A stretch of DNA of 64,000 bases from Mycolicibacterium tokaiense (GTDB taxonomy: Bacteria > Actinomycetota > Actinomycetes > Mycobacteriales > Mycobacteriaceae), in assembly GCF_010725885.1 (NCBI RefSeq), contig NZ_AP022600.1, positions 2,170,001 to 2,234,000 on the forward strand, written 5' to 3'. Below, in pieces: positions 1 through 64,000 of the stretch (position 1 is the first letter of the stretch; each line of letters opens with the position of its first letter). A program made the translations under genes and the position numbers. The notes under the pieces were generated by a model. The model was not told the origin of the DNA. It did not search any database and saw only the letters and a list, made by a program, of their open reading frames with translations.

Positions 1-1584
1 GGCCTGTCCGGCGCCGGTGCTGCCGAGCATCCGCCCGGTGCCGGACTCCAGAATGGCGATCTGCCCACCGATGGACCCGCGGATGTCCACGGCGGGATGC
101 GGATCCACGCCCGGTGCGGGGTAGTAGAGGCCTCCCCGGTGCCGCAGCAGACCGTCGTCGATCAGCCCACCCACCACGGTTTCGGCGCCCCACATCCGCA
201 CTTCGGCGTCGCTGACGGGCAGTTCCACTGCGGCGCAGAGCAGCTGAGGTCCCAGCACATACGGGTTGCCGGGATCGATGACCACCCGCTCGATCGGTCT
301 GTCCAACAACGCCGACGGATGGTGCACCAGGTAGGTGTCCAGGGGGTCGTCGCGGGCGATCAGCATCACCAGCGAGCCCTGACCCCGGCGGCCCGAGCGG
401 CCGGCCTGCTGCCAGAACGAGGTGACGGTGCCGGGGAACCCGGCCATCACGACGGCGTCCAGGCCGGAGATGTCGACACCGAGTTCGAGGGCGTTGGTGG
501 TCGCGACGCCGCGCAGGCGCCCGTCGGACAGTGCCGCCTCCAGTGCCCGGCGGTCCTCGGCGAGGTAGCCGGCCCGGTACGACGCCACCGTTTCGGCCAG
601 TTGCGGTGCGGTGTCCTCGAGTCGGGCCCGGGCACCCAGTGCGGTGAGCTCGGCCCCGCGCCGAGATCGGACGAAGGTCAGGGTGCGGGCTCCCTCGGTG
701 ATCAGATCCGCCATCACCCGCGCGGCCTCCGCGCCCGCCGAGCGCCGCACCGGGGCGCCGTTCTCACCGGTGATGTCGGTGCGCAGCGCGGGCTCCCACA
801 ACGCGACCGTGCGGGCGCCGTGCGGCGAACCGTCTGCGGTGACCTCGGCGACGGTCTCGCCGATCAGCTCGGCCGCGGTCTCGCCGGGCGAGGCGGTGGT
901 GGCGCTGGCGAACACCACCGTGGGTGCGCCGGAGTAGCGGCGCGACAACCGCAACAGCCGGCGCAGCACCATTGCCACGCCGGAACCGAAAATGCCGCGG
1001 TAGTAGTGGCATTCGTCGACCACGATGTAGCGCAGGCCGCGCAGGAACACCGCCCACCGGGCATGGTTGCGCAGCAGCGAGAGGTGGATCATGTCGGGAT
1101 TGGAGAACAGCCAGCGCGACCGTTCCCGGGCGAACCGGCGGACCTCGGGCGCGCTGTCGCCGTCGTAGGCGGTGGGGGCGATCTCGGCCAGCAGCGGAAG
1201 TGTCGAGCACAGCTCGTGGGCGGTGCGCAGCTGGTCGTGGCCCAGCGCCTTGGTGGGCGACAGGTACAGCACCCGGGCCTGCCGGTCGGTGGCCAGGGTC
1301 TGCAAGATCGGCAGTTGGTAGGCCAGTGATTTCCCGGACGCGGTCCCGGTGCTGAGCACCACGTGCCTGCCGGCGTGTGCCAACTCGGCGGCCTCGGTCT
1401 GATGCGACCAGGGTGCGGTGATGCCGCGGTCGGTGAACAGTGCCACGATCTCGGGATCGGCCCAGGTCGGCCACGGTGCGGTGCGGGCCGTGCGAGCAGG
1501 CATTTCGGCGACGTGGCGGATGGGATCCTCACCCGGCCCAGCGCCGGAAACGGCTGCTGAGAGCAGTTCGCTGCCGAAATTCAC
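1..1584 (-). CDS. DEAD/DEAH-box helicase (Rv3649-like), C-terminus beyond the window
   Basis: ATP-dependent superfamily 2 helicase. The minus-strand frame stays open from near 1600 to the left edge, so only the N-terminal about 528 residues are present. Visible motifs in order: a Q-motif-like segment (PWSHQTEAAE), Walker A (TGTASGKSLAYQ), the DEAD-variant box DECH in VVDECHYY, SAT-like FASATTAS, then the second RecA domain ending in QQAGRSGRRGQG (motif VI). This arrangement fits the helicases that carry a C-terminal DUF1998 region, which would lie outside the window. I chose the GTG at 1584 because GGCGG lies about 8 bases upstream; GTG at 1590 is equally readable. It is divergent from cspA, as in M. 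tuberculosis. The substrate is unknown. Confidence 0.85.
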   Translation of the reverse strand, partial: MNFGSELLSAAVSGAGPGEDPIRHVAEMPARTARTAPWPTWADPEIVALFTDRGITAPWSHQTEAAELAHAGRHVVLSTGTASGKSLAYQLPILQTLATDRQARVLYLSPTKALGHDQLRTAHELCSTLPLLAEIAPTAYDGDSAPEVRRFARERSRWLFSNPDMIHLSLLRNHARWAVFLRGLRYIVVDECHYYRGIFGSGVAMVLRRLLRLSRRYSGAPTVVFASATTASPGETAAELIGETVAEVTADGSPHGARTVALWEPALRTDITGENGAPVRRSAGAEAARVMADLITEGARTLTFVRSRRGAELTALGARARLEDTAPQLAETVASYRAGYLAEDRRALEAALSDGRLRGVATTNALELGVDISGLDAVVMAGFPGTVTSFWQQAGRSGRRGQGSLVMLIARDDPLDTYLVHHPSALLDRPIERVVIDPGNPYVLGPQLLCAAVELPVSDAEVRMWGAETVVGGLIDDGLLRHRGGLYYPAPGVDPHPAVDIRGSIGGQIAILESGTGRMLGSTGAGQA

Positions 1585-1809
1585 CGTCACGTCCGCCAAT
1601 TGTTCACGAGTCTGTAGCAACGAGACTGTCGCGTCGGCCACGAACGTGCTTGGATATGGGTGGTCGCAGCTTCTGTGTGGTGTCAAAGCTTTCGCAGGAT
1701 CGACGTTGCGGTCGCGGTTCCTGCGAAGGATGTGCGGTCGGAACGGGCCCGGTACACCGAGACTCGGTGCACCGCACCCGGTAGGTACGAGTTAAGGAAA
1801 GATCGAAAG
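1585..1809. promoter_or_regulatory. Divergent intergenic region / cspA 5' leader
   Basis: About 225 bases between the divergent helicase and cspA starts. It must hold both promoters. Cold-shock genes usually have long structured leaders and this spacing allows one, but I see no motif strong enough to place -10/-35 elements. A purine-rich AAGGAAAG lies 8 to 16 bases before the cspA ATG and is its ribosome binding site. Confidence 0.4.
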
Positions 1810-2013
1810 ATGCCACAGGGAACTGTGAAGTGGTTCAACGCGGAGAAGGGCTTCGGCTTCATCGCCCCCGAGGACGGCTCCGCTGATGTGTTCGTCCACT
1901 ACACGGAAATCCAGGGTTCGGGCTTCCGCACCCTGGAAGAGAACCAGCGAGTCGAGTTCGAGGTCGGCCAGAGCCCCAAGGGCCCCCAGGCCACCGGCGT
2001 CCGCGCCGTCTGA
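1810..2013 (+). CDS. cspA: Cold-shock protein CspA
   Basis: 67-residue single cold-shock domain, the normal length for mycobacterial CspA (Rv3648c type). It is a nucleic-acid-binding RNA chaperone/antiterminator acting in the cytoplasm. RNP1 is visible as KGFGFI and RNP2 as VFVHY, and the N-terminus [10 protein letters not shown] is the family signature. The open frame extends upstream to 1660, but the ATG at 1810 follows AAGGAAAG and gives the conserved start, so the longer frame is leader. A strong terminator hairpin follows 18 bases after the stop, so cspA is probably monocistronic. Confidence 0.97.
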
Positions 2014-2031
2014 GTCAGCACAGCTGACGAC

Positions 2032-2063
2032 ACACCCCCGCACGGATGATCCGGCGGGGGTGT
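2032..2063 (+). terminator. Rho-independent terminator of cspA
   Basis: Perfect 10-bp stem ACACCCCCGC / GCGGGGGTGT (2032-2041 with 2054-2063) around a 12-base loop, followed by a T-rich stretch TTCCCTTT. It lies directly after cspA and before the GTG of the next gene at 2095. Confidence 0.8.
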
Positions 2064-2094
2064 TCCCTTTCCGGGCTGGCTTACTGTCAGTGGC

Positions 2095-2682
2095 GTGTCC
2101 CAGCTGTCCTTCTTCTCCGCGGAGTCGGTGCCCCCTGCCGTCTCCGATCTGACGGGACTGCTGGCCGCCAGTGGGCAGGTGGTGTTGCTGGATGCCGGTG
2201 CCCGGCTGTCGGTGGTGGTCGACGCGGTGTGGCGGGCCGCCGCCCTGGCCGAGATGATCACCGAGGCGGGTCTGCAGCCGGAGATCGGCCGCACCGAGGA
2301 GAACAGTCCCCTGGTGCGCACCGCGGCCGACCCCCGGCTGGTGGGCATCGCCCGGGAGTGGACCCGCGGGGCCGTCAAGACCGTGCCGCCGTACTGGCTG
2401 CCCGGGCCCAGGGAGCTCCGTGCGTGGACCCTGGCGGCCGGTTCGCCGGAAGCCGACCGCTATCTACTCGGCCTGGACCCGCACGCTCCGGACACCCATT
2501 CGCCCCTGGCGTCGGCGTTGATGCGGGTCGGGATTGCGCCGACTCTGATCGGTACCCGCGGTGCGCGGCCGGCGCTGCGGATCAGCGGCCGTCGACGGCT
2601 GTTGCGCCTGGTAGAGAACGTGGGGGAACCTCCGGGGGACGTCGACGCGTTCACCCAGTGGCCGCGCACCCAGGGGTCGTAA
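2095..2682 (+). CDS. Conserved hypothetical protein (Rv3647c position)
   Basis: 195-residue protein of unknown function, starting at GTG (MSQLSFFSAE). No membrane segment, signal peptide or catalytic motif is visible; it is mildly basic near the C-terminus (SGRRRLLRLVENV). It sits between cspA and topA, the place occupied by Rv3647c in M. tuberculosis, so it is a conserved member of this block. I cannot assign a role. It is separated from topA by about 120 bases in which I see no gene. Confidence 0.8.
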   Translation: MSQLSFFSAESVPPAVSDLTGLLAASGQVVLLDAGARLSVVVDAVWRAAALAEMITEAGLQPEIGRTEENSPLVRTAADPRLVGIAREWTRGAVKTVPPYWLPGPRELRAWTLAAGSPEADRYLLGLDPHAPDTHSPLASALMRVGIAPTLIGTRGARPALRISGRRRLLRLVENVGEPPGDVDAFTQWPRTQGS

Positions 2683-2803
2683 CGTACAAAAGAGACGGAT
2701 TGCCGGTTTGCGTCACGAGGTCCGCAATGCAAAATTGGCAGTTGCCCGCAGGGTTCGGGGGCCTGAGGGTGTGCACAAGAGCAGGAGTGGAGCGTAGGCG
2801 CTG

Positions 2804-5623
2804 GTGGCTGGCGATGGCCGTGAGAACGGTGGCAGAAGCGGTGGGGTTCGGCGGCTCGTCATAGTCGAGTCGCCCACCAAGGCGCGCAAGATCGCCCAGT
2901 ACCTGGGCTCCAACTATGTCGTGGAGTCTTCTCGTGGGCACATCCGCGATCTGCCCCGCGCGGCAGCCGACGTCCCCGCCAAGTACAAGTCCGAGCCCTG
3001 GGCCCGGCTGGGGGTCAACGTCGACGCCGACTTCGAGCCCCTCTACATCGTCTCTCCCGAGAAGAAGAGCACGGTCACCGAGCTCAAAGGCCTGCTGAAG
3101 GACGTTGACGAGCTCTACCTCGCGACGGACGGTGACCGCGAAGGCGAGGCCATCGCCTGGCACCTGCTGGAGACCCTGAAGCCGCGCATCCCGGTCAAAC
3201 GGATGGTGTTCCACGAGATCACCGAGCCGGCCATCCGCGCTGCCGCGGAATCGCCGCGCGACCTGGACAACGACCTGGTGGATGCCCAGGAGACCCGGCG
3301 CATCCTGGACCGGCTCTACGGCTACGAAGTGTCGCCGGTGCTCTGGAAGAAGGTCGCGCCGAAGCTGTCCGCGGGCCGCGTGCAGTCGGTGGCCACCCGG
3401 ATCATCGTGCAGCGCGAACGCGAGCGGATGGCGTTCCGCAGCGCCGAGTACTGGGACATCGCCGCCGAGCTGGATGCCAGCGTCTCCGATCCGTCCGCGC
3501 AGCCGCCGGTGTTCAACGCCCGGCTGGTGACCGTCGACGGTCTGCGGGTGGCCAGCGGCCGCGACTTCGACTCCCTGGGTGCGGTGCGCAAGCCTGCCGA
3601 GGTCACGGTGCTCACCCAGAGCAGCGCCGGTGCCCTGGTGCAGGGCCTACAGGGCGCCACGCTGGCGGTCTCGTCGGTGGAGGAGAAGCCTTACACCCGC
3701 AAGCCGTACCCGCCGTTCATGACCTCGACGCTGCAGCAGGAGGCCGGCCGCAAGCTGCGGTTCTCCTCCGAGCGCACCATGAGCATCGCCCAGCGGCTCT
3801 ACGAGAACGGCTACATCACCTACATGCGTACCGACTCGACCACGCTGTCGCAGTCGGCCATCAACGCGGCCAGGACCCAGGCCGCGCAGCTCTACGGCGA
3901 GCAGTATGTGCACCCGTCGCCGCGGCAGTACACCCGCAAGGTGAAGAACGCCCAGGAGGCGCACGAGGCCATCCGCCCGGCCGGCGACACCTTTGCCACC
4001 CCGGATGGGGTGCGCCGCGAACTCGAGAACGACGAGTTCCGCCTCTACGAGCTGATCTGGCAGCGCACCGTCGCCTCCCAGATGGCCGATGCCCGCGGGA
4101 CCACGCTGAGCCTGCGGATCTCCGGCGAGGCCAGCACCGGGCAGCAGGTCACCTTCGCGGCCAGTGGTCGCACGCTGACCTTCGCCGGCTTCCTGAAGGC
4201 CTACGTGGAGAGCCTGGACGAGCAGGCCGGCGGTGAGGCCGACGACGCCGAACGCCGGCTGCCCAATCTGACCCAGGGCCAGCGGGTGCAGGCCAACCAG
4301 CTGACCCCCGACGGGCACTCGACGAACCCGCCGGCGCGCTACACCGAGGCCTCGCTGATCAAGGCGCTCGAAGAGCTGGGCATCGGCCGGCCGTCGACGT
4401 ACAGCTCGATCATCAAGACCATCCAGGACCGCGGCTACGTGCACAAAAAGGGCAGTGCCCTGGTGCCCTCGTGGGTGGCGTTTGCCGTGATCGGCTTGCT
4501 GGAGCATCATTTCGGGCGGCTGGTGGACTACGACTTCACCGCGGCCATGGAAGACGAACTGGACGCCATCGCCTCCGGCAACGAGCAGCGCACCAACTGG
4601 CTGTCCAATTTTTACTTCGGCGGCGATCACGGCGTGGACGGCTCGATCGCCCGCGCCGGCGGTCTGAAGAAGCTGGTGGGTGGCAACCTCGAGGAGATCG
4701 ACGCCCGAGAGGTCAACTCCATCAAGCTCTTCGACGACACCGAAGGTCGCGCCGTCAATGTCAGGGTGGGTCGCAACGGGCCGTACCTCGAGCGCATGAT
4801 CGACGACCCCGACAACCCGGGTGAACTGAAACCGCAGCGCGCCAACCTCAATGACGAGCTGACCCCCGACGAGCTGACGCTGGAGCTGGCCGAAAAGCTT
4901 TTCAGCACACCGCAGGAGGGCCGTTCGCTGGGTATCGACCCCGAGAGCGGGCACGAGATCGTCGCCAAGGACGGCCGTTACGGCCCGTACGTGACCGAGG
5001 TGCTGCCCCCGCCGCCGGACGAACCGGAAGACGGCGTCGGCGCCAAGAAGGGTAAGAAACCCACGGGGCCCAAGCCGCGCACCGGATCGCTGCTGCGCAC
5101 CATGGATCTGGAGACCGTCACCCTCGAGGACGCGCTGAAGCTGCTCTCGCTGCCGCGCGTGGTGGGGGTGGACCCGGCCAATGGTGAGGAGATCACCGCG
5201 CAGAACGGCCGCTACGGCCCATACCTCAAGCGCGGCACCGACTCCCGCTCGCTGGCGACCGAGGACCAGATGTTCACCATCACCCTCGACGAGGCGCTGA
5301 AGATCTACGCCGAGCCCAAACGCCGTGGGCGCCAGGCCGCGGCGACGCCGCCCCTGCGAGAGCTGGGCAACGATGCGGCCTCCGGTAAGCCGATGGTGAT
5401 CAAGGACGGCCGTTTCGGCCCCTACGTCACCGACGGTGAGACCAACGCCAGCCTGCGCAAGGGTGACGACGTGCTGTCGATCACCGACGAGCGGGCCTCG
5501 GAACTGCTGGCAGACCGTCGCGCCCGCGGCCCGGTGAAGAAGAAGGCCGCCGCGAAGAAAGCGCCGGCCAAGAAGACCGCGGCCAAGAAGGCTCCGGCGA
5601 AGAAAGCCGCCAAGAAGGCCTAG
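2804..5623 (+). CDS. topA: DNA topoisomerase I
   Basis: 939 residues, type IA topoisomerase that relaxes negative supercoils through a 5'-phosphotyrosine intermediate. Toprim region at the N-terminus (LVIVESPTKARK, then TDGDREGEAIAWH). The catalytic Tyr is residue 340 in GYITYMRTDST. Downstream come the repeated GRYGPY / GRFGPY topo C-terminal repeats (around residues 700-880), and a Lys/Ala tail of AKK-type repeats replaces zinc fingers, as in mycobacteria. Start is GTG at 2804, giving an N-terminus very close in length to the M. tuberculosis enzyme. The TAG stop at 5621-5623 lies inside the 6-bp target duplication of an IS element. Confidence 0.98.
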   Translation: MAGDGRENGGRSGGVRRLVIVESPTKARKIAQYLGSNYVVESSRGHIRDLPRAAADVPAKYKSEPWARLGVNVDADFEPLYIVSPEKKSTVTELKGLLKDVDELYLATDGDREGEAIAWHLLETLKPRIPVKRMVFHEITEPAIRAAAESPRDLDNDLVDAQETRRILDRLYGYEVSPVLWKKVAPKLSAGRVQSVATRIIVQRERERMAFRSAEYWDIAAELDASVSDPSAQPPVFNARLVTVDGLRVASGRDFDSLGAVRKPAEVTVLTQSSAGALVQGLQGATLAVSSVEEKPYTRKPYPPFMTSTLQQEAGRKLRFSSERTMSIAQRLYENGYITYMRTDSTTLSQSAINAARTQAAQLYGEQYVHPSPRQYTRKVKNAQEAHEAIRPAGDTFATPDGVRRELENDEFRLYELIWQRTVASQMADARGTTLSLRISGEASTGQQVTFAASGRTLTFAGFLKAYVESLDEQAGGEADDAERRLPNLTQGQRVQANQLTPDGHSTNPPARYTEASLIKALEELGIGRPSTYSSIIKTIQDRGYVHKKGSALVPSWVAFAVIGLLEHHFGRLVDYDFTAAMEDELDAIASGNEQRTNWLSNFYFGGDHGVDGSIARAGGLKKLVGGNLEEIDAREVNSIKLFDDTEGRAVNVRVGRNGPYLERMIDDPDNPGELKPQRANLNDELTPDELTLELAEKLFSTPQEGRSLGIDPESGHEIVAKDGRYGPYVTEVLPPPPDEPEDGVGAKKGKKPTGPKPRTGSLLRTMDLETVTLEDALKLLSLPRVVGVDPANGEEITAQNGRYGPYLKRGTDSRSLATEDQMFTITLDEALKIYAEPKRRGRQAAATPPLRELGNDAASGKPMVIKDGRFGPYVTDGETNASLRKGDDVLSITDERASELLADRRARGPVKKKAAAKKAPAKKTAAKKAPAKKAAKKA

Positions 5624-5624
5624 C
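5619..5624. repeat. Target-site duplication of the IS, left copy (CCTAGC)
   Basis: CCTAGC at 5619-5624 is repeated at 6701-6706, immediately outside the two inverted repeats. The left copy contains the topA stop codon. Confidence 0.85.
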
Positions 5625-6700
5625 TGTACTCGGCCATCAGGTTGGTCGCAGTCGGCTGATCGGTGGTAGCCCGTCGAGTGCGCTGTGGCGGCGTTGAGTG
5701 TTGTAGAACTCGACCCAGGGTGCAAGGGCTTGGGCTCGGTGTGCGTTTGATGCGAACACCCGGTGATAAGACCATTCTGTTTGCAGGGTGCGGTTATAAC
5801 GCTCCACTTTGCCGTTTTGCCAGGGGCAGTGCGGCTTGATGAATAGATGCCGGGCGTTGAGTGCGTCGATGGCCGCAGCGACCGCTGCTGAGCGGCGATA
5901 GCTCAGATGGTTGTCTGTGATGACCCGTTCAATGTGCGGAATGCCCTGGGATTGAAAGTATTGCGCGGCCCGAGAGATGAACCCGCGCAGGTCGCGCCTT
6001 TCTCGTCAGCGTGGATCTCTGAGTACGCAAGCCGGCTGTGGTCATCGATCATGGAGTGCACGTAGTCATAGCCGATTCCGCGGCCACGGACGTCTTCGCT
6101 GCGCCCGTGGGCACGCCATCCGCCACCGTCGGGGATACGGCCAAGCTTCTTGACGTCGACGTGCACCAGTTCGCCGGGGTGTTCGCGTTCATAGCGTCGT
6201 GTGCTGGCCCGGGAGGCTTTGATCACCGCACCGGTCATCGGATCGCAATCACGCAGGTACGGCACGCCGCGGCGCCGCAGAATCCGTGCCACTGTCCGGG
6301 CAGGGATTCCCAGCTCAGGGCCTAGCCAGTCCTGGCCCCGGCGATGCTTGCGCCGCGCGGCGACTACTTGGCGTTCTACCCGTGCCGAGGTGCGCGTAGG
6401 GCTGTGGTGCGGCCGCGAGGACCGGTCGTAGAGTCCGGCTTCGCCTTCGGCGGCGAACCGGCTAATCCAGGTGTGGACACACTTGCGGGAGATCCCCATC
6501 GCGTCGGCGATATGGGCCTGTTTCCAGCCCTGCTGGTAGCGCTCGACGATGAGCCTTCGCCCATGCAGCGTGGTGCGGGCATTACGGTGAGACACGAGAA
6601 CCTCCGGGTTGGTGATGGGCCTTCGACAAGCCACACCTCACCCGGAGGTTCTCCTCACATCAAGCCAACACGCCCGCTACCAACGTCACGGCTGAGTACA
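5625..6700. mobile_element. IS481-family insertion sequence, 1076 bp
   Basis: Bounded by imperfect 25-bp inverted repeats (5625-5649 and 6676-6700, 20 of 25 matching, both beginning TGTACTC) and flanked by a 6-bp direct repeat CCTAGC. It contains one transposase gene on the minus strand that fills nearly the whole element and whose stop lies inside the left repeat, the usual IS481 layout. Without the element topA and the adenylate cyclase would converge on a single CCTAGC. Confidence 0.9.
5637..6595 (-). pseudogene. IS481-family transposase, frameshifted
   Basis: DDE transposase broken by a one-base shift. The first frame (from GTG at 6595, preceded by GGAGG with 6-base spacing) encodes the helix-turn-helix half and the first catalytic Asp (ELVHVDVKK). 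Near 5982-5984 the frame breaks. The next frame then carries the second Asp (VITDNHLSYR), the Glu (GKVERYNRTLQ) and the C-terminus to a TGA at 5637-5639. Restoring one G to the GGG run reads ATCAGFISRAA and gives an intact protein of about 319 residues, the family's normal length. The break could be real decay or a base-calling error in a homopolymer. Confidence 0.85.
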
Positions 6701-6706
6701 CCTAGC
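6701..6706. repeat. Target-site duplication of the IS, right copy (CCTAGC)
   Basis: Right copy of the CCTAGC direct repeat. On the minus strand it supplies the TAG stop (6702-6704) of the adenylate cyclase. Confidence 0.85.
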
Positions 6707-8312
6707 CGCCCGGGCGACGATGCGGCTGTGAGGGACGAGCCGCCGGGGAGGAGAGCCGCGGCAAGGTGATCGGGATCTCGCCGGAGACGGCGAGGTTCAC
6801 CGGCCGGGCCAGCTGGGTGGGCGCGATCCGCCCGCGCAGTTCCACGATCTCGCCGACGTCCCAAGCCAGTGCCTCGGCGTCGACGGCGTTGCTCACCGCG
6901 GTGGCCGAGGCCAGCACGTGCCCCGGCTCGAGCTTGGCCAGTTCGGTCAACCGGGCCGCCTCGTTCACCGGGTCTCCGATCACGGTGTACTCGAAGCGGG
7001 CCTTGGCGCCGATGTGCCCGGCGATGGCCCGCCCAGCGGAGACCCCGATGCCGAACTCGGCGTTGCCCAGCACGGGCAGCAGTTCGTCGTGCATGTCGCG
7101 GGCGGCAGCCAGTGCGGCGCCGGACGAGTCCGGGTGCTCGATCGGGGCCCCGAAGATGCACAGTGCAGCGTCACCCTGAAACTTGTTGACGAACCCGCCG
7201 TGGCGAGCCACGGTGTCGACGACCACGCGGAAGAACTCGTTCAGCAGGATCACCACCTCGCCGGGAGCCCGGGTGGCGGCCAGATTGGTCGAGCCCACCA
7301 GGTCGACGAACAGCACCGCGACGTCGCGCTCCTGGCCGCCGAGCTCGGTGCCGCGCTCCAGGGCGCGCCGGGCCACGTCCTCGCCCACGTAGCGGCCGAA
7401 CAGGTCGCGCAGCCGCTGCCGTTCGGCCAGGTCGCGCACCATGTCGTTGAAGCCGGCCTGCAGCAGGCCGAGTTCACTGGCGTCGTAGATCTGCATGTGT
7501 GCGTTGTAGTTGCCGCGCTGCACCTCGCCGAGGGCCCAGCGCAGCTGGCGCAGCGGATCCGCGATGGACATGGCCACCAGCACGGTGCCGGCCAGTCCGA
7601 TCACCAGCGCGGCCAGCGCCATCAGCAGGATCGGGATCAGCGTGCTGTCGGCGGTGGCGCGGAACAGCGACAGCTTGCTGGCCCCGACGCTCAGGATGAT
7701 CGCCAGCAACGGCACGCCGGTCGAGAGCACCCAGGTGAGCACCTGGCGCAGGATCACCCCGGGGGCCTGGAAATTCTCCGGCACCCCGCCGCGCAGCGCC
7801 GCAACGGCCACCGGGCGCAGCACCCGCTCGGACTGCAGGTAGCCGATGATGGCGGTGGCCGTGGCGCCCAGGGCGGTGGCCACACCCAGCACCGGCAGGG
7901 AGTGCTTGGCGGTGGACCAGGCGGCCAGCGCGAAGACGATGCCGCCGATGCACCAGTTGGCCAGGCTGATCAGGGTCCGGTAGATCGGCATCCGCAGGGC
8001 GCGGGTGCGCGCCAATTCGGTGGACACCAGGTCGTCGTCGGCGAGCAGGCCGTCGCGGCGCTGCCAGCGGAACACCGGCATCAGCAGCCGCAGGCTCACG
8101 TAGGCCCCGATGGCGAACGACACCATCAGCACGGCCAGGAAGATCATCAGGTTCGCCGCGGGCAGGTCCTGGAGCTGCACCCGGTCCTCTGGAGGAAGCC
8201 CGAAACGCAGGAATCCCAGGACGAACAACGCGCCGATGATGTCGGCCTGCAGCATGCCCAGGGTGAACACCGGCCACGGTGTGCGCACGACCCAGTGGAC
8301 GAATGCGCTCAT
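6702..8312 (-). CDS. Membrane adenylate cyclase with HAMP domain (Rv3645-like)
   Basis: 536-residue class III nucleotide cyclase that makes cAMP at the inner face of the plasma membrane. About six hydrophobic segments fill the N-terminal half. A HAMP linker follows (ADPLRQLRWALGEVQRGNY), then the catalytic domain with the metal-binding Asp in VLFVDLVGST, the second in KFQGDAALCIFGAP and the substrate-binding segment EYTVIGDPVNEAARL. Start ATG at 8312 follows GAGAGG; the frame stays open far upstream but that part overlaps the divergent holB. Size and domain order match M. tuberculosis Rv3645. Its stop codon now comes from the IS target duplication. Confidence 0.93.
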   Translation of the reverse strand: MSAFVHWVVRTPWPVFTLGMLQADIIGALFVLGFLRFGLPPEDRVQLQDLPAANLMIFLAVLMVSFAIGAYVSLRLLMPVFRWQRRDGLLADDDLVSTELARTRALRMPIYRTLISLANWCIGGIVFALAAWSTAKHSLPVLGVATALGATATAIIGYLQSERVLRPVAVAALRGGVPENFQAPGVILRQVLTWVLSTGVPLLAIILSVGASKLSLFRATADSTLIPILLMALAALVIGLAGTVLVAMSIADPLRQLRWALGEVQRGNYNAHMQIYDASELGLLQAGFNDMVRDLAERQRLRDLFGRYVGEDVARRALERGTELGGQERDVAVLFVDLVGSTNLAATRAPGEVVILLNEFFRVVVDTVARHGGFVNKFQGDAALCIFGAPIEHPDSSGAALAAARDMHDELLPVLGNAEFGIGVSAGRAIAGHIGAKARFEYTVIGDPVNEAARLTELAKLEPGHVLASATAVSNAVDAEALAWDVGEIVELRGRIAPTQLARPVNLAVSGEIPITLPRLSSPAARPSQPHRRPGG

Positions 8313-8400
8313 TCGTCCTCTCGGTGCCGGCTCGGTGGTCACCCGGTTACCGTATCGGTCGGCACTGCTGTGTCGCTGCCAGCGGTTAGGGTTGGCAACG

Positions 8401-9612
8401 ATGTCCGGGGTTTTCACACGCTTGGTGGGCCAGCACGCCGTCGAGGCCGAGCTGGTGGCCGCTGCCACCGCCGCGCGCAGCGGCGCCACCCACAGTGGAC
8501 TCACAACAGGCTCCATGACCCACGCCTGGCTGATCACCGGCCCGCCCGGGTCGGGGCGCTCCATCGCGGCGCTGTGTTTCGCCGCGGCGCTGCAGTGCAC
8601 CTCCGACGGCGTTCCGGGGTGTGGACAGTGCCGGTCCTGCACCACCACCATGGCGGGCACCCACGGTGACGTGCGCAGGATCATCCCGGAGGGGTTGTCC
8701 ATCAGCGTCAGCGAGATGCGCTCCATCGTGCAGATCGCCTCACGGCGGCCCAGCACCGGACGCTGGCAGATCGTGGTGGTCGAAGACGCCGACAGGCTCA
8801 CCGAAGGCGCGGCGAACGCGCTGCTCAAAGTGGTCGAGGAGCCGCCCCCGTCGACGGTGTTCCTGCTGTGCGCACCGTCGGTGGATCCGGAGGACATCGC
8901 GATCACGCTGCGGTCGCGCTGTCGGCATGTGGCGTTGGTGACGCCCACCACGGACGCCATCGCCCAGGTGTTGATGGATTCCGATGGGCTGCCTGCCGAG
9001 CAGGCGGCCTGGGCGGCCTCGGTCAGCGGCGGTCACGTGGGCCGAGCCCGGCGCCTGGCCACCGATTCCGATGCCCGGGACCGGCGCAAACGTGCGCTGG
9101 GGATGGCGCGTGATGCGGCCACCCCAACGCGCACCTACGCCGCCGCCGAGGAGCTGGTGGCCGCCGCCGAGGCGGAGGCCAAGGCGCTGACAGAAGGCCG
9201 CAACGAGGTCGAGACCGAGGAACTGCGCACCGCGCTGGGTGCGGGCGGCACCGGCAAGGGTGCGGCGGGGGCCATGCGGGGTGCCGCCGGGGCCATCAAG
9301 GATCTGGAGAAGCGGCAGAAGTCCCGGCAGACCCGGGCCTCGCGGGACGCGCTGGACCGGGCGCTGATCGACCTGGCCACCTACTTCCGCGACGCGCTGC
9401 TGGTGGCCTCCGGTGTACAGGGGGTGGCGCCGCATCACCCCGACATGAGCGACCAGGTGTCAGCGATGGCAGCGCACGCTGCGCCGGATCGATTGCTGCG
9501 GTGCATCGAGGCCGTGCTGGAGTGCCGCGAGGCGCTGGCGGTGAACGTGAAGCCGAAGTTCGCCGTCGACGCGATGGTGGCGACGGTGGGACAGGCGCTG
9601 CGCCGCCAGTAG
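8401..9612 (+). CDS. holB: DNA polymerase III subunit delta'
   Basis: 403-residue clamp-loader subunit, AAA+ fold. The start MSGVFTRLVGQH at 8401 is the family N-terminus; the frame is open further upstream only as antisense to the cyclase gene. Features: P-loop ITGPPGSGRS near residue 45, a four-cysteine zinc module (CTSDGVPGCGQCRSC), VEDADRLTEGAANALLKVVEEPP (Walker B and sensor region) and LRSRCRHV (sensor 1/SRC-type region). It is divergent from the cyclase, with about 88 bases between the starts, and ends 57 bases before tRNA-Thr, matching Rv3644c in M. tuberculosis. Confidence 0.95.
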   Translation: MSGVFTRLVGQHAVEAELVAAATAARSGATHSGLTTGSMTHAWLITGPPGSGRSIAALCFAAALQCTSDGVPGCGQCRSCTTTMAGTHGDVRRIIPEGLSISVSEMRSIVQIASRRPSTGRWQIVVVEDADRLTEGAANALLKVVEEPPPSTVFLLCAPSVDPEDIAITLRSRCRHVALVTPTTDAIAQVLMDSDGLPAEQAAWAASVSGGHVGRARRLATDSDARDRRKRALGMARDAATPTRTYAAAEELVAAAEAEAKALTEGRNEVETEELRTALGAGGTGKGAAGAMRGAAGAIKDLEKRQKSRQTRASRDALDRALIDLATYFRDALLVASGVQGVAPHHPDMSDQVSAMAAHAAPDRLLRCIEAVLECREALAVNVKPKFAVDAMVATVGQALRRQ

Positions 9613-9650
9613 TGGTTTGGTGCGCCGCACGCGCTCCCGTAGACTCATCC

Positions 9651-9668
9651 CGCCCGGTTCGCCGGGCG
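9651..9668 (+). terminator. TTCG-loop hairpin between holB and tRNA-Thr
   Basis: Seven-bp perfect stem CGCCCGG / CCGGGCG closed by a TTCG tetraloop, ending one base before the tRNA 5' end. It may terminate or stabilise the holB transcript or mark the 5' leader of the tRNA. No T tract follows. Confidence 0.45.
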
Positions 9669-9669
9669 C

Positions 9670-9742
9670 GCCACCCTAGCTCAGTCGGTAGAGCAATTCA
9701 CTCGTAATGAATAGGTCAGGGGTTCGATTCCCCTGGGTGGCT
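9670..9742 (+). tRNA. tRNA-Thr (anticodon CGT)
   Basis: 73 bases folding as a full cloverleaf. Acceptor stem GCCACCC (9670-9676) pairs with GGGTGGC (9735-9741). The D arm is AGCTCAGTCGGTAGAGC; the anticodon stem ATTCA/TGAAT encloses CTCGTAA with CGT at 9703-9705 (position 34). The T arm is AGGGG TTCGATT CCCCT. CCA is not encoded. Its 3' end marks the left border of the accessory block, and the gene on the opposite strand runs into it. Confidence 0.97.
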
Positions 9743-10735
9743 CTCTGTATCACCTGATGTGCGCAGCTCGAACAACAGTGTCTCAGTGACGATGGCGGTT
9801 CGCAGCGCAGAGTGCCCTGTGCTCGCACAGACACCGGAGCCATGCCATTCGTCGACGATTGTCTGCACCAAGGGTTCGTGGACGTGACGGGGGTCTGTCT
9901 CGGTGATCAATTCGCGGATGTCACCACGGACGAGCTCTATCGGTTCCGGCGCCGAGATGGACAGGGAGATGGAGCCGAGTGTGCCGACGATCGAGGTCCG
10001 ATCGAGATTCAGACCTGTATCGAATGCCCAAGTGCCGCTGCCGATCACACCATCGCCACATCGGTACGTCGCCACGACGGTGTGCTCCGCCTTCGGAGTC
10101 TGCCCAGCGGCGTGACCCCGCACGTCTCGTAGCGGACCGAATTGATGGTCCAACCAGTCGAGGGTGTGACACGCAGCGTCGAAGAACCAGCTTCCTCCGG
10201 AGAGCTCGGCGCGGTTCTGCCAGGCGTCAGGACGCGGAGTTTGGTACCGGACGCTGTTGACGGCGCGCACGTCGCCGATCGCACCGTCAGCGATCAGATG
10301 CTGCACTCGTCGGAAGCGGGGTAACTCACGGCGGTAGTACGCGACCCACAGTGGCACGCCCACCGCCGTGCATGCGGCGATCATGGCCTGACATTCCTCG
10401 ACGTTGGTGGCCATAGGCTTCTCGACGTAGACAGCCTTGCCCGCGGCGGCGGCGCGGAGGGTGTACTCGGCGTGGGTGTTGGGGTGTGTCGCGATGTAGA
10501 CGGCGTCGATATCAGTGGCTTCGAGAACGTCATCGGCGTCGGAGTGCCAGCGGGGGACATCGTGACGCCGGGCGTAGTCTTCGGCCAGTGCCGAGGTTCG
10601 GCGCATCACGGCGACGAGTTCTGATCGGGGTATCCGCCGGAAGGCCGGTCCGCTCTTGACCTCGGTGACGTCGCCGCAGCCGATGATGCCCCAACGCATC
10701 GACGGCGAATCTGAGCGTCTCCGCGAAGTTGTCAC
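9716..10735 (-). CDS. Gfo/Idh/MocA-family NAD(P)-dependent oxidoreductase
   Basis: 339 residues. N-terminal Rossmann segment MRWGIIGCGDV (about residues 13-23) and the signature EKPMATNVEE near residue 110 identify the family, which oxidises or reduces sugars, polyols and related hydroxy compounds. The C-terminal half has the expected dimerisation fold (GSWFFDAACHTLDWLDHQFG). GTG start at 10735, two bases after the stop of the RraA-like gene, so they form one unit. If the start were the ATG of MRWG the protein would be 12 residues shorter. The last nine codons (ESHPGESNP) and the stop are antisense to the 3' half of tRNA-Thr. The substrate is unknown. Confidence 0.88.
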   Translation of the reverse strand: MTTSRRRSDSPSMRWGIIGCGDVTEVKSGPAFRRIPRSELVAVMRRTSALAEDYARRHDVPRWHSDADDVLEATDIDAVYIATHPNTHAEYTLRAAAAGKAVYVEKPMATNVEECQAMIAACTAVGVPLWVAYYRRELPRFRRVQHLIADGAIGDVRAVNSVRYQTPRPDAWQNRAELSGGSWFFDAACHTLDWLDHQFGPLRDVRGHAAGQTPKAEHTVVATYRCGDGVIGSGTWAFDTGLNLDRTSIVGTLGSISLSISAPEPIELVRGDIRELITETDPRHVHEPLVQTIVDEWHGSGVCASTGHSALRTAIVTETLLFELRTSGDTESHPGESNP

Positions 10736-10737
10736 GA

Positions 10738-11430
10738 TCAGGCGCCGTAGTTTCGAGCGGCCTTGTAGCCCTCGAGGGTGAATTCCTCACTCTCGATGTA
10801 CTCGATGTCCGAGGATTCCCGACTGCGGATGGTGTCGACGGCATCAGACAGTTGGGGCAGGATCTGCCACGGGATCACCACGACACCGTTGCAGTCTCCA
10901 TGCAGAAGGTCGCCGGTCTGGATGGGCTGACCACCGACGACGACAGGGACGCCCACAGATGCGATCTCGAAGTTGGCGTGCGAGACCACCGGGTATGGCA
11001 TGAAAAAGTGAAAACCCAGTGCGCGGACCTCGTCGAGATCACGCAGCCCGCCGTCGGTGATCATGCCTACCGCACCGAGCCGTCGTGCCATTCGGACCAT
11101 GATCTCGCCGGCATAGGCGACGCGATCTGGGCTGCCGCTCTCATCGGCGATGACGACGACGACTGGGCCTTCAGCAGATTCGAGTGCCTCCCACAGTTTC
11201 CAGAAGCCGTTGCCGTCGGCCGGCCGGTCTACAGGACTGCGCATCGTGACGGTCAGTGCACGACCGACCATGACGCCGAGGTCGGGGAACGCCGCTCGGA
11301 TGGGCCCGGCGAGATACCCCTCGTGGCGGGGCCGGACGCGGAATTGCTCGATCGCGTTGGCGATGGTCGGGCTGTCGGTGCTCTGCAGAAATGCCAGTTG
11401 GCCATCGGTGAGTCTGTGTGGCGAGTTCAC
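10738..11430 (-). CDS. RraA-like / HMG-aldolase family protein
   Basis: About 230 residues. The family includes 4-hydroxy-4-methyl-2-oxoglutarate aldolase and oxaloacetate decarboxylase, which cleave or decarboxylate 2-oxo acids to pyruvate, as well as the RNase E regulator RraA. Visible hallmarks are the GMITDGGLRDLDEVRALG metal/substrate loop and GDLLHGDCNGVVVIP near the C-terminus. I place the start at the GTG of VNSPHRLTDGQ (11430), with GGAGAGG about 13 bases upstream. The frame extends to 11640, but that part crosses the divergent promoter region and looks like leader. Context favours the enzymatic role: it is followed by the Gfo/Idh gene and is divergent from a DapA-type aldolase/dehydratase. 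Confidence 0.8.
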   Translation of the reverse strand: MNSPHRLTDGQLAFLQSTDSPTIANAIEQFRVRPRHEGYLAGPIRAAFPDLGVMVGRALTVTMRSPVDRPADGNGFWKLWEALESAEGPVVVVIADESGSPDRVAYAGEIMVRMARRLGAVGMITDGGLRDLDEVRALGFHFFMPYPVVSHANFEIASVGVPVVVGGQPIQTGDLLHGDCNGVVVIPWQILPQLSDAVDTIRSRESSDIEYIESEEFTLEGYKAARNYGA

Positions 11431-11661
11431 ACGCGCGCTGCCGCCTCTCCGTATCGTATCGTTTCCAAAGACTACAACGTCGAGCGCCGTGCTTGTACCG
11501 AACTGGGAAAGGCGGGGCGCGCAACCAGAGTGATGAGGGCCGGGCTGAAGGACGCCGCCACGGGTGAAGTGACCCCGTGATAGTGGTGAACCCCCTTGCC
11601 ACATAGCAATTATCGCTGGTTGAATGTGTCGGTCCGGCAAAGTGGAAGTGAGAAAGAAGAC
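11431..11661. promoter_or_regulatory. Divergent promoter region of the left catabolic module
   Basis: 231 bases between the RraA-like and DapA-like starts, so it should carry both promoters. No convincing -10/-35 pair is visible. It contains one partial LacI-type operator (listed separately), and AGAAAGAAG precedes the DapA-like ATG. Confidence 0.5.
11454..11467 (-). promoter_or_regulatory. Partial LacI-type operator
   Basis: On the minus strand it reads TGGAAACGATACGA. The left half and central CG fit the LacI-family pattern TGnAAnCGnTTnCA; the right half is degenerate. It lies 24 bases upstream of the RraA-like GTG, where it could repress that gene. Confidence 0.45.
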
Positions 11662-12594
11662 ATGTCAGCACCCAATCTCCGCGGGTTGACCCCCGCCATC
11701 GTCACCCCCTTCGACGACCAGGGGGATGTCGATCTCGACAGCTTGGTTTCCTACGTGTCGTGGTTGAAATCGATTCCAGGAGTGGTGGCGGTGGTGCTCA
11801 ACTCGCACGCGGGGGAGGGAAGTGCACTGACATCTGACGAGCGGGCCCTCATCGTGCGGACCGTCAAGTCGGAGTTCCCCGACCTGCACGTCGTCGCCGG
11901 CATCATCGGTGACGGCACAAGGCTGGCCGCCGGAGAAGCCGAGCGGGCAGCGGCTGCCGGAGCCGATTCCGCACTGATCTTCCCGCCTCCTTCGGCGAAC
12001 CGCTTCGGTTTCCAGGACGGGTCGGTGCAGGATCGTTTCAAAGCGGTGTGGTCGGCCTCGAGCCTGCCCATGATCGCGTTCCAGTTCCCGAACATCACCA
12101 AGGCCACGTTCAACCTCCCGTTGCTTCTCGAGCTCTGCGCGCTCGACGGTGTGTTCGCGCTCAAAGACGGTGGGCGCGACATGATCAGGTGGGATGTCGA
12201 GGTGCCGGTCATCCGGGCGAACTTCCCGGAACTGCAGATCCTCACCTGCCAGGACGAATTCCTGCTACACACGATGTGGGAGTCCGACGGTGCGCTGGTG
12301 GGATTCGGGGCCTTGATCCCGGAGTTGCTCGTCGAGGAGCTGACACTGGCGAAAGCGCATGACTACACCGGCGCCAAGGCCGTACACGACAAGATCCTGC
12401 CCATCACCAAGGCGGTCTACCACCGGGCCTCGCACATCGAGTCCACGCCCGCAATGAAGCTCGGCCTGGTGGACCGCGGCATCCTGCGATCGGCGAACGT
12501 CCGTTCCCCGATCATGCCGCTGGAAGACGTTGCACGCGAGAGCATTCGACGGGCCATGATTGCGGCCGACATCGAGCTCCCGGTAGTTGTCTGA
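11662..12594 (+). CDS. Dihydrodipicolinate synthase (DapA) family aldolase/dehydratase
   Basis: 310 residues, (beta/alpha)8 class I aldolase family. N-terminus LRGLTPAIVTPFDDQGDVD is typical, and the Schiff-base Lys is K168 in GVFALKDGG. The usual YNxP motif is replaced by FQFP (F140), and the GTTGE loop is HAGEG, so this is not a lysine-biosynthetic DapA. Such paralogues act on 2-oxo sugar acids and related hydroxy-2-oxo acids. It is divergent from the RraA-like gene and followed by a membrane protein and the LacI regulator. A LacI-type operator lies within its first 120 coding bases. The reaction is not assigned. Confidence 0.88.
   Translation: MSAPNLRGLTPAIVTPFDDQGDVDLDSLVSYVSWLKSIPGVVAVVLNSHAGEGSALTSDERALIVRTVKSEFPDLHVVAGIIGDGTRLAAGEAERAAAAGADSALIFPPPSANRFGFQDGSVQDRFKAVWSASSLPMIAFQFPNITKATFNLPLLLELCALDGVFALKDGGRDMIRWDVEVPVIRANFPELQILTCQDEFLLHTMWESDGALVGFGALIPELLVEELTLAKAHDYTGAKAVHDKILPITKAVYHRASHIESTPAMKLGLVDRGILRSANVRSPIMPLEDVARESIRRAMIAADIELPVVV
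11765..11778 (+). promoter_or_regulatory. Intragenic LacI-type operator
   Basis: TGAAATCGATTCCA matches all eight fixed positions of TGnAAnCGnTTnCA. It lies 103 bases into the DapA-like coding sequence and 298 bases from the partial operator at 11454, a spacing that would allow a repression loop across the divergent promoters. It may be chance coding sequence (LKSIPG). Confidence 0.45.
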
Positions 12595-12657
12595 CGGCCC
12601 AGCGACCGGCATCTACCGAACCCACACGTACGGGCCGGGCATTCCAGCGCCGCAAGC

Positions 12658-13989
12658 GTGGTGAGGCCCTCGGCGCCGCCCCCCGGGTCCGGCGGGCCGC
12701 GCCGTCCGGTGGATGTGGCTTTCGGCACTCTGTTGGCAGCCAATCTGATTGCGGTGCCGGCGTCGCTGGTGGCGCCGGTGCTGGACTCTGTCGCCGGCGC
12801 GATGACGTTGGCCGCTGCTGCGGTGGGGTTGCTCAAGGTCCGCCCGATGCAGCGCCTCCTCGGGTGGGCACTCATCGGGTGCGGGGGCGCCGCCCTGGCC
12901 GCGGCCGGTGTCCTGGGTGCGCGTCCGGCGTGGACAGATCTGCTCGCGTTGAACCAGACGCTGCTCGGCATGCTCGCCGCAGTCACCTTCGTCAGGTTGA
13001 TCACGCGGAACGGCCCCGAAGCGGCAAGCCGGCTGACCGGTGTCGGGGCCGTCTGGCGCACCGCCGCGATTGTCCAACTACTGGGCTCGGTCATCAATGC
13101 CAGCGCGGTGGCCCTCGTCGGAGATCGTCTGCGCCGCGGCGGCAAGCTGGATATGGCAGATGCCTCGTTGCTGTCCCGGGCCTACTCGCCGGGGGCGTTC
13201 TGGTCGCCGTTTTGGGGAGCCAGTGCCGCGGCGCTGACATATGCCGCGGGTGCCCAATCCGGTGCGCTGCTGGTGTGCGGGGGACTGCTGGCGGCGGCGA
13301 CATTCGTGTGCAGTGTCGCGATGGTGGTGCCGCGGTTCGGCCGACACCTCGCGCATTATCGCGGCTACCCGATGTCGCCGTCGGTGCTCGTGCTGCCGGG
13401 TGCGATGGCCGCCTTGGTCATCGGACTGCACCTCTTGCTGCCATCCGTCAGGCTGGCGGTGGTGGTCCTCGTGGTGTCCCTCGTGGTGCCCTTGGCGGTC
13501 CTCGCCGTGGTGTCGCCCCGCCGGCTGCCGAGCATCGTCGGCGGGCACATCGTCGACGGCCTCAGACCGATGCACGGTGAGGTGGTGCTCTTCACCGGCG
13601 CGGGTGTGCTTTCCGTCGGCCTCCGGATCCTCTTCGACACCCTGGATGTCACCATGCCGATCGAGCACTACACGGTATGGCTGGCGTGGATCTCGGTGAT
13701 CCTGATGACGGCGGTTTCCCTGGTCGGTGTCCACCCGGTCATCTCGATCGCGGTGAGTGCGAGTTTGCTGGGGTCAACAGTCCTGGAGGAACCCACCCTA
13801 TTTGCCTTCGCCGGGACGATCGCCTGGGGAACCTCGGCGGCGGTAGGGCCGATCAGCGGCCTCAATGTGTTTCTGGCCGGCCGGTTCGGAATCAGTGGAT
13901 TCGAGGTGGCGCGGCACAATACGTCTTACCTCGCGGTGGTTATCGTGTTGTCTTTACCTGCGTTGGCCTTGTGTGCGAAGCTGACCTGA
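12658..13989 (+). CDS. Polytopic membrane protein, probable transporter, family not recognised
   Basis: 443 residues with roughly ten to twelve hydrophobic segments and no soluble domain. Conserved-looking polar spots inside membrane stretches are GVHPVISIAV and WGTSAAVGPISGLNVFLAGRFG, the kind of re-entrant or helix-break motifs seen in organic-anion transporters. The first 17 residues are Pro/Arg-rich. Start is GTG at 12658, with a second GTG at 12661. It lies between the DapA-like gene and the LacI regulator on the same strand, so it may import or export the substrate or a product of this module. I could not assign it to a named transporter family. Confidence 0.75.
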   Translation: MVRPSAPPPGSGGPRRPVDVAFGTLLAANLIAVPASLVAPVLDSVAGAMTLAAAAVGLLKVRPMQRLLGWALIGCGGAALAAAGVLGARPAWTDLLALNQTLLGMLAAVTFVRLITRNGPEAASRLTGVGAVWRTAAIVQLLGSVINASAVALVGDRLRRGGKLDMADASLLSRAYSPGAFWSPFWGASAAALTYAAGAQSGALLVCGGLLAAATFVCSVAMVVPRFGRHLAHYRGYPMSPSVLVLPGAMAALVIGLHLLLPSVRLAVVVLVVSLVVPLAVLAVVSPRRLPSIVGGHIVDGLRPMHGEVVLFTGAGVLSVGLRILFDTLDVTMPIEHYTVWLAWISVILMTAVSLVGVHPVISIAVSASLLGSTVLEEPTLFAFAGTIAWGTSAAVGPISGLNVFLAGRFGISGFEVARHNTSYLAVVIVLSLPALALCAKLT

Positions 13990-14016
13990 CGTCGCCCGAC
14001 TGGGCAAGGAGTTGAT

Positions 14017-15048
14017 GTGGCCACCATTCGAGAGGTCGCCACGAAGGCGGGCGTATCCCCTTCATCGGTGACCAGAGTGCTGTCCGGGCATCCGAACGTC
14101 AGAGTCGAGTTGCGGGAACGCGTGCTCGCGGCGGTGCGCGAGGTGGGCTACGAGCCGGATCTCGTTGCCGCCGGTCTACGCCGCGGCTACACGAAAACGG
14201 TTGGGATGGTGGTGAACGACATCCTGAACCCGGTGATCGCGCAGATGATCGACGTTGTGGAAAGCGAACTACGACAGGCCGGATACGGGGTTCTGCTCGC
14301 GAACTCCCACGGCCAGGCCAAGAACGACGTGGAGAACGTGCGCCTGCTGCAGCAACGCCGTGTGGATGCGCTCTTGGCGGCTTTCTCTGACGACACCAAT
14401 CCTGATCTGCCCCTGGCGTTGTCCGCACTGACCATCCCGGTGGTGCTGCTCGACCGCGAGATCGAGCCGCACGAATTCAGTGGCGTCCTCAGCGATCACC
14501 GTGGGGGTGCGATGCTCCTGGCCGAGCACCTAGTCTCCCGCGGGCACCGCGACATCGCCATGATCAGCGGTTCCCTGACGGCGTATCCGAGCCGGTCGCG
14601 TGTCGAAGGAGTGGAAGCGGTGCTGGCCCGCCACGGGATTCCCTTGCGGCCCGAACTGTGCATCGCCGGCCGTGGGTCCGAGGAGTTCGGCTCGAGAGCT
14701 GTCACGCGTCTGCTCGAGGATGCCCGGCCCCCGACGGCGATCATCATGGGTAACGGGAACATGGGTGCCACCGCAGGAGTCATCGCGCAGCTCAGAAGCC
14801 GTGGAGTACAGGTGGGGCAGGACATCGCACTGGCCGGCGGTGACGACGGTCCGCTGCTGGCCTTGCATTCGCCGGGTATCACCGCGATCGCCCGTGACGT
14901 CGAAGACCTCGCCCGGCGTGCAGCGGCACTGGTTCTCCAACGTATGGAGCACAAACGGCTCGGTGGCCATACGGTTCTCCTCCCGACCAGGTTGGTCATC
15001 CGGCCCTCCACCGAGCACTCGGTGGAGGTTGCCAGCTTTGCGTCCTAG
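14017..15048 (+). CDS. LacI-family transcriptional regulator
   Basis: 343 residues. N-terminal helix-turn-helix IREVATKAGVSPSSVTRVLSGHPNVR (about 4-29), hinge helix LVAAGLRRG, then a periplasmic-binding-protein-like effector domain (TVGMVVNDILNPVIAQ to the C-terminus). GTG start with AAGGAG five bases upstream, 27 bases after the membrane protein stop, so it belongs to the left module. The operator-like palindromes at 15122, 15194 and 15266 lie directly downstream in front of the large operon, and others lie at 11454 and 11765. It probably represses both modules and is released by a pathway intermediate; the effector is unknown. Confidence 0.93.
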   Translation: MATIREVATKAGVSPSSVTRVLSGHPNVRVELRERVLAAVREVGYEPDLVAAGLRRGYTKTVGMVVNDILNPVIAQMIDVVESELRQAGYGVLLANSHGQAKNDVENVRLLQQRRVDALLAAFSDDTNPDLPLALSALTIPVVLLDREIEPHEFSGVLSDHRGGAMLLAEHLVSRGHRDIAMISGSLTAYPSRSRVEGVEAVLARHGIPLRPELCIAGRGSEEFGSRAVTRLLEDARPPTAIIMGNGNMGATAGVIAQLRSRGVQVGQDIALAGGDDGPLLALHSPGITAIARDVEDLARRAAALVLQRMEHKRLGGHTVLLPTRLVIRPSTEHSVEVASFAS

Positions 15049-15121
15049 CCACGAGTTCTTCTTTGTGCGCCGGGCCTTGCGCACAACGGCCATGTGACCG
15101 TAGTCTCTTTACGACACTTGC

Positions 15122-15135
15122 TGAAAACGGTTTCT
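15122..15135 (+). promoter_or_regulatory. LacI-type operator 1
   Basis: TGAAAACGGTTTCT agrees with TGnAAnCGnTTnCA at seven of eight fixed positions, the exception being the last base. Confidence 0.5.
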
Positions 15136-15193
15136 GAACTAACCCAGGTGCTGCGCCCATCAGTGCCCGCTCCGCCGAGGCGGCCAGAACAGT

Positions 15194-15207
15194 TGGAAAC
15201 GACTTCT
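15194..15207 (+). promoter_or_regulatory. LacI-type operator 2 (weaker)
   Basis: TGGAAACGACTTCT keeps the left half and central CG of the operator pattern but only part of the right half. Confidence 0.4.
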
Positions 15208-15262
15208 GAACAACATCTTTCGGCACATTTTGTACGAGTTTGTGTAAGTACGTCGCGTTACG

Positions 15263-15282
15263 TCTTGGAATCGATTCCAAGA
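15263..15282 (+). promoter_or_regulatory. LacI-type operator 3, perfect 20-bp palindrome
   Basis: A perfect inverted repeat of TCTTGGAATC and GATTCCAAGA whose core TGGAATCGATTCCA (15266-15279) fits the LacI-family pattern at every fixed position. It sits just upstream of the operon's first gene and is the best operator candidate in the window. Confidence 0.7.
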
Positions 15283-15311
15283 CCTAAACAGTGAGATGGA
15301 GGATTTCTCAG

Positions 15312-15770
15312 TTGTCATCGGTCACGTTCGCGGAGTGGACGATTCTGTCGGAGGGAACCGGCGGAGTTCGCCCCGGTGAGGTCGCCCCGGTCCGACGGAT
15401 AGAGCTGTCATCAGATCGACTCGGCGCCGTGGCGCAAGCCGGTGGGCGAGTGCTGGGGGACATCTGCAGTCCGGTCTCCGGCATCGCAACCGTATGTCCG
15501 GACCCCCTGGTGTTCGCACTGGAAGCCGGCCTCCCTCGGTTGACCGCCGATGGCTCGTGGATCGACGGAGGTAGTCGGTGGTGCGATCTTGCGCCGATCG
15601 GCGGCGAGTTGCTCTACGCCGTGTCATCGGTCAACGAGGTCGCCTCCAGGACCACCTCAAACGGACGGACCCTGGTGCGAGTGGTGTACCGCACGCGCTT
15701 CACCGATCTGACGGGTGTCCCCGTCGGCACGGCCGACGGAACCAGTCTGCACGTGGGGAATGCACGATGA
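15312..15770 (+). CDS. Hotdog-fold protein, FAS1-like dehydratase N-domain type
   Basis: About 152 residues, first gene of the operon. The sequence (FAEWTILSEGTGGVRPGE, then IGGELLYAVSSVNEVASR and TLVRVVYRTRFTDLTGVPV) resembles the non-catalytic hotdog subunits that pair with MaoC hydratases. It lacks a D-x4-H catalytic motif. The start is uncertain: TTG at 15312 has GGAGGA nine bases upstream, while GTG 15291 or ATG 15294 would place the Shine-Dalgarno inside the coding region. Its stop overlaps the next ATG by four bases, implying translational coupling and probably a complex with the next protein. The family call is by pattern only. Confidence 0.6.
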   Translation: MSSVTFAEWTILSEGTGGVRPGEVAPVRRIELSSDRLGAVAQAGGRVLGDICSPVSGIATVCPDPLVFALEAGLPRLTADGSWIDGGSRWCDLAPIGGELLYAVSSVNEVASRTTSNGRTLVRVVYRTRFTDLTGVPVGTADGTSLHVGNAR

Positions 15771-16672
15771 GCAAAACTGCTGTGCAGCTTCCCCGGGACT
15801 TCGACGTCCACACTGTGACGCCCTCCACGGAGGAACTGTTGCGGTGGGCGGCGGCAGTCCGAGACTTCTCGCCGATCCATTTCGATGCCGATGTCGCCCG
15901 CGCCCGAGGATTCGAAAGGCCGGTGGTGCACGGACCGTGGAAGGCTGCGGTCTTGCGTGGCCTCCTGCAGGGTTGGCTCGGCCCGAACGCGCAGATCGAA
16001 AGCTTCTCGGCCCGTTACCTCCGGCCCGACAGTGTGGGTCAGCCATTACATTTCGGAGGACAGTTGACCGAGGTGACGGTACGTCCAACGGGCACCGAGG
16101 AGCTGCGTTGCACGGTGTGGACTCGCGACAGTGAGGGTCGCGTCAGCGTGGAGGGCGAATGCGTGGCCGAGGTCAACCCGGCGGTCGGAGACCGGCTTCC
16201 CCTCGAAAGGCTGCGTGCTGCTGTCAAACTCGGTGAGGACGCGGGAACATTTGTTTACCGGGTCGAGAGCAATGACGTCGAGCACTTCCTGGAGGCCATC
16301 GGCTCGAGGTCGCTGGACCACGACCCATCACAGATTCCGACCATCGCGCCGGCAACGTACTTCGCCGCACTGGATCCCGTGGAACGTCGCAACCTCGATC
16401 TCGACAGTTTCCTACAGGACCTGCCATACCCCAAAACCGGCGGCGGCAACGCATTCAACGAAGTCGAGTACGAACGGCCGATCCGCGTAGGCGAGGTCAT
16501 CGCGGTCACCACCCGCTACACCGAGGTCTACGAGAAGGTCGGATCGCGGGGAACATTGTTGTTTCGAACGCGCATCAACGAAATGCGCGACACAGCAGGT
16601 GAACTCGTGGCGACAAGCCGGTGCGGACATGTCCTGAGCTTCCGTCTACCCGGAGAAGGGGATGCCAGATGA
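15767..16672 (+). CDS. Two-domain hotdog (MaoC-FAS1-like) hydratase/dehydratase
   Basis: 301 residues. The N-terminal half is a MaoC domain with the catalytic pair D33 and H38 in RDFSPIHFD and the GFERPVVHGPWKAA segment. The C-terminal half (about 160-295) resembles the FAS1-like N-type hotdog (VESNDVEHFLEAIGSRSLDHDP, VEYERPIRVGEVIAV, ELVATSRC). The domain order is the reverse of the more common fusion. It probably hydrates or dehydrates an enoyl-type CoA ester. ATGA overlaps at both ends place it between two other hotdog genes. Confidence 0.8.
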   Translation: MSKTAVQLPRDFDVHTVTPSTEELLRWAAAVRDFSPIHFDADVARARGFERPVVHGPWKAAVLRGLLQGWLGPNAQIESFSARYLRPDSVGQPLHFGGQLTEVTVRPTGTEELRCTVWTRDSEGRVSVEGECVAEVNPAVGDRLPLERLRAAVKLGEDAGTFVYRVESNDVEHFLEAIGSRSLDHDPSQIPTIAPATYFAALDPVERRNLDLDSFLQDLPYPKTGGGNAFNEVEYERPIRVGEVIAVTTRYTEVYEKVGSRGTLLFRTRINEMRDTAGELVATSRCGHVLSFRLPGEGDAR

Positions 16673-17145
16673 TCACCGAGCGACACACCGGTGTCAGCAT
16701 CGGCGCCGAGCTGCCGGCCAAGGTGCACACCACCACGGCAGCCCAGCTCGTGCGTTATGCGGCCGCCGCCCAGGACTTCTCGGGTATCCACTACGACGTG
16801 GAATACGCACGGCGTCGCGGCTTTCCCGGCGTCATCGTCCACGGCCTGCTCAAAGCCGCCTTCCTGGCCGAACTCGGGCAAGCCTGGGCAGGCGAGGAGG
16901 CGTGGTTCCGCTCCTTCAAAGCCAGATACACCGGAACCGACCTCGTCGGAGCGCCCATTGTCTGTCGAGGACGCGTGACGAGCGTCGACGACGAGCTCGA
17001 CCGGGTGGGGCTGGAGCTGTGGACCGAAAACGTCGAGGGCCGTACCACCACGACGGCCACTGGAGTCATTCAGCTCTCCTCTCGGACAGATCTGCCCGAG
17101 CAGGGGCAGACCGACACAGCCACGAATGCTCACCATGACCACTGA
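16669..17145 (+). CDS. MaoC-family dehydratase
   Basis: 158 residues, single MaoC hotdog. The catalytic motif is D36 and H41 in QDFSGIHYD, followed by RRGFPGVIVHGLLKAA, the CoA-tunnel helix. It is clearly related to the N-terminal half of the preceding protein, so the pair may have arisen by duplication. ATGA overlap with the upstream gene, with GGAGAAGGGG just before the start. The last 20 residues are polar and His-rich and look like a tail. Probable (R)-specific enoyl-CoA hydratase or dehydratase on the pathway CoA ester. Confidence 0.85.
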   Translation: MITERHTGVSIGAELPAKVHTTTAAQLVRYAAAAQDFSGIHYDVEYARRRGFPGVIVHGLLKAAFLAELGQAWAGEEAWFRSFKARYTGTDLVGAPIVCRGRVTSVDDELDRVGLELWTENVEGRTTTTATGVIQLSSRTDLPEQGQTDTATNAHHDH

Positions 17146-17185
17146 AATCGAAGGCACCAACCAGGCACAGGAGGCGCAGCGCGTA

Positions 17186-17980
17186 ATGCCAGAAGCGAAG
17201 AGGTTCGCCGGTGATCCGATTCTCATCACGGGCGGCACAGGAGGCATGGGCGCGGCGATGGCACGCCGGTTCGCATCGTCGGGCGCACGAGTGGCCATCG
17301 TCGACCTTGCACCGGATGCGGTCACCCGGGTGGCGGCCGATCTGCGCCAAGAGGGCCACGAGATCATCGGCGTCGCAGCGGACACCACCGACGAGGACTC
17401 CATGCAGGCCGCCGTCGCGGCGACGGTGCAATCGTTCGGCAGCCTGCGCGGCCTCGTCACTGCGGCAGGAGTTCGGCAGACCGCAGCCAGCTTCGACCAG
17501 CTGAGCCTCGCAACCTGGCAGAACATATTCGACGTCAACGTCACCGGTACCTTCGTCGCGATCCGGGCCGCTGCGGCCGCACTGATCGAGAGCCGGGGTT
17601 CGATCGTGACCGTGTCCTCGGTGACCGCTCTCGGTGCGCGGATGAATCAATCAGCCTATGCCACCAGCAAAGCAGCAGTACTCAACCTGACCCGGCAGAT
17701 AGCACTCGAACTCTCGTCGAAGGGCGTTCGCGTCAACTGCCTGTGCCCCGGGGTGACGTCCACACCGATGATCGAACAGGCTATCCGTACCGACGGCCCG
17801 AACCTACTCGTCGAGAAGCTACAGGGATCACTCGAACAGTTCCGGCCCGGTATTCCCCTGGGGCGTCTCGCCGAGGCCGAAGAACAGGCCATAGCAGCCG
17901 AATTCCTACTCTCCTCCGATTCCTCGTTCATCACCGGTGCGGGCCTACCCGTTGACGGTGGCGTATCGATGCTGGGATGA
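17186..17980 (+). CDS. Short-chain dehydrogenase/reductase
   Basis: 264 residues, NAD(P)-dependent oxidoreductase of the classical SDR family. Cofactor motif ITGGTGGMG near the N-terminus, structural NVTG, catalytic Ser in VTVSSVTALG, and Tyr/Lys in SAYATSKAA. The C-terminus GAGLPVDGGVSMLG is typical. I use the ATG at 17186 because AGGAGG lies 11 bases upstream and it gives the normal family length; the frame is open to 17126, overlapping the previous gene. Expected role is oxidation of the 3-hydroxyacyl intermediate made by the hydratases. Its stop lies four bases before the ABC permease start. Confidence 0.88.
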   Translation: MPEAKRFAGDPILITGGTGGMGAAMARRFASSGARVAIVDLAPDAVTRVAADLRQEGHEIIGVAADTTDEDSMQAAVAATVQSFGSLRGLVTAAGVRQTAASFDQLSLATWQNIFDVNVTGTFVAIRAAAAALIESRGSIVTVSSVTALGARMNQSAYATSKAAVLNLTRQIALELSSKGVRVNCLCPGVTSTPMIEQAIRTDGPNLLVEKLQGSLEQFRPGIPLGRLAEAEEQAIAAEFLLSSDSSFITGAGLPVDGGVSMLG

Positions 17981-17984
17981 CGCG

Positions 17985-18884
17985 ATGACTGCTCTGGCCC
18001 GAGTGGGGCGTTTCGCCTGGACCCACAAGCTGACCACCGTTGCCATGATCGTCCTCGGGGTGGCGATCGTGAGCGCGGTGTTCGCGCATCAGCTGGCCCC
18101 CTTCGATCCGTACGCACAGGATCTGTCCCTGCGCAACATGCCGCCTCTGACGTCTTCTGCCGGCGGAGTCCACATCCTGGGCACGGATGCGCTGGGTCGT
18201 GACGAGTTGTCCAGATTGATGCTCGGAGCGCAGATCTCGATGGCGGTGGGTATTGCCAGTGTCATCGTGTCCGGATTGATCGGAACCTTCATCGGGCTGA
18301 TCGCCGGCTACTATCGCGGCTGGTTCGACGATGTGGTGATGCGCTTCGTCGACCTGCAGATGAGTGTGCCCTCGCTTCTGATCGCGCTCCTGGTTCTCTA
18401 CCTCGCCGGCCCCAGCTTCCTCAACGTGGTTTTGGTGCTGGCCGTGACCCGGTGGATGGTCTATGCGCGCGTCGCCCGAGGATTGATGCTCTCGATGCGT
18501 GAGGTCCTCTTCGTCGAGGCATCACGGGCGCTCGGGGCATCGAACTTCAGAATCATCGTCAAACACCTCCTGCCCAATCTGGCGGCACCCATCATGGTGC
18601 TGGCCACGCTCGAGTTGGCGGTGATGATGCTGACTGAGGCTTCGCTGAGCTTCCTGGGCCTGGGGATCCAGCCGCCGGAGTCATCCTGGGGATTGATGCT
18701 CGCGGAAGGCCGTGAATACCTGACTTCGGCACCCTGGTTGGTGGCCGTCCCGGGTCTGGCCATCCTGTTCACCGCATTGAGCGTCAACATCATCGCCACG
18801 TGGTTGCGCAGTCGTTCCACGCAGGCGACGTACTCCCGTGGTGGTTCCGCCCACTCGACCGAGAGGTCCTCCAGTGCCACGTGA
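17985..18884 (+). CDS. Opp/Dpp-type ABC transporter permease (DppC family)
   Basis: 299 residues, inner-membrane permease of the peptide/nickel/opine class. Features: N-terminal membrane helix, periplasmic segment with GTDALGRDELSRLMLGA (family signature), five further helices and the EAA loop VEASRALGASNFRIIVKHLLPN that docks the ATPase. Start ATG at 17985 is in frame and four bases after the SDR stop. The C-terminal tail after the last helix is Ser/Arg-rich. Its partner permease is 5.6 kb downstream at 24482, so the importer genes are interleaved with enzyme genes in one operon. Confidence 0.92.
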   Translation: MTALARVGRFAWTHKLTTVAMIVLGVAIVSAVFAHQLAPFDPYAQDLSLRNMPPLTSSAGGVHILGTDALGRDELSRLMLGAQISMAVGIASVIVSGLIGTFIGLIAGYYRGWFDDVVMRFVDLQMSVPSLLIALLVLYLAGPSFLNVVLVLAVTRWMVYARVARGLMLSMREVLFVEASRALGASNFRIIVKHLLPNLAAPIMVLATLELAVMMLTEASLSFLGLGIQPPESSWGLMLAEGREYLTSAPWLVAVPGLAILFTALSVNIIATWLRSRSTQATYSRGGSAHSTERSSSAT

Positions 18885-20127
18885 TGACACCTCACCGACC
18901 ACCGCGCCGGGCCCACTCGACGGCATCGTCGTCGTGGACTTCACCGAACGCGTCCAGGGTCCATACGCCACGCAGATGCTCGGGGATTTCGGGGCCGACG
19001 TCATCAAGATCGAACGTCCGTCTGCGCTGACCCCTGATGGGCGACCTGATGAGCGCTACACCACCGCGGACGGCGCCACCCCGACCTCGCTGTACCGCGC
19101 CACCTTCCTGGCCAACAATCGCAACAAGCGCTCCTTCGCAGTCGATCTGAAGTCCGGCGAAGGTGTCGCCGCGGTCCGGACGCTGATACGCGATGCGGAC
19201 GTGGTGTACGAGAACTTCCGGCCCGGCGTGATGGACCGGCTCGGCCTGGGTTACCAGCACTGCCGCGAGGTGAACCCCGGAATCGTCTACGTGTCGGCGT
19301 CGGGTTACGGCCCGGACGGTCCTCGCGTGGCCAAGCCGGGACAGGACGTGCTCATCCAGGCCATGAGCGGGATGGGTGCGGCGAACGAGTCATCCTCCGG
19401 CAGGCCGACACCGATCGGCATGTCCATCACCGACATCCTCGGGGGCCTCAATGGCGCCGCTGCACTCCTGGCGGCGCTGGTGCACCGGGAACGTACCGGC
19501 GAGGGGCAGCAACTGTGGGTCGACCTGCTCGGCGGAGCCTTCGCCGCGCTGGGGGAGCACCTGGTCCATCTGCTCAACAACGACGCCCCAGAACCGGCCA
19601 GGCTCACCGAGATGCACGGCCACGGCTACATCGCTCCGCCCTATGGCTTCTACGCGACCAAGGACGGCTACCTAGCGCTCTCCAGCGGCGCCCAGATTCC
19701 GCGGATCTGCGGACTCATCGGTATCCCGGACCTGTCGATGGATGCCCGATTCGACAGCTACGACAAGCGTTTGGCCAACCAAGAGGAATTCGAGGCGCTC
19801 ATCGAGGAGGCCTTGCAGGCTCGGACCACCGAGGAATGGCTGTCCGTCATGGAGCCGGCCGACATTTTCGCCGCCCGGGTCAACACCCTGCAGGAGGCGG
19901 TGCGGGAACCCCAGGTGTCGGCCACCGACCGGATCGTGACTGTAGCCGGCCCACACGGGCCGATCCAGCTGATCGGGCCGGTGGCCCGATTCTCCCGTAC
20001 TCCGGCAGCGGTACGGCTTGCTCCACCACAGCACGGTGAGCACACCGACGAAATCATGAGCGAACTACGGCAGCGCAGTTCTGCCGTGGCTGGCGCCACC
20101 ACTCAGACGGAAGGGACACCTGGGTGA
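18874..20127 (+). CDS. Class III (CaiB/BaiF) CoA-transferase, copy 1
   Basis: 417 residues. Transfers CoA from a donor such as succinyl-CoA to a carboxylic acid. Signatures: VVDFTERVQGPYATQMLGDFGADVIKIE at the N-terminus, NNRNKRSFAVDLKSGEG, YENFRPGVMDRLGLGY, and the catalytic Asp158 in KPGQDVLIQAMSG. GTG start at 18874 with GAGAGG 7 bases upstream; it overlaps the permease stop by 11 bases, and its own stop overlaps the next GTG (GTGA). Two paralogues lie at 25601 and 26843. The acceptor acid is unknown, but the transferase sits in the same transcript as an importer. Confidence 0.92.
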   Translation: MPRDDTSPTTAPGPLDGIVVVDFTERVQGPYATQMLGDFGADVIKIERPSALTPDGRPDERYTTADGATPTSLYRATFLANNRNKRSFAVDLKSGEGVAAVRTLIRDADVVYENFRPGVMDRLGLGYQHCREVNPGIVYVSASGYGPDGPRVAKPGQDVLIQAMSGMGAANESSSGRPTPIGMSITDILGGLNGAAALLAALVHRERTGEGQQLWVDLLGGAFAALGEHLVHLLNNDAPEPARLTEMHGHGYIAPPYGFYATKDGYLALSSGAQIPRICGLIGIPDLSMDARFDSYDKRLANQEEFEALIEEALQARTTEEWLSVMEPADIFAARVNTLQEAVREPQVSATDRIVTVAGPHGPIQLIGPVARFSRTPAAVRLAPPQHGEHTDEIMSELRQRSSAVAGATTQTEGTPG

Positions 20128-21161
20128 CGACCGCGATGACAAACCCGAATCTGCGCGAGACAACCGCGTCCGGCAACAAGCTGCTCGAAGTGGAAGACCT
20201 GACGATATCTTTCGCCACACCGAACGGCAGAGTGCGCGCCGTCAACGGCATGACGTTCTCCGTGGCCCCCCGCGAACGGGTGGCGATCGTCGGCGAGTCA
20301 GGATCAGGAAAGTCGGTGACCGCGCAGTCCCTGCTCGGGCTCCTCCCGTCGGCCACCATCGACGGCAGCATCAAGTTCGATGGCCAGGATGTGCTGACCA
20401 TGCCTGCTGCCCGACTACGCGAGCTGCGTGGCTGGGAGATGTCCTATGTCTTCCAGGATCCGCTGTCGTCACTCGATCCTGTCCGGACGATCGGTGATCA
20501 GGTGAGCCAAACCCTGCGTCTGCGTGGTATCAGCCGCAAGGTGGCCAAGGCGCGGGCACTGGAAGCGTTGGCCGATGTGGGCATCCCCGAGCCCGCCCGG
20601 CGTTACAACGAGTACCCGCACCAGTTTTCCGGCGGCATGCGCCAACGGGTGATGATCGCAATGGCCCTGATCGGTGAACCTCGCCTGATCGTCGCCGACG
20701 AGCCCACCACCGCGCTCGACGTCCGGGTGCAGGCGAAGATCATCGACCTGCTGTACACCCTTACCGAAGAGCGTGGCGTCGCAGTCGTGTTCATCACCCA
20801 TGACCTCGGCATCGTGGCGGGCTTCGCCGATCGGGTCATGGTGATGTATGCCGGCAGAGTGGTCGAGAGCTGTGCTACCGACGAGCTCTATTACCGATCC
20901 ATCAACCCGTACACCTTGGGTCTGTTGCAGTCGCTGCCCCGAATCACCGGTGACATCCCGACCGAGCTGGCCACCATCGGTGGTCGACCTCCGTCACCGA
21001 CGGATCACCTCACGGGCTGCGCGTTTCACCCGCGCTGCAGTTATGTCGAAGACCGCTGCCGCACGGAGCAACCCGCACTGTTGACCCCGGCGAACGGTAA
21101 TCACCCCAGTGCGTGTCATCGCTCAGAATGGCTCGCCGAGAAGCCAGGGGTTCTGCGATGA
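20124..21161 (+). CDS. Opp/Dpp-type ABC transporter ATPase (OppD-like)
   Basis: 345 residues. Walker A GESGSGKSVTAQ, Q-loop FQDPLSSLDP, signature FSGGMRQRVMIAMAL, Walker B LIVADEPTTALDV, H-loop ITHDLG. The C-terminal oligopeptide-type extension has the four cysteines expected for an Fe-S-like or zinc cluster (CAFHPRCSYVEDRC, then C in SACHRS). It energises import together with the OppF-like protein. GTG start within a GTGA overlap; the stop overlaps the next ATG. Confidence 0.93.
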   Translation: MTTAMTNPNLRETTASGNKLLEVEDLTISFATPNGRVRAVNGMTFSVAPRERVAIVGESGSGKSVTAQSLLGLLPSATIDGSIKFDGQDVLTMPAARLRELRGWEMSYVFQDPLSSLDPVRTIGDQVSQTLRLRGISRKVAKARALEALADVGIPEPARRYNEYPHQFSGGMRQRVMIAMALIGEPRLIVADEPTTALDVRVQAKIIDLLYTLTEERGVAVVFITHDLGIVAGFADRVMVMYAGRVVESCATDELYYRSINPYTLGLLQSLPRITGDIPTELATIGGRPPSPTDHLTGCAFHPRCSYVEDRCRTEQPALLTPANGNHPSACHRSEWLAEKPGVLR

Positions 21162-22006
21162 GCGAGGTGATGCTGGAGGTGCGGAACCTCGTCAAGGAGT
21201 TCGGTGTCGGTCGCCACACGACACGTGTGCTCGATGACGTGAACCTCACGGTACACCGCGGCGAAACCGTAGGACTGGTGGGTGAATCCGGCTCAGGCAA
21301 GTCCACCACCGCCCGTTGTGCGCTCCGGCTCATCGAACCCACGAGCGGGTCGGTGCGGTTCGAGGGAGCAGAGGTTCTCGACTTCAACCGCCGCAAGCTC
21401 AAGGAATACCGGTCGCAGGTTCAGATGGTCTTCCAGGATCCGTACTCGTCGCTAGATCCTCGGATGTATGTCGAAGAGATCGTCGCCGAGGGTATTCGGA
21501 TCCACCGGCCCGGGATGAAGCGCGACGCGATTCGTGACGAAGTGGTCGAACTGCTGGAATTGGTCGGATTGCGGCCTGAGCATCTGGAACGGCGGCCCGC
21601 CGCCTTCTCTGGGGGACAGCGGCAGCGAATCGGCATCGCACGGGCATTGGCGGTCAAGCCGAGGCTGCTGGTCTGCGATGAACCGGTGGCCTCTCTGGAC
21701 GTGTCGATCCAGGCGCAGATCCTCAACCTCTTCGCTGACCTCAGGAAGCGACTCGGACTGACCATGCTCTTCATTGCTCACGATCTGGCCACCGTGCGGC
21801 ATCTCTGCGACCACATCGTCGTCATGCAATCCGGGCAGGTCAGGGAGAGCGGTACCCGGGAGCAGGTGTACGGCGCCCCCGCGGACCCCTACACCATCGC
21901 GCTCATGGAGGCTGTGCCCGAACCCGATCCCATTGCCGCCAGGAAGCATTCGGCAGACAGGCGAGCGGCCGCCCGCGCGGTCGCCGACAACGGGGTGTCG
22001 GCATGA
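21158..22006 (+). CDS. Opp/Dpp-type ABC transporter ATPase (OppF-like)
   Basis: 282 residues. Walker A GESGSGKSTTARC, FQDPYSSLDPRM, signature FSGGQRQRIGIARAL, Walker B LLVCDEPVASLDV, IAHDLATV. Start ATG at 21158 in an ATGA overlap with the OppD-like gene; the open frame reaches 21113 but that part is out-of-frame OppD sequence. The usual C-terminal cysteine extension is short here, replaced by an Ala/Arg-rich tail. It is coupled to the enoyl-CoA hydratase by another ATGA. Confidence 0.93.
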   Translation: MSEVMLEVRNLVKEFGVGRHTTRVLDDVNLTVHRGETVGLVGESGSGKSTTARCALRLIEPTSGSVRFEGAEVLDFNRRKLKEYRSQVQMVFQDPYSSLDPRMYVEEIVAEGIRIHRPGMKRDAIRDEVVELLELVGLRPEHLERRPAAFSGGQRQRIGIARALAVKPRLLVCDEPVASLDVSIQAQILNLFADLRKRLGLTMLFIAHDLATVRHLCDHIVVMQSGQVRESGTREQVYGAPADPYTIALMEAVPEPDPIAARKHSADRRAAARAVADNGVSA

Positions 22007-22782
22007 CAAGTGACGGAACTCCCGGTACAGAGGTGGGCGAGGATCGCGTCGCGGTCATCACCCTGCGCCGACCCGAGGTCCTCAACGCCCTCGATTCGTC
22101 CTGCCATCGTGCTATCGGCCGAGCAATTGTCGAGCTCGAGCGCAACGACCGGGTGGGGGCCATCGTGATCGCCGGTCAGGGAAGGGCATTCTGCTCGGGC
22201 TCCGACCTTTCCGAGATCGGTCAGCTCACCGGACAGGCCGAACAAGATTACGTCGCACTTGATTTCGCCACCAAGAACCGTATCGCCGGATGCATCAAAC
22301 CGGTGATAGCCGCTGTCCATGGTTATTGCGTGGGCGGTGGCCTGGAACTGGCGCTGGCCTGCGACTTCCGGGTGGCCGCGCAGGACGCGATCTTCATGCT
22401 GCCCGAGGTGACACTGGGCAGTCTGCCGGGATCCGGTGGTCTGCAACGACTTCCCCGTATTGTGGGGGTGGGCGTCGCCACTGACTGGATCCTGACCGGC
22501 CGTAAGGTCGATGCGCAGGAGGCGCACCGTCACGGACTGGTGGCGCGGTTGGTTCCCACCGGCGAACATCTCCTGGCTGCACGGCGTCTGGCCGCCGAAC
22601 TGGCCGGCAAGAGCGCGCTGGCGATGCGGTTGGCGAAGGTCGCGCTGACTCCTGAGCCACTCGCCGACCGCGGGATGGTAGCGGCCTTCCAGATGCTCGC
22701 CGGCGACGCCGGGCACCGGCAGCCGTCCTATTCCGCGGCCACCAAGAAGTTCGAAAAGAACCCCAGCGGCCGATCGGCCTAG
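22003..22782 (+). CDS. Enoyl-CoA hydratase/isomerase (crotonase) family protein
   Basis: 259 residues. Oxyanion-hole segments RAFCSGSDLSE and HGYCVGGGLELALACD, and both catalytic glutamates of classical hydratases: E115 (GGGLE) and E135 (LPEVTLG), 20 residues apart as in rat crotonase. It should therefore be able to hydrate an enoyl-CoA. ATG overlaps the OppF stop. Followed after about 48 bases by the substrate-binding lipoprotein gene. With the MaoC hydratases upstream the operon has two unrelated kinds of hydratase, suggesting two hydration steps or opposite stereochemistry. Confidence 0.9.
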   Translation: MTSDGTPGTEVGEDRVAVITLRRPEVLNALDSSCHRAIGRAIVELERNDRVGAIVIAGQGRAFCSGSDLSEIGQLTGQAEQDYVALDFATKNRIAGCIKPVIAAVHGYCVGGGLELALACDFRVAAQDAIFMLPEVTLGSLPGSGGLQRLPRIVGVGVATDWILTGRKVDAQEAHRHGLVARLVPTGEHLLAARRLAAELAGKSALAMRLAKVALTPEPLADRGMVAAFQMLAGDAGHRQPSYSAATKKFEKNPSGRSA

Positions 22783-22830
22783 TACTCGAGTCCGCCGGTG
22801 CGGCGGTCCGGAATCGAAGAGGAGAACGTG

Positions 22831-24408
22831 GTGTACGGATCCGAGGCAACGAAGTGGTTGCGACGACGGAGAACAGTGGGGCTCATCGGGGCGGTGATGT
22901 CAGTAGGTCTGGTCCTCTCCGGTTGCTCCGGTGGGGGCGGCGAGACGACATCGGGCACCCAGGTCACGGTGGCGCTACCGGAGGAACCCCGAACCCTTGC
23001 GAGCTGGAATGCCTACTCCAACGATGCCCATCCGGTTCTGCGGAACATCCAGGAGGCGTTGGTCAATCGTGACCCGAAGACCAACGAACTGGTCCCCGAA
23101 CTGGCACTGGAGTGGACCCAAATCGATCCGTTGAACTGGCAGTTCACGCTGCGTCCCGATGTCACATTCACCGACGGAACCCCCTTCGACGCCGCCAACG
23201 CCGCCACCTCCATCAACTACGTCCTGGACCCCGGCAACGCTTTCGGTATGCGGACCTTCCTGGGACCCGATGTCGAGGCCAGCGCGGTGGATCAGTACAC
23301 CCTGAACCTCAGGACCGAGACACCGGACCCGATTCTGCCGACCCGGATGTATTTCGTCACCGTTCCCTCGTCCACGCAGATCACCGAAGGCCTCGACAGC
23401 TATGACACCGGCCCGATCGGTACCGGCCCCTACAAGCTGGCGGCCTGGGATCGGGGGCAACAGATCGTCCTGGAAGCCAACGACGACTGGTGGGGTAAGG
23501 ACGCCCCGGACGCCCACGGCACGCAAACCGTCACACGCGCCACGTATCTGTTCCGGACCGAGAGCGAGGTGCGCTCGGCCATGGTCGGTCAGGGCGAGGC
23601 GGATCTGGCCCCGAAGGTGACCGCCGAGCAGTGCGAGGTGGCGCCTAAGTGCGAGTCCACCCCGACCGTGGAGACCGTGATCCTACGCCTCGACACCAAG
23701 AACCCGGTTCTGTCGGACATCCGTGTGCGAGAGGCCATCTCGATGGCATTCGACAAGCAGCAGATCATGGATGACATCATGGGAGGTGGTGAGATCGTCG
23801 GCCAGATCGTTGGACCGTCCGCGGTCGGCTACGCCGACCTGCCGGCCTACCCCTACGATCCGGAGAGGGCCAAGGCGTTGATCGCGGAGGCCGAAGCCGA
23901 CGGGGTTGATGTGTCGATCCCCATCGAGGTGACCGCCCGCGAGGCCTACCCGACCCGCTCCAACGAGATCGTGCAGTTGATCGCCAACAGTCTCACCGCG
24001 ATCGGGCTGACCGGTGCACGAAGCGACACCAAAGAGGTCGGTTCCTTCCAGGAGCAGTGGGAGCTCGGTTACGACCAGATTCCTCCGCAGCGGGCGATGC
24101 TCGGTCTCATGCAGCACGGCCAGGAACTGATGGATTACTCCGGCAGCGTCGTCAGCTACTACGACTGCAATGGCAAGACCGCGGCCTACTGCGATCCGCA
24201 GCTGGGGGCAATGCTCGCCGATGCCAACGCCAAGATGGGGCAGGAACGTCAGGACGCACTCGCGGCGATCGCGGAGTATGTCTACAAGACGGTGCCCGTG
24301 GTACCGATCGGGTTGCCGAAGTTCAACTTTGCGCTCTCCGAGCGCCTGAACTGGATGCCGCGCCAGGACGGCTTCATTCTCCTCAAGGAAATGACCTTCA
24401 CCAACTGA
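22831..24408 (+). CDS. ABC transporter substrate-binding lipoprotein (SBP family 5)
   Basis: 525 residues, extracytoplasmic receptor of the Opp/Dpp importer. Signal peptide: basic start KWLRRRR, hydrophobic core, and lipobox LSGC with the lipidated Cys32. Family signatures include NIQEALVNRDPKTNELVPELALEW, FTLRPDVTFTDGTPFDAANA, YDTGPIGTGPYKL and LDTKNPVLSDIRVREAISMAFDKQQI. Start GTG at 22831 sits six bases after AAGAGGAG; GTG 22828 is too close. The mature protein has several cysteines (around 280-290 and near the C-terminus), unusual for this family. A stable hairpin follows the stop. Confidence 0.93.
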   Translation: MYGSEATKWLRRRRTVGLIGAVMSVGLVLSGCSGGGGETTSGTQVTVALPEEPRTLASWNAYSNDAHPVLRNIQEALVNRDPKTNELVPELALEWTQIDPLNWQFTLRPDVTFTDGTPFDAANAATSINYVLDPGNAFGMRTFLGPDVEASAVDQYTLNLRTETPDPILPTRMYFVTVPSSTQITEGLDSYDTGPIGTGPYKLAAWDRGQQIVLEANDDWWGKDAPDAHGTQTVTRATYLFRTESEVRSAMVGQGEADLAPKVTAEQCEVAPKCESTPTVETVILRLDTKNPVLSDIRVREAISMAFDKQQIMDDIMGGGEIVGQIVGPSAVGYADLPAYPYDPERAKALIAEAEADGVDVSIPIEVTAREAYPTRSNEIVQLIANSLTAIGLTGARSDTKEVGSFQEQWELGYDQIPPQRAMLGLMQHGQELMDYSGSVVSYYDCNGKTAAYCDPQLGAMLADANAKMGQERQDALAAIAEYVYKTVPVVPIGLPKFNFALSERLNWMPRQDGFILLKEMTFTN

Positions 24409-24413
24409 CCCAC

Positions 24414-24454
24414 CCGGGGGTACCGCGGGCGACCGGCCCCTGCGGTACCCCCGG
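24414..24454 (+). promoter_or_regulatory. Intra-operon hairpin after the binding-protein gene
   Basis: Perfect 13-bp stem (24414-24426 with 24442-24454, CCGGGGGTACCGC and its complement) around a 15-base loop, between the binding-protein stop and the DppB permease. There is no T tract, so it more likely stabilises the upstream mRNA or attenuates read-through than fully terminates. Such hairpins raise the ratio of binding protein to permease in other ABC operons. Confidence 0.7.
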
Positions 24455-24481
24455 AGCGGCGGATTCCTGAGAGGGGACGTC

Positions 24482-25537
24482 ATGCTTGCTCGCTATTTCT
24501 TCAAGAGAGTCCTGTACTCGCTGGCTGTGATGCTCGTCGTCCTGGTCCTGGTGTGGATCCTGGTCAATCAGGTCGGCGATCCCGCCCGCCTGATCCTGCC
24601 GCCCTCGGCGGACCAGCAGCTCTATCTCGATACCCGCGCGGCAATGGGTCTCGATGATCCACTGCTGGAGCAGTTTTGGCGGTCTTTCTCGGGGTGGCTG
24701 CAGGCAGATTTCGGAAACTCGCTGTGGCAGAAGGTGCCGGCTCTCCCGCTGGTGTTGGACCGAATCCCGGCAACATTGTTGCTGACGCTTTGTACCTTCC
24801 TCATCGCGATCCCGCTGGCGCTGGCCCTGGGCGTGGTCTCCGCGCTGCGCCCCGACGGACTGCTGGATCGGGTCCTGACCACGGTGTCGCTCGCGGGCGT
24901 CTCGATCGCCGACTTCTGGCTCGGCCTGATGCTCATCCTCGTGGTGGGAGTCCAGTTCCATCTGCTACCCACATCCGGATACGGCGGCCTGGAGTACGTC
25001 ATCCTGCCTGCCCTCACCCTTGCCTTCAGGCCGATCGGTCGCCTGGCGCAGGTGGCGCGGTCGGCGTTGGTGGAGGAGATGCAGAAGCCTTACATCGTCA
25101 CATTGCGGGCGCAGGGGATGAGTGAGGGACGCATCATCCGCCGGCATGCACTGAAGAACAGCATGATCCCGATCATCACCGTCGGCAGTGACGAACTCGC
25201 CAGCTTCCTCAACGGCGCCGTGGTGATCGAGACAATTTTTGCGTGGCCTGGGATCGGGAGTCTGTTCATCCAGGCGATCAACCGACGGGATCTGCCATTG
25301 GTGCTCGCTTGCGTGTTCGTGATCGCTGCAATGGTGATCCTGGTCAACCTGGTGGTCGACCTGGCCTATGCGTGGATCGATCCGCGCGCCACCATCACGG
25401 GCGGAGGAGGGTTACGGCGTCGCCGGCGGCGGATGCGCCAGAGCGCCGCGGCGGTGGCCGAGTCGCCCACCGGCCAGGCGCCGGCCCAGTTGGCCACAGC
25501 GTCGTCTGGAGCTGTGGAGCCGTCGAGAATGTCGTGA
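24482..25537 (+). CDS. Opp/Dpp-type ABC transporter permease (DppB family)
   Basis: 351 residues. N-terminal helix, the LDDPLLEQFWRSFSGWLQADFGNS segment typical of DppB, a membrane domain of five helices, and the EAA loop VEEMQKPYIVTLRAQGMSEGRIIRRHALKN. The C-terminus after residue 300 is an extra Arg-rich then Ala/Pro-rich cytoplasmic tail. GAGAGGGGA precedes the ATG. Completes the importer with the DppC-type permease at 17985, two ATPases and the binding protein. Confidence 0.92.
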   Translation: MLARYFFKRVLYSLAVMLVVLVLVWILVNQVGDPARLILPPSADQQLYLDTRAAMGLDDPLLEQFWRSFSGWLQADFGNSLWQKVPALPLVLDRIPATLLLTLCTFLIAIPLALALGVVSALRPDGLLDRVLTTVSLAGVSIADFWLGLMLILVVGVQFHLLPTSGYGGLEYVILPALTLAFRPIGRLAQVARSALVEEMQKPYIVTLRAQGMSEGRIIRRHALKNSMIPIITVGSDELASFLNGAVVIETIFAWPGIGSLFIQAINRRDLPLVLACVFVIAAMVILVNLVVDLAYAWIDPRATITGGGGLRRRRRRMRQSAAAVAESPTGQAPAQLATASSGAVEPSRMS

Positions 25538-25600
25538 GCACTGCCGCTCTCAGGATCCAAAACAACTGTGAAACAACCAAAACAAGTACCGAGGAGAATG

Positions 25601-26842
25601 ATGAGCGAGGCGTTGGCAACCGGTCCCCTGGCCGGAGTCCGGGTTCTGGACTTCACCGAGCGGATGCAGGGTCCCTACGGCACTCAGATTCTGGCTGACC
25701 TGGGCGCCGAAGTCATCAAGGTGGAGCGGCGGGTGTCCTTGACCGTGGATGGCCGACCCGATGAACGCTACGGCCCCAACGGTCGCTACGGGCTGGACCC
25801 GGAGGACACCACCTTCTATGCCGCGGGGTTCTTGGCCAACAATCGCAACAAGAAGAGCGTGCCGATCGATCTGAAGAACGAGCACGGCAAGGAGCTGGTC
25901 AAGCGACTGGTCGCCGCCAGTGATGTGGTGTACGAGAACTTCCGGCCCGGAGTGATGGCCCGGTTGGGATTCGGCTACGAGGACTGCGTGAAGCTGAACC
26001 CGTCGGTGATCTATGCGTCGGCGTCCGGCTTCGGCCCCGATGGGCCGTACCAGCGCCGGCCCGGACAGGATGTGCTGACACAGGCGATCAGCGGCTTCGG
26101 CGCCATGAACGTATCGGCGGACGGCAGGCCCACTCCGGTGGCCATGTCGATCACGGATCTTCTCGGCGGGATGAACGGTGCGATCGCGGTGCTTGCCGCG
26201 CTGCATCACCGGCAGCGCACGGGTGAGGGGCAGCTGGTCGAGGTGAATCTGTTGGCCAGCGGTATTGCTGCCCAGTCCGAGCAGGCGGTTCACTTCCTGA
26301 ACTCCGATGTCGGTGAGCCCAGCCGGCGGACCGTCATGCATGCCCACGCCTACATCCCCGCCCCGTACGGCTTCTATGCCACCAAGGACGGTTATCTGGC
26401 GTTGTCGAGCGGCAAGCAGATCCCCGAGCTGTGCCGCATCCTGGAGATCGACGACCTCAGCGAGGACCCCCGATTCTCCGACCCCCGCTCACGCGACCGG
26501 CACCGCGAAGAATTCGAGGCATTGCTCGAGGCGGCATTGCAGTCCCGGACCACCGCAGAATGGCTCGGTCTGATGATTCCCGAAGGACTTTTTGCGGCCC
26601 AGGTCAATTCGTTCGCCGAGGCGTTCTCCGACGAGCAGGTGGAGCAGCAGGGAATGATCACCACAGTGGACTCCCCGGTGGGGCCGCTCAAACTGCTGGC
26701 TCCGCCGTACTCACTCTCGCGCACCCCGGCCACCATCCGCACAGCACCGCCACGCCACGGCGAACACACCGATGAGGTGCTCCAGGCGGTGGGGCTGACG
26801 GCGGAGGAGATCAGTACGTTGCGCGCCGCAAGGGCGATCTAG
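25601..26842 (+). CDS. Class III CoA-transferase, copy 2
   Basis: 413 residues. Same signatures as copy 1: VLDFTERMQGPYGTQILADLGAEVIKVE, NNRNKKSVPIDLKNEHG, catalytic Asp157 in RPGQDVLTQAISG. ATG 25601 is four bases after GAGGAG; a preceding ATG at 25598 is too close. Its stop abuts the GTG of copy 3 with no gap. Tandem CaiB-type genes can form heteromeric transferases (as in benzylsuccinate CoA-transferase), but all three copies here keep the catalytic Asp, so each may be active alone. Confidence 0.92.
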   Translation: MSEALATGPLAGVRVLDFTERMQGPYGTQILADLGAEVIKVERRVSLTVDGRPDERYGPNGRYGLDPEDTTFYAAGFLANNRNKKSVPIDLKNEHGKELVKRLVAASDVVYENFRPGVMARLGFGYEDCVKLNPSVIYASASGFGPDGPYQRRPGQDVLTQAISGFGAMNVSADGRPTPVAMSITDLLGGMNGAIAVLAALHHRQRTGEGQLVEVNLLASGIAAQSEQAVHFLNSDVGEPSRRTVMHAHAYIPAPYGFYATKDGYLALSSGKQIPELCRILEIDDLSEDPRFSDPRSRDRHREEFEALLEAALQSRTTAEWLGLMIPEGLFAAQVNSFAEAFSDEQVEQQGMITTVDSPVGPLKLLAPPYSLSRTPATIRTAPPRHGEHTDEVLQAVGLTAEEISTLRAARAI

Positions 26843-28075
26843 GTGGACGTGGTACCGGGACCCCTCACCGGCATCCGCGTGCTCGACTTCACCGAACGCA
26901 TGCAGGGCCCGTACGCCACGCAGATGCTCGCCGACATGGGAGCAGATGTGGTGAAAGTCGAGCGCCGTGTTGCGATTACCGCCGATGGTCGCGCCGATGA
27001 TCGTTACGGCGTATCCGGCAGCTATGGCACCGACGCCGCGGACTCCACGATCTACTCAGCCGGCTTCCTGGCGAACAACCGGAACAAGCGCAGCGTGACC
27101 GTCGATGTGAAAATGGCTGCGGGTCGGTCGATCATCGAACGTCTGATGGCCGGCTCCGACGTTGTGTACGAGAACTTCCGGCCCGGCGTGATGGATCGGC
27201 TGGGCCTGGGGTACGAGCGCTGCCGAGAACTCAACCCGGCTGTCGTGTATGTGTCCGCGACGGGTTACGGACCGGTGGGGCCGCATGCTGACAAACCCGG
27301 CCAGGACGTGCTGGTCGAGGCGCGTACGGGCTGGGGTCACCTCAACAGTGTCGACGGCCATCCGGTACCGGTGGCGACTGCGGTCGCCGACACACTCGGG
27401 GCGATGAACGGGGCGTTCGGCACTGTTTGCGCGATCGTGCACGCCGTTCGCACCGGGCGGGGGCAGCGTGTCCGCACGAGTCTCTACGAGAGCGCGATAG
27501 CGGGTATGGCGGAGTGGGGCTTTCACTTTCTCAATTCCCCGGCGGGCGCGCCGCGGCGTCCACGGTCCGGCCATGCCAGTCCGTACACACCCCCGCCGTA
27601 TGGGTTCTACTCCACCGCTGATGGTCACCTGGCGCTGTCGAGCGGACGTAAGCTCGACGTCCTGTCATCGGTGCTCGGGATCCCGAATCTTGCTGACGAC
27701 AAGCGGTTTTCCACACACTGGTCCAGAATCGAGAACGAGGAGGCGTTCACCAGCGTCATCGAAACCGCCCTCGGTACCAAGACCACAGCGGAGTGGGTGA
27801 TTCTCATGGAGGCCGAGGATCTGTTTGCCGCGCCGGTGAATTCGATGGGGGAGGCGTTCGCCGACTCCGCGGTGGTGGCCACCTCGATGGTCGTCGAGCT
27901 CGAGACGCCGGCCGGTCCGTTGAAGTTCCTCGGCGTTCCCTACAAGCTCGACGAGACACCTGCCAGTATCCGAACCCCGCCTCCGCTGCACGGTCAGCAC
28001 ACCGATGAGGTGCTGTCAGAGGCCGGCTTCTCCGAGGCGGAGATCGCCGAGTTTCGGCGTAAAGCAGCGATCTAG
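26843..28075 (+). CDS. Class III CoA-transferase, copy 3
   Basis: 410 residues, last gene of the operon. VLDFTERMQGPYATQMLADMGADVVKVE, YENFRPGVMDRLGLGY and catalytic Asp155 in KPGQDVLVEARTGWG. The residues after the Asp (VEARTGWGHLNS) differ from the QAxSG of copies 1 and 2, suggesting a different acid substrate. GTG start directly follows the TAG of copy 2. It ends 26 bases before the convergent LysR gene; I see no terminator there. Confidence 0.9.
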   Translation: MDVVPGPLTGIRVLDFTERMQGPYATQMLADMGADVVKVERRVAITADGRADDRYGVSGSYGTDAADSTIYSAGFLANNRNKRSVTVDVKMAAGRSIIERLMAGSDVVYENFRPGVMDRLGLGYERCRELNPAVVYVSATGYGPVGPHADKPGQDVLVEARTGWGHLNSVDGHPVPVATAVADTLGAMNGAFGTVCAIVHAVRTGRGQRVRTSLYESAIAGMAEWGFHFLNSPAGAPRRPRSGHASPYTPPPYGFYSTADGHLALSSGRKLDVLSSVLGIPNLADDKRFSTHWSRIENEEAFTSVIETALGTKTTAEWVILMEAEDLFAAPVNSMGEAFADSAVVATSMVVELETPAGPLKFLGVPYKLDETPASIRTPPPLHGQHTDEVLSEAGFSEAEIAEFRRKAAI

Positions 28076-28101
28076 GATGTGGGCCCGGCTGTGGGTCGGA
28101 T

Positions 28102-29013
28102 CTACTGGTCGTCGATACGCGAGCCGAGTTGTGCAGCGAGAAAGTGGATCAGCTCGTCAACTCGTCGTGGAGTGTGCTCAGCCGCACTGTGAACAGCCAT
28201 GATGTCGGCACTGGGTGTCGGAACGTCTGCAAGCACCTGTACCAGCTCGCCGGACCGGAGCAGAGGGGCGACATGCCACAGTGAGCGCATCATCAACCCA
28301 TGCCCGTCGCAACACCACTGTGTCACGACGTCTCCGTCCGTAGCCGCCAGATTTCCCTCGACCTCGACCGTCGTAATGCTGTCATCGGAGCCGAACTGCC
28401 AAGCGGCGTAGCGCCCGTCGTTCTCTCGCAGCACGATGCAGTTGTGCCCTCGCACGTCGGCGGGTGTCGCCGGAGTGCCGGCACGCGCGATGTACTCCGG
28501 TGCGGCGCAAACGATCCGCCGATTTCGACGTAGACGTTTCGCGCGGAGCCGGGAGTCTTGCAAGGTTCCGACACGGATAGCGACGTCGAAGGGCGCGTCG
28601 GGGTTGCTCATGGGCAACGGTGAGAGATCGAGCTCGACCCTCAGTCGAGGGTGCAGGATGCAGAACTGCGCGACCAGTGGCGCGATGTGATGCCGACCGA
28701 GCCCAACGGTCGACAGGACCCGAATACGTCCAACCAGCTCGCTGCGTTCACTCAGTGAATCTTCCAGCGCTACGAGATCGTCGGCTATCGCTGCCACTCC
28801 CCGGGCGTAACGCTCCCCTTCCGAAGTGAGCGTCAGCCGCCGGGTGGTTCGTTGGATCAGCTGCACCCCGAGCCTCTTCTCGAGGTGGCTCAGTCGCTTG
28901 CTGACGGTGGAGACGGAAGTTCCCATCTCGCGCGCAGCCGCGGTGAGGCTCGGCGATGTCGCCACCATCTCGAAGAAGAACAGATCGTCGGTGGCTGCAT
29001 CAATCTTGCGCAC
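28102..29013 (-). CDS. LysR-family transcriptional regulator
   Basis: 303 residues. Winged helix-turn-helix at the N-terminus (FEMVATSPSLTAAAREMGTSVSTVSKRLSHLEKRLGVQL) and an effector domain of the LysR substrate-binding fold. GTG start at 29013. It is divergent from the D-malate/tartrate dehydrogenase gene with 134 bases between the starts, the usual arrangement for a LysR protein and its target, and convergent with the CoA-transferase operon. It resembles the LysR regulators that sit beside D-malate/tartrate dehydrogenase genes elsewhere. Confidence 0.92.
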   Translation of the reverse strand: MRKIDAATDDLFFFEMVATSPSLTAAAREMGTSVSTVSKRLSHLEKRLGVQLIQRTTRRLTLTSEGERYARGVAAIADDLVALEDSLSERSELVGRIRVLSTVGLGRHHIAPLVAQFCILHPRLRVELDLSPLPMSNPDAPFDVAIRVGTLQDSRLRAKRLRRNRRIVCAAPEYIARAGTPATPADVRGHNCIVLRENDGRYAAWQFGSDDSITTVEVEGNLAATDGDVVTQWCCDGHGLMMRSLWHVAPLLRSGELVQVLADVPTPSADIMAVHSAAEHTPRRVDELIHFLAAQLGSRIDDQ

Positions 29014-29147
29014 CCGCCGATTGTTGCACGAAAAGAAAAGGTGATTGGCAAGTCTGCTGGTTGTGGCCGGCGATTCTTGCGCATTAGGTTGGTGGTGGCG
29101 AGGTCGGGCGGCTGTGCCCGGCGACTACCCCGGACGGGATGGACACT
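29014..29147. promoter_or_regulatory. Divergent promoter region, LysR regulator / dehydrogenase
   Basis: 134 bases between two divergent starts. It contains a direct repeat CCGGCGAtTC / CCGGCGAcTA (around 29069 and 29117). I could not pick out a convincing T-N11-A box. Confidence 0.4.
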
Positions 29148-30224
29148 ATGGCAACTACACATCGAATCGCCGTCATTCCAGGTGACGGCATTGGCAAAGA
29201 GGTTGTCCCCGAAGGCATTCGAGTCTTGGAGGCCGCGGCGTCGATGTTCGATTTCGCACTCGACTACCACGAGTTCGAATACGCCAGTGCCGACTACTAC
29301 TCGAAGCACGGGACGATGCTACCGGTCTCGTGGTTCGAGGATCTGAACAAGTTCGATGCGCTCTTCTTCGGTGCCGTCGGCTGGCCGGAGGTGGTTCCCG
29401 ACCACGTGTCGCTGTGGGGGAGCCTGCTGATGTTCCGTCGCCACTTCGACCAGTACGTCAACCTGCGTCCGGTCAAGTTGATGCCGGGCGTGACCAGCCC
29501 CCTGGCCGGCCGCAGCCCCGGCGACGTGGACTTCTACGTGGTACGGGAGAACACCGAAGGCGAGTACTCCAGCATCGGCGGCAAGATCTTCGAGGGCACC
29601 GATCGTGAGACGGTGCTGCAGGAAACGGTCATGACGCGGGTGGGCGTCGACCGCATCCTGGAGTTCGCTTTCAACCTCGCCGAGCGGCGGCCGAAGAAAC
29701 ACCTGACCTCTGCGACCAAGAGCAACGGAATCTCGATCTCCATGCCGTACTGGGACGAGCGGGTCGAGGCGATGTCCGCCCGTTTCCCCGATGTCGATGT
29801 CGACAAATACCACATCGACATTCTCACAGCGAACTTCGTGCTGCACCCGGACTGGTTTGACGTCGTTGTCGCCAGCAACCTCTTCGGCGACATCCTGAGC
29901 GATCTCGGCCCTGCCTGCGCGGGCACCATAGGCATCGCGCCCAGTGCAAACATCAACCCCGAGAAACGCTTTCCCAGTCTTTTCGAACCGGTCCACGGTT
30001 CCGCGCCCGACATCGCCGGCCGCGGTATCGCCAATCCGATCGGACAGATCTGGAGTGCCAGCATGATGCTGGATCACCTGGGCGAACACGAGGCGGCCGC
30101 GGCGATCGTCACCGCCGTCGAGCAGGTATTGGCCGCGGGTGGCCCGAGCCTGACTCCCGACATGGGCGGCACCGGCTCCACCACATCTCTGGGCACTGCC
30201 GTCAGCGAACATCTGCGCGCTTGA
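29148..30224 (+). CDS. D-malate / tartrate dehydrogenase (decarboxylating)
   Basis: 358 residues of the beta-decarboxylating dehydrogenase family. It is closest to DmlA/TtuC by sequence: HRIAVIPGDGIGKEVVPEGIRVL, WGSLLMFRRHFDQYVNLRPVKL, VVRENTEGEYSSIGG, TSATKSNGISISMPYWDERVEAM (catalytic Lys) and the metal-binding aspartates in HIDIL and ASNLFGDILSDLGPA. It oxidises (R)-malate to pyruvate and CO2, and related enzymes act on tartrate and 3-substituted malates. ATG 29148 gives the DmlA length; ATG 29139 is in frame upstream. Stop is six bases from the convergent membrane-protein stop, the right border of the accessory block. Confidence 0.9.
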   Translation: MATTHRIAVIPGDGIGKEVVPEGIRVLEAAASMFDFALDYHEFEYASADYYSKHGTMLPVSWFEDLNKFDALFFGAVGWPEVVPDHVSLWGSLLMFRRHFDQYVNLRPVKLMPGVTSPLAGRSPGDVDFYVVRENTEGEYSSIGGKIFEGTDRETVLQETVMTRVGVDRILEFAFNLAERRPKKHLTSATKSNGISISMPYWDERVEAMSARFPDVDVDKYHIDILTANFVLHPDWFDVVVASNLFGDILSDLGPACAGTIGIAPSANINPEKRFPSLFEPVHGSAPDIAGRGIANPIGQIWSASMMLDHLGEHEAAAAIVTAVEQVLAAGGPSLTPDMGGTGSTTSLGTAVSEHLRA

Positions 30225-30230
30225 TCGACC

Positions 30231-32129
30231 TCACACCGGCGCGACGAAGCCCACCGGGCCCGAGGCCAGGCAGATCGACAGTGCGGCGGTCTGCGCCTCG
30301 ACGGTGATCGCCGATCCCGCGCCCGGCAGCCGCACGAACACCCGGTTCAGTCCCGGGCGCACCGGCACCCTGGTCTGGGTGCCCTCATCGAGTGACACCA
30401 GGATGGTGCCGTCGCTGTTGGCCAGGTAGTTCAGCTCGGCGGTCCAGTCGGCAGGCAGCAGCGGCCCGTCCAGGGCGATGGTCACCGGTTGGTCGGGCTG
30501 GGCCAGATAGCCGCAGCCCGGCACCGGACCCTGGCGCATCGAACGCACCCAGGTCACCTGCGCGTCCACCAATCGCCCGGAAACGTCGAGCATGCGCAGA
30601 TCGGTTGTGCTGGAGGCGAATTCGGGGCGATCTGAGAGCAGGGCGAACATGTGCGAGGCCAGGTTCTCCGGCCACGCCACCCGCTGCAGGATCAGCGGAT
30701 CCACCTCCTGGTTCAGCATCGGGGCCCCCGACTGGGCGGCCTGCGACAAGGCCGCCTCAGCGTTGCGCAGGTAGGCCTTGGTCGGGTTGTCGCGCCAGCT
30801 GGTCCAGAACGTCGCGGTGGAGTACAGGCTGCTGGCCAGGAAGGCGACCGCCACGACGCTCACCGCCGCGGTGCGCCGCCGCGACGGGTCCAGCGCGGGC
30901 GACGGCCGGTTCGCTGCCGTCAATCCGATGGCGGTCAGCAGGGCCAGCACCACCACCAGATCCGGCAGATAGCGCAGCGTCTGTGCCAGTTCCAGCGCGG
31001 TGAACCGCGACGACCGCATCAGATAGATCGGGATCTGGCACGCCACCGCATAGCCCAGCGCGGTGGCCAGCACCAGCCCGATCCGGCGCTTGCGGGCCAG
31101 CGCCAGTGCCAGCACGGCGGCCAGTGCCAGCCAGCCGAGCACCATCACCGTCGGTGGCGGCAACGCCCACGGGGATGCCGGGGCCCAGCGCTGCCAGTCC
31201 CACGGACCACCGGCCAGGCCGGGGACGATCCCGTGGGTGAAGCTGCGGGTCAGCAGATCCCACGTCATCCCGAGATCGGTGCTCCAGCGCTGCTGATCCA
31301 CCACCACCACATAGACGGCGATCCACGCGGCCGTCACCGCCAGCATCGGGACCCACAGTGCGCGGCCACGGCGCCATGCCGCGCGTAGCCAATCCTGCTC
31401 GGCGCCAACGTAACCGATGAGTGCAAGGACGGCGAATGCCACGAACGGGATGACGGCGGCCTTCTCGAAGAACAGCAGACCGCCCACGTACGCCGCCGTA
31501 CCCGTCACGGCGTGGCGCCGGGCACCCTTGCGCGCCAACAGGATCGCATCCCCGCACACCCACGCCAGGGCCGCGAGCATGGGCAGTGAATTCAGCCCGG
31601 CTGCCCACCAGGCGAAACCCGGTAACCCGAGCGGGGTGAACAGCGCAAAGAGCAGTGGCAACAGCAGTACCGGCCGCCAGCCCAGGATCAGGTACAGGGT
31701 GCGCAGCAGCGACAGCGAGGCCAGGGCCTGCAGGATCACCAGGCTGATCGCCGGTCCCGCCCACACCAGCGGGGCGAGCCGCGTGATCAGCCCGCCGAGC
31801 AGAAAACCCGCGGGCATCACATGGCCGTCGTGGTCGTCGAACAAATACCCCGGCGCCCACAGGTCCTGGGTTCCGGCGCGGCCCACCAGGATCAGGTCGT
31901 CCCAGTAGAAATAGCCGCCGAACGCCAGCACCCCCCGGACCACCAGGGACAGCGCGATCAGCCCGAAGGCCGCGTTCCTGACGAGGATGTCTCTACCGGG
32001 GATAGGCGTCTCCGGCCTTCCTGCGGGCCTGCCACGCCGATGCCACCATGTCCTGCAACGAATGCCGCATGGTCCAGCCCAGGTCGCGGGCCGCCAGGTC
32101 ACCGGCGGCGACGATCCGGGCCGGGTCAC
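30231..32129 (-). CDS. Polytopic membrane protein (Rv3635-like), possible GT-C glycosyltransferase; start unresolved
   Basis: Up to 632 residues; the conserved part starts near NAAFGLIALSLVVRG (around 31980). About ten to twelve membrane segments, an early loop with YFYWDDLILVGRAG (a DD motif of the kind used by GT-C glycosyltransferases), and an extracytoplasmic C-terminal domain of about 180 residues. No ATG, GTG or TTG exists between 31943 and 32129 in frame. GTG 32129 would add about 46 unlikely residues overlapping galE, while GTG 31943 removes half of the first helix. It is last in the Pls-galE operon. In M. tuberculosis the matching gene is Rv3635, beside galE1. Confidence 0.75.
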   Translation of the reverse strand: MTRPGSSPPVTWRPATWAGPCGIRCRTWWHRRGRPAGRPETPIPGRDILVRNAAFGLIALSLVVRGVLAFGGYFYWDDLILVGRAGTQDLWAPGYLFDDHDGHVMPAGFLLGGLITRLAPLVWAGPAISLVILQALASLSLLRTLYLILGWRPVLLLPLLFALFTPLGLPGFAWWAAGLNSLPMLAALAWVCGDAILLARKGARRHAVTGTAAYVGGLLFFEKAAVIPFVAFAVLALIGYVGAEQDWLRAAWRRGRALWVPMLAVTAAWIAVYVVVVDQQRWSTDLGMTWDLLTRSFTHGIVPGLAGGPWDWQRWAPASPWALPPPTVMVLGWLALAAVLALALARKRRIGLVLATALGYAVACQIPIYLMRSSRFTALELAQTLRYLPDLVVVLALLTAIGLTAANRPSPALDPSRRRTAAVSVVAVAFLASSLYSTATFWTSWRDNPTKAYLRNAEAALSQAAQSGAPMLNQEVDPLILQRVAWPENLASHMFALLSDRPEFASSTTDLRMLDVSGRLVDAQVTWVRSMRQGPVPGCGYLAQPDQPVTIALDGPLLPADWTAELNYLANSDGTILVSLDEGTQTRVPVRPGLNRVFVRLPGAGSAITVEAQTAALSICLASGPVGFVAPV

Positions 32130-32970
32130 CGGGGCGGCGCGGGGTGATCTCGGGCTCGAAGTCGATGCCGGTCACCTCACGGATGGCCGTCATGATCTCG
32201 CGCACCGACGTGCCCGCACCGCTGCCCAGGTTGTACACGGGCTCCACCGGTCGGCCGGCCTCCAACCGCTGCGCCGCCGCGACGTGGGCCAGCGCCAGGT
32301 CGGCGACGTGAATGTAGTCGCGCACACAGGTGCCGTCCGGCGTCGGGTAGTCGTCGCCGTTGATTCGGGGGGTGGCACCGCGGACCAGCATGTCGAACAC
32401 CAACGGGAACAGATTGTGCGGGCTGGCGTCGAACAGGTCGTCGGAGCCGGACCCGACGACGTTGAAGTAGCGCAGGCTGGTGTGCGCCAGACCGGTGGCC
32501 CGCGCCTGGTCCGCCAGCAGCCATTCCCCGATCAGTTTGGTCTCGCCGTAGGGCGACTGCGGTGCCACCGGCGTGCTCTCGTCGACGATCTCGACGTCGA
32601 CGGCGCCGAAGGTGGCGGCGCTGGAGGAGAAGACCAGTTTGTCGACGCCGGCGCGCTCCATCGCCCGCAGCAGGATGACCATGGCGGTCACGTTCTGCTC
32701 GTAGGTGTGCAGCGGCAGCTTGACCGATTCGCCGGCGTACTTGTACCCCGCGACGTGGATGACACCGCGCAGGTCGTGACCGGCCACCGTGCTCTCGACC
32801 AGGTCCGCGTCCAGCAGCGTGCCCCGCACGAAGGTCGCCTGCTCGGGCACGAAGCGCTCGAACCCGGTGGACAGGTCGTCGAGCACCACGACGGGGATGC
32901 CGGCGTCCAGCAGGGCGCGGACCACGTGGGCACCGATGTACCCGGCGCCACCGGTCACCAGCCAGCTCAT
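31993..32970 (-). CDS. galE: UDP-glucose 4-epimerase
   Basis: 325 residues, extended SDR. NAD motif VTGGAGYIGAHVV at the N-terminus, catalytic SSSAATFGA and YGETK, SLRYFNVVGS, and TPDGTCVRDYIHVADLA. Makes UDP-galactose, needed for arabinogalactan and other cell-wall galactans. ATG at 32970 has GAGGAG upstream and overlaps the previous gene's stop (ATGA), so it is translationally coupled to the flippase-like gene. Corresponds to galE1 (Rv3634c). Confidence 0.95.
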   Translation of the reverse strand: MSWLVTGGAGYIGAHVVRALLDAGIPVVVLDDLSTGFERFVPEQATFVRGTLLDADLVESTVAGHDLRGVIHVAGYKYAGESVKLPLHTYEQNVTAMVILLRAMERAGVDKLVFSSSAATFGAVDVEIVDESTPVAPQSPYGETKLIGEWLLADQARATGLAHTSLRYFNVVGSGSDDLFDASPHNLFPLVFDMLVRGATPRINGDDYPTPDGTCVRDYIHVADLALAHVAAAQRLEAGRPVEPVYNLGSGAGTSVREIMTAIREVTGIDFEPEITPRRPGDPARIVAAGDLAARDLGWTMRHSLQDMVASAWQARRKAGDAYPR

Positions 32971-34208
32971 GTCGTCTCCTCGGTAGAAGGTCCTCTGGCA
33001 GCGTAGGTGAGGGCCGTGATGTGCACGCCGATGCCCACCAGCGGACCACACAGCAGGGCCACCACGGTGCGGGTCTCCAGGGCGACCGGCAAGGTGAGCA
33101 GCAACCCCGACGCCACGGTGGCGCTCACCCAGCCCAGCGAGTAGGCCCGATGCAACGCCGCCGCCACGGTGGCCGCTCCGGTGACCGTCAGCAGGGCGAT
33201 CGCCACCGCACCCGCCGTCAGCCAGGCCAACAGCGACCCCGGTGCCACGTAGTCGGGGCCGAACCCCACCCGCAGCAGCCACGGTCCGGCCAGCCCCGCC
33301 GCCACCACGCACACCGCACCGCAGGCCGCCACCAGCGCGGCCGGCGCGGCCAGCGCGCGGACCCGGTGGCTGCGCTGGTCGACGAAGTGGGCGATCAGAT
33401 TGCCCTGCATCGCGGTCAGCGGCACCAGGAGCGGCGCGCGGGTCAGGGTGACGGCCAGGATCACCACCCCACCGGTGGCGCCCAGGTCGCCGGCGGTCGC
33501 CTTCAGCAGCACCGGGAAGCCCATCACCAGGATGGCGCTGGCGCCGGCGGCGGCCACGGCATGGGCGGCGCCGCGCAGGAAGGAGCCGGCGCTCTCGTGC
33601 GCCACCAGCGCGGCGGCGGCGCGGGTGCTGGGCGAGAGGATCAGCAGCGCCAGCCAGGAGGCCGCACCGGCCACCGTCGCCCACAGAAAGCCCACCAGGC
33701 CCCAGCCCGCCAGGACGGTCGCCGCGGCCACCGCCACCCGCAGCACGGCGTCGGTGACCATCAGCGCGCCGTACTGGCTCCAGCGGCCGGAGCCGGCCAG
33801 CACCCCCAGCAGCGTGGAGTGCACGCAGAACCCGGCCAGCCCGCCGGCCAGCAAGAGCACCGACAGCGTGCGGGCTTCGGTGAACACGTGCGGGCCCCAC
33901 CACAGGGCGGTGGCGGCCAGCACCGCGGCGGTCAGCACACCCGCCGCGATCCCCAGCTGCAATGGACGGGTGGTCGACGGACCGCCCGCGGGACTGGTTG
34001 CCGCCAAACGGATCTCGCGGGTGGTCTGCTGCAGCAGGCCGAAGGCGGCGCCGGAGACCAGGCCGAAGGCGCCCCAGAAAACCGCGAACACCGAGAAGCC
34101 GGCCGGGTCCAGATCGCGGGCCGCCAGGTAGAGCACCAGGTAACCGCACACCGCGGTCACCGCAGTAGCGACGCCCACTTTCGCGACGCTGCTGCCGGTG
34201 ACACTCAC
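32967..34208 (-). CDS. Flippase-like polysaccharide/lipid export membrane protein
   Basis: 413 residues with about twelve hydrophobic segments and short loops, the look of the MOP (Wzx/MurJ-like) superfamily. No catalytic motif. GTG start at 34208 overlaps the peptidase stop by four bases (GTGA), and the stop overlaps the galE ATG. It probably flips or exports a glycan or lipid-linked unit. In this operon it could also relate to a product of the Pls-like synthetase, though Pls proteins are thought to secrete their own product. Confidence 0.8.
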   Translation of the reverse strand: MSVTGSSVAKVGVATAVTAVCGYLVLYLAARDLDPAGFSVFAVFWGAFGLVSGAAFGLLQQTTREIRLAATSPAGGPSTTRPLQLGIAAGVLTAAVLAATALWWGPHVFTEARTLSVLLLAGGLAGFCVHSTLLGVLAGSGRWSQYGALMVTDAVLRVAVAAATVLAGWGLVGFLWATVAGAASWLALLILSPSTRAAAALVAHESAGSFLRGAAHAVAAAGASAILVMGFPVLLKATAGDLGATGGVVILAVTLTRAPLLVPLTAMQGNLIAHFVDQRSHRVRALAAPAALVAACGAVCVVAAGLAGPWLLRVGFGPDYVAPGSLLAWLTAGAVAIALLTVTGAATVAAALHRAYSLGWVSATVASGLLLTLPVALETRTVVALLCGPLVGIGVHITALTYAARGPSTEETT

Positions 34209-35527
34209 AGGTCCGGGACTGCCGTGGAGTAGAGCCAGGCCTGCCACAGCGGGCGTAGCGACTGATCGGAGTAGTTGGCCGCCAGGCCGGTGAAGTCGTC
34301 GGTGACCACGGTGGAGTGGCGGTAGCGCGTGGTCCAGTTCTGCAGTAGCGCAAAGAAATTCTTGTCACCGATCCGGGTGCGCAGGGCGTGCAGCAGCAGC
34401 GCACCGCGCTTGTAGACCCGGTCGTCGAACATGTCGGCCGGCCCGGGATCGGCCAGCAGCAGGTTCTGCGGCGAGGCCTTCAGGCGTTGGTGGTAGCGGC
34501 GGGCCCATTCGGCGGTGTCCGGACCGCCGGACTCCTGCGACCACAGCCATTCGGCGTAGCAGGCGAAGCCCTCGTGCAACCAGATGTCGCGCCAGCGGCG
34601 CGCGGTCACACTGTTGCCGAACCACTGGTGGGCCAGTTCGTGCGCGATCAGGCGCTCGGCGCCGCGCTTGCCGTCGCAGTGATTGGCGCCGAACACCGAA
34701 AGTCCCTGTGCCTCCAGCGGAATCTCGAGATCGTCGTCGGTGACCACCACCGTGTAGCCGCTGTCCACCGGGTATTCGCCGAAGAGCTTGATGAAGGTCT
34801 TCATCATCTGCGGCTGCCTGCCGAAGTCGTGGTCGAAGTCGCGCCGCAGCCGTTCGGGCAACACCGCCGACATCGGCACCGGCGATTTGGGCAGCTTGTG
34901 CCGGACGTAATCGCCGATCTGCAGGGTAGCCAGATAGGTCGATGTGGGTTCGGCCAATTCATAGGTCCACGTGGTCATGCCGGCGCGGACCTTCTTGCTC
35001 AGCAGTTCGCCGTTGGCCAGCGCGTAGTACGGGCTGTCGGTGCTCACGGCGATGCGGAAGCTCGCCTTGGCTGCCGGGTGGTCGTCGCAGGGGAACCACG
35101 ACGCCGCGCCATTGGGCTGGCCCGCCACCAGCGCACCGTTGCTCAGTTCCTCGAATCCGACGTCGCCCCAATGGGTTCGGATGGGGCGCGGCGATCCGTT
35201 GTAGCGGATGTCGACGGTCAAGGCGGCCCCGGCGGGCAGTTCGGCGGCCAGGGTGATGGTCAGCTTGCCGGCTGCGGACTTGTAGTTCGCCGGGCGTTTG
35301 CCGTTGACCGACACCTTCGACACCGCGAGCGCCGGTGAGAGATCCAAGGAGAACGAGCGCAATTCGGCCAGGGTCACCGCGGTGATCGACACCGCGCCGG
35401 CCAGGCGGTTGATCGCCATCTTGTACTCGAGGTCGAGTTCGTAGCGCGACACCCGGTAGCCGAAGTTGCCGTTGTCCGGCAGATACGGGTCGATCACCGG
35501 TCCCTTGGTGGTTTTCTTCTTCCTCAA
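34205..35527 (-). CDS. M1-family zinc metallopeptidase adjacent to the Pls-like synthetase
   Basis: 440 residues, gluzincin aminopeptidase fold. The zinc motif is H296-E297-x-x-H300 in AHELAHQWFG, with E319 as third ligand in LHEGFACYAEW. The GAMEN-type exopeptidase loop appears modified (EIPLEAQGLSVFG). No signal peptide. I place the start at the TTG (35527) that overlaps the synthetase stop (TTGA); a GTG at 35557 would read the synthetase C-terminus out of frame. In Streptomyces albulus an M1-type enzyme degrades epsilon-poly-lysine and is linked to pls, so this peptidase may trim or recycle the product of the neighbouring gene. That role is inference. Confidence 0.9.
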   Translation of the reverse strand: MRKKKTTKGPVIDPYLPDNGNFGYRVSRYELDLEYKMAINRLAGAVSITAVTLAELRSFSLDLSPALAVSKVSVNGKRPANYKSAAGKLTITLAAELPAGAALTVDIRYNGSPRPIRTHWGDVGFEELSNGALVAGQPNGAASWFPCDDHPAAKASFRIAVSTDSPYYALANGELLSKKVRAGMTTWTYELAEPTSTYLATLQIGDYVRHKLPKSPVPMSAVLPERLRRDFDHDFGRQPQMMKTFIKLFGEYPVDSGYTVVVTDDDLEIPLEAQGLSVFGANHCDGKRGAERLIAHELAHQWFGNSVTARRWRDIWLHEGFACYAEWLWSQESGGPDTAEWARRYHQRLKASPQNLLLADPGPADMFDDRVYKRGALLLHALRTRIGDKNFFALLQNWTTRYRHSTVVTDDFTGLAANYSDQSLRPLWQAWLYSTAVPDL

Positions 35528-38500
35528 GCGTTCGACTTCTTCTTCTTGGTCACCCACGGGGCAATGGGATTGCCCTGCCAGCGCGTCGAGGCCGGCACCT
35601 CGTCACCGCGCATCACCAGCGACGCCGGTCCGATGGTGGCGCCGGCACCCACCTTGGCGGCGGGCAGTGCCACACAGTGGGTGCCCAGGGTGGCGCCTTC
35701 CTCCAGAGTTACCGTGTCCATCCGCATGATGCGGTCGTGGAACAGGTGCGTCTGGACCACACATCCGCGGTTCACGGTGGCGCCGCGGCCCAGGGTCACC
35801 AGGTCGGCTTCCGGGAGCCAGTAGGTCTCACACCAGACGCCGCGGCCGATCTTTGCACCGAGGCCGCGTAGCCACAGGTTCATCACCGGGGTGCCACTGG
35901 CCGCGCGGGCGAACCACGGGGCGGCCACCGTCTCGACGAAGGTGTCGGCCACCTCGTTGCGCCAGACGAACGACGACCACAGAGGATACTCGATCGCCGG
36001 GATCCGGCCCACCACAAGCCATTTGGCCACGACGGCGATCAGGCCGGCGACGGCGCCCGCGGTCAGCAGCACGGCCCCCCCGGCCGCAGCGGCCCACAGG
36101 TAACCGTGGTCGGTGATGATGATCTGCAGTGCGGCCAGCACGGCGACGCCGATGCCGAAGGTGACGATCATCGGGATCAGCCGGCACGTCTCGACCGCGC
36201 CGCGCATCATCTTCAGTCGCGGGGGCGGTGCGAACGTGCGCAGCGCATCACCTTCGGTGGGCTGGCGGCGCAACCGGATCGGGGGGCTACCCAGCCAGGA
36301 CGAGCCCTTCTTCGCCTTGTGCGGCGTGGCCGAGAGCACCGCCACCAGCCCGTCGTCGGGCACCCGGCGTCCGGGCTGGGTGATGCCCGAGTTGCCGAGG
36401 AACGCGCGCTTGCCCACGGTGGCTTTGGCGACGTGTATCCAGCCGCCGCCGAGTTCATAGGAAGCCACCATGGTGTCGTCGGCCAGGAAGGCGCCGTCTT
36501 CGACCACGGTGAACTTCGGGGTCAGCAGGGCCGTCGAGATCTCGGTGTCCTTGCCCACCGTCGCGCCCAGCAGCCGCAACCACCAGGGGGTCAGCAGGCT
36601 GGCGTACAGCGGGAACAGGTAGTTGCGGGCGGCGTCCATCAGGCGCTCGGTGGCCCACAGCTGCCAGCCGACCCGGCTGCGCACCGGGTGGTACCCCTCA
36701 TGCAGACCCAACGCCATCACCCGTACCCCGAGCACGGTGATCCCGGCGTAGACGACGATCGCCGCAAAGGTGGCCACCGGGATCCAGGGCAGCGCGGTCA
36801 GCGCCGCCTCCACCGGATCGGCAGTGTCACGGACCGCCCACCCGATGACCGCCAGCCCCGCCGCCAGGGCGGCCAGGGGCAGCGAGCCCAGCAGTACCGA
36901 GGTGAGGCCGTACATCGCCACCCAGACCGGTGCCCGCGCCGGCCGGTGATCGGGCCAGGGATGTTTGGCCTTGCCGGATTTCACCGCCGGCGAGCCCTTC
37001 CAGTACTGGCCGTTCTTGACCTTGCCCACCACGCCGGAGCCTGGCGCGACGTCGGCGTTCTTGCCGATCACCGCACCCGGCAGCAGCGTGGTGCGGGCGC
37101 CGACGGTCGCGTCGTTGCCGATGGTGATCTCGCCGACGTGGAACAGGTCGCCGTCCACCCAGTGTCCGGACAGGTCGACCTCCGGTTCGATGGAGCTGCG
37201 GTGACCCAGCGTCATCATCCCGGTCACCGGAGGTGCCGAATGCAGGTCGACACCCTTGCCGACCTTGTTACCCAGCGCGCGGGCGTAGTAGACCAGCCAC
37301 GGCGCGCCGGCCAGGTTCTCGGCACCGCTGGCGTCGGCCAGGCGTTCGGCCAGCCACACCCGCATGTGTGCGGAGCCGCCCCGTTTGTAGGTGCCGGGTT
37401 TGAGGCCGGAGAGCATCATCTGCGCCCCCAGCACGGCGATGGCCATGCGCCCGACGGGTGAGATGAACAGCAGGAACCCGGCCAGGACCCACCACCAGCT
37501 GACCGGGGTCAGCCAGCTCACCTGTGCCGAGAAGAGGTTGTTGAGCAACGCCAGCCACGTCACCCACTGCAGCCCGGTGAGCGTGGCGAGCGGCCACGAC
37601 AGCACCACCTGCGCGGCCTGGGTGAACAGAGGTGTGGGCGTGACGTGGCGGGTCTCGACCTCGACGGGCGGGTCCAGCTCGTCGAGATAACCGGCCAGCG
37701 ATCCCAGGCGCGGGTGGTCGTAGAGATCGGCGACCGTCACCTGCGGGTAGCGCTGGCGCAGTGCAGCCACCAGCTGCGCGGCCGACAGCGACCCCCCGCC
37801 CTCGGCGAAGAAGTCGGCCTCGGGGCCTTCGATGTGCGCCCCCAGGACGTCGCGCCACAGCCCGGCCAGCCAGCCCAGGGTGCCACCCAGGTCGTCGGCC
37901 TCCTCGTGGACGTCCAGACCCGGCGGCGGCCAGGGCAGAGCGTTGCGGTCGACCTTGCCCGACGTGCGGGTGGGCAGTTCGTCCACCAGCACCAGGCGCG
38001 GCACCAGGGCGGCGGGCAGCGCCTCGGCCAGGGCCCCGCGCGCGGCGTGGATGTCGAAATTCGGGTCGGCGGACGCGATGTAGCCCACCAGCAGCGGGGT
38101 ACCGCTGGTCGTCTTGCGCACCGCCGCGGCACCGCCGGAGACCCCGGGCAGGTTCACCAGGGCGGCGTCCACCTCACCCAGTTCGATCCGACGGCCGCCC
38201 ACCTTCACCTGGTCGTCGGCGCGGCCCTGGAAGTAGAGCCCGTCGGGTTCCAGCCGCACCAGGTCGCCGCTGCGGTAGGCGCGCGCCCACCCCAGCGTCT
38301 CCATCGGGGCGAACTTCTCGGCGTCCTTGGCCGGGTCGAGGTAGCGGGCCAGCCCCACACCACCGATGACGAGCTCGCCCACCTGGCCGTAGCCCACCTG
38401 ATTGCCGGCGGCATCGACCACGGCCAGGTCCCAGCCGGGCAGCGGCAGCCCGATGCTGACGGGTCCTCGGCCGTCCAGGGGAGCGGCGCAGGCCACCACG

Positions 38501-39402
38501 GTGGCCTCGGTGGGGCCGTAGGTGTTCCAGACCTCACGACCGTCGACGGCCAGCCGTTCGGCGAGTTCCGGAGGGCAGGCCTCGCCGCCGAAGATGAGCA
38601 GCCGCACCGCTTCCAGGGCCTCGGCCGGCCACAGCGCGGCCAGGGTGGGCACCGTCGAGACCACGGTGACGTCGCGCGACACCAACCATGGGCCCAGGTC
38701 CATTCCGCTGCGCACCAGCGACCGCGGCGCCGGCACCAGGCAGGCGCCGTTGCGCCAGGCCAGCCACATCTCCTCGCACGATGCGTCGAAGGCGACCGAC
38801 AGGCCGGCCAGCACCCGGTCGCCGGGGCCGATGGGACTGTTCTTCAGGAATGTCTGGGCCTCGGCGTCGACGAATGCGGCGGCACTGCGGTGTGTCACCG
38901 CCACACCCTTGGGGGTGCCGGTGGAGCCGGAGGTGAAGATGATCCAGGCGTCGTCACGGCCCAGCGGTGGAGCGGCGCGCCAGCCTCGGGACTGGCCGGT
39001 CCGCCGGGCCAGACCGGCCTCGGTGATGACGGCCACCACGTCGGCCTCGCCGAAGACCAGATCGGCGCGCTCGGGCGGGTCGTCGGCGTCCACCGGGACG
39101 TAGGCGGCACCCGCGGCCAGCGTCGAGAGGATCGCCACGTACAGCGCGTAGGAGCCCGACGGCATCCGGATGCCGATGCGATCGCCGCGCCCGATCCCAC
39201 GGGCGGCCAACCAGCCCACACTGTCTTCGATGTCGGCGATCAGCTCGCTGTAGGTGAGCTGGACGGTGCCGTCGTCGAGGGCGGGCGAGTCCGGGTAGCG
39301 GGCGGCCGTGTCGTAGAGGATGTCGATCAGCGTCCGGGGTTTCGGTGCCGCCGTCGACAGCAGGTACTGCGACGGGATTGCGGTGCTGGGATCGGCGGAC
39401 AC
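35524..39402 (-). CDS. Pls/PosA-type single-module NRPS (amino-acid homopolymer synthetase-like)
   Basis: 1292 residues, close to epsilon-poly-L-lysine synthetase in length and plan. Adenylation domain about 25-510: IIFTSGSTGTPKGVAVTH (A3), FDASCEEMW (A4), NTYGPTEATV (A5), YRSGDLVRL (A7), GRADDQVKVGGRRIELGE (A8), SGKVDRNALP (A10). Carrier domain with phosphopantetheine Ser538 in EGGGSLSAAQL. From about 610 onward three pairs of membrane helices alternate with three hexapeptide-repeat (left-handed beta-helix) domains, the tandem C-like domains of Pls. By eye against GrsA the ten code residues read D A E S I G T V V K, near the lysine code. GTG start; the first gene of a five-gene overlapping operon. 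Confidence 0.92.
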   Translation of the reverse strand: MSADPSTAIPSQYLLSTAAPKPRTLIDILYDTAARYPDSPALDDGTVQLTYSELIADIEDSVGWLAARGIGRGDRIGIRMPSGSYALYVAILSTLAAGAAYVPVDADDPPERADLVFGEADVVAVITEAGLARRTGQSRGWRAAPPLGRDDAWIIFTSGSTGTPKGVAVTHRSAAAFVDAEAQTFLKNSPIGPGDRVLAGLSVAFDASCEEMWLAWRNGACLVPAPRSLVRSGMDLGPWLVSRDVTVVSTVPTLAALWPAEALEAVRLLIFGGEACPPELAERLAVDGREVWNTYGPTEATVVACAAPLDGRGPVSIGLPLPGWDLAVVDAAGNQVGYGQVGELVIGGVGLARYLDPAKDAEKFAPMETLGWARAYRSGDLVRLEPDGLYFQGRADDQVKVGGRRIELGEVDAALVNLPGVSGGAAAVRKTTSGTPLLVGYIASADPNFDIHAARGALAEALPAALVPRLVLVDELPTRTSGKVDRNALPWPPPGLDVHEEADDLGGTLGWLAGLWRDVLGAHIEGPEADFFAEGGGSLSAAQLVAALRQRYPQVTVADLYDHPRLGSLAGYLDELDPPVEVETRHVTPTPLFTQAAQVVLSWPLATLTGLQWVTWLALLNNLFSAQVSWLTPVSWWWVLAGFLLFISPVGRMAIAVLGAQMMLSGLKPGTYKRGGSAHMRVWLAERLADASGAENLAGAPWLVYYARALGNKVGKGVDLHSAPPVTGMMTLGHRSSIEPEVDLSGHWVDGDLFHVGEITIGNDATVGARTTLLPGAVIGKNADVAPGSGVVGKVKNGQYWKGSPAVKSGKAKHPWPDHRPARAPVWVAMYGLTSVLLGSLPLAALAAGLAVIGWAVRDTADPVEAALTALPWIPVATFAAIVVYAGITVLGVRVMALGLHEGYHPVRSRVGWQLWATERLMDAARNYLFPLYASLLTPWWLRLLGATVGKDTEISTALLTPKFTVVEDGAFLADDTMVASYELGGGWIHVAKATVGKRAFLGNSGITQPGRRVPDDGLVAVLSATPHKAKKGSSWLGSPPIRLRRQPTEGDALRTFAPPPRLKMMRGAVETCRLIPMIVTFGIGVAVLAALQIIITDHGYLWAAAAGGAVLLTAGAVAGLIAVVAKWLVVGRIPAIEYPLWSSFVWRNEVADTFVETVAAPWFARAASGTPVMNLWLRGLGAKIGRGVWCETYWLPEADLVTLGRGATVNRGCVVQTHLFHDRIMRMDTVTLEEGATLGTHCVALPAAKVGAGATIGPASLVMRGDEVPASTRWQGNPIAPWVTKKKKSNA

Positions 39403-39499
39403 AATCAGAGGATCCTAGGCGTCGGTGGTGTCGGCGGGGTGCCATGCACGCCCGGCGTGGGTACTCCGTTTGGCGGAAATGCCAGACCACCTGACAGAA

Positions 39500-39645
39500 T
39501 GTCTGTCAGAGGGGAGTATTCCTTCGCTGCGGTGTCGTCAATACGTCGACCGTCCATACGGACGACCGGCGCCGTGGACCGCCTTGGCGTGACGCAGCGG
39601 TGGAAGAGACCTCTGGCGTTTCGCTGACGACCGGAGGCTTTTCTG
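39500..39645 (+). ncRNA. Probable yybP-ykoY (Mn2+) riboswitch
   Basis: The leader of the TerC-family gene contains the hallmark GAGGGGAGTA (39508-39517) and, 90 bases on, GAGACCTCTGGCG followed by CGACCGGAGG. This is the standard setting and partial consensus of the manganese-sensing yybP-ykoY RNA. CCTCTGG (39610-39616) can pair with CCGGAGG (39631-39637), which contains the ribosome binding site of the downstream ATG, so control is probably at translation initiation. I did not fold the RNA. Confidence 0.7.
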
Positions 39646-39646
39646 C

Positions 39647-40714
39647 ATGAATGTTTCGGGGCTCGAATGGGCCATCACGCTGGGTGTGACCATCGCGATC
39701 ATCGTGTTCGACGTGATCGTGATCGCCCGCAATCCGCACGAACCCTCGATGAAGGAGTGCGGTAGGGCGCTGTCGGTCTACGTCACTCTGGCGATTCTGT
39801 TCGGCCTCTGGACGTGGTTCTTCCACGGCGGTCAGTACGGCCTGGAGTTCTTCGCGGGCTGGCTCACCGAGTACAGCCTGTCGGTGGACAACCTGTTCAT
39901 CTTCATCATCATCATGGCCAGCTTCAATGTGCCGAGGAAGTATCAGCAGGAAGCCCTGATGGTGGGCATCATCTTGGCGCTGATCTTCCGCGGCATCTTC
40001 ATCGCCCTGGGCGCGGTGGCCATCAACCAGTTCTCCTGGGTGTTCTACATCTTCGGCCTGTTCCTGGTGTACACCGCGTGGCAGCTGATCCGCGGCAACG
40101 ACGAGCACGACGACGGTGACAACGCCGTGGTGAAGTTCGCGCGCAATCACCTCAACACCACCGACAAGTGGGACGGTCTGCGGCTGTGGATCAAGGAGGA
40201 CGGCAAGCGTCTGATGACGCCGATGTTCCTGGTGATCGTCGCGCTCGGCACCACCGATCTGATCTTCGCGCTGGACTCCATCCCGGCCATCTACGGCCTG
40301 ACCCAGGAGCCCTACCTGGTGTTCGCGGCGAACGTGTTCGCGCTGATGGGCCTGCGTCAGCTGTACTTCCTGCTGGGTGGTCTGGTGCAGCGGCTGGTCT
40401 ACCTGTCCTACGGGCTGGCCTTCATCCTGGCGTTCATCGGCGTCAAGCTCTTCTTCCACGCGCTGCACGAGAACGAGCTGCCGTTCATCAACGGCGGTGA
40501 GCACGTGATGGTGCCGGAGATTCCGACGCTGCTCAGCCTCGGTGTGATCATCATCACGCTGGCCATCACCACGGTTGCCAGCCTCTACAAGACCCGCTCC
40601 GATGAGAAGAAAGCCGTGGACCCGGACGTTCCGGTGCAACCCACCGAGAATTCCGCGGTGAATCCCTCGGAGGAAGCGCCGGGGAGTTCGCGTCCCGCTG
40701 ATCCCAACCACTGA
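39647..40714 (+). CDS. TerC/Alx-family membrane protein, probable Mn2+ exporter
   Basis: 355 residues with about nine membrane helices. TerC signatures include EYSLSVDNLFIFIIIMASF and TTDLIFALDSIPAIYGLTQEPYLVF, which carry the acidic residues (SVDN, FALDS) thought to bind the metal. The C-terminal 45 residues are a polar cytoplasmic tail. ATG at 39647 follows GGAGG with about 11-base spacing. The riboswitch-like leader supports a role in manganese efflux rather than tellurite resistance. A terminator follows the stop. Confidence 0.92.
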   Translation: MNVSGLEWAITLGVTIAIIVFDVIVIARNPHEPSMKECGRALSVYVTLAILFGLWTWFFHGGQYGLEFFAGWLTEYSLSVDNLFIFIIIMASFNVPRKYQQEALMVGIILALIFRGIFIALGAVAINQFSWVFYIFGLFLVYTAWQLIRGNDEHDDGDNAVVKFARNHLNTTDKWDGLRLWIKEDGKRLMTPMFLVIVALGTTDLIFALDSIPAIYGLTQEPYLVFAANVFALMGLRQLYFLLGGLVQRLVYLSYGLAFILAFIGVKLFFHALHENELPFINGGEHVMVPEIPTLLSLGVIIITLAITTVASLYKTRSDEKKAVDPDVPVQPTENSAVNPSEEAPGSSRPADPNH

Positions 40715-40720
40715 CACAGT

Positions 40721-40743
40721 GCCGACGGTGTCTTACCGTCGGC
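40721..40743 (+). terminator. Terminator of the TerC-family gene
   Basis: Perfect 9-bp stem GCCGACGGT / ACCGTCGGC with a 5-base loop, six bases after the stop and three bases before the GTG of the next gene. No T tract, as is common in mycobacteria. Confidence 0.65.
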
Positions 40744-40746
40744 GTT

Positions 40747-41142
40747 GTGGGTCATCAGAGTGGGTTGCGCGTGTTCATCGCCGATGACGTCTGGACCGAA
40801 CTGACGGCGGGCACTGCGCCCGCCGTCAGGTTCAACGCACCGGATCTGCAGCAGGCGCAGCGCATGCGTCGGGGGCTCGCCAGTGCCGCGATCCTGGATG
40901 TCACCGTCGTGGTGGACGCCGACTTCCGTGCGGCGCAGCAACAGCTGTCTTCGGCCGGCGTCGACAACACCCTGTCTTACGGGGGCACGCTCGACGGGTT
41001 GGCCGGGCTGCTGGTTGACATCTACCTCGCCGGCGTGGCCGATGGGGTGACGCTCATTCCCGCGGTGCCGCAGCAGGACGCCCGCGCGCTGGCCGAGGCG
41101 GTCTCAGCGCGGGTGGCCCAGCGGTTGCGCACGGCCGCCTGA
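40747..41142 (+). CDS. Hypothetical protein, 131 residues
   Basis: Starts at GTG (MGHQSGLRVFIADDVW). It looks like a small alpha/beta domain with a hydrophobic strand LDVTVVVDADF and a long C-terminal helix; no motif or signal peptide. The start is three bases after a hairpin and no Shine-Dalgarno is visible, which lowers confidence. Its last 89 bases overlap the convergent DUF222 gene. Function unknown. Confidence 0.6.
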   Translation: MGHQSGLRVFIADDVWTELTAGTAPAVRFNAPDLQQAQRMRRGLASAAILDVTVVVDADFRAAQQQLSSAGVDNTLSYGGTLDGLAGLLVDIYLAGVADGVTLIPAVPQQDARALAEAVSARVAQRLRTAA

Positions 41143-42814
41143 CGCCTTCACCCGTCAAAAGGGTGGATCGTCGCTGTCGTCGGTCGTCGGTCGGCGGCGG
41201 TGGGGGTGGTGGTCGCCAGTCGGCGGTGATGGATTCGTCTTCCCACGGATCGTTGATCCAGGGGCACCAGCTGGCGGTGCGACGGCGGCCACTGAGGACC
41301 AGCCGTTTGAAGCGGACGTCGTTGCGCCGCACCCGCTGCTTGATCTCCTGCGCCCGCCCCTGGTTGATCCACCGGGTCTGCTGGTTGGCGGCTTGTTTGG
41401 CGGCCAGCCCGGCCCGAGCGGCGGCGATCCGGGCGGCCTTCTCCACCTTGGGGTCCCGTGGTCGGGTCCACGGTGTGGGGCGGCACGCTGCGGCGAGGTC
41501 GTCGAACAACTCCGCCCCATCCGGGGTGCACCGGTACGTGCGCCCCGTGGGTGAGGTCCATTCGATGGTGCCGCCGGTGAGTTGTCTGGTGCTCCAGCCG
41601 CCCTCGCCGGACAGGAACGTCTTAATCCTGTGATGGGTGCGGCATTTCGGATCCAGGTTGAACCCGGCGGTCCACCCGCCGCGCAGCGGATGCTGGTGAT
41701 CGAACGGGATGCTGTGGTCGAGGTCGGCGTTCCAGGCGGGCTGGTTGCAGAACGGGAACGAGCACGTCAGCCCCCGGACGCGGACCCAGCGGTCCATCGC
41801 GGCGGACCAGTGGTGGCGCAGGAGCACCGAGGTGCCGTCGCGGGTTTCGGTGGGGGCATTCGGGTCGGTGTCGGGGTTGCGCACATCCCGGCATACGGTG
41901 CCCGGCGCATCGGCCAGCTCACGTACTTGGTCGGCGTCGATGACGCCGTAGCCCTGCAGGAAGCCGGGTTCGTCGCTGTCGCCGGTGACGGTGGCGGCGG
42001 GGGCGATGACGTTGATGACGTACTGCGCCGCCGCGGCCGTAGTCACAGCAGCGGTGGGTTTCGGGGCGGGGCAGTCCTCGCGCCCGCACGCGCACGCCAA
42101 CACAAAGCTGCCGTCGGCGATGGCCTCCGCCGCATCCACCCGCCGCTGCACCAACGTTCGCGGATCCTGGCCGCACACCGCCTTGGCCATCTGATCCAGC
42201 CGGGCATCGACTTTGGCGATCACCGGAGCGCCGGCGTAGAGGCGGATTTCACCCATTCCGTTGGGTAGTGCCTTCGCGCTGACTCGGCGTTCGGTGTCGG
42301 CGGCGACCCGACGCTCTTTGGCGCCGTCGGGATCGACGTGCAGGATGGCTCTGTCGACGGCACCTTGGAGGCGGGTGCGGGACCAGCAGTCCCAGGTCGC
42401 GATCTTCGCCGCCAGATTGCGGTCCACGTCCCGGATCGCGGTGTCGGTGACATGGGCTGTGCGGTTGATGATCAGTTTGGCGGATTCCCAGTCGAGTCGT
42501 CCCGAGGCCAGCAGACCGTAGATCTGCGGCAGCCGCTCATCAAGGGCGTCGGCATAGCCCACGATCTTCATGGCCACCGCCGGCGGTACCCCCAATGCCG
42601 GTCCGACTTCGGCGGCGGTACGCACGAACCCGGAGATCAACCCGAAACCGGGGTCGCCGTCGGGCAGCAGGGCTTGTTGGTCGAAGCCTTCGTTCATCCG
42701 CTGGGTCAGCAGTGCGGCGATGGCGGCCATCCGATGCGCCCACACCGCGGACTCATCGAGGCGGGAAGATTCCACCTCGGTGAGCAGCGCTCCGGGATCA
42801 CATCCTTCGAACAT
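41054..42814 (-). CDS. DUF222 / HNH endonuclease-domain protein (13E12 family)
   Basis: 586 residues. The N-terminal DUF222 region (to about 300) and a C-terminal HNH domain with CSFPFCNQPAWNADLDHSIPFDHQ and CRTHHRIKTF are the hallmarks of the 13E12 repeat family, present in many copies in mycobacteria. The HNH suggests nuclease activity, but biological roles are unproven. ATG at 42814. The C-terminal 29 residues (after LLTGEGV) are Pro/Arg-rich and antisense to the preceding hypothetical gene, so the true end may have been extended by loss of a stop. Confidence 0.88.
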   Translation of the reverse strand: MFEGCDPGALLTEVESSRLDESAVWAHRMAAIAALLTQRMNEGFDQQALLPDGDPGFGLISGFVRTAAEVGPALGVPPAVAMKIVGYADALDERLPQIYGLLASGRLDWESAKLIINRTAHVTDTAIRDVDRNLAAKIATWDCWSRTRLQGAVDRAILHVDPDGAKERRVAADTERRVSAKALPNGMGEIRLYAGAPVIAKVDARLDQMAKAVCGQDPRTLVQRRVDAAEAIADGSFVLACACGREDCPAPKPTAAVTTAAAAQYVINVIAPAATVTGDSDEPGFLQGYGVIDADQVRELADAPGTVCRDVRNPDTDPNAPTETRDGTSVLLRHHWSAAMDRWVRVRGLTCSFPFCNQPAWNADLDHSIPFDHQHPLRGGWTAGFNLDPKCRTHHRIKTFLSGEGGWSTRQLTGGTIEWTSPTGRTYRCTPDGAELFDDLAAACRPTPWTRPRDPKVEKAARIAAARAGLAAKQAANQQTRWINQGRAQEIKQRVRRNDVRFKRLVLSGRRRTASWCPWINDPWEDESITADWRPPPPPPPTDDRRQRRSTLLTGEGVRRPCATAGPPALRPPRPARGRPAAAPRE

Positions 42815-42915
42815 ACGTGCGATTCTACCGGCTCTGCGACGCCTCTGCCAGCGAAAATGTCCAAATTACGCGGGTTGTGGATGAAGTCAGGACTGTGGAT
42901 AACCGCCCGGTGCCG

Positions 42916-43608
42916 TCAGCGTTCCAGTTCCCCGGCCACCCGCCGTTCAAGGCTGAGCACCGTGGCCGCAGGCAGCGCGATCAAACCGTCCAACTCACCC
43001 CGGGCCCGGGTATAGGCGCTGCGCCGTTCGGCTGCCGTCGCGCCGGAATCGGCGGCCAGCCGCAGCAGGTTCTGGGCGCGGGCCAGTCGCTCCTGATCGG
43101 AGGCGGAGAAGTCGCTGCGCCTGCGCCGGATCGCCTCGGCTTCGGCGATGTCGAAGGCCGACACGTAGTCGTGCACGGCGTCCCGGTACTCCAGCTGCGC
43201 CGCACGATCACCGGAAAGCTCGTCAACCGACTCCGGCCGCAGCAGGTCAGCACGCCGCTTCGCGCGATGGAAATCGGCCGTCAATGGATCGCGCATGTCG
43301 GTCATCAGCGGGAAGTCCAGCAGCTTGGCGACGTCCATCTCATAGGACAACCACCGCTCATCGGTCGAGGTGTGTGCCACCAGGAGCTTCTGCATCTCGC
43401 GCCGCCGCAGGGCGTCGTCCTCACGGCCCCGCCCGGCGGCCTCGGCCATCGCGACCTTCGTCTGCTGCTTGATGCGGTAGCGCTCGAGGCGGCGTTCGGC
43501 GCGCCGCTCGTTGGCGGCCGAGACGGCCTTCCAGGCGCCGCCCGCGACGCCACTCAACGGAAAGATCAGCCACCAGAAGTTCTGCGCGAAATGCAGCAGA
43601 GGTTCCAC
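42916..43608 (-). CDS. Hypothetical membrane-anchored coiled-coil protein
   Basis: About 230 residues: one N-terminal hydrophobic segment (LLHFAQNFWWLIFPLSGVAGG) then a long charged, helix-rich region (NERRAERRLERYRIKQQTKV onward) likely to be coiled coil. GTG start at 43608 with GGGTGG upstream, 10 bases after the allantoicase stop, so it is probably co-transcribed. No recognised domain. A longer reading to 43653 overlaps allantoicase and is unlikely. Confidence 0.75.
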   Translation of the reverse strand: MEPLLHFAQNFWWLIFPLSGVAGGAWKAVSAANERRAERRLERYRIKQQTKVAMAEAAGRGREDDALRRREMQKLLVAHTSTDERWLSYEMDVAKLLDFPLMTDMRDPLTADFHRAKRRADLLRPESVDELSGDRAAQLEYRDAVHDYVSAFDIAEAEAIRRRRSDFSASDQERLARAQNLLRLAADSGATAAERRSAYTRARGELDGLIALPAATVLSLERRVAGELER

Positions 43609-43618
43609 GCCACCCAGG

Positions 43619-44641
43619 TTAGGCGCTGGCGTCCCACCGGCCCCGCAGGCCATCCAGGCCGGTATCGGTCAGAGCGCCGAACAGCCGCACCCGCGCCATC
43701 CCGCCGTCGGGGTAGATGTCCAGCCGCGCTTCGGTGATCGGCCGGTCGGCATTGACCAGGAAGCGGTGCCGGGTGTCGGGCAGCAGATCGGTCACTGGCA
43801 GCAGCTCGAACCAGTCGCCGTCGCCGTCGTGCCCAGACAGCCGGGCCGAACCCGGGGCGTTTCCAACGAAATACGAGGTGTCCAGCTCGACGGCATCCAG
43901 CATGCCCTGGCCGGCCAGGCGGATCTGCACCCAGTCGTTTCCGCTGTCGCGCCGCCGCGACGTCTCCCAGCCCTCGCCCATGTTCCGCGGCCCGCCCGAC
44001 AGCAGGAGATTGTTCGGCGAGCTGTAGAACATGTTGGAGCAGGCCGTGATTCGGCCACCATTTTCCAGTGCTGCCAGATCCAGCGTGCGCTTCTCGGCGA
44101 ACCGGGGATCGAGCATGCCCTCGCCGTGCACACGGAACCGGGCGACGCCGCCGTCCGGATAGATGGACAACCGCAGATGAGTCCAGCGCCGAGTCGATGT
44201 GACCTCGAACGGGTTTCGGGTGTCTCCGTCGACCTTGCTGCGCTCGACGATGGTCTCCCACGCCGCCTGCTGCACCAGTTCCTCGGTGGACGGGTATCCG
44301 TCGATCTGGGCCGCTTCCACCGAGATCTGCGGCGGGTAGTTGCCGGTGAACCACGCCGTATCGACCACCACGCCACGGACCACCGCGGGTACACCGAGGC
44401 GCACGATGGCCGCGTCGCAGGTGTCGGGCCCGGCGCCACGGCGGCGGCGGGTCTCCCAGCCGTCGTAGATCTGGCCCTTGTGTCCGAATGTGGCAGGCCG
44501 GAACTCCGCAGCCTTCGGGGTGATCAGGTTCTCCCGCTCGGCGAACAGATCGTCATTGGCCCACAGCACGGCGCCGCCCGAGGAACGGGCGGCCAGGTCG
44601 GGCAAGGACAGGAAATGCGACGGTCCGGGGGAGGTGCTCAC
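43619..44641 (-). CDS. alc: Allantoicase
   Basis: 340 residues. Hydrolyses allantoate to ureidoglycolate and urea in purine-ring catabolism. Two related beta-jelly-roll repeats are visible: FGHKGQIYDGWETRRRRG with DTAWFTGNYPPQ, and NMGEGWETSRRRDSGNDW with DTSYFVGNAPG, each ending in an RLSIYPDGGVARFRV / RLDIYPDGGMARVRL segment. GTG start, 25 bases after the OHCU decarboxylase stop, forming a purine-ureide unit. Confidence 0.93.
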   Translation of the reverse strand: MSTSPGPSHFLSLPDLAARSSGGAVLWANDDLFAERENLITPKAAEFRPATFGHKGQIYDGWETRRRRGAGPDTCDAAIVRLGVPAVVRGVVVDTAWFTGNYPPQISVEAAQIDGYPSTEELVQQAAWETIVERSKVDGDTRNPFEVTSTRRWTHLRLSIYPDGGVARFRVHGEGMLDPRFAEKRTLDLAALENGGRITACSNMFYSSPNNLLLSGGPRNMGEGWETSRRRDSGNDWVQIRLAGQGMLDAVELDTSYFVGNAPGSARLSGHDGDGDWFELLPVTDLLPDTRHRFLVNADRPITEARLDIYPDGGMARVRLFGALTDTGLDGLRGRWDASA

Positions 44642-44665
44642 CGGGCGAAGCTTAGTGGAATACCG

Positions 44666-45214
44666 CTACCAGTTGGAAAAGCCGCCCTCGGGGCCGAGCA
44701 TGCGCTCCAACCGGGTCCGGTTGATCTTGGCCAGCTCGTTGCGCACCACCTTGCGCTCGGTTTCCAGCTCGTTGTGCATGCGCTCGGCCATCGCGGCGGA
44801 CACCTCGGCGCAGCCCACGCCGCCGACGAACATCACGAACTCGAACCCGAACCGCTCGCGGTACCGGACGGAGCCCTCGCGCAGCGCCGTCATCACGGCT
44901 TCATCGTCGCTGCTCACCGAGCACTGCTCCGCGGCCGACTTCACGCTGCGCGGACGCGCCCCGACCTGGGGATACGCCTCCAGAATGACGTCGATGGCCT
45001 CGTCGGGCAGCGAGAACAGCAGCGCATCCGCCCGTCGGAACAGTGCGGCATGGCTGCCGTAAGCGCGTCCGCGGGCCAGGGCACGAGCCAGTGAGAGGCT
45101 GTTGCAGCACTCGTAGAGTGCGTGCACGGCGCGACGCTCGGGCAGCGTGTTGAACGCCTCGAGGCCGATCCCCTGATGCAGCAGCACACAGACATGATCC
45201 GAGCGCCAGAGCAC
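44666..45214 (-). CDS. 2-oxo-4-hydroxy-4-carboxy-5-ureidoimidazoline (OHCU) decarboxylase-like protein
   Basis: About 182 residues. UraD family: FNTLPERRAVHALYECCNS at the N-terminus, then FGFEFVMFVGGVGCAEVSAAMAERMHNELETERKVVRNELAKINRTRLERML, which is the conserved C-terminal block. It would convert OHCU to S-allantoin, the step two before allantoicase. The start is uncertain: GTG 45214 or GTG 45187, with no clear Shine-Dalgarno. Urate oxidase, HIU hydrolase and allantoinase are not in the window. Confidence 0.85.
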   Translation of the reverse strand: MLWRSDHVCVLLHQGIGLEAFNTLPERRAVHALYECCNSLSLARALARGRAYGSHAALFRRADALLFSLPDEAIDVILEAYPQVGARPRSVKSAAEQCSVSSDDEAVMTALREGSVRYRERFGFEFVMFVGGVGCAEVSAAMAERMHNELETERKVVRNELAKINRTRLERMLGPEGGFSNW

Positions 45215-45247
45215 GCCGGCGTTACGCCGCGTTACGGCTGTGCTAAA

Positions 45248-45736
45248 TCAGTGGCCCGAGCTCTTGAAGCGCTCCACCGAACGCTGGTATTCGGCCTCCG
45301 CTTCGGCGCGGCCCACCCAGTCGGAGCCCTTGACGAACTTGTTGGGTTCGAGGTCCTTGTAGTGCACGAAGAAGTGCTGAATGGCGTCGAGTTCGAACTT
45401 CGAGACGTCGCCGATGTCCTGGATGTGGTCCCAGCGCTTGTCGCCGGCGGGCACACACAGCACCTTGTCGTCGCCACCGGCTTCGTCGACCATCTTGAAC
45501 ATGCCGACCGGGCGGGCCTCGACCAGCACGCCGGGGAACACCGACTCCGGCAGCAGCACCAGGGCGTCGAGCGGGTCGCCGTCCTCGCCGAGGGTGTCTT
45601 CGATGAAGCCGTAGTCGGTCGGGTAGGCCATCGGCGTGTAGAGGTAGCGGTCCAGCTTGACCCGTCCGGTCTTGTGGTCCACCTCGTACTTGTTGCGCTG
45701 TCCCTTGGGGATCTCGATGGTCACGTCGAATTCCAC
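45248..45736 (-). CDS. ppa: Inorganic pyrophosphatase
   Basis: 162 residues, exactly the length of the M. tuberculosis family I enzyme. Hydrolyses pyrophosphate to drive biosynthesis. Signature [12 protein letters not shown] with the metal-binding aspartates, plus [17 protein letters not shown] and [16 protein letters not shown] start ([12 protein letters not shown]). Divergent from dacB, with about 60 bases between the starts, as in Rv3628/Rv3627c. Confidence 0.97.
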
Positions 45737-45799
45737 GCGGCAACTCCTTGCGTCTGTGATCGTCGGGTCAAACCCTAGTGCAGGGCTACTCTGCACTGC

Positions 45800-47173
45800 A
45801 TGCGTCCTGGCCGTTGGCGGAAGTCCACGCATATGGCGCTCGGCGCCACCGTGGTGGCGGTGGTCGCCATCGTGGTGGCCGTCGCCGCGCTGGTCACCGG
45901 TGGGTCCGAGCAGCCCGACCCGCGGATCACCGCCCAACCCGCAGCCGTCACCGCCGATCCCGCCGTGATCCCGGTGGCCGACGGGGCCCCGGTACCCACC
46001 CGAGCCGGGCTGGCCCGGGCCCTGGCCGTGGCGCTGGCCGACCCCAACCTCGGCAACCTGACCGGGCGCATCACCGACGCGCTGACAGGTGAGGTGCTCT
46101 GGCAGCAGCGCGACAACGTGCCGATGCAGCCTGCGTCGACCAACAAGACGTTGACGACGGCCGCGGCGCTGCTGTCGCTGGATCGCGATGCCCGGCTGAC
46201 CACCACCGTGTACGCCGGCACCAGACCGGGGACGATCATCTTGGTCGGCGGCGGCGACCCGGTGCTCTCGGCCGCGCCGGCCGACGAGGACACCTGGTAC
46301 CGCGATGCCGCGCGGATCAGTGATCTGGTGGACGGCGTGCGCGCCCGTGGAACCCGGGTGACCGACATCCAGGTCGACACCTCGCTGTACTCCGGCCCCG
46401 AGCTGGCACCGGGGTGGGACCCGATCGACATCGACCTCGGCGACATCGCCCCCATCCAGCCGGTGATGCTCGACGCGGGGCGCACCCAGCCCACCAGCTA
46501 CGACTCCCGCCGCTCCCATACCCCGGCACTGGACGCCGGCCGGGCGCTGGCCGCCGGTTTGGGCGTCGACCCGGCCAGGGTCACCGTGACCACCCGTGCA
46601 CAGCGCGGCGCGGAGATCGCGTCTGTGCAGTCGGCGCCGCTGATCGAGCGGCTACGCCAGATGATGGGGGCCAGCGACAACGTGATGGCCGAGACCATCG
46701 GCAGGGAGGTCGCGGCCGCCGCCGGCAAGCCACTCAGCTTCGCCGGCGCTGCCGCCGCGGTCCTGGCGCAGTTGCGCGACGCCGGCATCAACCTCGACGG
46801 TGCCCAGCTGCTCGATTCCAGCGGCCTGTCCATCGACGACCGGCTGACCGCACGCACCCTGGACGACGTGGCCCTGGCCGCTTCGGGGGAGGGCCAGCCG
46901 CGGCTGCGGCCACTGCTGGACCTGCTGCCGGTGGCCGGGGGCAGCGGCACCCTGTCCAACCGGTACCACGACGACGTGACCGGTACCGCCGCCGGCTGGC
47001 TGCGGGCCAAGACCGGGAGTCTGACGGGAACGAATACGCTGGCGGGAGTGATCACCGACGCCAGCGGCCGGGTCCTGACCTTCGCCTTCGTCTCCAACGA
47101 CGCCGGCCCCACCGGTCGCGTCGCACTCGACGTGCTGGCCGCCACGCTACGGTCGTGTGGGTGCGAGAGATGA
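45800..47173 (+). CDS. dacB: D-alanyl-D-alanine carboxypeptidase / endopeptidase (PBP4 type)
   Basis: 457 residues, class C penicillin-binding protein that trims peptidoglycan stem peptides. One N-terminal membrane anchor ([16 protein letters not shown]). Active-site motifs: S113-T-N-K116 (SxxK), SDN in [10 protein letters not shown], and KTG in [15 protein letters not shown]. Homologous to Rv3627c. ATG overlaps nothing upstream; the stop overlaps the next gene's ATG (ATGA). Confidence 0.96.
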
Positions 47174-48213
47174 GCGGCAACTCGATCGGCGCGGCCGTCG
47201 ACTGGGGCTTTGCTGCCTCCATCGGGGCCAAGCTTGCCCGCTCGGCGGCGCCGGTGACCGAATACACCCGTCAGCAAGCCATTTCGCAGCTGGCCGAGTC
47301 CGCCCGGGCGGCCGAACCTCCGGTGCGCGAGGTCACTCGGCTGATCACCGAGGGTGCGGTACCCGAGGCCCGCATCGTGGACCGGCCCGCCTGGATCCGG
47401 GCCGCCACCGAATCGATGCGGGCGATGACCGGTGGGGCGGCGACGCCCAGGGGGGTGCTCACCGGACGGGTCACCGGCGCGCAGACCGGGGCGGTATTGG
47501 CCTTCGTGTCCTCGGGCATCCTCGGTCAGTACGACCCGTTCGTCTCCCCGACCGACGACGGCGGCGGGTGTCTGCTGCTGGTGTACCCGAACATCATCGC
47601 CGTGGAGCGTCAGCTCCGGGTGTCGCCCAAGGACTTTCGGCTCTGGGTGTGCCTGCACGAGGTGACCCACCGGGTGCAGTTCACGGCGAATCCCTGGCTG
47701 GCCGGCTACATGAAATCCACCCTCGAGATCCTCACCCAGGACAGCACCGACGACGTGACGGCCGTCGCCGGCCGGCTCGCGGATTTCATCAAACAGCGCC
47801 GCTCGCAACAGGATTCAAGCCCCAACGGCATCCTGGACCTGATGCGCGCCGTGCAGTCGCCGCAGCAGCGCGACGCGCTGGACCGGCTGCTGGTGCTCGG
47901 CACCCTGCTCGAAGGGCACGCCGATCATGTGATGGACGCTGTGGGGCCGGCGGTGGTGCCCACCGTGGCGTCCATCCGGCATCGTTTCGAGGAGCGTCGA
48001 CAGCGCAAACAACCACCCTTGCAACGGATTCTGCGGGCGCTGCTGGGCGTCGACGCCAAGCTGGCGCAGTACACCAGGGGCAAGGTCTTTGTCGACGACG
48101 TGGTGGGCCGCGTGGGGATGGACCGGTTCAACGCGGTGTGGGCCGGCAGTGACAACCTCCCGCTTCCCGACGAGATCGAACACCCGGAGAAATGGATCGC
48201 CAGAGTCCTCTAG
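47170..48213 (+). CDS. Zinc-dependent metalloprotease-like protein (DUF2342, Rv3626c type)
   Basis: 347 residues. Zinc motif H163-E-V-T-H167 in CLHEVTHRVQF, with a downstream EGHADHVMDAVG that supplies a further acidic ligand. Family members are annotated as zincins or as coenzyme-F420-associated, but no substrate is established. ATG at 47170 in an ATGA overlap with dacB, with GAGAG upstream. Its C-terminus overlaps tilS by 22 bases, so dacB, this gene, tilS and hpt form one operon. Confidence 0.92.
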   Translation: MSGNSIGAAVDWGFAASIGAKLARSAAPVTEYTRQQAISQLAESARAAEPPVREVTRLITEGAVPEARIVDRPAWIRAATESMRAMTGGAATPRGVLTGRVTGAQTGAVLAFVSSGILGQYDPFVSPTDDGGGCLLLVYPNIIAVERQLRVSPKDFRLWVCLHEVTHRVQFTANPWLAGYMKSTLEILTQDSTDDVTAVAGRLADFIKQRRSQQDSSPNGILDLMRAVQSPQQRDALDRLLVLGTLLEGHADHVMDAVGPAVVPTVASIRHRFEERRQRKQPPLQRILRALLGVDAKLAQYTRGKVFVDDVVGRVGMDRFNAVWAGSDNLPLPDEIEHPEKWIARVL

Positions 48214-49157
48214 GGCGCGTCGTCGCAGCGGTGGCGGCCTTCGCCGGGGACCACGTCCCCGAGGTGGAATGCTGGTGTGTCGCGCTGTCGGGCGGTGCCG
48301 ACTCGCTGGCGCTCACCGCCGCGGCCGCCCGGGTACGGCCCACCACCGCACTGGTGGTCGACCATGGCCTGCAGCCCGGCTCGGACACCGTGGCAGAGCA
48401 GGCGCGCGCGATCGCGCTGGAACTGGGTTGTGTTGGCGCACAGATTATCTCGGTTGAGGTGGGCGTCGCCGGCGGACCGGAAGCGGCCGCCCGGACAGCC
48501 AGGTACGCGGCATTGGAGCAGGCCCGCGCACAGGCCCCGGTGCTGATCGGCCACACCCTCGACGACCAGGCCGAGACCGTGCTACTGGGGTTGGGCCGCG
48601 GCTCGGGCCCGCGGTCCATCGCCGGCATCCGGCCCTACGACCCGCCGTGGTGCCGGCCGCTGCTGCAGCTGCGCCGGCAGCACACCGAGGCGGCATGCCG
48701 CGAGCTCGGGCTCACGCCGTGGCAGGACCCCCACAACACCGACAGCCGCTTTACCCGCGTGCGGCTGCGCGGCGAGGCGCTGCCGCTGCTGGAAGACATC
48801 CTGGGCGGTGGGGTGGCACCGGCGCTCGCCCGCACCGCGGCCGCGCTCCGAGAAGACGGCGAGGTTCTCGACTCGCTTGCCGAGCAGGCGTGGCGAGACG
48901 CCGGCAGCGACCGGCCGGCGGTCGCGGCGCTGGTGGGGCAACCGGCGGCCATCCGACGCCGGGTGATCCGGCTGTGGCTGCTGGCCGGCGGCGCCGTCGA
49001 CCTCACCGACACCCACATCCGCGCTGTGGACGCCCTGGTGATCACGTGGCGTGGCCAGGGCGGCGTGGCCGTACCCAGTCAGCTGCGCGATCAGCGCTTG
49101 TTTGCCCGGCGCCGGGACGGCTACCTGGTGCTCTCCTGTGAGCCCGTCCGGACGTAG
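48192..49157 (+). CDS. tilS: tRNA(Ile)-lysidine synthetase
   Basis: 321 residues, N-type ATP pyrophosphatase that converts C34 of tRNA-Ile(CAU) to lysidine. PP-loop [41 protein letters not shown] and RPLLQLRR are all visible. The C-terminal domain is short, as in mycobacteria. ATG 48192 lies inside the end of the metalloprotease gene. Essential core function. Confidence 0.95.
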
Positions 49158-49174
49158 CAGTTAGGCTGTTCCTC

Positions 49175-49750
49175 GTGCCTGCGCATACCGCCGAGTTGTA
49201 TCCAGGAGACATCAAGTCGGTCTTGCTGTCGGAGGAACAGATCCGCGACAAGACCGCCGAACTCGCCGCGACCATCGGCGCGGACTATCGAGAGGCAGCC
49301 GGTGATCAGGACCTGCTGCTGATCACAGTCCTCAAGGGCGCGGTCATGTTCGTCACCGATCTGGCCAGGGCCATCCCGGTGCCCACCCAGCTGGAATTCA
49401 TGGCCGTCAGCTCCTACGGCTCGTCCACGTCGTCGTCGGGTGTGGTGCGCATCCTCAAAGACCTCGACCGCGACATCCACGACCGCGACGTGCTGATCGT
49501 CGAGGACATCATCGACTCGGGGCTCACACTGTCCTGGCTGCTGCGTAACCTGGCCACCCGCCACCCCCGCTCACTGCGGGTGTGCACGCTGTTGCGCAAA
49601 CCCGAAGCGGTGCGGGCCGAACTCGACGTCACCTATATCGGGTTCGACATCCCCAATGAGTTCGTTGTCGGCTACGGACTCGATTACGCCGAACGCTACC
49701 GGGATCTGCCGTACATCGGGACACTGGAGCCGAAGGTCTACAGCCACTAG
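49175..49750 (+). CDS. hpt: Hypoxanthine(-guanine) phosphoribosyltransferase
   Basis: 191 residues. Purine salvage: base plus PRPP to IMP/GMP. PRPP-binding motif [14 protein letters not shown], flexible-loop [15 protein letters not shown], and the C-terminal [23 protein letters not shown] start 17 bases after tilS. Same neighbour order as M. tuberculosis Rv3625c/Rv3624c. Confidence 0.97.
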
Positions 49751-49767
49751 CGCATCCCGGGAGCCCC

Positions 49768-51978
49768 ATGTCGCACACCGCCCTGCGAATCTGTCCACTG
49801 TGTGAGGCGACGTGCGGGTTGGTCCTCACCATCGACGACAACCGGGTCACCGGGGCGCGCGGCGACCGCGACGACGTGTTCAGTGCGGGCTTCATCTGTC
49901 CCAAGGGCGCCAGCTTCGCCGAGCTCGACAATGACCCGGACCGGTTGATGCGTCCGTTGGTGCGCCGCGACGGCGCACTGGTGGAGACGACGTGGGAGGA
50001 GGCATTCCAGGCGGCCGCCGACGGTCTGAGCCGGGTCGCCGGCCGGCAGACCGCTGTGTATCTGGGCAACCCCAACGCCCACACCATCGCCGGTGCGCTG
50101 TACGCGCCGCTGGTCATCAAGGCGCTGGGCACCCGCTACGTGTTCAGCGCCAGCACCCTGGACCAGATGCCCAAGCAGGTCGCCCAGGGTTATCTCTACG
50201 GCAACGCCTTCGCGTTCACCGTGCCCGACATCGACCGCACCGACCACCTGGTGATCATCGGCGCCAACCCGCTGGTGTCCAACGGAAGTGTGGCCACCGC
50301 GGCTGATTTCGGCGGCAAGCTCAAGGCGCTGCGGCGCCGCGGCGGCCGGCTCACGGTGATCGACCCGAGCCGCACCCGCACCGCGGAGTTGGCCGACTGC
50401 CACCTGGCGCCGCGCCCGGGCACCGACGCCGCGCTGCTGTTCGCGGTGGTCAACGTGCTGTTCGCCGAGGGTCTCACCGCACCCGACCTCGGCGGCATCG
50501 CCGAGCACGTCACCGGCGTCGAGCAGGTCCGCGCCCTGGCCGCCGACTTCCCGCCCACCGCCGTCGCCCCGTACTGCGGCATCACCGTCGACGACATCCG
50601 CGATCTCGCCCGCTCCATCGCCGCGGCGCCGCGGTGCGCGGTGTACGGCCGCATCGGGACCTCGACCGTCGAATTCGGCACCCTCGGCAGCTGGCTCATC
50701 GACGTCATCAATCTGCTGACCGGGAATCTGGACCGACCGGGCGGGGCGATGTTCCCGCTGGGGCCCACCGCGCCCGCCCCACGCGAGCCCAAGCCCGGCC
50801 GCGGTTTCAGCACCGGCCGCTGGCACAGCCGGGTGTCCGGGCACCCCGAGGTGGCCTCGGAGTTCCCGGCCACCGCGCTGGCCGAGGAGATCGAGACACC
50901 CGGAGAGGGCCAGGTGCGGGCCATGATCACCGTGGCCGGCAACCCGGTGCTGTCGGCGCCGGACGGGCACCGGCTGGCCGCTGCGCTGGACGACATCGAG
51001 TTCATGCTCAGCATCGACCCCTATCTGAACGAGACCACGCGCCACGCTCACGTGGTGCTGCCGCCGCCCCCGCCGTCGCAGAGCGCCCATTTCGACTTCG
51101 CGCTGAACAATGTCGCCGTGCGCAACAACGCGCGGTACTCACCACCGGTCCTGCCCTTGGCCGACCGGCCCAGCGAGCCCGAGATCCTCTCGCGCATAGC
51201 ACTTCTGATCATGGGCGCCGGTCTGGACGCCGACCCGACGGCAGTCGATCAGCAGGTCATCGCAATGACGCTGGGCAAGGCCGTCGCCGATCCGCAGTCC
51301 GCGGTGTCCGGCCGTGACGTCGCCGAGTTGACCGCCATGCTGGCCGGGGACACCGGGTACGAAAAACGGCTCGACATGATGCTGCGGCTGGGGGCCTACG
51401 GTGACGGCTTCGGCGCCGATCCCGACGGGCTGAACCTGGACCGGTTGAAGGCCGCGCCGCACGGCATCGACCTCGGACCGCTGCAGCCGCGTATCCCCGC
51501 GGTGCTCCGAACCGCTTCGGGGACAGTCGAACTCGCTCCCGACGCGCTGGTGGTCGACGCGCAGCGGCTGGCCGCCGCCCTGGATGCAGTGCCCAGCCAG
51601 TTCGTGCTGATCGGGCGCAGGCATCTGCGGTCGAACAACAGCTGGATGCACAACATGCCTGCGCTCGCGGGCGGATCCAACCGCTGCACGCTGCAGATCC
51701 ATCCCGATGACGCGCAGATGCTGGGGCTGGGCGACACCGCCGTGGTGAAGGGTCCCGGCGGCGAGCTGATCGTGCCGGTCGAGGTCACCGACACCATCCG
51801 GCCCGGCGTGGTGTCCATCCCGCACGGCTGGGGCCACGGCCAGGACGGCACCCGGTTGGAGGTCGCGGCGACGCAACCGGGCGTCAATGTCAACCAGCTC
51901 AACGACGGCAGCTACCTGGACCCGCTCTCGGGTACGGCGGTGCTCAACGGATTACCGGTCGAGGTCTCCCCGGCTTAG
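49768..51978 (+). CDS. Molybdopterin-dependent oxidoreductase with one [4Fe-4S] cluster
   Basis: 736 residues, DMSO-reductase/formate-dehydrogenase superfamily. Cluster ligands are C9, C12, C16 and C44 (CPLCEATC, FICPKG). The bis-MGD-binding regions follow (LVIIGANPLVSNGSVA, VIDPSRTRTAELAD, GTLGSWLIDVINLLTGNLDRPGG), and a C-terminal molydopterin-dinucleotide domain (LIGRRHLRSNNSWMHNMP, VVSIPHGWGH). No Tat signal, so it is cytoplasmic. It starts 17 bases after hpt on the same strand. The substrate cannot be told; no redox partner subunit adjoins. Confidence 0.92.
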   Translation: MSHTALRICPLCEATCGLVLTIDDNRVTGARGDRDDVFSAGFICPKGASFAELDNDPDRLMRPLVRRDGALVETTWEEAFQAAADGLSRVAGRQTAVYLGNPNAHTIAGALYAPLVIKALGTRYVFSASTLDQMPKQVAQGYLYGNAFAFTVPDIDRTDHLVIIGANPLVSNGSVATAADFGGKLKALRRRGGRLTVIDPSRTRTAELADCHLAPRPGTDAALLFAVVNVLFAEGLTAPDLGGIAEHVTGVEQVRALAADFPPTAVAPYCGITVDDIRDLARSIAAAPRCAVYGRIGTSTVEFGTLGSWLIDVINLLTGNLDRPGGAMFPLGPTAPAPREPKPGRGFSTGRWHSRVSGHPEVASEFPATALAEEIETPGEGQVRAMITVAGNPVLSAPDGHRLAAALDDIEFMLSIDPYLNETTRHAHVVLPPPPPSQSAHFDFALNNVAVRNNARYSPPVLPLADRPSEPEILSRIALLIMGAGLDADPTAVDQQVIAMTLGKAVADPQSAVSGRDVAELTAMLAGDTGYEKRLDMMLRLGAYGDGFGADPDGLNLDRLKAAPHGIDLGPLQPRIPAVLRTASGTVELAPDALVVDAQRLAAALDAVPSQFVLIGRRHLRSNNSWMHNMPALAGGSNRCTLQIHPDDAQMLGLGDTAVVKGPGGELIVPVEVTDTIRPGVVSIPHGWGHGQDGTRLEVAATQPGVNVNQLNDGSYLDPLSGTAVLNGLPVEVSPA

Positions 51979-52701
51979 TTACGTGAGCTCCCAGACGGCG
52001 GTGACGGAGAACGACACCGTCTGTTGACCCGGCGACAGCGGCACCGGGCTGGCGGCCATGGCCCGCTCCATCGGCATCGGCGTGGGCGGGGGTGCGCCGC
52101 CGCCGGTTTCGGAGATCGAGATGATGCGGCCCAGTTGCATGCCGGACAGGTCGGCGTACTGCTGGGCGCGGGCCTGGGCGTCCTCGAAGGCGCCTGTGCG
52201 GGCGTCGCGGACCAATTCGGAGTCGTCGGCGAAGGAGTAGGCCACCGAGTTGATACGGGTGGCGTTGCCCCCGCTGGATTGGATCAGGGCCAGCACACGA
52301 CCGGCGACACCGGTATCGCGGATGGTCACGTTCATGGTGTTGCTCGCCTGGTAGCCCACGGGTTCGGTCGAGATGCCGTCGGGTCCGTACTGGGGTTGCA
52401 GCGTGAAATCCGCGGTGCCGATGTCCGCTTCGTCGATTCCGGCCTCCACCAGCGCGGTGCGGACCGCGTTCACCCGCTCGTTCGACTGGTTCATCGCATC
52501 GGTGGCATCGGTGGCCAGGACGCTGATCCCGGCGCTGGCGGTCATCAGGTCCGGCGTGCCCTGCACATCACCCTCTCCGACCACCGTCACCTGACGTGCG
52601 GTGTCCCCGGGGAGTGCCGGTGCGGGCGGCGCCGCGTCACAGGCGGCGACGGTGACAGCGGTGACACCGGCGAGCAGGATGGCGGTCAGACGGGTCGGCA
52701 T
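51979..52701 (-). CDS. lpqG: SIMPL-domain (DUF541) lipoprotein, LpqG-like
   Basis: 240 residues. Signal peptide with a lipobox ending AAC (Cys21), then a SIMPL domain (VTVVGEGDVQGTPDLMTASAGI, and ARAQQYADLSGMQLGRIISISE near the C-terminus). Same position as lpqG (Rv3623) next to hpt in M. tuberculosis. Exported and membrane anchored; molecular role unknown. Its stop directly abuts the stop of the convergent molybdopterin gene. Confidence 0.88.
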   Translation of the reverse strand: MPTRLTAILLAGVTAVTVAACDAAPPAPALPGDTARQVTVVGEGDVQGTPDLMTASAGISVLATDATDAMNQSNERVNAVRTALVEAGIDEADIGTADFTLQPQYGPDGISTEPVGYQASNTMNVTIRDTGVAGRVLALIQSSGGNATRINSVAYSFADDSELVRDARTGAFEDAQARAQQYADLSGMQLGRIISISETGGGAPPPTPMPMERAMAASPVPLSPGQQTVSFSVTAVWELT

Positions 52702-52792
52702 GCCCAGACCCTATCTGGTCAGCACCGTGCTGGCGATGGAGTTCGCCCGGTCAGGCGAATCGCCAAGGGCTGCAGGCTTTCTACGGGTCTGA

Positions 52793-52972
52793 TCAGTGAG
52801 AGGCGAGGTCGAGGTCGGTGCGGCGAACTTCGGAAGCGCCGATGCCGGCGACGGCTGCGGCCGCCTGCTCTGCAGTGATCTCGCGGTTCTGCAGCGCCAT
52901 CCCGATGCGGGTGACCTCGACGAACTCGCTGATGGTCTGGCGGGCCTGGTGGATTCGCTGCGCGAAAGTCAT
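52793..52972 (-). CDS. Small hypothetical protein, 59 residues
   Basis: ATG at 52972 is preceded by AGAGGACG, a good ribosome binding site; a longer start at 53008 lacks one. The sequence MTFAQRIHQARQTISEFVEV continues as two amphipathic helices with an ITAEQAAAAVAGIGASE stretch. No known domain. The frame and its Shine-Dalgarno make it a plausible real small gene, but nothing else supports it. Confidence 0.5.
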   Translation of the reverse strand: MTFAQRIHQARQTISEFVEVTRIGMALQNREITAEQAAAAVAGIGASEVRRTDLDLASH

Positions 52973-53119
52973 CGTCGTCCTCTGTGTTTGCTCGGTTACG
53001 CACTCCATTAAACGTCCGGCGGCGGTGCCCAGGCACCCTCAGGCGTGGTTAGATTGCTCACGTGACCTGCGACAATGATGCAGATCACAACTGCGGGCAC
53101 CATCTTCGGGCGCACCCGG

Positions 53120-54133
53120 CTACGGCGTCACCAGGATTTTGCAGTGCCGTTCGGGGTCGGACAAACCGTCGAACGCCGCACCCACGTCGTCGAGTCCCAC
53201 CGTCGAGGTGATCATCGGAGCCACGTCGACCACGCCGTCGGCGATTGCGGTCAACGCCGCCGCGAACTCCTTCGGGCTGTGCCCGAACACGAACCGCACG
53301 CTCAGGTTTTTCATGGCGGCAAACGCCGGACGCACGCTGTCGGGCTGCATCGACATGCCCACCGACACCAGCCGGGCGCCACTCGGCGCCATCCGCACGG
53401 CCTCGTCGAGGATGCCGGGCACTCCGACGGCTTCGAATATCACGGTGGGTCGCACCACGTCGAACGGGGATCGCACGGCGGGGTCGACGGCTTCGGCGGC
53501 TCCCATGGCCTGCGCCAGGGTGCGCCGCACGGGGGAGAAGTCGCTGGACACAACATGTTCCACCCCGGCAGCTCGCAGCGCGGCGATGATGGAGATGCCC
53601 ACCGGGCCTGCGCCGATCACCAATGCGGCGTCGCCGGGGCGGATGCGGGATGCGTTCACGGCGTGGATGCCGACGGCCAGTGGCTCGGTCAACGCGGCCC
53701 GCTGGGCGTCGAGGCCGTTCGGTACCGTCAGCAGCAGCGGCGCCGAGAGCAGCATGCGCTCGGCGTACCCGCCGATCACAGTGTTGCTGAACACGATTCC
53801 ATCGATGCGTTCACCGGAGATCAGGATGGGTTGGGAGGTCACCAGCGTCCCGGGGGCCGGGGCGGTGGTGCCGGGTCCGGCCTCGAGGATCTCGGCGCTG
53901 AATTCGTGGCCCATGAACACGTCGGCGTCCAGGTCGAGGCGGGTGTCCATGGGTGCATCGCGGACGTCGCGGGCCAGTTCGATCATCTCGGCGCCGTGCT
54001 GGGCGAAGTGCAGGTCGGATCCGCAGATTCCGCAGGCCCGGACCGCCACCAGGACCTGGCCGGGTCCCGGCGCCGGTTCGGGAACGTCGTCGCGCGCGAC
54101 CATCCTGGATTCGCGTAACACGCTGGCGCGCAT
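53120..54133 (-). CDS. Zinc-binding dehydrogenase (medium-chain alcohol dehydrogenase family)
   Basis: 337 residues. Catalytic-zinc region C37 (CGICGSDLHF) and GHEF, and the Rossmann motif VIGAGPVGISIIAAL. The four-cysteine structural zinc lobe normally found after residue 90 is absent, so this belongs to a subgroup with only the catalytic zinc. ATG at 54133 shares one base with the preceding stop (TGATG), coupling it to the LLM oxidoreductase. Probably acts on an alcohol or ketone from the same small pathway as EphA. Confidence 0.88.
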   Translation of the reverse strand: MRASVLRESRMVARDDVPEPAPGPGQVLVAVRACGICGSDLHFAQHGAEMIELARDVRDAPMDTRLDLDADVFMGHEFSAEILEAGPGTTAPAPGTLVTSQPILISGERIDGIVFSNTVIGGYAERMLLSAPLLLTVPNGLDAQRAALTEPLAVGIHAVNASRIRPGDAALVIGAGPVGISIIAALRAAGVEHVVSSDFSPVRRTLAQAMGAAEAVDPAVRSPFDVVRPTVIFEAVGVPGILDEAVRMAPSGARLVSVGMSMQPDSVRPAFAAMKNLSVRFVFGHSPKEFAAALTAIADGVVDVAPMITSTVGLDDVGAAFDGLSDPERHCKILVTP

Positions 54134-55314
54134 CAGTTCCCGGCCTCCCGGGTGTGCTCGGCGATGGCGTTCACCACGGCCTCGCCGGCGCGGCCCAGCA
54201 GCTCGCCGCGTTTGCCCTTGGCCCACTCGTGGGACAGCCGGGGCGGGGTCAACTGGCCCTTGAAGTGTGGGATGACTCTGCGAGCGAACAGGTCATAGGA
54301 GTGCCGGGTGGCTTCGGGGTCGGCCCAGTCGTGGCCGAGCATGAGGAATGTCCCGAACCCGCCCGACTGGTCGAGCAGTCCGGAGATGTAGGCGATCGCG
54401 TCGTCGGCAGTGCCGATACAGCAGTTGCCCTTGGCGGCGTACTCGGCCACGAACTCCCGCGGGCTGGGCGGGGTGCCGTCGACGGAGTTGGACAGCGGGA
54501 CGAAGCCCGCCGCCCCGAAGTAGTTCGCGAAATCCTGCAGACCGTAGGTGCAGTCATCGATGGCCTGGTCGCGGGTGTCGGCCAGGTGCACGATGCCCAG
54601 CACCCGCCAGTTGGCCCGGTCCGGCTCGGCGCGGCCGGCCTTGTCTGCCTGTTCGGTGACGATCTGCCAGGCGTTCTCCAGCGCGGCGAAGCCGCCGGGC
54701 ACCGACATCGACAACGACAGCAGTGACGTGCCCAGAGCCCCGGCCAGTCGGGGACCCGACGGCGACACCATCGCGGCCGTGGATATCTCCGGGTAGGGCC
54801 ACGTGTACGGCCGCATCTGCAGGGCCGCGTCCCGCAGGGTGAACCAGTCGGTCTGCCGGTGGATCCGCTCGTCCGGCGCGGCGCGGAACAGGGCCAGGAT
54901 GGCCTCCAGCGACTCCTGCATCATCGGCCGCTGCCGCACCGGATCGATGCCCATCATGTAGGCGTCCGACGGCAGGGCACCCGGACCGGTCCCGAACATC
55001 ACCCGACCACGGGTCAGGTGGTCCAGCAGTACCCAGCGGTCGGCCACCATCAGCGGGTGGTGATAGGGCAGCGACACCACCCCGGTTCCCAGCCGGATGT
55101 GTCTGGTGCGCTCGGCAGCCGCGGCGATGAACACCTCCGGGCAGGCGATCAGCTCATATCCGCCCGAGTGGTGCTCACCGAACCAGGCCTCGTCGAAACC
55201 CAGCCGGTCCAGCCAGCCCACCCGCTCCAGGTCGTATTCCAGCGCCACGGTGGGTGACTGGCCGACGGGGTGGAACGGCGTGACGAAGACACCGAAGTTC
55301 AGCGGCCGGTTCAT
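54133..55314 (-). CDS. LLM-class flavin-dependent oxidoreductase (Rv3618-like)
   Basis: 393 residues, luciferase-like TIM barrel using FMN or F420. Recognisable by FGVFVTPFHP, GFDEAWFGEHHSGGYELIACPEVF, RTRHIRLGTGVVSLPYHHPLMVADRW and GRVMFGTGPGALPSDAYMMG. ATG 55314 overlaps the EphA stop (ATGA). The pairing of an LLM monooxygenase with ephA matches Rv3618/Rv3617, suggesting oxygenation followed by epoxide or ester hydrolysis of a hydrophobic substrate. Confidence 0.92.
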   Translation of the reverse strand: MNRPLNFGVFVTPFHPVGQSPTVALEYDLERVGWLDRLGFDEAWFGEHHSGGYELIACPEVFIAAAAERTRHIRLGTGVVSLPYHHPLMVADRWVLLDHLTRGRVMFGTGPGALPSDAYMMGIDPVRQRPMMQESLEAILALFRAAPDERIHRQTDWFTLRDAALQMRPYTWPYPEISTAAMVSPSGPRLAGALGTSLLSLSMSVPGGFAALENAWQIVTEQADKAGRAEPDRANWRVLGIVHLADTRDQAIDDCTYGLQDFANYFGAAGFVPLSNSVDGTPPSPREFVAEYAAKGNCCIGTADDAIAYISGLLDQSGGFGTFLMLGHDWADPEATRHSYDLFARRVIPHFKGQLTPPRLSHEWAKGKRGELLGRAGEAVVNAIAEHTREAGN

Positions 55315-56195
55315 CGCACCTCTTCCAGGAAGTCCAGCAGGATCGCGGTCACCTCGTCGGCGCGTTCCTGGTGCACCCAGTGCCCCGCGCCGTCCAGCAG
55401 CACCTCGCGGTAGGGCCCCACCGCCACTTCGGTGGCCCGCTCGGGGCGCATGAACCCCAGCACGGGGTCGGCCGTCCCGCCGACGAACAGGGCGGGCACG
55501 GTGATGCGGGTGCTGTCGAGTGCACCGGTGGTCGCCCAGTTGCGGTCGTAGTTGCGGTACCAGTTCAGGCCGCCGGTGAAACCGGTGCGGGTGAACTCCC
55601 GGACGTAGACCTCGAAGGTTGCGGTGTCGAGCCACGGCGGCAGGTCGGCATCGGGTGCGCCGGCGAACAGCCCGCGCATGGTGGCGGCCACATCGGCGCC
55701 CAACATCGCCTCGGCCGGCCCGGGTTCCTGGAATTGCAGCATGTAGAAGTCGTCGCCGAACTTCTCCCGCCACCGCTCGGTGGGCCGGCTGCGCGGACGC
55801 GGCACCGGCGGCACGCTGATTCCCGCCACGGCGCGCACCCGGTCCGGGTGCAGCAGCGCGGTGTGCCAGGCCACCATCGCGCCCCAGTCGTGGCCCACCA
55901 CCACGGCCTGCCGCGCCCCGGCCCAGTCCAGCAGCGTCACCAGATCTGCGGTCAGGTGATGGATGTCGTAGGCGGTGACGTCGGCGGGCCGGCTGGAACC
56001 GCCGTAACCCCGCTGATCGGGGGCCAGAACGTGGAACCCGGCGCCGGCGAGCGGGGCGATCTGGTGGCGCCAGGTGTGCGCCAGGTCGGGGAATCCATGG
56101 GCCAGGACCACCAGCGGTGCGCCGGGTGTGCCGGCCTCGACCGTGCGCAGCCGCACCCCGTTGCGCTCGACCAATCGTTCGGTTGAGGTGGGCAC
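55311..56195 (-). CDS. ephA: Epoxide hydrolase, alpha/beta-hydrolase fold
   Basis: 294 residues. Oxyanion motif HGFPDLAHTWRHQ, nucleophile Asp103 in VGHDWGAMV, cap-domain segment FTRTGFTGGLNWYRNYDRNW with the tyrosine that activates epoxides, and the final His in GAGHWVHQE. It is about 28 residues shorter than M. tuberculosis EphA, the missing part being in the cap. GTG start at 56195. First gene of the ephA, LLM, dehydrogenase operon, divergent from ftsH. Confidence 0.9.
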   Translation of the reverse strand: MPTSTERLVERNGVRLRTVEAGTPGAPLVVLAHGFPDLAHTWRHQIAPLAGAGFHVLAPDQRGYGGSSRPADVTAYDIHHLTADLVTLLDWAGARQAVVVGHDWGAMVAWHTALLHPDRVRAVAGISVPPVPRPRSRPTERWREKFGDDFYMLQFQEPGPAEAMLGADVAATMRGLFAGAPDADLPPWLDTATFEVYVREFTRTGFTGGLNWYRNYDRNWATTGALDSTRITVPALFVGGTADPVLGFMRPERATEVAVGPYREVLLDGAGHWVHQERADEVTAILLDFLEEVR

Positions 56196-56292
56196 GGTCT
56201 CACCAAATCATGTTTCTGTAGCCGTGGGAACTGCCGATCGTTGGGCTAGCGGTAGCCTTGAAGTTCTCTCCCCGCGCGCATTGGAAGGACCT

Positions 56293-56317
56293 GGCCGGCA
56301 GGACATGGATGCCGGCC
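56293..56317 (+). promoter_or_regulatory. Hairpin in the ftsH leader
   Basis: Perfect 8-bp stem GGCCGGCA / TGCCGGCC with a 9-base loop, ending 10 bases before the ftsH ATG, in the place of a Shine-Dalgarno, which is not visible. It could affect translation initiation of ftsH. Confidence 0.45.
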
Positions 56318-56327
56318 GACGAATTTG

Positions 56328-58724
56328 ATGAATCGAAAAACCCTGATCCGCACGCTCACGGTGATCGCCGTGGTGCTGTTGCTCGGCTGGTCGTTCTTCT
56401 ATTTCTCCGACGACACCCGCGGTTACAAGCCCGTGGACACGTCCGTCGCGATCGCCCAGATCAGCGACAACAACGTCAACAGCGCGCAGATCGACGACCG
56501 CGAGCAACAGGTCCGCCTGGAGCTCAAGGAAGGCAACGGCGACACCGAGAACTCCACCCAGGTGATCTCGAAGTACCCCACCGGGTACGGCGTCACGCTG
56601 TTCAACGATCTCAGCGAGAAGAACGTCAAGATCAACACCGTGGTGAACCAGGGCAGCGTGCTCGGCTCACTGTTGATCTACATGCTGCCGCTGCTGCTGC
56701 TCGTCGGCCTGTTCATCATGTTCTCGCGGATGCAGCGTGGGGGCGGGATGGGCTTCGGCTTCGGGAAGTCGAAGGCCAAACAGCTCAGCAAGGACATGCC
56801 CAAGACCACCTTCGCCGACGTGGCGGGTGCCGACGAGGCTGTCGAAGAGCTCTACGAGATCAAGGACTTCCTGCAGAACCCGGCGCGCTATCAGGCCCTG
56901 GGAGCCAAGATCCCCCGCGGTGTGCTGCTCTACGGCCCGCCCGGAACCGGTAAGACGCTGCTGGCCCGTGCCGTCGCCGGCGAGGCCGGCGTCCCGTTCT
57001 TCACCATCTCGGGTTCGGACTTCGTCGAGATGTTCGTCGGTGTGGGCGCCTCCCGCGTGCGCGACATGTTCGAGCAGGCCAAGCAGAACAGCCCGTGCAT
57101 CATCTTCGTCGACGAGATCGATGCGGTGGGCCGCCAGCGCGGCGCGGGTCTGGGCGGCGGGCACGACGAGCGCGAACAGACGCTGAACCAGCTGCTGGTC
57201 GAGATGGACGGCTTCGGCGACCGCCAGAACGTCATCCTCATCGCCGCCACCAACCGGCCCGACATCCTGGACCCGGCGCTGCTGCGCCCCGGCCGCTTCG
57301 ACCGCCAGATCCCGGTGACCGCGCCCGACCTGGCCGGCCGCCGCGCCGTGTTGAAGGTGCACTCCGAGGGCAAGCCGATCGCGGGCGACGCCGATCTCGA
57401 GGGTCTGGCCAAGCGCACCGTGGGCATGTCGGGTGCCGACCTGGCCAACGTCATCAACGAGGCCGCCCTGCTGACCGCGCGCGAGAACGGCACCATCATC
57501 ACCGGCGCCGCCCTGGAAGAGGCCGTCGACCGCGTGATCGGCGGCCCCCGCCGCAAGAGCCGCATCATCAGCGAGGAAGAGAAGAAGATCACCGCCTACC
57601 ACGAGGGCGGACACACCCTCGCCGCGTGGGCGATGCCGGACATCGAGCCGATCTACAAGGTGACCATCCTGGCTCGCGGGCGGACCGGCGGCCACGCCGT
57701 CTCGGTCCCCGAGGACGACAAAGGTCTGATGACCCGTTCGGAGATGATCGCCCGGCTGGTGTTCGCGATGGGGGGGCGCGCGGCCGAGGAACTGATCTTC
57801 CGCGAGCCCACCACCGGTGCGTCGTCGGACATCCAGCAGGCCACCCGGATCGCGCGCGCCATGGTGACCGAGTACGGCATGAGCGCCAAACTGGGCGCGG
57901 TCAAGTACGGCACCGAACACGGTGACCCGTTCCTGGGCCGCTCCATGGGCACGCAGGCCGACTACAGCCACGAGGTGGCTCGCGAGATCGACGAAGAGGT
58001 CCGCAAGCTGATCGAGGCCGCCCACACCGAGGCGTGGGAGGTGCTCAGCGAGAACCGCGACGTGCTCGACGTCCTGGCCGGCGAGCTGCTGGAGAAGGAG
58101 ACCCTGCACCGGGCCGAGCTCCAGGTCATCCTCGGGGATGTCCGCAAGCGTCCCCGCATCACCGCGTTCGACGATTTCGGTGGTCGCGTGCCGTCGGACA
58201 AGCCGCCCATCAAGACGCCGGGCGAATTGGCCATCGAGCGCGGCGAGGAGTGGCCCAAACCGCTGCCCGAACCGGCGTTCAAGCAGGCCATGCGCGAGGC
58301 CGAACGCAGGAACAACGGCTCCAACGGTGCCACCAACGGCTCCAACGGTTCCAATGGTGCCCAGGGGCAGGGCCCCAAGCAGCCGGACTACGGTGCCCCC
58401 GCCGGGTGGCACGCTCCGGGCTGGCCGCCGCGCGGTGGCCAGCCGCAGCCCCCGCAGCAGCCGCAGCAACCCTGGTACCCGCCGCCGGGCCAGCAGCCCC
58501 CCGGGCCGCCGTCGGGTGGCTGGGGTCCGCCGTCGGGCGGGTACCCCGGGCAGCACTCGGGTGGGTATCCCGGCCCGCCGTCCGGCGGCTATCCCGGACA
58601 GCAGCAGCCTTACCCGTATCAGCCCTACCCGCCGCAGTATGGTCAGCCTGGACCCGAGGACCGCGACCGATCGGACCCCCGGGGTGAGGAGTCAGGCCGG
58701 CACACCCGGCCGGACCACGGCTGA
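56328..58724 (+). CDS. ftsH: ATP-dependent zinc metalloprotease FtsH
   Basis: 798 residues. Two N-terminal membrane helices flank a small extracytoplasmic domain. AAA+ module: Walker A G203-PPGTGK-T210, [12 protein letters not shown], second region of homology [19 protein letters not shown]. Zinc site H425-EGG-H429 (HEGGH, the mycobacterial variant). The C-terminal 160 residues are Asn/Gly- then Pro/Gly-rich repeats (SGGYPG units), a disordered tail. Degrades misfolded and regulatory membrane proteins. ATG 56328; TTG 56325 is less likely. First gene of the folate operon region, 17 bases before folE. Confidence 0.97.
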
Positions 58725-58741
58725 CGGAAGCTGAGGCTGGA

Positions 58742-59329
58742 ATGACCACACAGAGTCGTCCGGTGTTCGACCAGGTGCGGGCAGAGAAGGCCGTCCGCGA
58801 ACTGCTGTACGCCGTCGGGGAGGACCCGGACCGCCACGGTCTGATCGACACCCCGGCGCGGGTGGCCCGCGCCTATCAGGAGATGTTCGCCGGGCTCTAC
58901 ACCGATCCCGACGACGTGCTCAACACCACGTTCGACGAGCAGCACGACGAACTGGTGTTGGTCAAGGACATCCCGATGTACTCGACCTGCGAGCACCATC
59001 TGGTGTCGTTCCACGGCGTCGCCCATGTCGGCTACATCCCCGGCAAGGACGGTCGGGTGACCGGCTTGTCGAAGCTCGCCCGGGTGGTCGACCTCTATGC
59101 CAAGCGACCGCAGGTGCAGGAGCGGCTCACCGGCCAGGTGGCCGACGCGTTGATGCGCAAGCTGGACCCCCGCGGGGTCATCGTGGTGATGGAAGCCGAG
59201 CATCTGTGCATGGCCATGCGCGGTATCCGCAAGCCGGGTGCCTCCACCACCACGTCGGCGGTGCGCGGGCAGTTCAAGACCGACAAGGCATCTCGGGCCG
59301 AGGCGCTGGAACTCATCCTGCGCAAGTGA
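58742..59329 (+). CDS. folE: GTP cyclohydrolase I
   Basis: 195 residues. Converts GTP to 7,8-dihydroneopterin triphosphate, the first step of folate synthesis. Zinc/active-site signature [13 protein letters not shown] and [17 protein letters not shown], with the catalytic [25 protein letters not shown] at 58742 with GAGGCTGGA upstream. Its stop overlaps the folP GTG. Confidence 0.97.
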
Positions 59330-60159
59330 ACGGTGCTGACGTGCAGGTGATGGGTGTCGTCAACGTCACCGAGGATTCGTTCTCCGACGGCGGGCGCTAC
59401 CTCGTGCCGGACGCCGCGGTTGCACACGGGCTGCGTCTGTCGGCTGACGGCGCGGCGATCATCGACGTCGGCGGTGAGTCCACCCGCCCCGGAGCTGTCC
59501 GGATGGAGTCCTCGGTGGAGCAGGCCCGGGTCTTGCCCGTCGTCAAAGAGCTTGCCGCCCAAGGACTGACGGTCAGCATCGACACCATGCACGCCGAGGT
59601 TGCCGCCGCGGCGCTGGAACACGGCGCCGGCATCGTCAACGACGTCTCCGGGGGCCGGGCCGACCCGGCGATGGCCGGCGTGGTGGCCTCGGCGGGCGTG
59701 CCCTGGATCCTGATGCACTGGCGCTCGGTGTCGGTGGACGAGCCGCACACGGTGCCCCGCTACGGCGACGTGGTCACCGAGGTGCGCGACGAGCTGCTGC
59801 GTGCGGTCGACGGCGCGGTGGCCGCCGGCGTGGACCCCGCAAAGGTGATCATCGACCCGGGGCTGGGTTTCGCCAAGACGGCCCAGCACAATTGGCAGCT
59901 GCTGCGGGCCCTGCCGGCATTCGTCGACACCGGGTTGCCGGTGCTGATCGGTGCATCGCGCAAGAGGTTTCTGGGTGCGCTGCTGGCCGGCCCCGACGGG
60001 GTACGGCCGCCCGACGGCCGGGAGACCGCCACCGCGGTGCTCTCCGCCCTGGCCGCGATCCACGGCGCGTGGGGGGTCCGGGTGCACGACGTGCGGGCCT
60101 CGGCGGACGCGCTGGCTGTGGTGGCCGCCTGGAATTCCGGAGGTGAAGAGCATGGCTGA
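59326..60159 (+). CDS. folP: Dihydropteroate synthase
   Basis: 277 residues, TIM barrel joining p-aminobenzoate to the pterin diphosphate; the sulfonamide target. [53 protein letters not shown] and [12 protein letters not shown] are all present. GTG at 59326 in a GTGA overlap with folE. Overlaps folB by 8 bases. Confidence 0.97.
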
Positions 60160-60532
60160 TCGAATCGAGTTACGCGGGTTGACCGTTCGCGGACGTCACG
60201 GTGTCTTCGAGCACGAGCGCCGCGACGGCCAGGACTTCATCGTCGACATCACGGTGTGGATCGACCTGGCAGCCGCGGCCGCCTCGGACCAGCTCAGCGA
60301 CACCGTCGACTACGGGGTGCTCGCGGCGCGCGCCGCCGACATCGTGGGTGGCGAGCCGCGAAACCTGATCGAGACCGTCTCCGCCGAGATCGCCGAGGAC
60401 GTCATGACCGACGAGCGCGTGCACGCCGTCGAGGTGGTGGTGCACAAACCCAAGGCGCCCATTCCGCTGGACTTCGCCGACGTAGCTGTGGTGGCGCGAC
60501 GGTCGCGGCGGGGAAGCCGGGGAGCGTCATGA
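60152..60532 (+). CDS. folB: Dihydroneopterin aldolase
   Basis: 126 residues. Cleaves dihydroneopterin to hydroxymethyl-dihydropterin. [28 protein letters not shown] (catalytic region with Glu), [11 protein letters not shown] and [14 protein letters not shown] match the family, and [13 protein letters not shown] carries the conserved Lys. The C-terminal [11 protein letters not shown] is a basic tail. Confidence 0.96.
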
Positions 60533-61050
60533 GCACAGTGGTGTTGTCCGTCGGATCCAACCTCGGTGACCGGCTGGCCCGGCTGCAGAGCGTCGTCGAC
60601 GCACTCGGGACGCGGGTGAGCGCCGTCTCGCCGGTCTACGAAACCGACCCGTGGGGCGGGGTGGAGCAGGGCCCGTTCCTCAACGCCGTCGTGATCGCCG
60701 AGGATCCGGACCTCGACGGACGCGGGTGGCTCGATTGTGCGCAGGCCCTGGAGCGGGCGGCCGAACGGCTGCGCGGACAGAAGTGGGGGCCGCGCACCCT
60801 CGATGTCGATCTGGTGACCTGCAGGGATGAGAGCGGCGACGTGATCTCCCGGGAGGACGGCCTGACCCTGCCGCACCCGCTGGCCCATCTGCGCGCCTTT
60901 GTGCTGATTCCCTGGCTGGCCGTCGACCCGGACGCCACGTTGACCGTCACCGATGCCGTGGTGCCGGTGTCGCGGCTGCTCGCCGACCTGCCGGCCGGGG
61001 ACCGGGCCGGCGTCCGGGTGACCCCACTGGTGCTCGGTGTCGCCGCCTGA
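60529..61050 (+). CDS. folK: HPPK, 6-hydroxymethyl-7,8-dihydropterin pyrophosphokinase
   Basis: 173 residues. Uses ATP to activate the pterin for Fol[38 protein letters not shown] and the signature [15 protein letters not shown] in an ATGA overlap with folB; its TGA shares one base with the next ATG. Confidence 0.96.
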
Positions 61051-61526
61051 TGGGACCCACTCGCAAGCGTGACCTCGCCGGCGGTGTGGTGGCCGCTGCT
61101 GTGCTCGGCTACCTGCTGGTGCTCATGAGCTATCGGTACTTCCCTCCGCTGACGGTGTGGACAGGACTGTCGTTGGCGGCGGTGGGCGTCGCCGAGGCGG
61201 TCTGGGGCTGGCACATCCGGGCCAAGATCGGTGCCGGTGAAATCGGTGTCGGTGGCGGGCGGGTGCACCCTCTGGCGGTGGCGCGCAGCGTGGTGATCGC
61301 CAAGGCCTCGGCGTGGATGGGTGCGGTGGTTCTCGGCTGGTGGATCGCGGTACTGGCGTATCTGATCCCGCGGCGCACCACCATCAGGGTGGCCGGTGAG
61401 GACACCGCAGGCGCGGTGGTGGCCGCGCTGTGCGCCCTGGTGCTCGTCGTCGCGGCGCTGTGGTTGCAGCACTGCTGCAAGTCGCCGCCCGATCTCACCG
61501 ACGCCGAGGAAGGCGTCACGGACTGA
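61050..61526 (+). CDS. DUF3180 membrane protein (Rv3605c-like)
   Basis: 158 residues with four membrane helices (near 10-27, 34-52, 89-107, 122-142) and a short acidic C-terminal tail. TGATG overlap with folK. It always follows folK in mycobacteria, but its function is unknown. Confidence 0.92.
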   Translation: MGPTRKRDLAGGVVAAAVLGYLLVLMSYRYFPPLTVWTGLSLAAVGVAEAVWGWHIRAKIGAGEIGVGGGRVHPLAVARSVVIAKASAWMGAVVLGWWIAVLAYLIPRRTTIRVAGEDTAGAVVAALCALVLVVAALWLQHCCKSPPDLTDAEEGVTD

Positions 61527-61648
61527 GGTCCCTGCTTCACCGGCGTGCCGATCTGTGACGTAATCGAATGTTTCGCTGAGATCACCGCGGGCAACACCGG
61601 TGCTGATTGACGAGGCCGTCACCATCTGGGCCGACTACGCAGAAAGCG

Positions 61649-63142
61649 GTGGATGTGGCGGTACAGCCGGTGCCGGGCGAACGGGTCGAGTCGTTGCTGC
61701 GGGCGCTGTCGAGAGGTCTCGCCCCGCGGTTCACCATCCCGATGGGCGCACTCGGTGTGCTCATCAAACTGTCCGCGGACGTGGTGATGGCCTCCATCGC
61801 GTCGCTGGCCGGCATGGTGTGGGCGCAGCGCAGCGGCCTGCCCATACCCCCGGTCTGGATGATGTCCTGCTACGCCCCGCTGCTCATCGCGCTGTTCGCG
61901 GCCCGCTCGGCCTACCGGCGCAAGTTGCACAACACGCTGCTCGAAGAGTTCATGTCGGTGCAGACGACGGCCGCGCTGGCGGCCATGATGCTGCTGGCCG
62001 GGATGGTGGTCACCGACGTGCGCGGCGACCTCGGCGACACCGTGGCCAAGGTGTGGCTCGCCACCGCCGCCCTGCTGCCCATCGGCCGGCTCTCGGCGGT
62101 GACCGCCAAGCGCGACCTCAGACGCAGGCATCGGCTGCAATCGCGCACCCTGATCGTGGGCAATGGTGTGGTCGCCACGCACCTGGCCCAGCGCTTCACC
62201 GACAACCCGCAGTACGGCATCCTGCCCGTCGGCCTCATCGACGCCGATCCGGAGTCGGCGGGTATGCCGCGTTCGGTGTGCACGCTGCCGCCGGTCGGGA
62301 CTCCGGAGACGATGGCCGCGGCGATCCGCGACACCGGGGCCGAAGCGGTGGTGGTCGCGTTCTCGCAGACCCGCGACGAAGATCTGGTCCCGGCCATCCG
62401 GGCGGCGCGGCTGGCCGGCCTGACGGTCTGGGTGGTCCCGCGGATGTTCGACGCCGTCAACAAGCGCTCCCGGGTCGACTACGTGGGCGGCATGCCGGTC
62501 CTGGACCTGTCCAGCACCAACCCCCGCAGCTGGCAGTTCACCGTCAAACACGTCGCCGGTCGGATGCTGGCCGCGGTCATCCTGCTGGTGATCGCGCCGC
62601 TCTTCGCGGCGTTGGCGGTCGCGGTCGGGGTGTCATCGCCGGGACCGGTGTTCTACCGGCAGCCGAGGATCGGCCGGGACGGGATCGTGTTCGACTGCCT
62701 GAAGTTCCGCTCGATGAGCTCGCCCGTGGCCGATCACAACTTCGTGCCCCGGCAGGGGGCCGCACCCGGCGGTGTCGAAGGCGCCGACCGGCGCACCGCA
62801 GTCGGCCGGTTCCTGCGCAGCAGCTCGCTCGACGAGCTCCCGCAGCTGATCAATGTGATCAGGGGGGACATGAGCCTGGTCGGCCCGCGTCCCGAGCGCC
62901 CGGAATACGTGGAGCTGTTCAACAACCAGATCCGGCGGTACGGAGAACGTCATCGCGTCAAGGCGGGGATGACCGGATGGGCGCAGGTGCACGGCCTGCG
63001 TGGCCAGACATCCATCGACGACCGGGCCGAGTGGGACAACTACTACATCGAAAACTGGTCGCTGGCACTGGATCTGCAGATCCTGCTGATGACGGTGCCC
63101 GCGGTGCTGCGCAGTCGGGAGCAGGTCTCGCCACCGGCCTGA
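61649..63142 (+). CDS. Polyprenyl-phosphate sugar-1-phosphate transferase (WbaP/ExoY type)
   Basis: About 497 residues. Four or five N-terminal membrane helices, a CoA-binding-like domain (RTLIVGNGVVATHLAQRF), another helix, then the bacterial sugar transferase domain: GPVFYRQPRIGRDGIVFDCLKFRSM, SSLDELPQLINVIRGDMSLVGPRPERPEYV, GMTGWAQVHGLRGQTS. It attaches the first sugar-phosphate to a polyprenyl-phosphate carrier at the membrane to begin a surface polysaccharide. Start uncertain (GTG 61649, GTG 61655 or TTG 61607). It has its own 120-base upstream gap and interrupts the usual order between the DUF3180 gene and the next gene. Confidence 0.9.
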   Translation: MDVAVQPVPGERVESLLRALSRGLAPRFTIPMGALGVLIKLSADVVMASIASLAGMVWAQRSGLPIPPVWMMSCYAPLLIALFAARSAYRRKLHNTLLEEFMSVQTTAALAAMMLLAGMVVTDVRGDLGDTVAKVWLATAALLPIGRLSAVTAKRDLRRRHRLQSRTLIVGNGVVATHLAQRFTDNPQYGILPVGLIDADPESAGMPRSVCTLPPVGTPETMAAAIRDTGAEAVVVAFSQTRDEDLVPAIRAARLAGLTVWVVPRMFDAVNKRSRVDYVGGMPVLDLSSTNPRSWQFTVKHVAGRMLAAVILLVIAPLFAALAVAVGVSSPGPVFYRQPRIGRDGIVFDCLKFRSMSSPVADHNFVPRQGAAPGGVEGADRRTAVGRFLRSSSLDELPQLINVIRGDMSLVGPRPERPEYVELFNNQIRRYGERHRVKAGMTGWAQVHGLRGQTSIDDRAEWDNYYIENWSLALDLQILLMTVPAVLRSREQVSPPA

Positions 63143-63163
63143 CACGTCACTGATGACGACAAC

Positions 63164-63180
63164 CGCGGCGAATCGCCGCG
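63164..63180 (+). terminator. GC-rich hairpin after the sugar transferase
   Basis: CGCGGCGA / TCGCCGCG around a single base (so effectively a 7-bp stem with a 3-base loop), 22 bases after the stop. No T tract; possible terminator. Confidence 0.4.
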
Positions 63181-63223
63181 CGCGGCGACACGCTGGATGA
63201 CCTGGCACGGGTACAGTCGCCCC

Positions 63224-64000
63224 ATGACCGTTCTGTCCCGCGGCGCCCGGGCTCGGCGCGGCGGCCGCAGGCCGGGCTGGGCACTACTGACGGTGTTGCT
63301 GATCCTGGCCATCGGGGCCAGCTGCGCACTGGTGTTCACCGATCGTGTCGAGTTGTTGCGTCTGGCGGTTCTTCTCGCGCTGTGGGCCGCGGTGGTGGCG
63401 GCCTTCGTATCCGTGATCTACCGGCGCCAGAGTGACACCGATGCGGCCAAGGTCCGAGACCTCAAGCACGTCTACGACCTGCAGTTGGACCGGGAGATCT
63501 CGGCGCGGCGCGAATACGAGCTGAGCGTGGAGGCGCATCTGCGCCGCGAACTCTCTGCCGAGCTGCGCGCGCAGCAGGCCGATGAGGTGGCCGCGCTGCG
63601 TGCCGAATTAGCCGCTCTGAGAACGAATTTGGAGATCCTGTTCGACACCGACCTGGCGCACCGCCCGGCGCTGGAGACCGACCGCAGCTATCAACCGCCC
63701 AAGCCGGACCGGGTGGCCAGCAGCCGGATCTACCCCGAAACCCCTCCTGAACCCGCCGAGAGCCCGATCATCGACGTTCCCGAGGAGCCGCTGACGCAGC
63801 AGTCGCGCGGGCCCGAGGACGGCTACCGCGGTTCGCACCGGCGCTTGAGCGATGAGACCACGTGGATCCCGCCGGTGCGGCCCGGGCCGCCGCCGCAGGT
63901 CTCCGCACCACCCCCGCCGACTCCGAGGCCGGCCCCGCCGCAGGAACGTCAGCAGGAACGTCAGGCGCCCCGGCCCGTTCCGAGGCAGGCGCCGCCGACT
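63224..64000 (+). CDS. Membrane-anchored Pro-rich protein (Rv3604c-like), runs off the right edge
   Basis: 259 residues visible, no stop before the edge. Two N-terminal membrane helices (GWALLTVLLILAIGASCALVF and LRLAVLLALWAAVVAAFVSVIY), then a charged coiled-coil-like region (LQLDREISARREYELSVEAHLRRELSAELR) and a long Pro/Arg-rich segment. Family seen after the folate genes in mycobacteria (Rv3604c); function unknown. ATG at 63224. Confidence 0.88.
   Translation, partial: MTVLSRGARARRGGRRPGWALLTVLLILAIGASCALVFTDRVELLRLAVLLALWAAVVAAFVSVIYRRQSDTDAAKVRDLKHVYDLQLDREISARREYELSVEAHLRRELSAELRAQQADEVAALRAELAALRTNLEILFDTDLAHRPALETDRSYQPPKPDRVASSRIYPETPPEPAESPIIDVPEEPLTQQSRGPEDGYRGSHRRLSDETTWIPPVRPGPPPQVSAPPPPTPRPAPPQERQQERQAPRPVPRQAPPT

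Follow-up and report, generated by a model that had tools for sequence, protein, structure and literature searches.

The closest described relatives of the locus analysed here are Pls, the epsilon-poly-L-lysine (epsilon-PL) synthetase of S. albulus, the Pls of C. variabile, and PosA, the delta-poly-L-ornithine synthetase of Acinetobacter baumannii. In the Pls/PosA family the membrane domain is known in outline to lengthen the isopeptide chain. The genes pls and pldII of S. albulus ZPM are described as adjacent members of one operon with a 4-nt overlap (PMC4361855). PldII degrades epsilon-PL, and a function in self-protection has been postulated (PMC8117764). Repression of pldII in S. albulus is reported to give longer chains, and the enzyme is described as located outside the membrane (PMC9223678). 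The adenylation domain of the S. albulus synthetase has been solved as 7WEW, in which five residues, D213, E217, S256, T301 and K495, are reported to contact the lysine (PMC11253843). Mutations in PosA showed that the enzyme needs Glu at position 3 of the specificity code and that side-chain length is governed by position 2; the latter position is Ala in lysine, Met in ornithine and Phe in DAP/DAB enzymes (PMC10522769).

The Pls of C. variabile is 51% identical to the Streptomyces Pls, and its product was confirmed in S. coelicolor. In C. variabile itself epsilon-PL is reported as undetected, as is Pls by proteomics, and no epsilon-PL was reported when the gene was expressed in C. glutamicum (PMC8117764). 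Further Pls homologues in print come from Streptomyces and from coryneform bacteria including Rhodococcus (PMC8117764), from Nocardia by prediction (PMC4035055) and from a fungus (PMC7179176), while the Acinetobacter homologue is PosA (PMC10522769). Public annotation already labels mycobacterial proteins as 'Pls/PosA family'. A search of the open-licence PMC literature by title and abstract, with subscription journals mostly outside its range, gave among the papers listed neither a mycobacterial polymer of this kind nor a study of the mycobacterial pls gene, and the claim of the sequence-only reading that no cationic isopeptide polymer has been described from mycobacteria is uncontradicted at that level. 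Such clusters may nevertheless appear in the antiSMASH tables of genome papers.

The window, a stretch of 64,000 nucleotides from Mycolicibacterium tokaiense, contains a pls-type gene that is uninterrupted from its start codon at 39402 to a TGA at 35524 (Table 1); the plus strand of the same interval holds two stops. In a profile search the C-terminal part of the protein matched the Pls/PosA model TIGR02353 with a score of 745.1 bits (cut-off 423.1), and this is the sole match above the cut-off in the whole genome, a single contig of 6.33 Mb. Pfam assigns an AMP-binding domain to residues 31-353, one carrier domain (PF00550) and a single Hexapep stretch at residues 759-791. The nearest named proteins belong to Mycobacterium sp. 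MS1601 (93%) and then to other mycobacteria; the copy in M. smegmatis is 83% identical. By its sequence the protein is thus placed as an A-PCP-membrane member of the Pls/PosA family.

Table 1. Features of the pls locus in the window (positions count from the first letter of the window).
Feature	Position	Strand	Basis
pls-type synthetase gene, 1292 aa, GTG start	35524..39402	-	ORF; TIGR02353, 745 bits
Adenylation domain, residues 24-495, code DAESIGTVVK	37918..39333	-	PF00501; 7WEW, 634 bits, 64% identity
Carrier (PCP) domain, residues 511-573, phosphopantetheine serine in GGGSL	37684..37872	-	PF00550; motif position
Predicted membrane polymerisation domain, residues 597-1280	35563..37614	-	TIGR02353; AlphaFold model; hexapeptide acyltransferases nearest folds
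M1-family zinc metallopeptidase, candidate for epsilon-PL degradation (PldII-like)	34205..35557	-	PF01433/PF17900; HELAH; 6a8z; co-occurrence with pls
4-nt overlap TTGA of pls stop and candidate M1 start TTG; possible translational coupling	35524..35527	-
Gap between pls and the divergent TerC gene; promoter presumed to lie here	39403..39646	.

When the code of the adenylation domain was derived by alignment, the ten positions were found to be D206, A207, E210, S249, I270, G272, T294, V302, V303 and K483. The sequence-only reading had called the code lysine-like and very near a lysine code. The alignment goes further, as all ten residues equal those of 7WEW, which is also the best solved relative (64% identity across 503 columns; the runner-up, linear gramicidin synthetase, scored 356 bits). 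The five residues reported to contact lysine in 7WEW all map to identical code residues of the window protein, four aligned 7WEW positions being offset from the published numbering by a constant 9. For comparison, the codes of seven further adenylation-type loci in the same genome were read, those with a locus sequence among its 22 other matches, and gave six different strings (DVAHPGFINK, DFWTLGAVYK, DVCSVALVHK, DFWSVGMVHK twice, DMLNPGVETK and DAQSAGCVEK), none of them DAESIGTVVK. The latter code was present in all 107 relatives in which the ten positions could be read, these being the closest relatives by way of retrieval and not all independent, and three truncated loci agree where they are readable. 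It was also found in 38 of 60 loci from a wider sample of the class. The signature of PosA, Met at position 2 and Ser at position 9, is absent from the window protein, which has Ala and Val there, and the same Ala departs from the Phe of the poly-DAP and poly-DAB enzymes; types with Phe at position 2 made up eight of the 60 class loci. The substrate is therefore predicted from the code to be lysine, and the product to be epsilon-PL. A different diamino acid as substrate (ornithine, diaminobutyrate or beta-lysine), of the kind that members of the Pls/PosA family are reported to use elsewhere (PMC10522769), is very improbable given an Ala at position 2 that is neither Met nor Phe, ten code positions equal to 7WEW, and a neighbouring M1 gene as is typical of most lysine-code loci.

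The C-terminal region was modelled with AlphaFold (residues 580-1292) from 38 sequences, the relatives being 58-81% identical to the window protein. The model has a mean pLDDT of 83.1 and a pTM of 0.86, with residues 223-225, 459-468 and 699-713 of the model below a pLDDT of 50. It displays the same order three times: a pair of long helices, then short helices, then a left-handed beta-helix. The repeats also resemble each other in sequence, C1 and C2 being 27% identical over 167 residues (BLAST, E 2e-12), C1 and C3 27% over 115 (E 4e-11), and C2 and C3 22% over 103 (E 0.005). Of the six membrane helices expected, a simple hydropathy scan flagged five; the first (around residues 592-624) is visible in the model only. 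Hexapeptide acyltransferases are the nearest solved folds, and the match is weak across the whole model. The region is thus predicted to consist of six membrane helices and three tandem domains, C1-C3, which agrees with the pseudo-threefold body on six membrane helices predicted for PosA (PMC10522769). The architecture given in the sequence-only reading, an adenylation and a carrier domain followed by three pairs of membrane helices and three beta-helix C-like domains in 1292 residues, is borne out by TIGR02353, Pfam and the model together.

Directly downstream of pls lies a frame of 450 codons, on which the sequence-only reading was silent, as it was on the spread of the synthetase through mycobacteria. 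The frame encodes an M1-family metallopeptidase with a zinc site of the HEXXH-E pattern (HELAH at residues 306-310 and Glu 329) and with Tyr 382, which we take to be the catalytic tyrosine. Its start is either GTG 35557 or TTG 35527, of which the latter is more likely and would fall inside the pls stop codon, giving the overlap listed in Table 1. The nearest solved structure is the M1 zinc metalloprotease 6a8z, which matches residues 21-429 (E 8e-43) with the zinc motif aligned; nothing in this match ties 6a8z to a synthetase. The window M1 protein is 49-53% identical to the M1 proteins beside lysine-code synthetases in genomes of family f21, which appear to be Streptomyces-like. On this identity and on its position the protein is a candidate PldII-like enzyme. 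No hydrophobic segment was seen in it by a simple scan, whereas PldII of S. albulus is placed outside the membrane (PMC9223678).

The two genes are nearly always present or absent together. Among 148 genomes from the genus, with presence set at E <= 1e-100 for pls and E <= 1e-60 for M1, both were found in 105, M1 only in one, pls only in none and neither in 42; the counts include split or partial pls matches in G044, G045, G070 and G126 and in the second copy of G030. The lone genome with M1 only is fragmentary and 63% complete. Of 110 loci, 109 have M1 downstream of pls and in the same orientation, and in the remaining one the contig stops at pls. When residue 11 is taken as the start of M1, the genes are separated by a median of 35 nt across the 109 loci, by at most 150 nt in 103 and by 573-2139 nt in six; an overlap of 4 nt is not a general feature of the relatives.

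Outside the genus, 60 regions were picked by hand from 100 match places (121 listed), a sample in which family f21 is over-represented and from which two regions without a readable code were left out of the test. An M1 gene stood beside 36 of the 38 lysine-code synthetases, the other two having none in the fetched stretch, against four of the 20 with other codes. These 20 comprise eight of the DFE type and 12 C-terminal domains in frames of 816-1106 aa, the 'code' of the latter being taken from a poorly aligned neighbouring adenylation domain. Fisher values were 2.7e-36 for the genus and 7.7e-9 for the class loci; they ignore relatedness and are descriptive. The twelve frames (L148, L150, L154, L160, L162, L165, L167, L169, L173, L174, L175 and L198) carry Pls/PosA C-terminal domains and seem to be without an adenylation domain of their own, which would be another use of the polymerisation domain. 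A diverged M1 gene (39-41%) stands roughly 1 kb from four of the synthetases with a DFE code, which is DAB/DAP-like (L179-L182), and M1-type peptidases may serve other polymers too.

Of 394 genomes from the class, 105 had a match above the cut-off of the Pls/PosA model, and these are distributed over 34 of 137 genera. In a tree of 76 rows, made by a quick method with SH-aLRT support from 75 of 80 loci and the window (five loci were left out as truncated or poorly covered), the mycobacterial rows form one branch of 37 rows with a support of 100, next to Tsukamurella and Williamsia (97), and Nocardia forms a separate branch (100). The mycobacterial branch contains all rows labelled Mycobacterium, Mycolicibacterium or Mycolicibacter, three unlabelled rows, one labelled Bifidobacterium and the window. 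A single branch indicates that inheritance within the genus has been mainly vertical; horizontal gain was considered, and the placing of all mycobacterial rows on one branch at 100 speaks against it. The Bifidobacterium row is a MAG titled Bifidobacterium breve (L038), whose Pls has M1, flippase and TerC neighbours as well, and which is most likely a mislabelled or mixed bin. C. glutamicum, the sole one of 14 control genomes to score above the Pls/PosA cut-off, is the species that served as a host without epsilon-PL (PMC8117764).

In the window the cassette lies between TerC (39647-40714, plus strand) and a flippase gene (32967-34247, minus strand), which are 5,399 nt apart. Among the matches listed, seven pls-less genomes have TerC and the flippase side by side in divergent orientation, with 115-329 nt between them; in eight genomes that have pls elsewhere the spacing is 96-242 nt. 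In one further pls-less genome (G072) they are 5.6 kb apart, and in the remaining pls-less genomes no TerC-flippase pair was found among the matches listed. The two-gene cassette has thus changed its place within mycobacteria. The downstream flippase, GalE and membrane glycosyltransferase-like genes (30231-34247) looked co-operonic with pls. The flippase was not counted as belonging to the system, since it has a match in 144 of the 148 genus genomes including 40 of the 43 without pls. The divergent TerC was set aside as a mere neighbour, found in 118 of 148 genomes among the matches listed, paralogues included.

The gap between TerC and pls gave three Rfam matches, none near the gathering score. 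It contains a perfect, operator-like 7-bp dyad, CTGACAG-N5-CTGTCAG, at 39491-39509; counterparts of the type TGACA-N-TGTCA occur upstream of pls in three of 105 loci, one of which is the window's own copy, and a variant is present in L089. Beyond TerC, a long frame at 41054-42814 on the minus strand presumably belongs with the 13E12/HNH repeat family of mycobacteria, which it seems to resemble.

Compared with the described systems, the window locus shares with S. albulus Pls the A-PCP-membrane architecture, the ten-residue code, the similarity of the adenylation domain and an adjoining peptidase gene with a 4-nt overlap, which in the window is possible and depends on the start used. It differs in its mycobacterial host, in a product that is a prediction, and in an M1 partner for which the simple scan showed no hydrophobic segment. 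The C. variabile Pls shares the architecture and an operon with a peptidase gene, but comes from another genus and has a product that is reported as lacking in its own host (PMC8117764). PosA shares family and architecture, but has the code DMEHNGTVSK and a single-gene operon (PMC10522769).

With a probability of about 0.85, the enzyme is a lysine isopeptide synthetase, and the gene pair would encode an epsilon-PL synthetase and a peptidase dedicated to the polymer, with substrate, product and role deduced from sequence. The adenylation domain would form lysyl-AMP, the epsilon-amine probably being held by Glu210, Ser249 and Thr294, as the corresponding contacts are known from the S. albulus homologue. 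The lysine would then be loaded onto the PCP as a thioester. In the membrane domain, with its predicted pseudo-threefold beta-helix body and six helices, the epsilon-amine of one residue would attack the next thioester, and in this way the isopeptide chain would grow. The M1 metallopeptidase may trim or clear the polymer, either protecting the cell or setting the chain length. M. tuberculosis is listed among the bacteria inhibited by epsilon-PL in the MIC table of a review (PMC8506220), which implies that a producer would need protection and that free polymer would also be a burden to it.

It is possible, but somewhat doubtful, that a lysine isopeptide synthetase makes a short, cell-bound or conjugated oligomer with a function in the envelope or in lysine storage. 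The mainly vertical retention of pls in 105 of 148 sampled species is unlike that of a patchy antibiotic cluster, the M1 partner shows no hydrophobic segment in the simple scan, and PosA is reported to give 7-12-mers in vitro (PMC10522769). However, the same kind of gene pair goes with secreted 25-35-mers in S. albulus (PMC9223678), and nothing resembling an attachment enzyme is found within the pair.

It is less probable again, and on the whole unlikely, that mycobacterial pls is silent or in decay and has no product. The C. variabile gene was silent under the conditions tried (PMC8117764), and the presence of a gene therefore does not imply production. Moreover, 43 of the 148 genomes have no match, the pls of one Mycolicibacter (L034) has an in-frame stop within its tblastn alignment, and that of G045 matches over residues 9-963 only. 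Against this, the code is intact in every readable locus, and many polar residues of the C-terminal half are unchanged across 38 sequences, the most distant of which is 58% identical. One TGA is also found inside the M1 match of each of G006, G007, G107 and G131; these stops and that in L034 may reflect decay or start-site effects.

That mycobacteria use the lysine isopeptide synthetase as a working part of their physiology is held with less confidence than its assignment. The cassette is kept in about 70% of the sampled species, and both genes are absent in 42 of the 43 others. We tentatively propose, as a possibility that falls short of an even chance, that epsilon-PL, made and turned over by the pls-peptidase cassette, is an overlooked constituent of mycobacteria that serves in the envelope or acts against competitors.

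The enzyme class is already known, but it is widespread in mycobacteria, is closely associated with a peptidase gene and has a copy in M. smegmatis, which brings its role within reach of experiment. What polycationic isopeptides signify biologically has been called unclear (PMC9606270). If most mycobacterial species keep both synthetase and peptidase, this question becomes accessible in M. smegmatis, which is fast-growing and genetically tractable. A self-made polycation would bear on the charge of the envelope and on the way mycobacteria cope with cationic antimicrobials, and epsilon-PL would, if the proposal holds, be a part of mycobacterial physiology and more than a Streptomyces curiosity.
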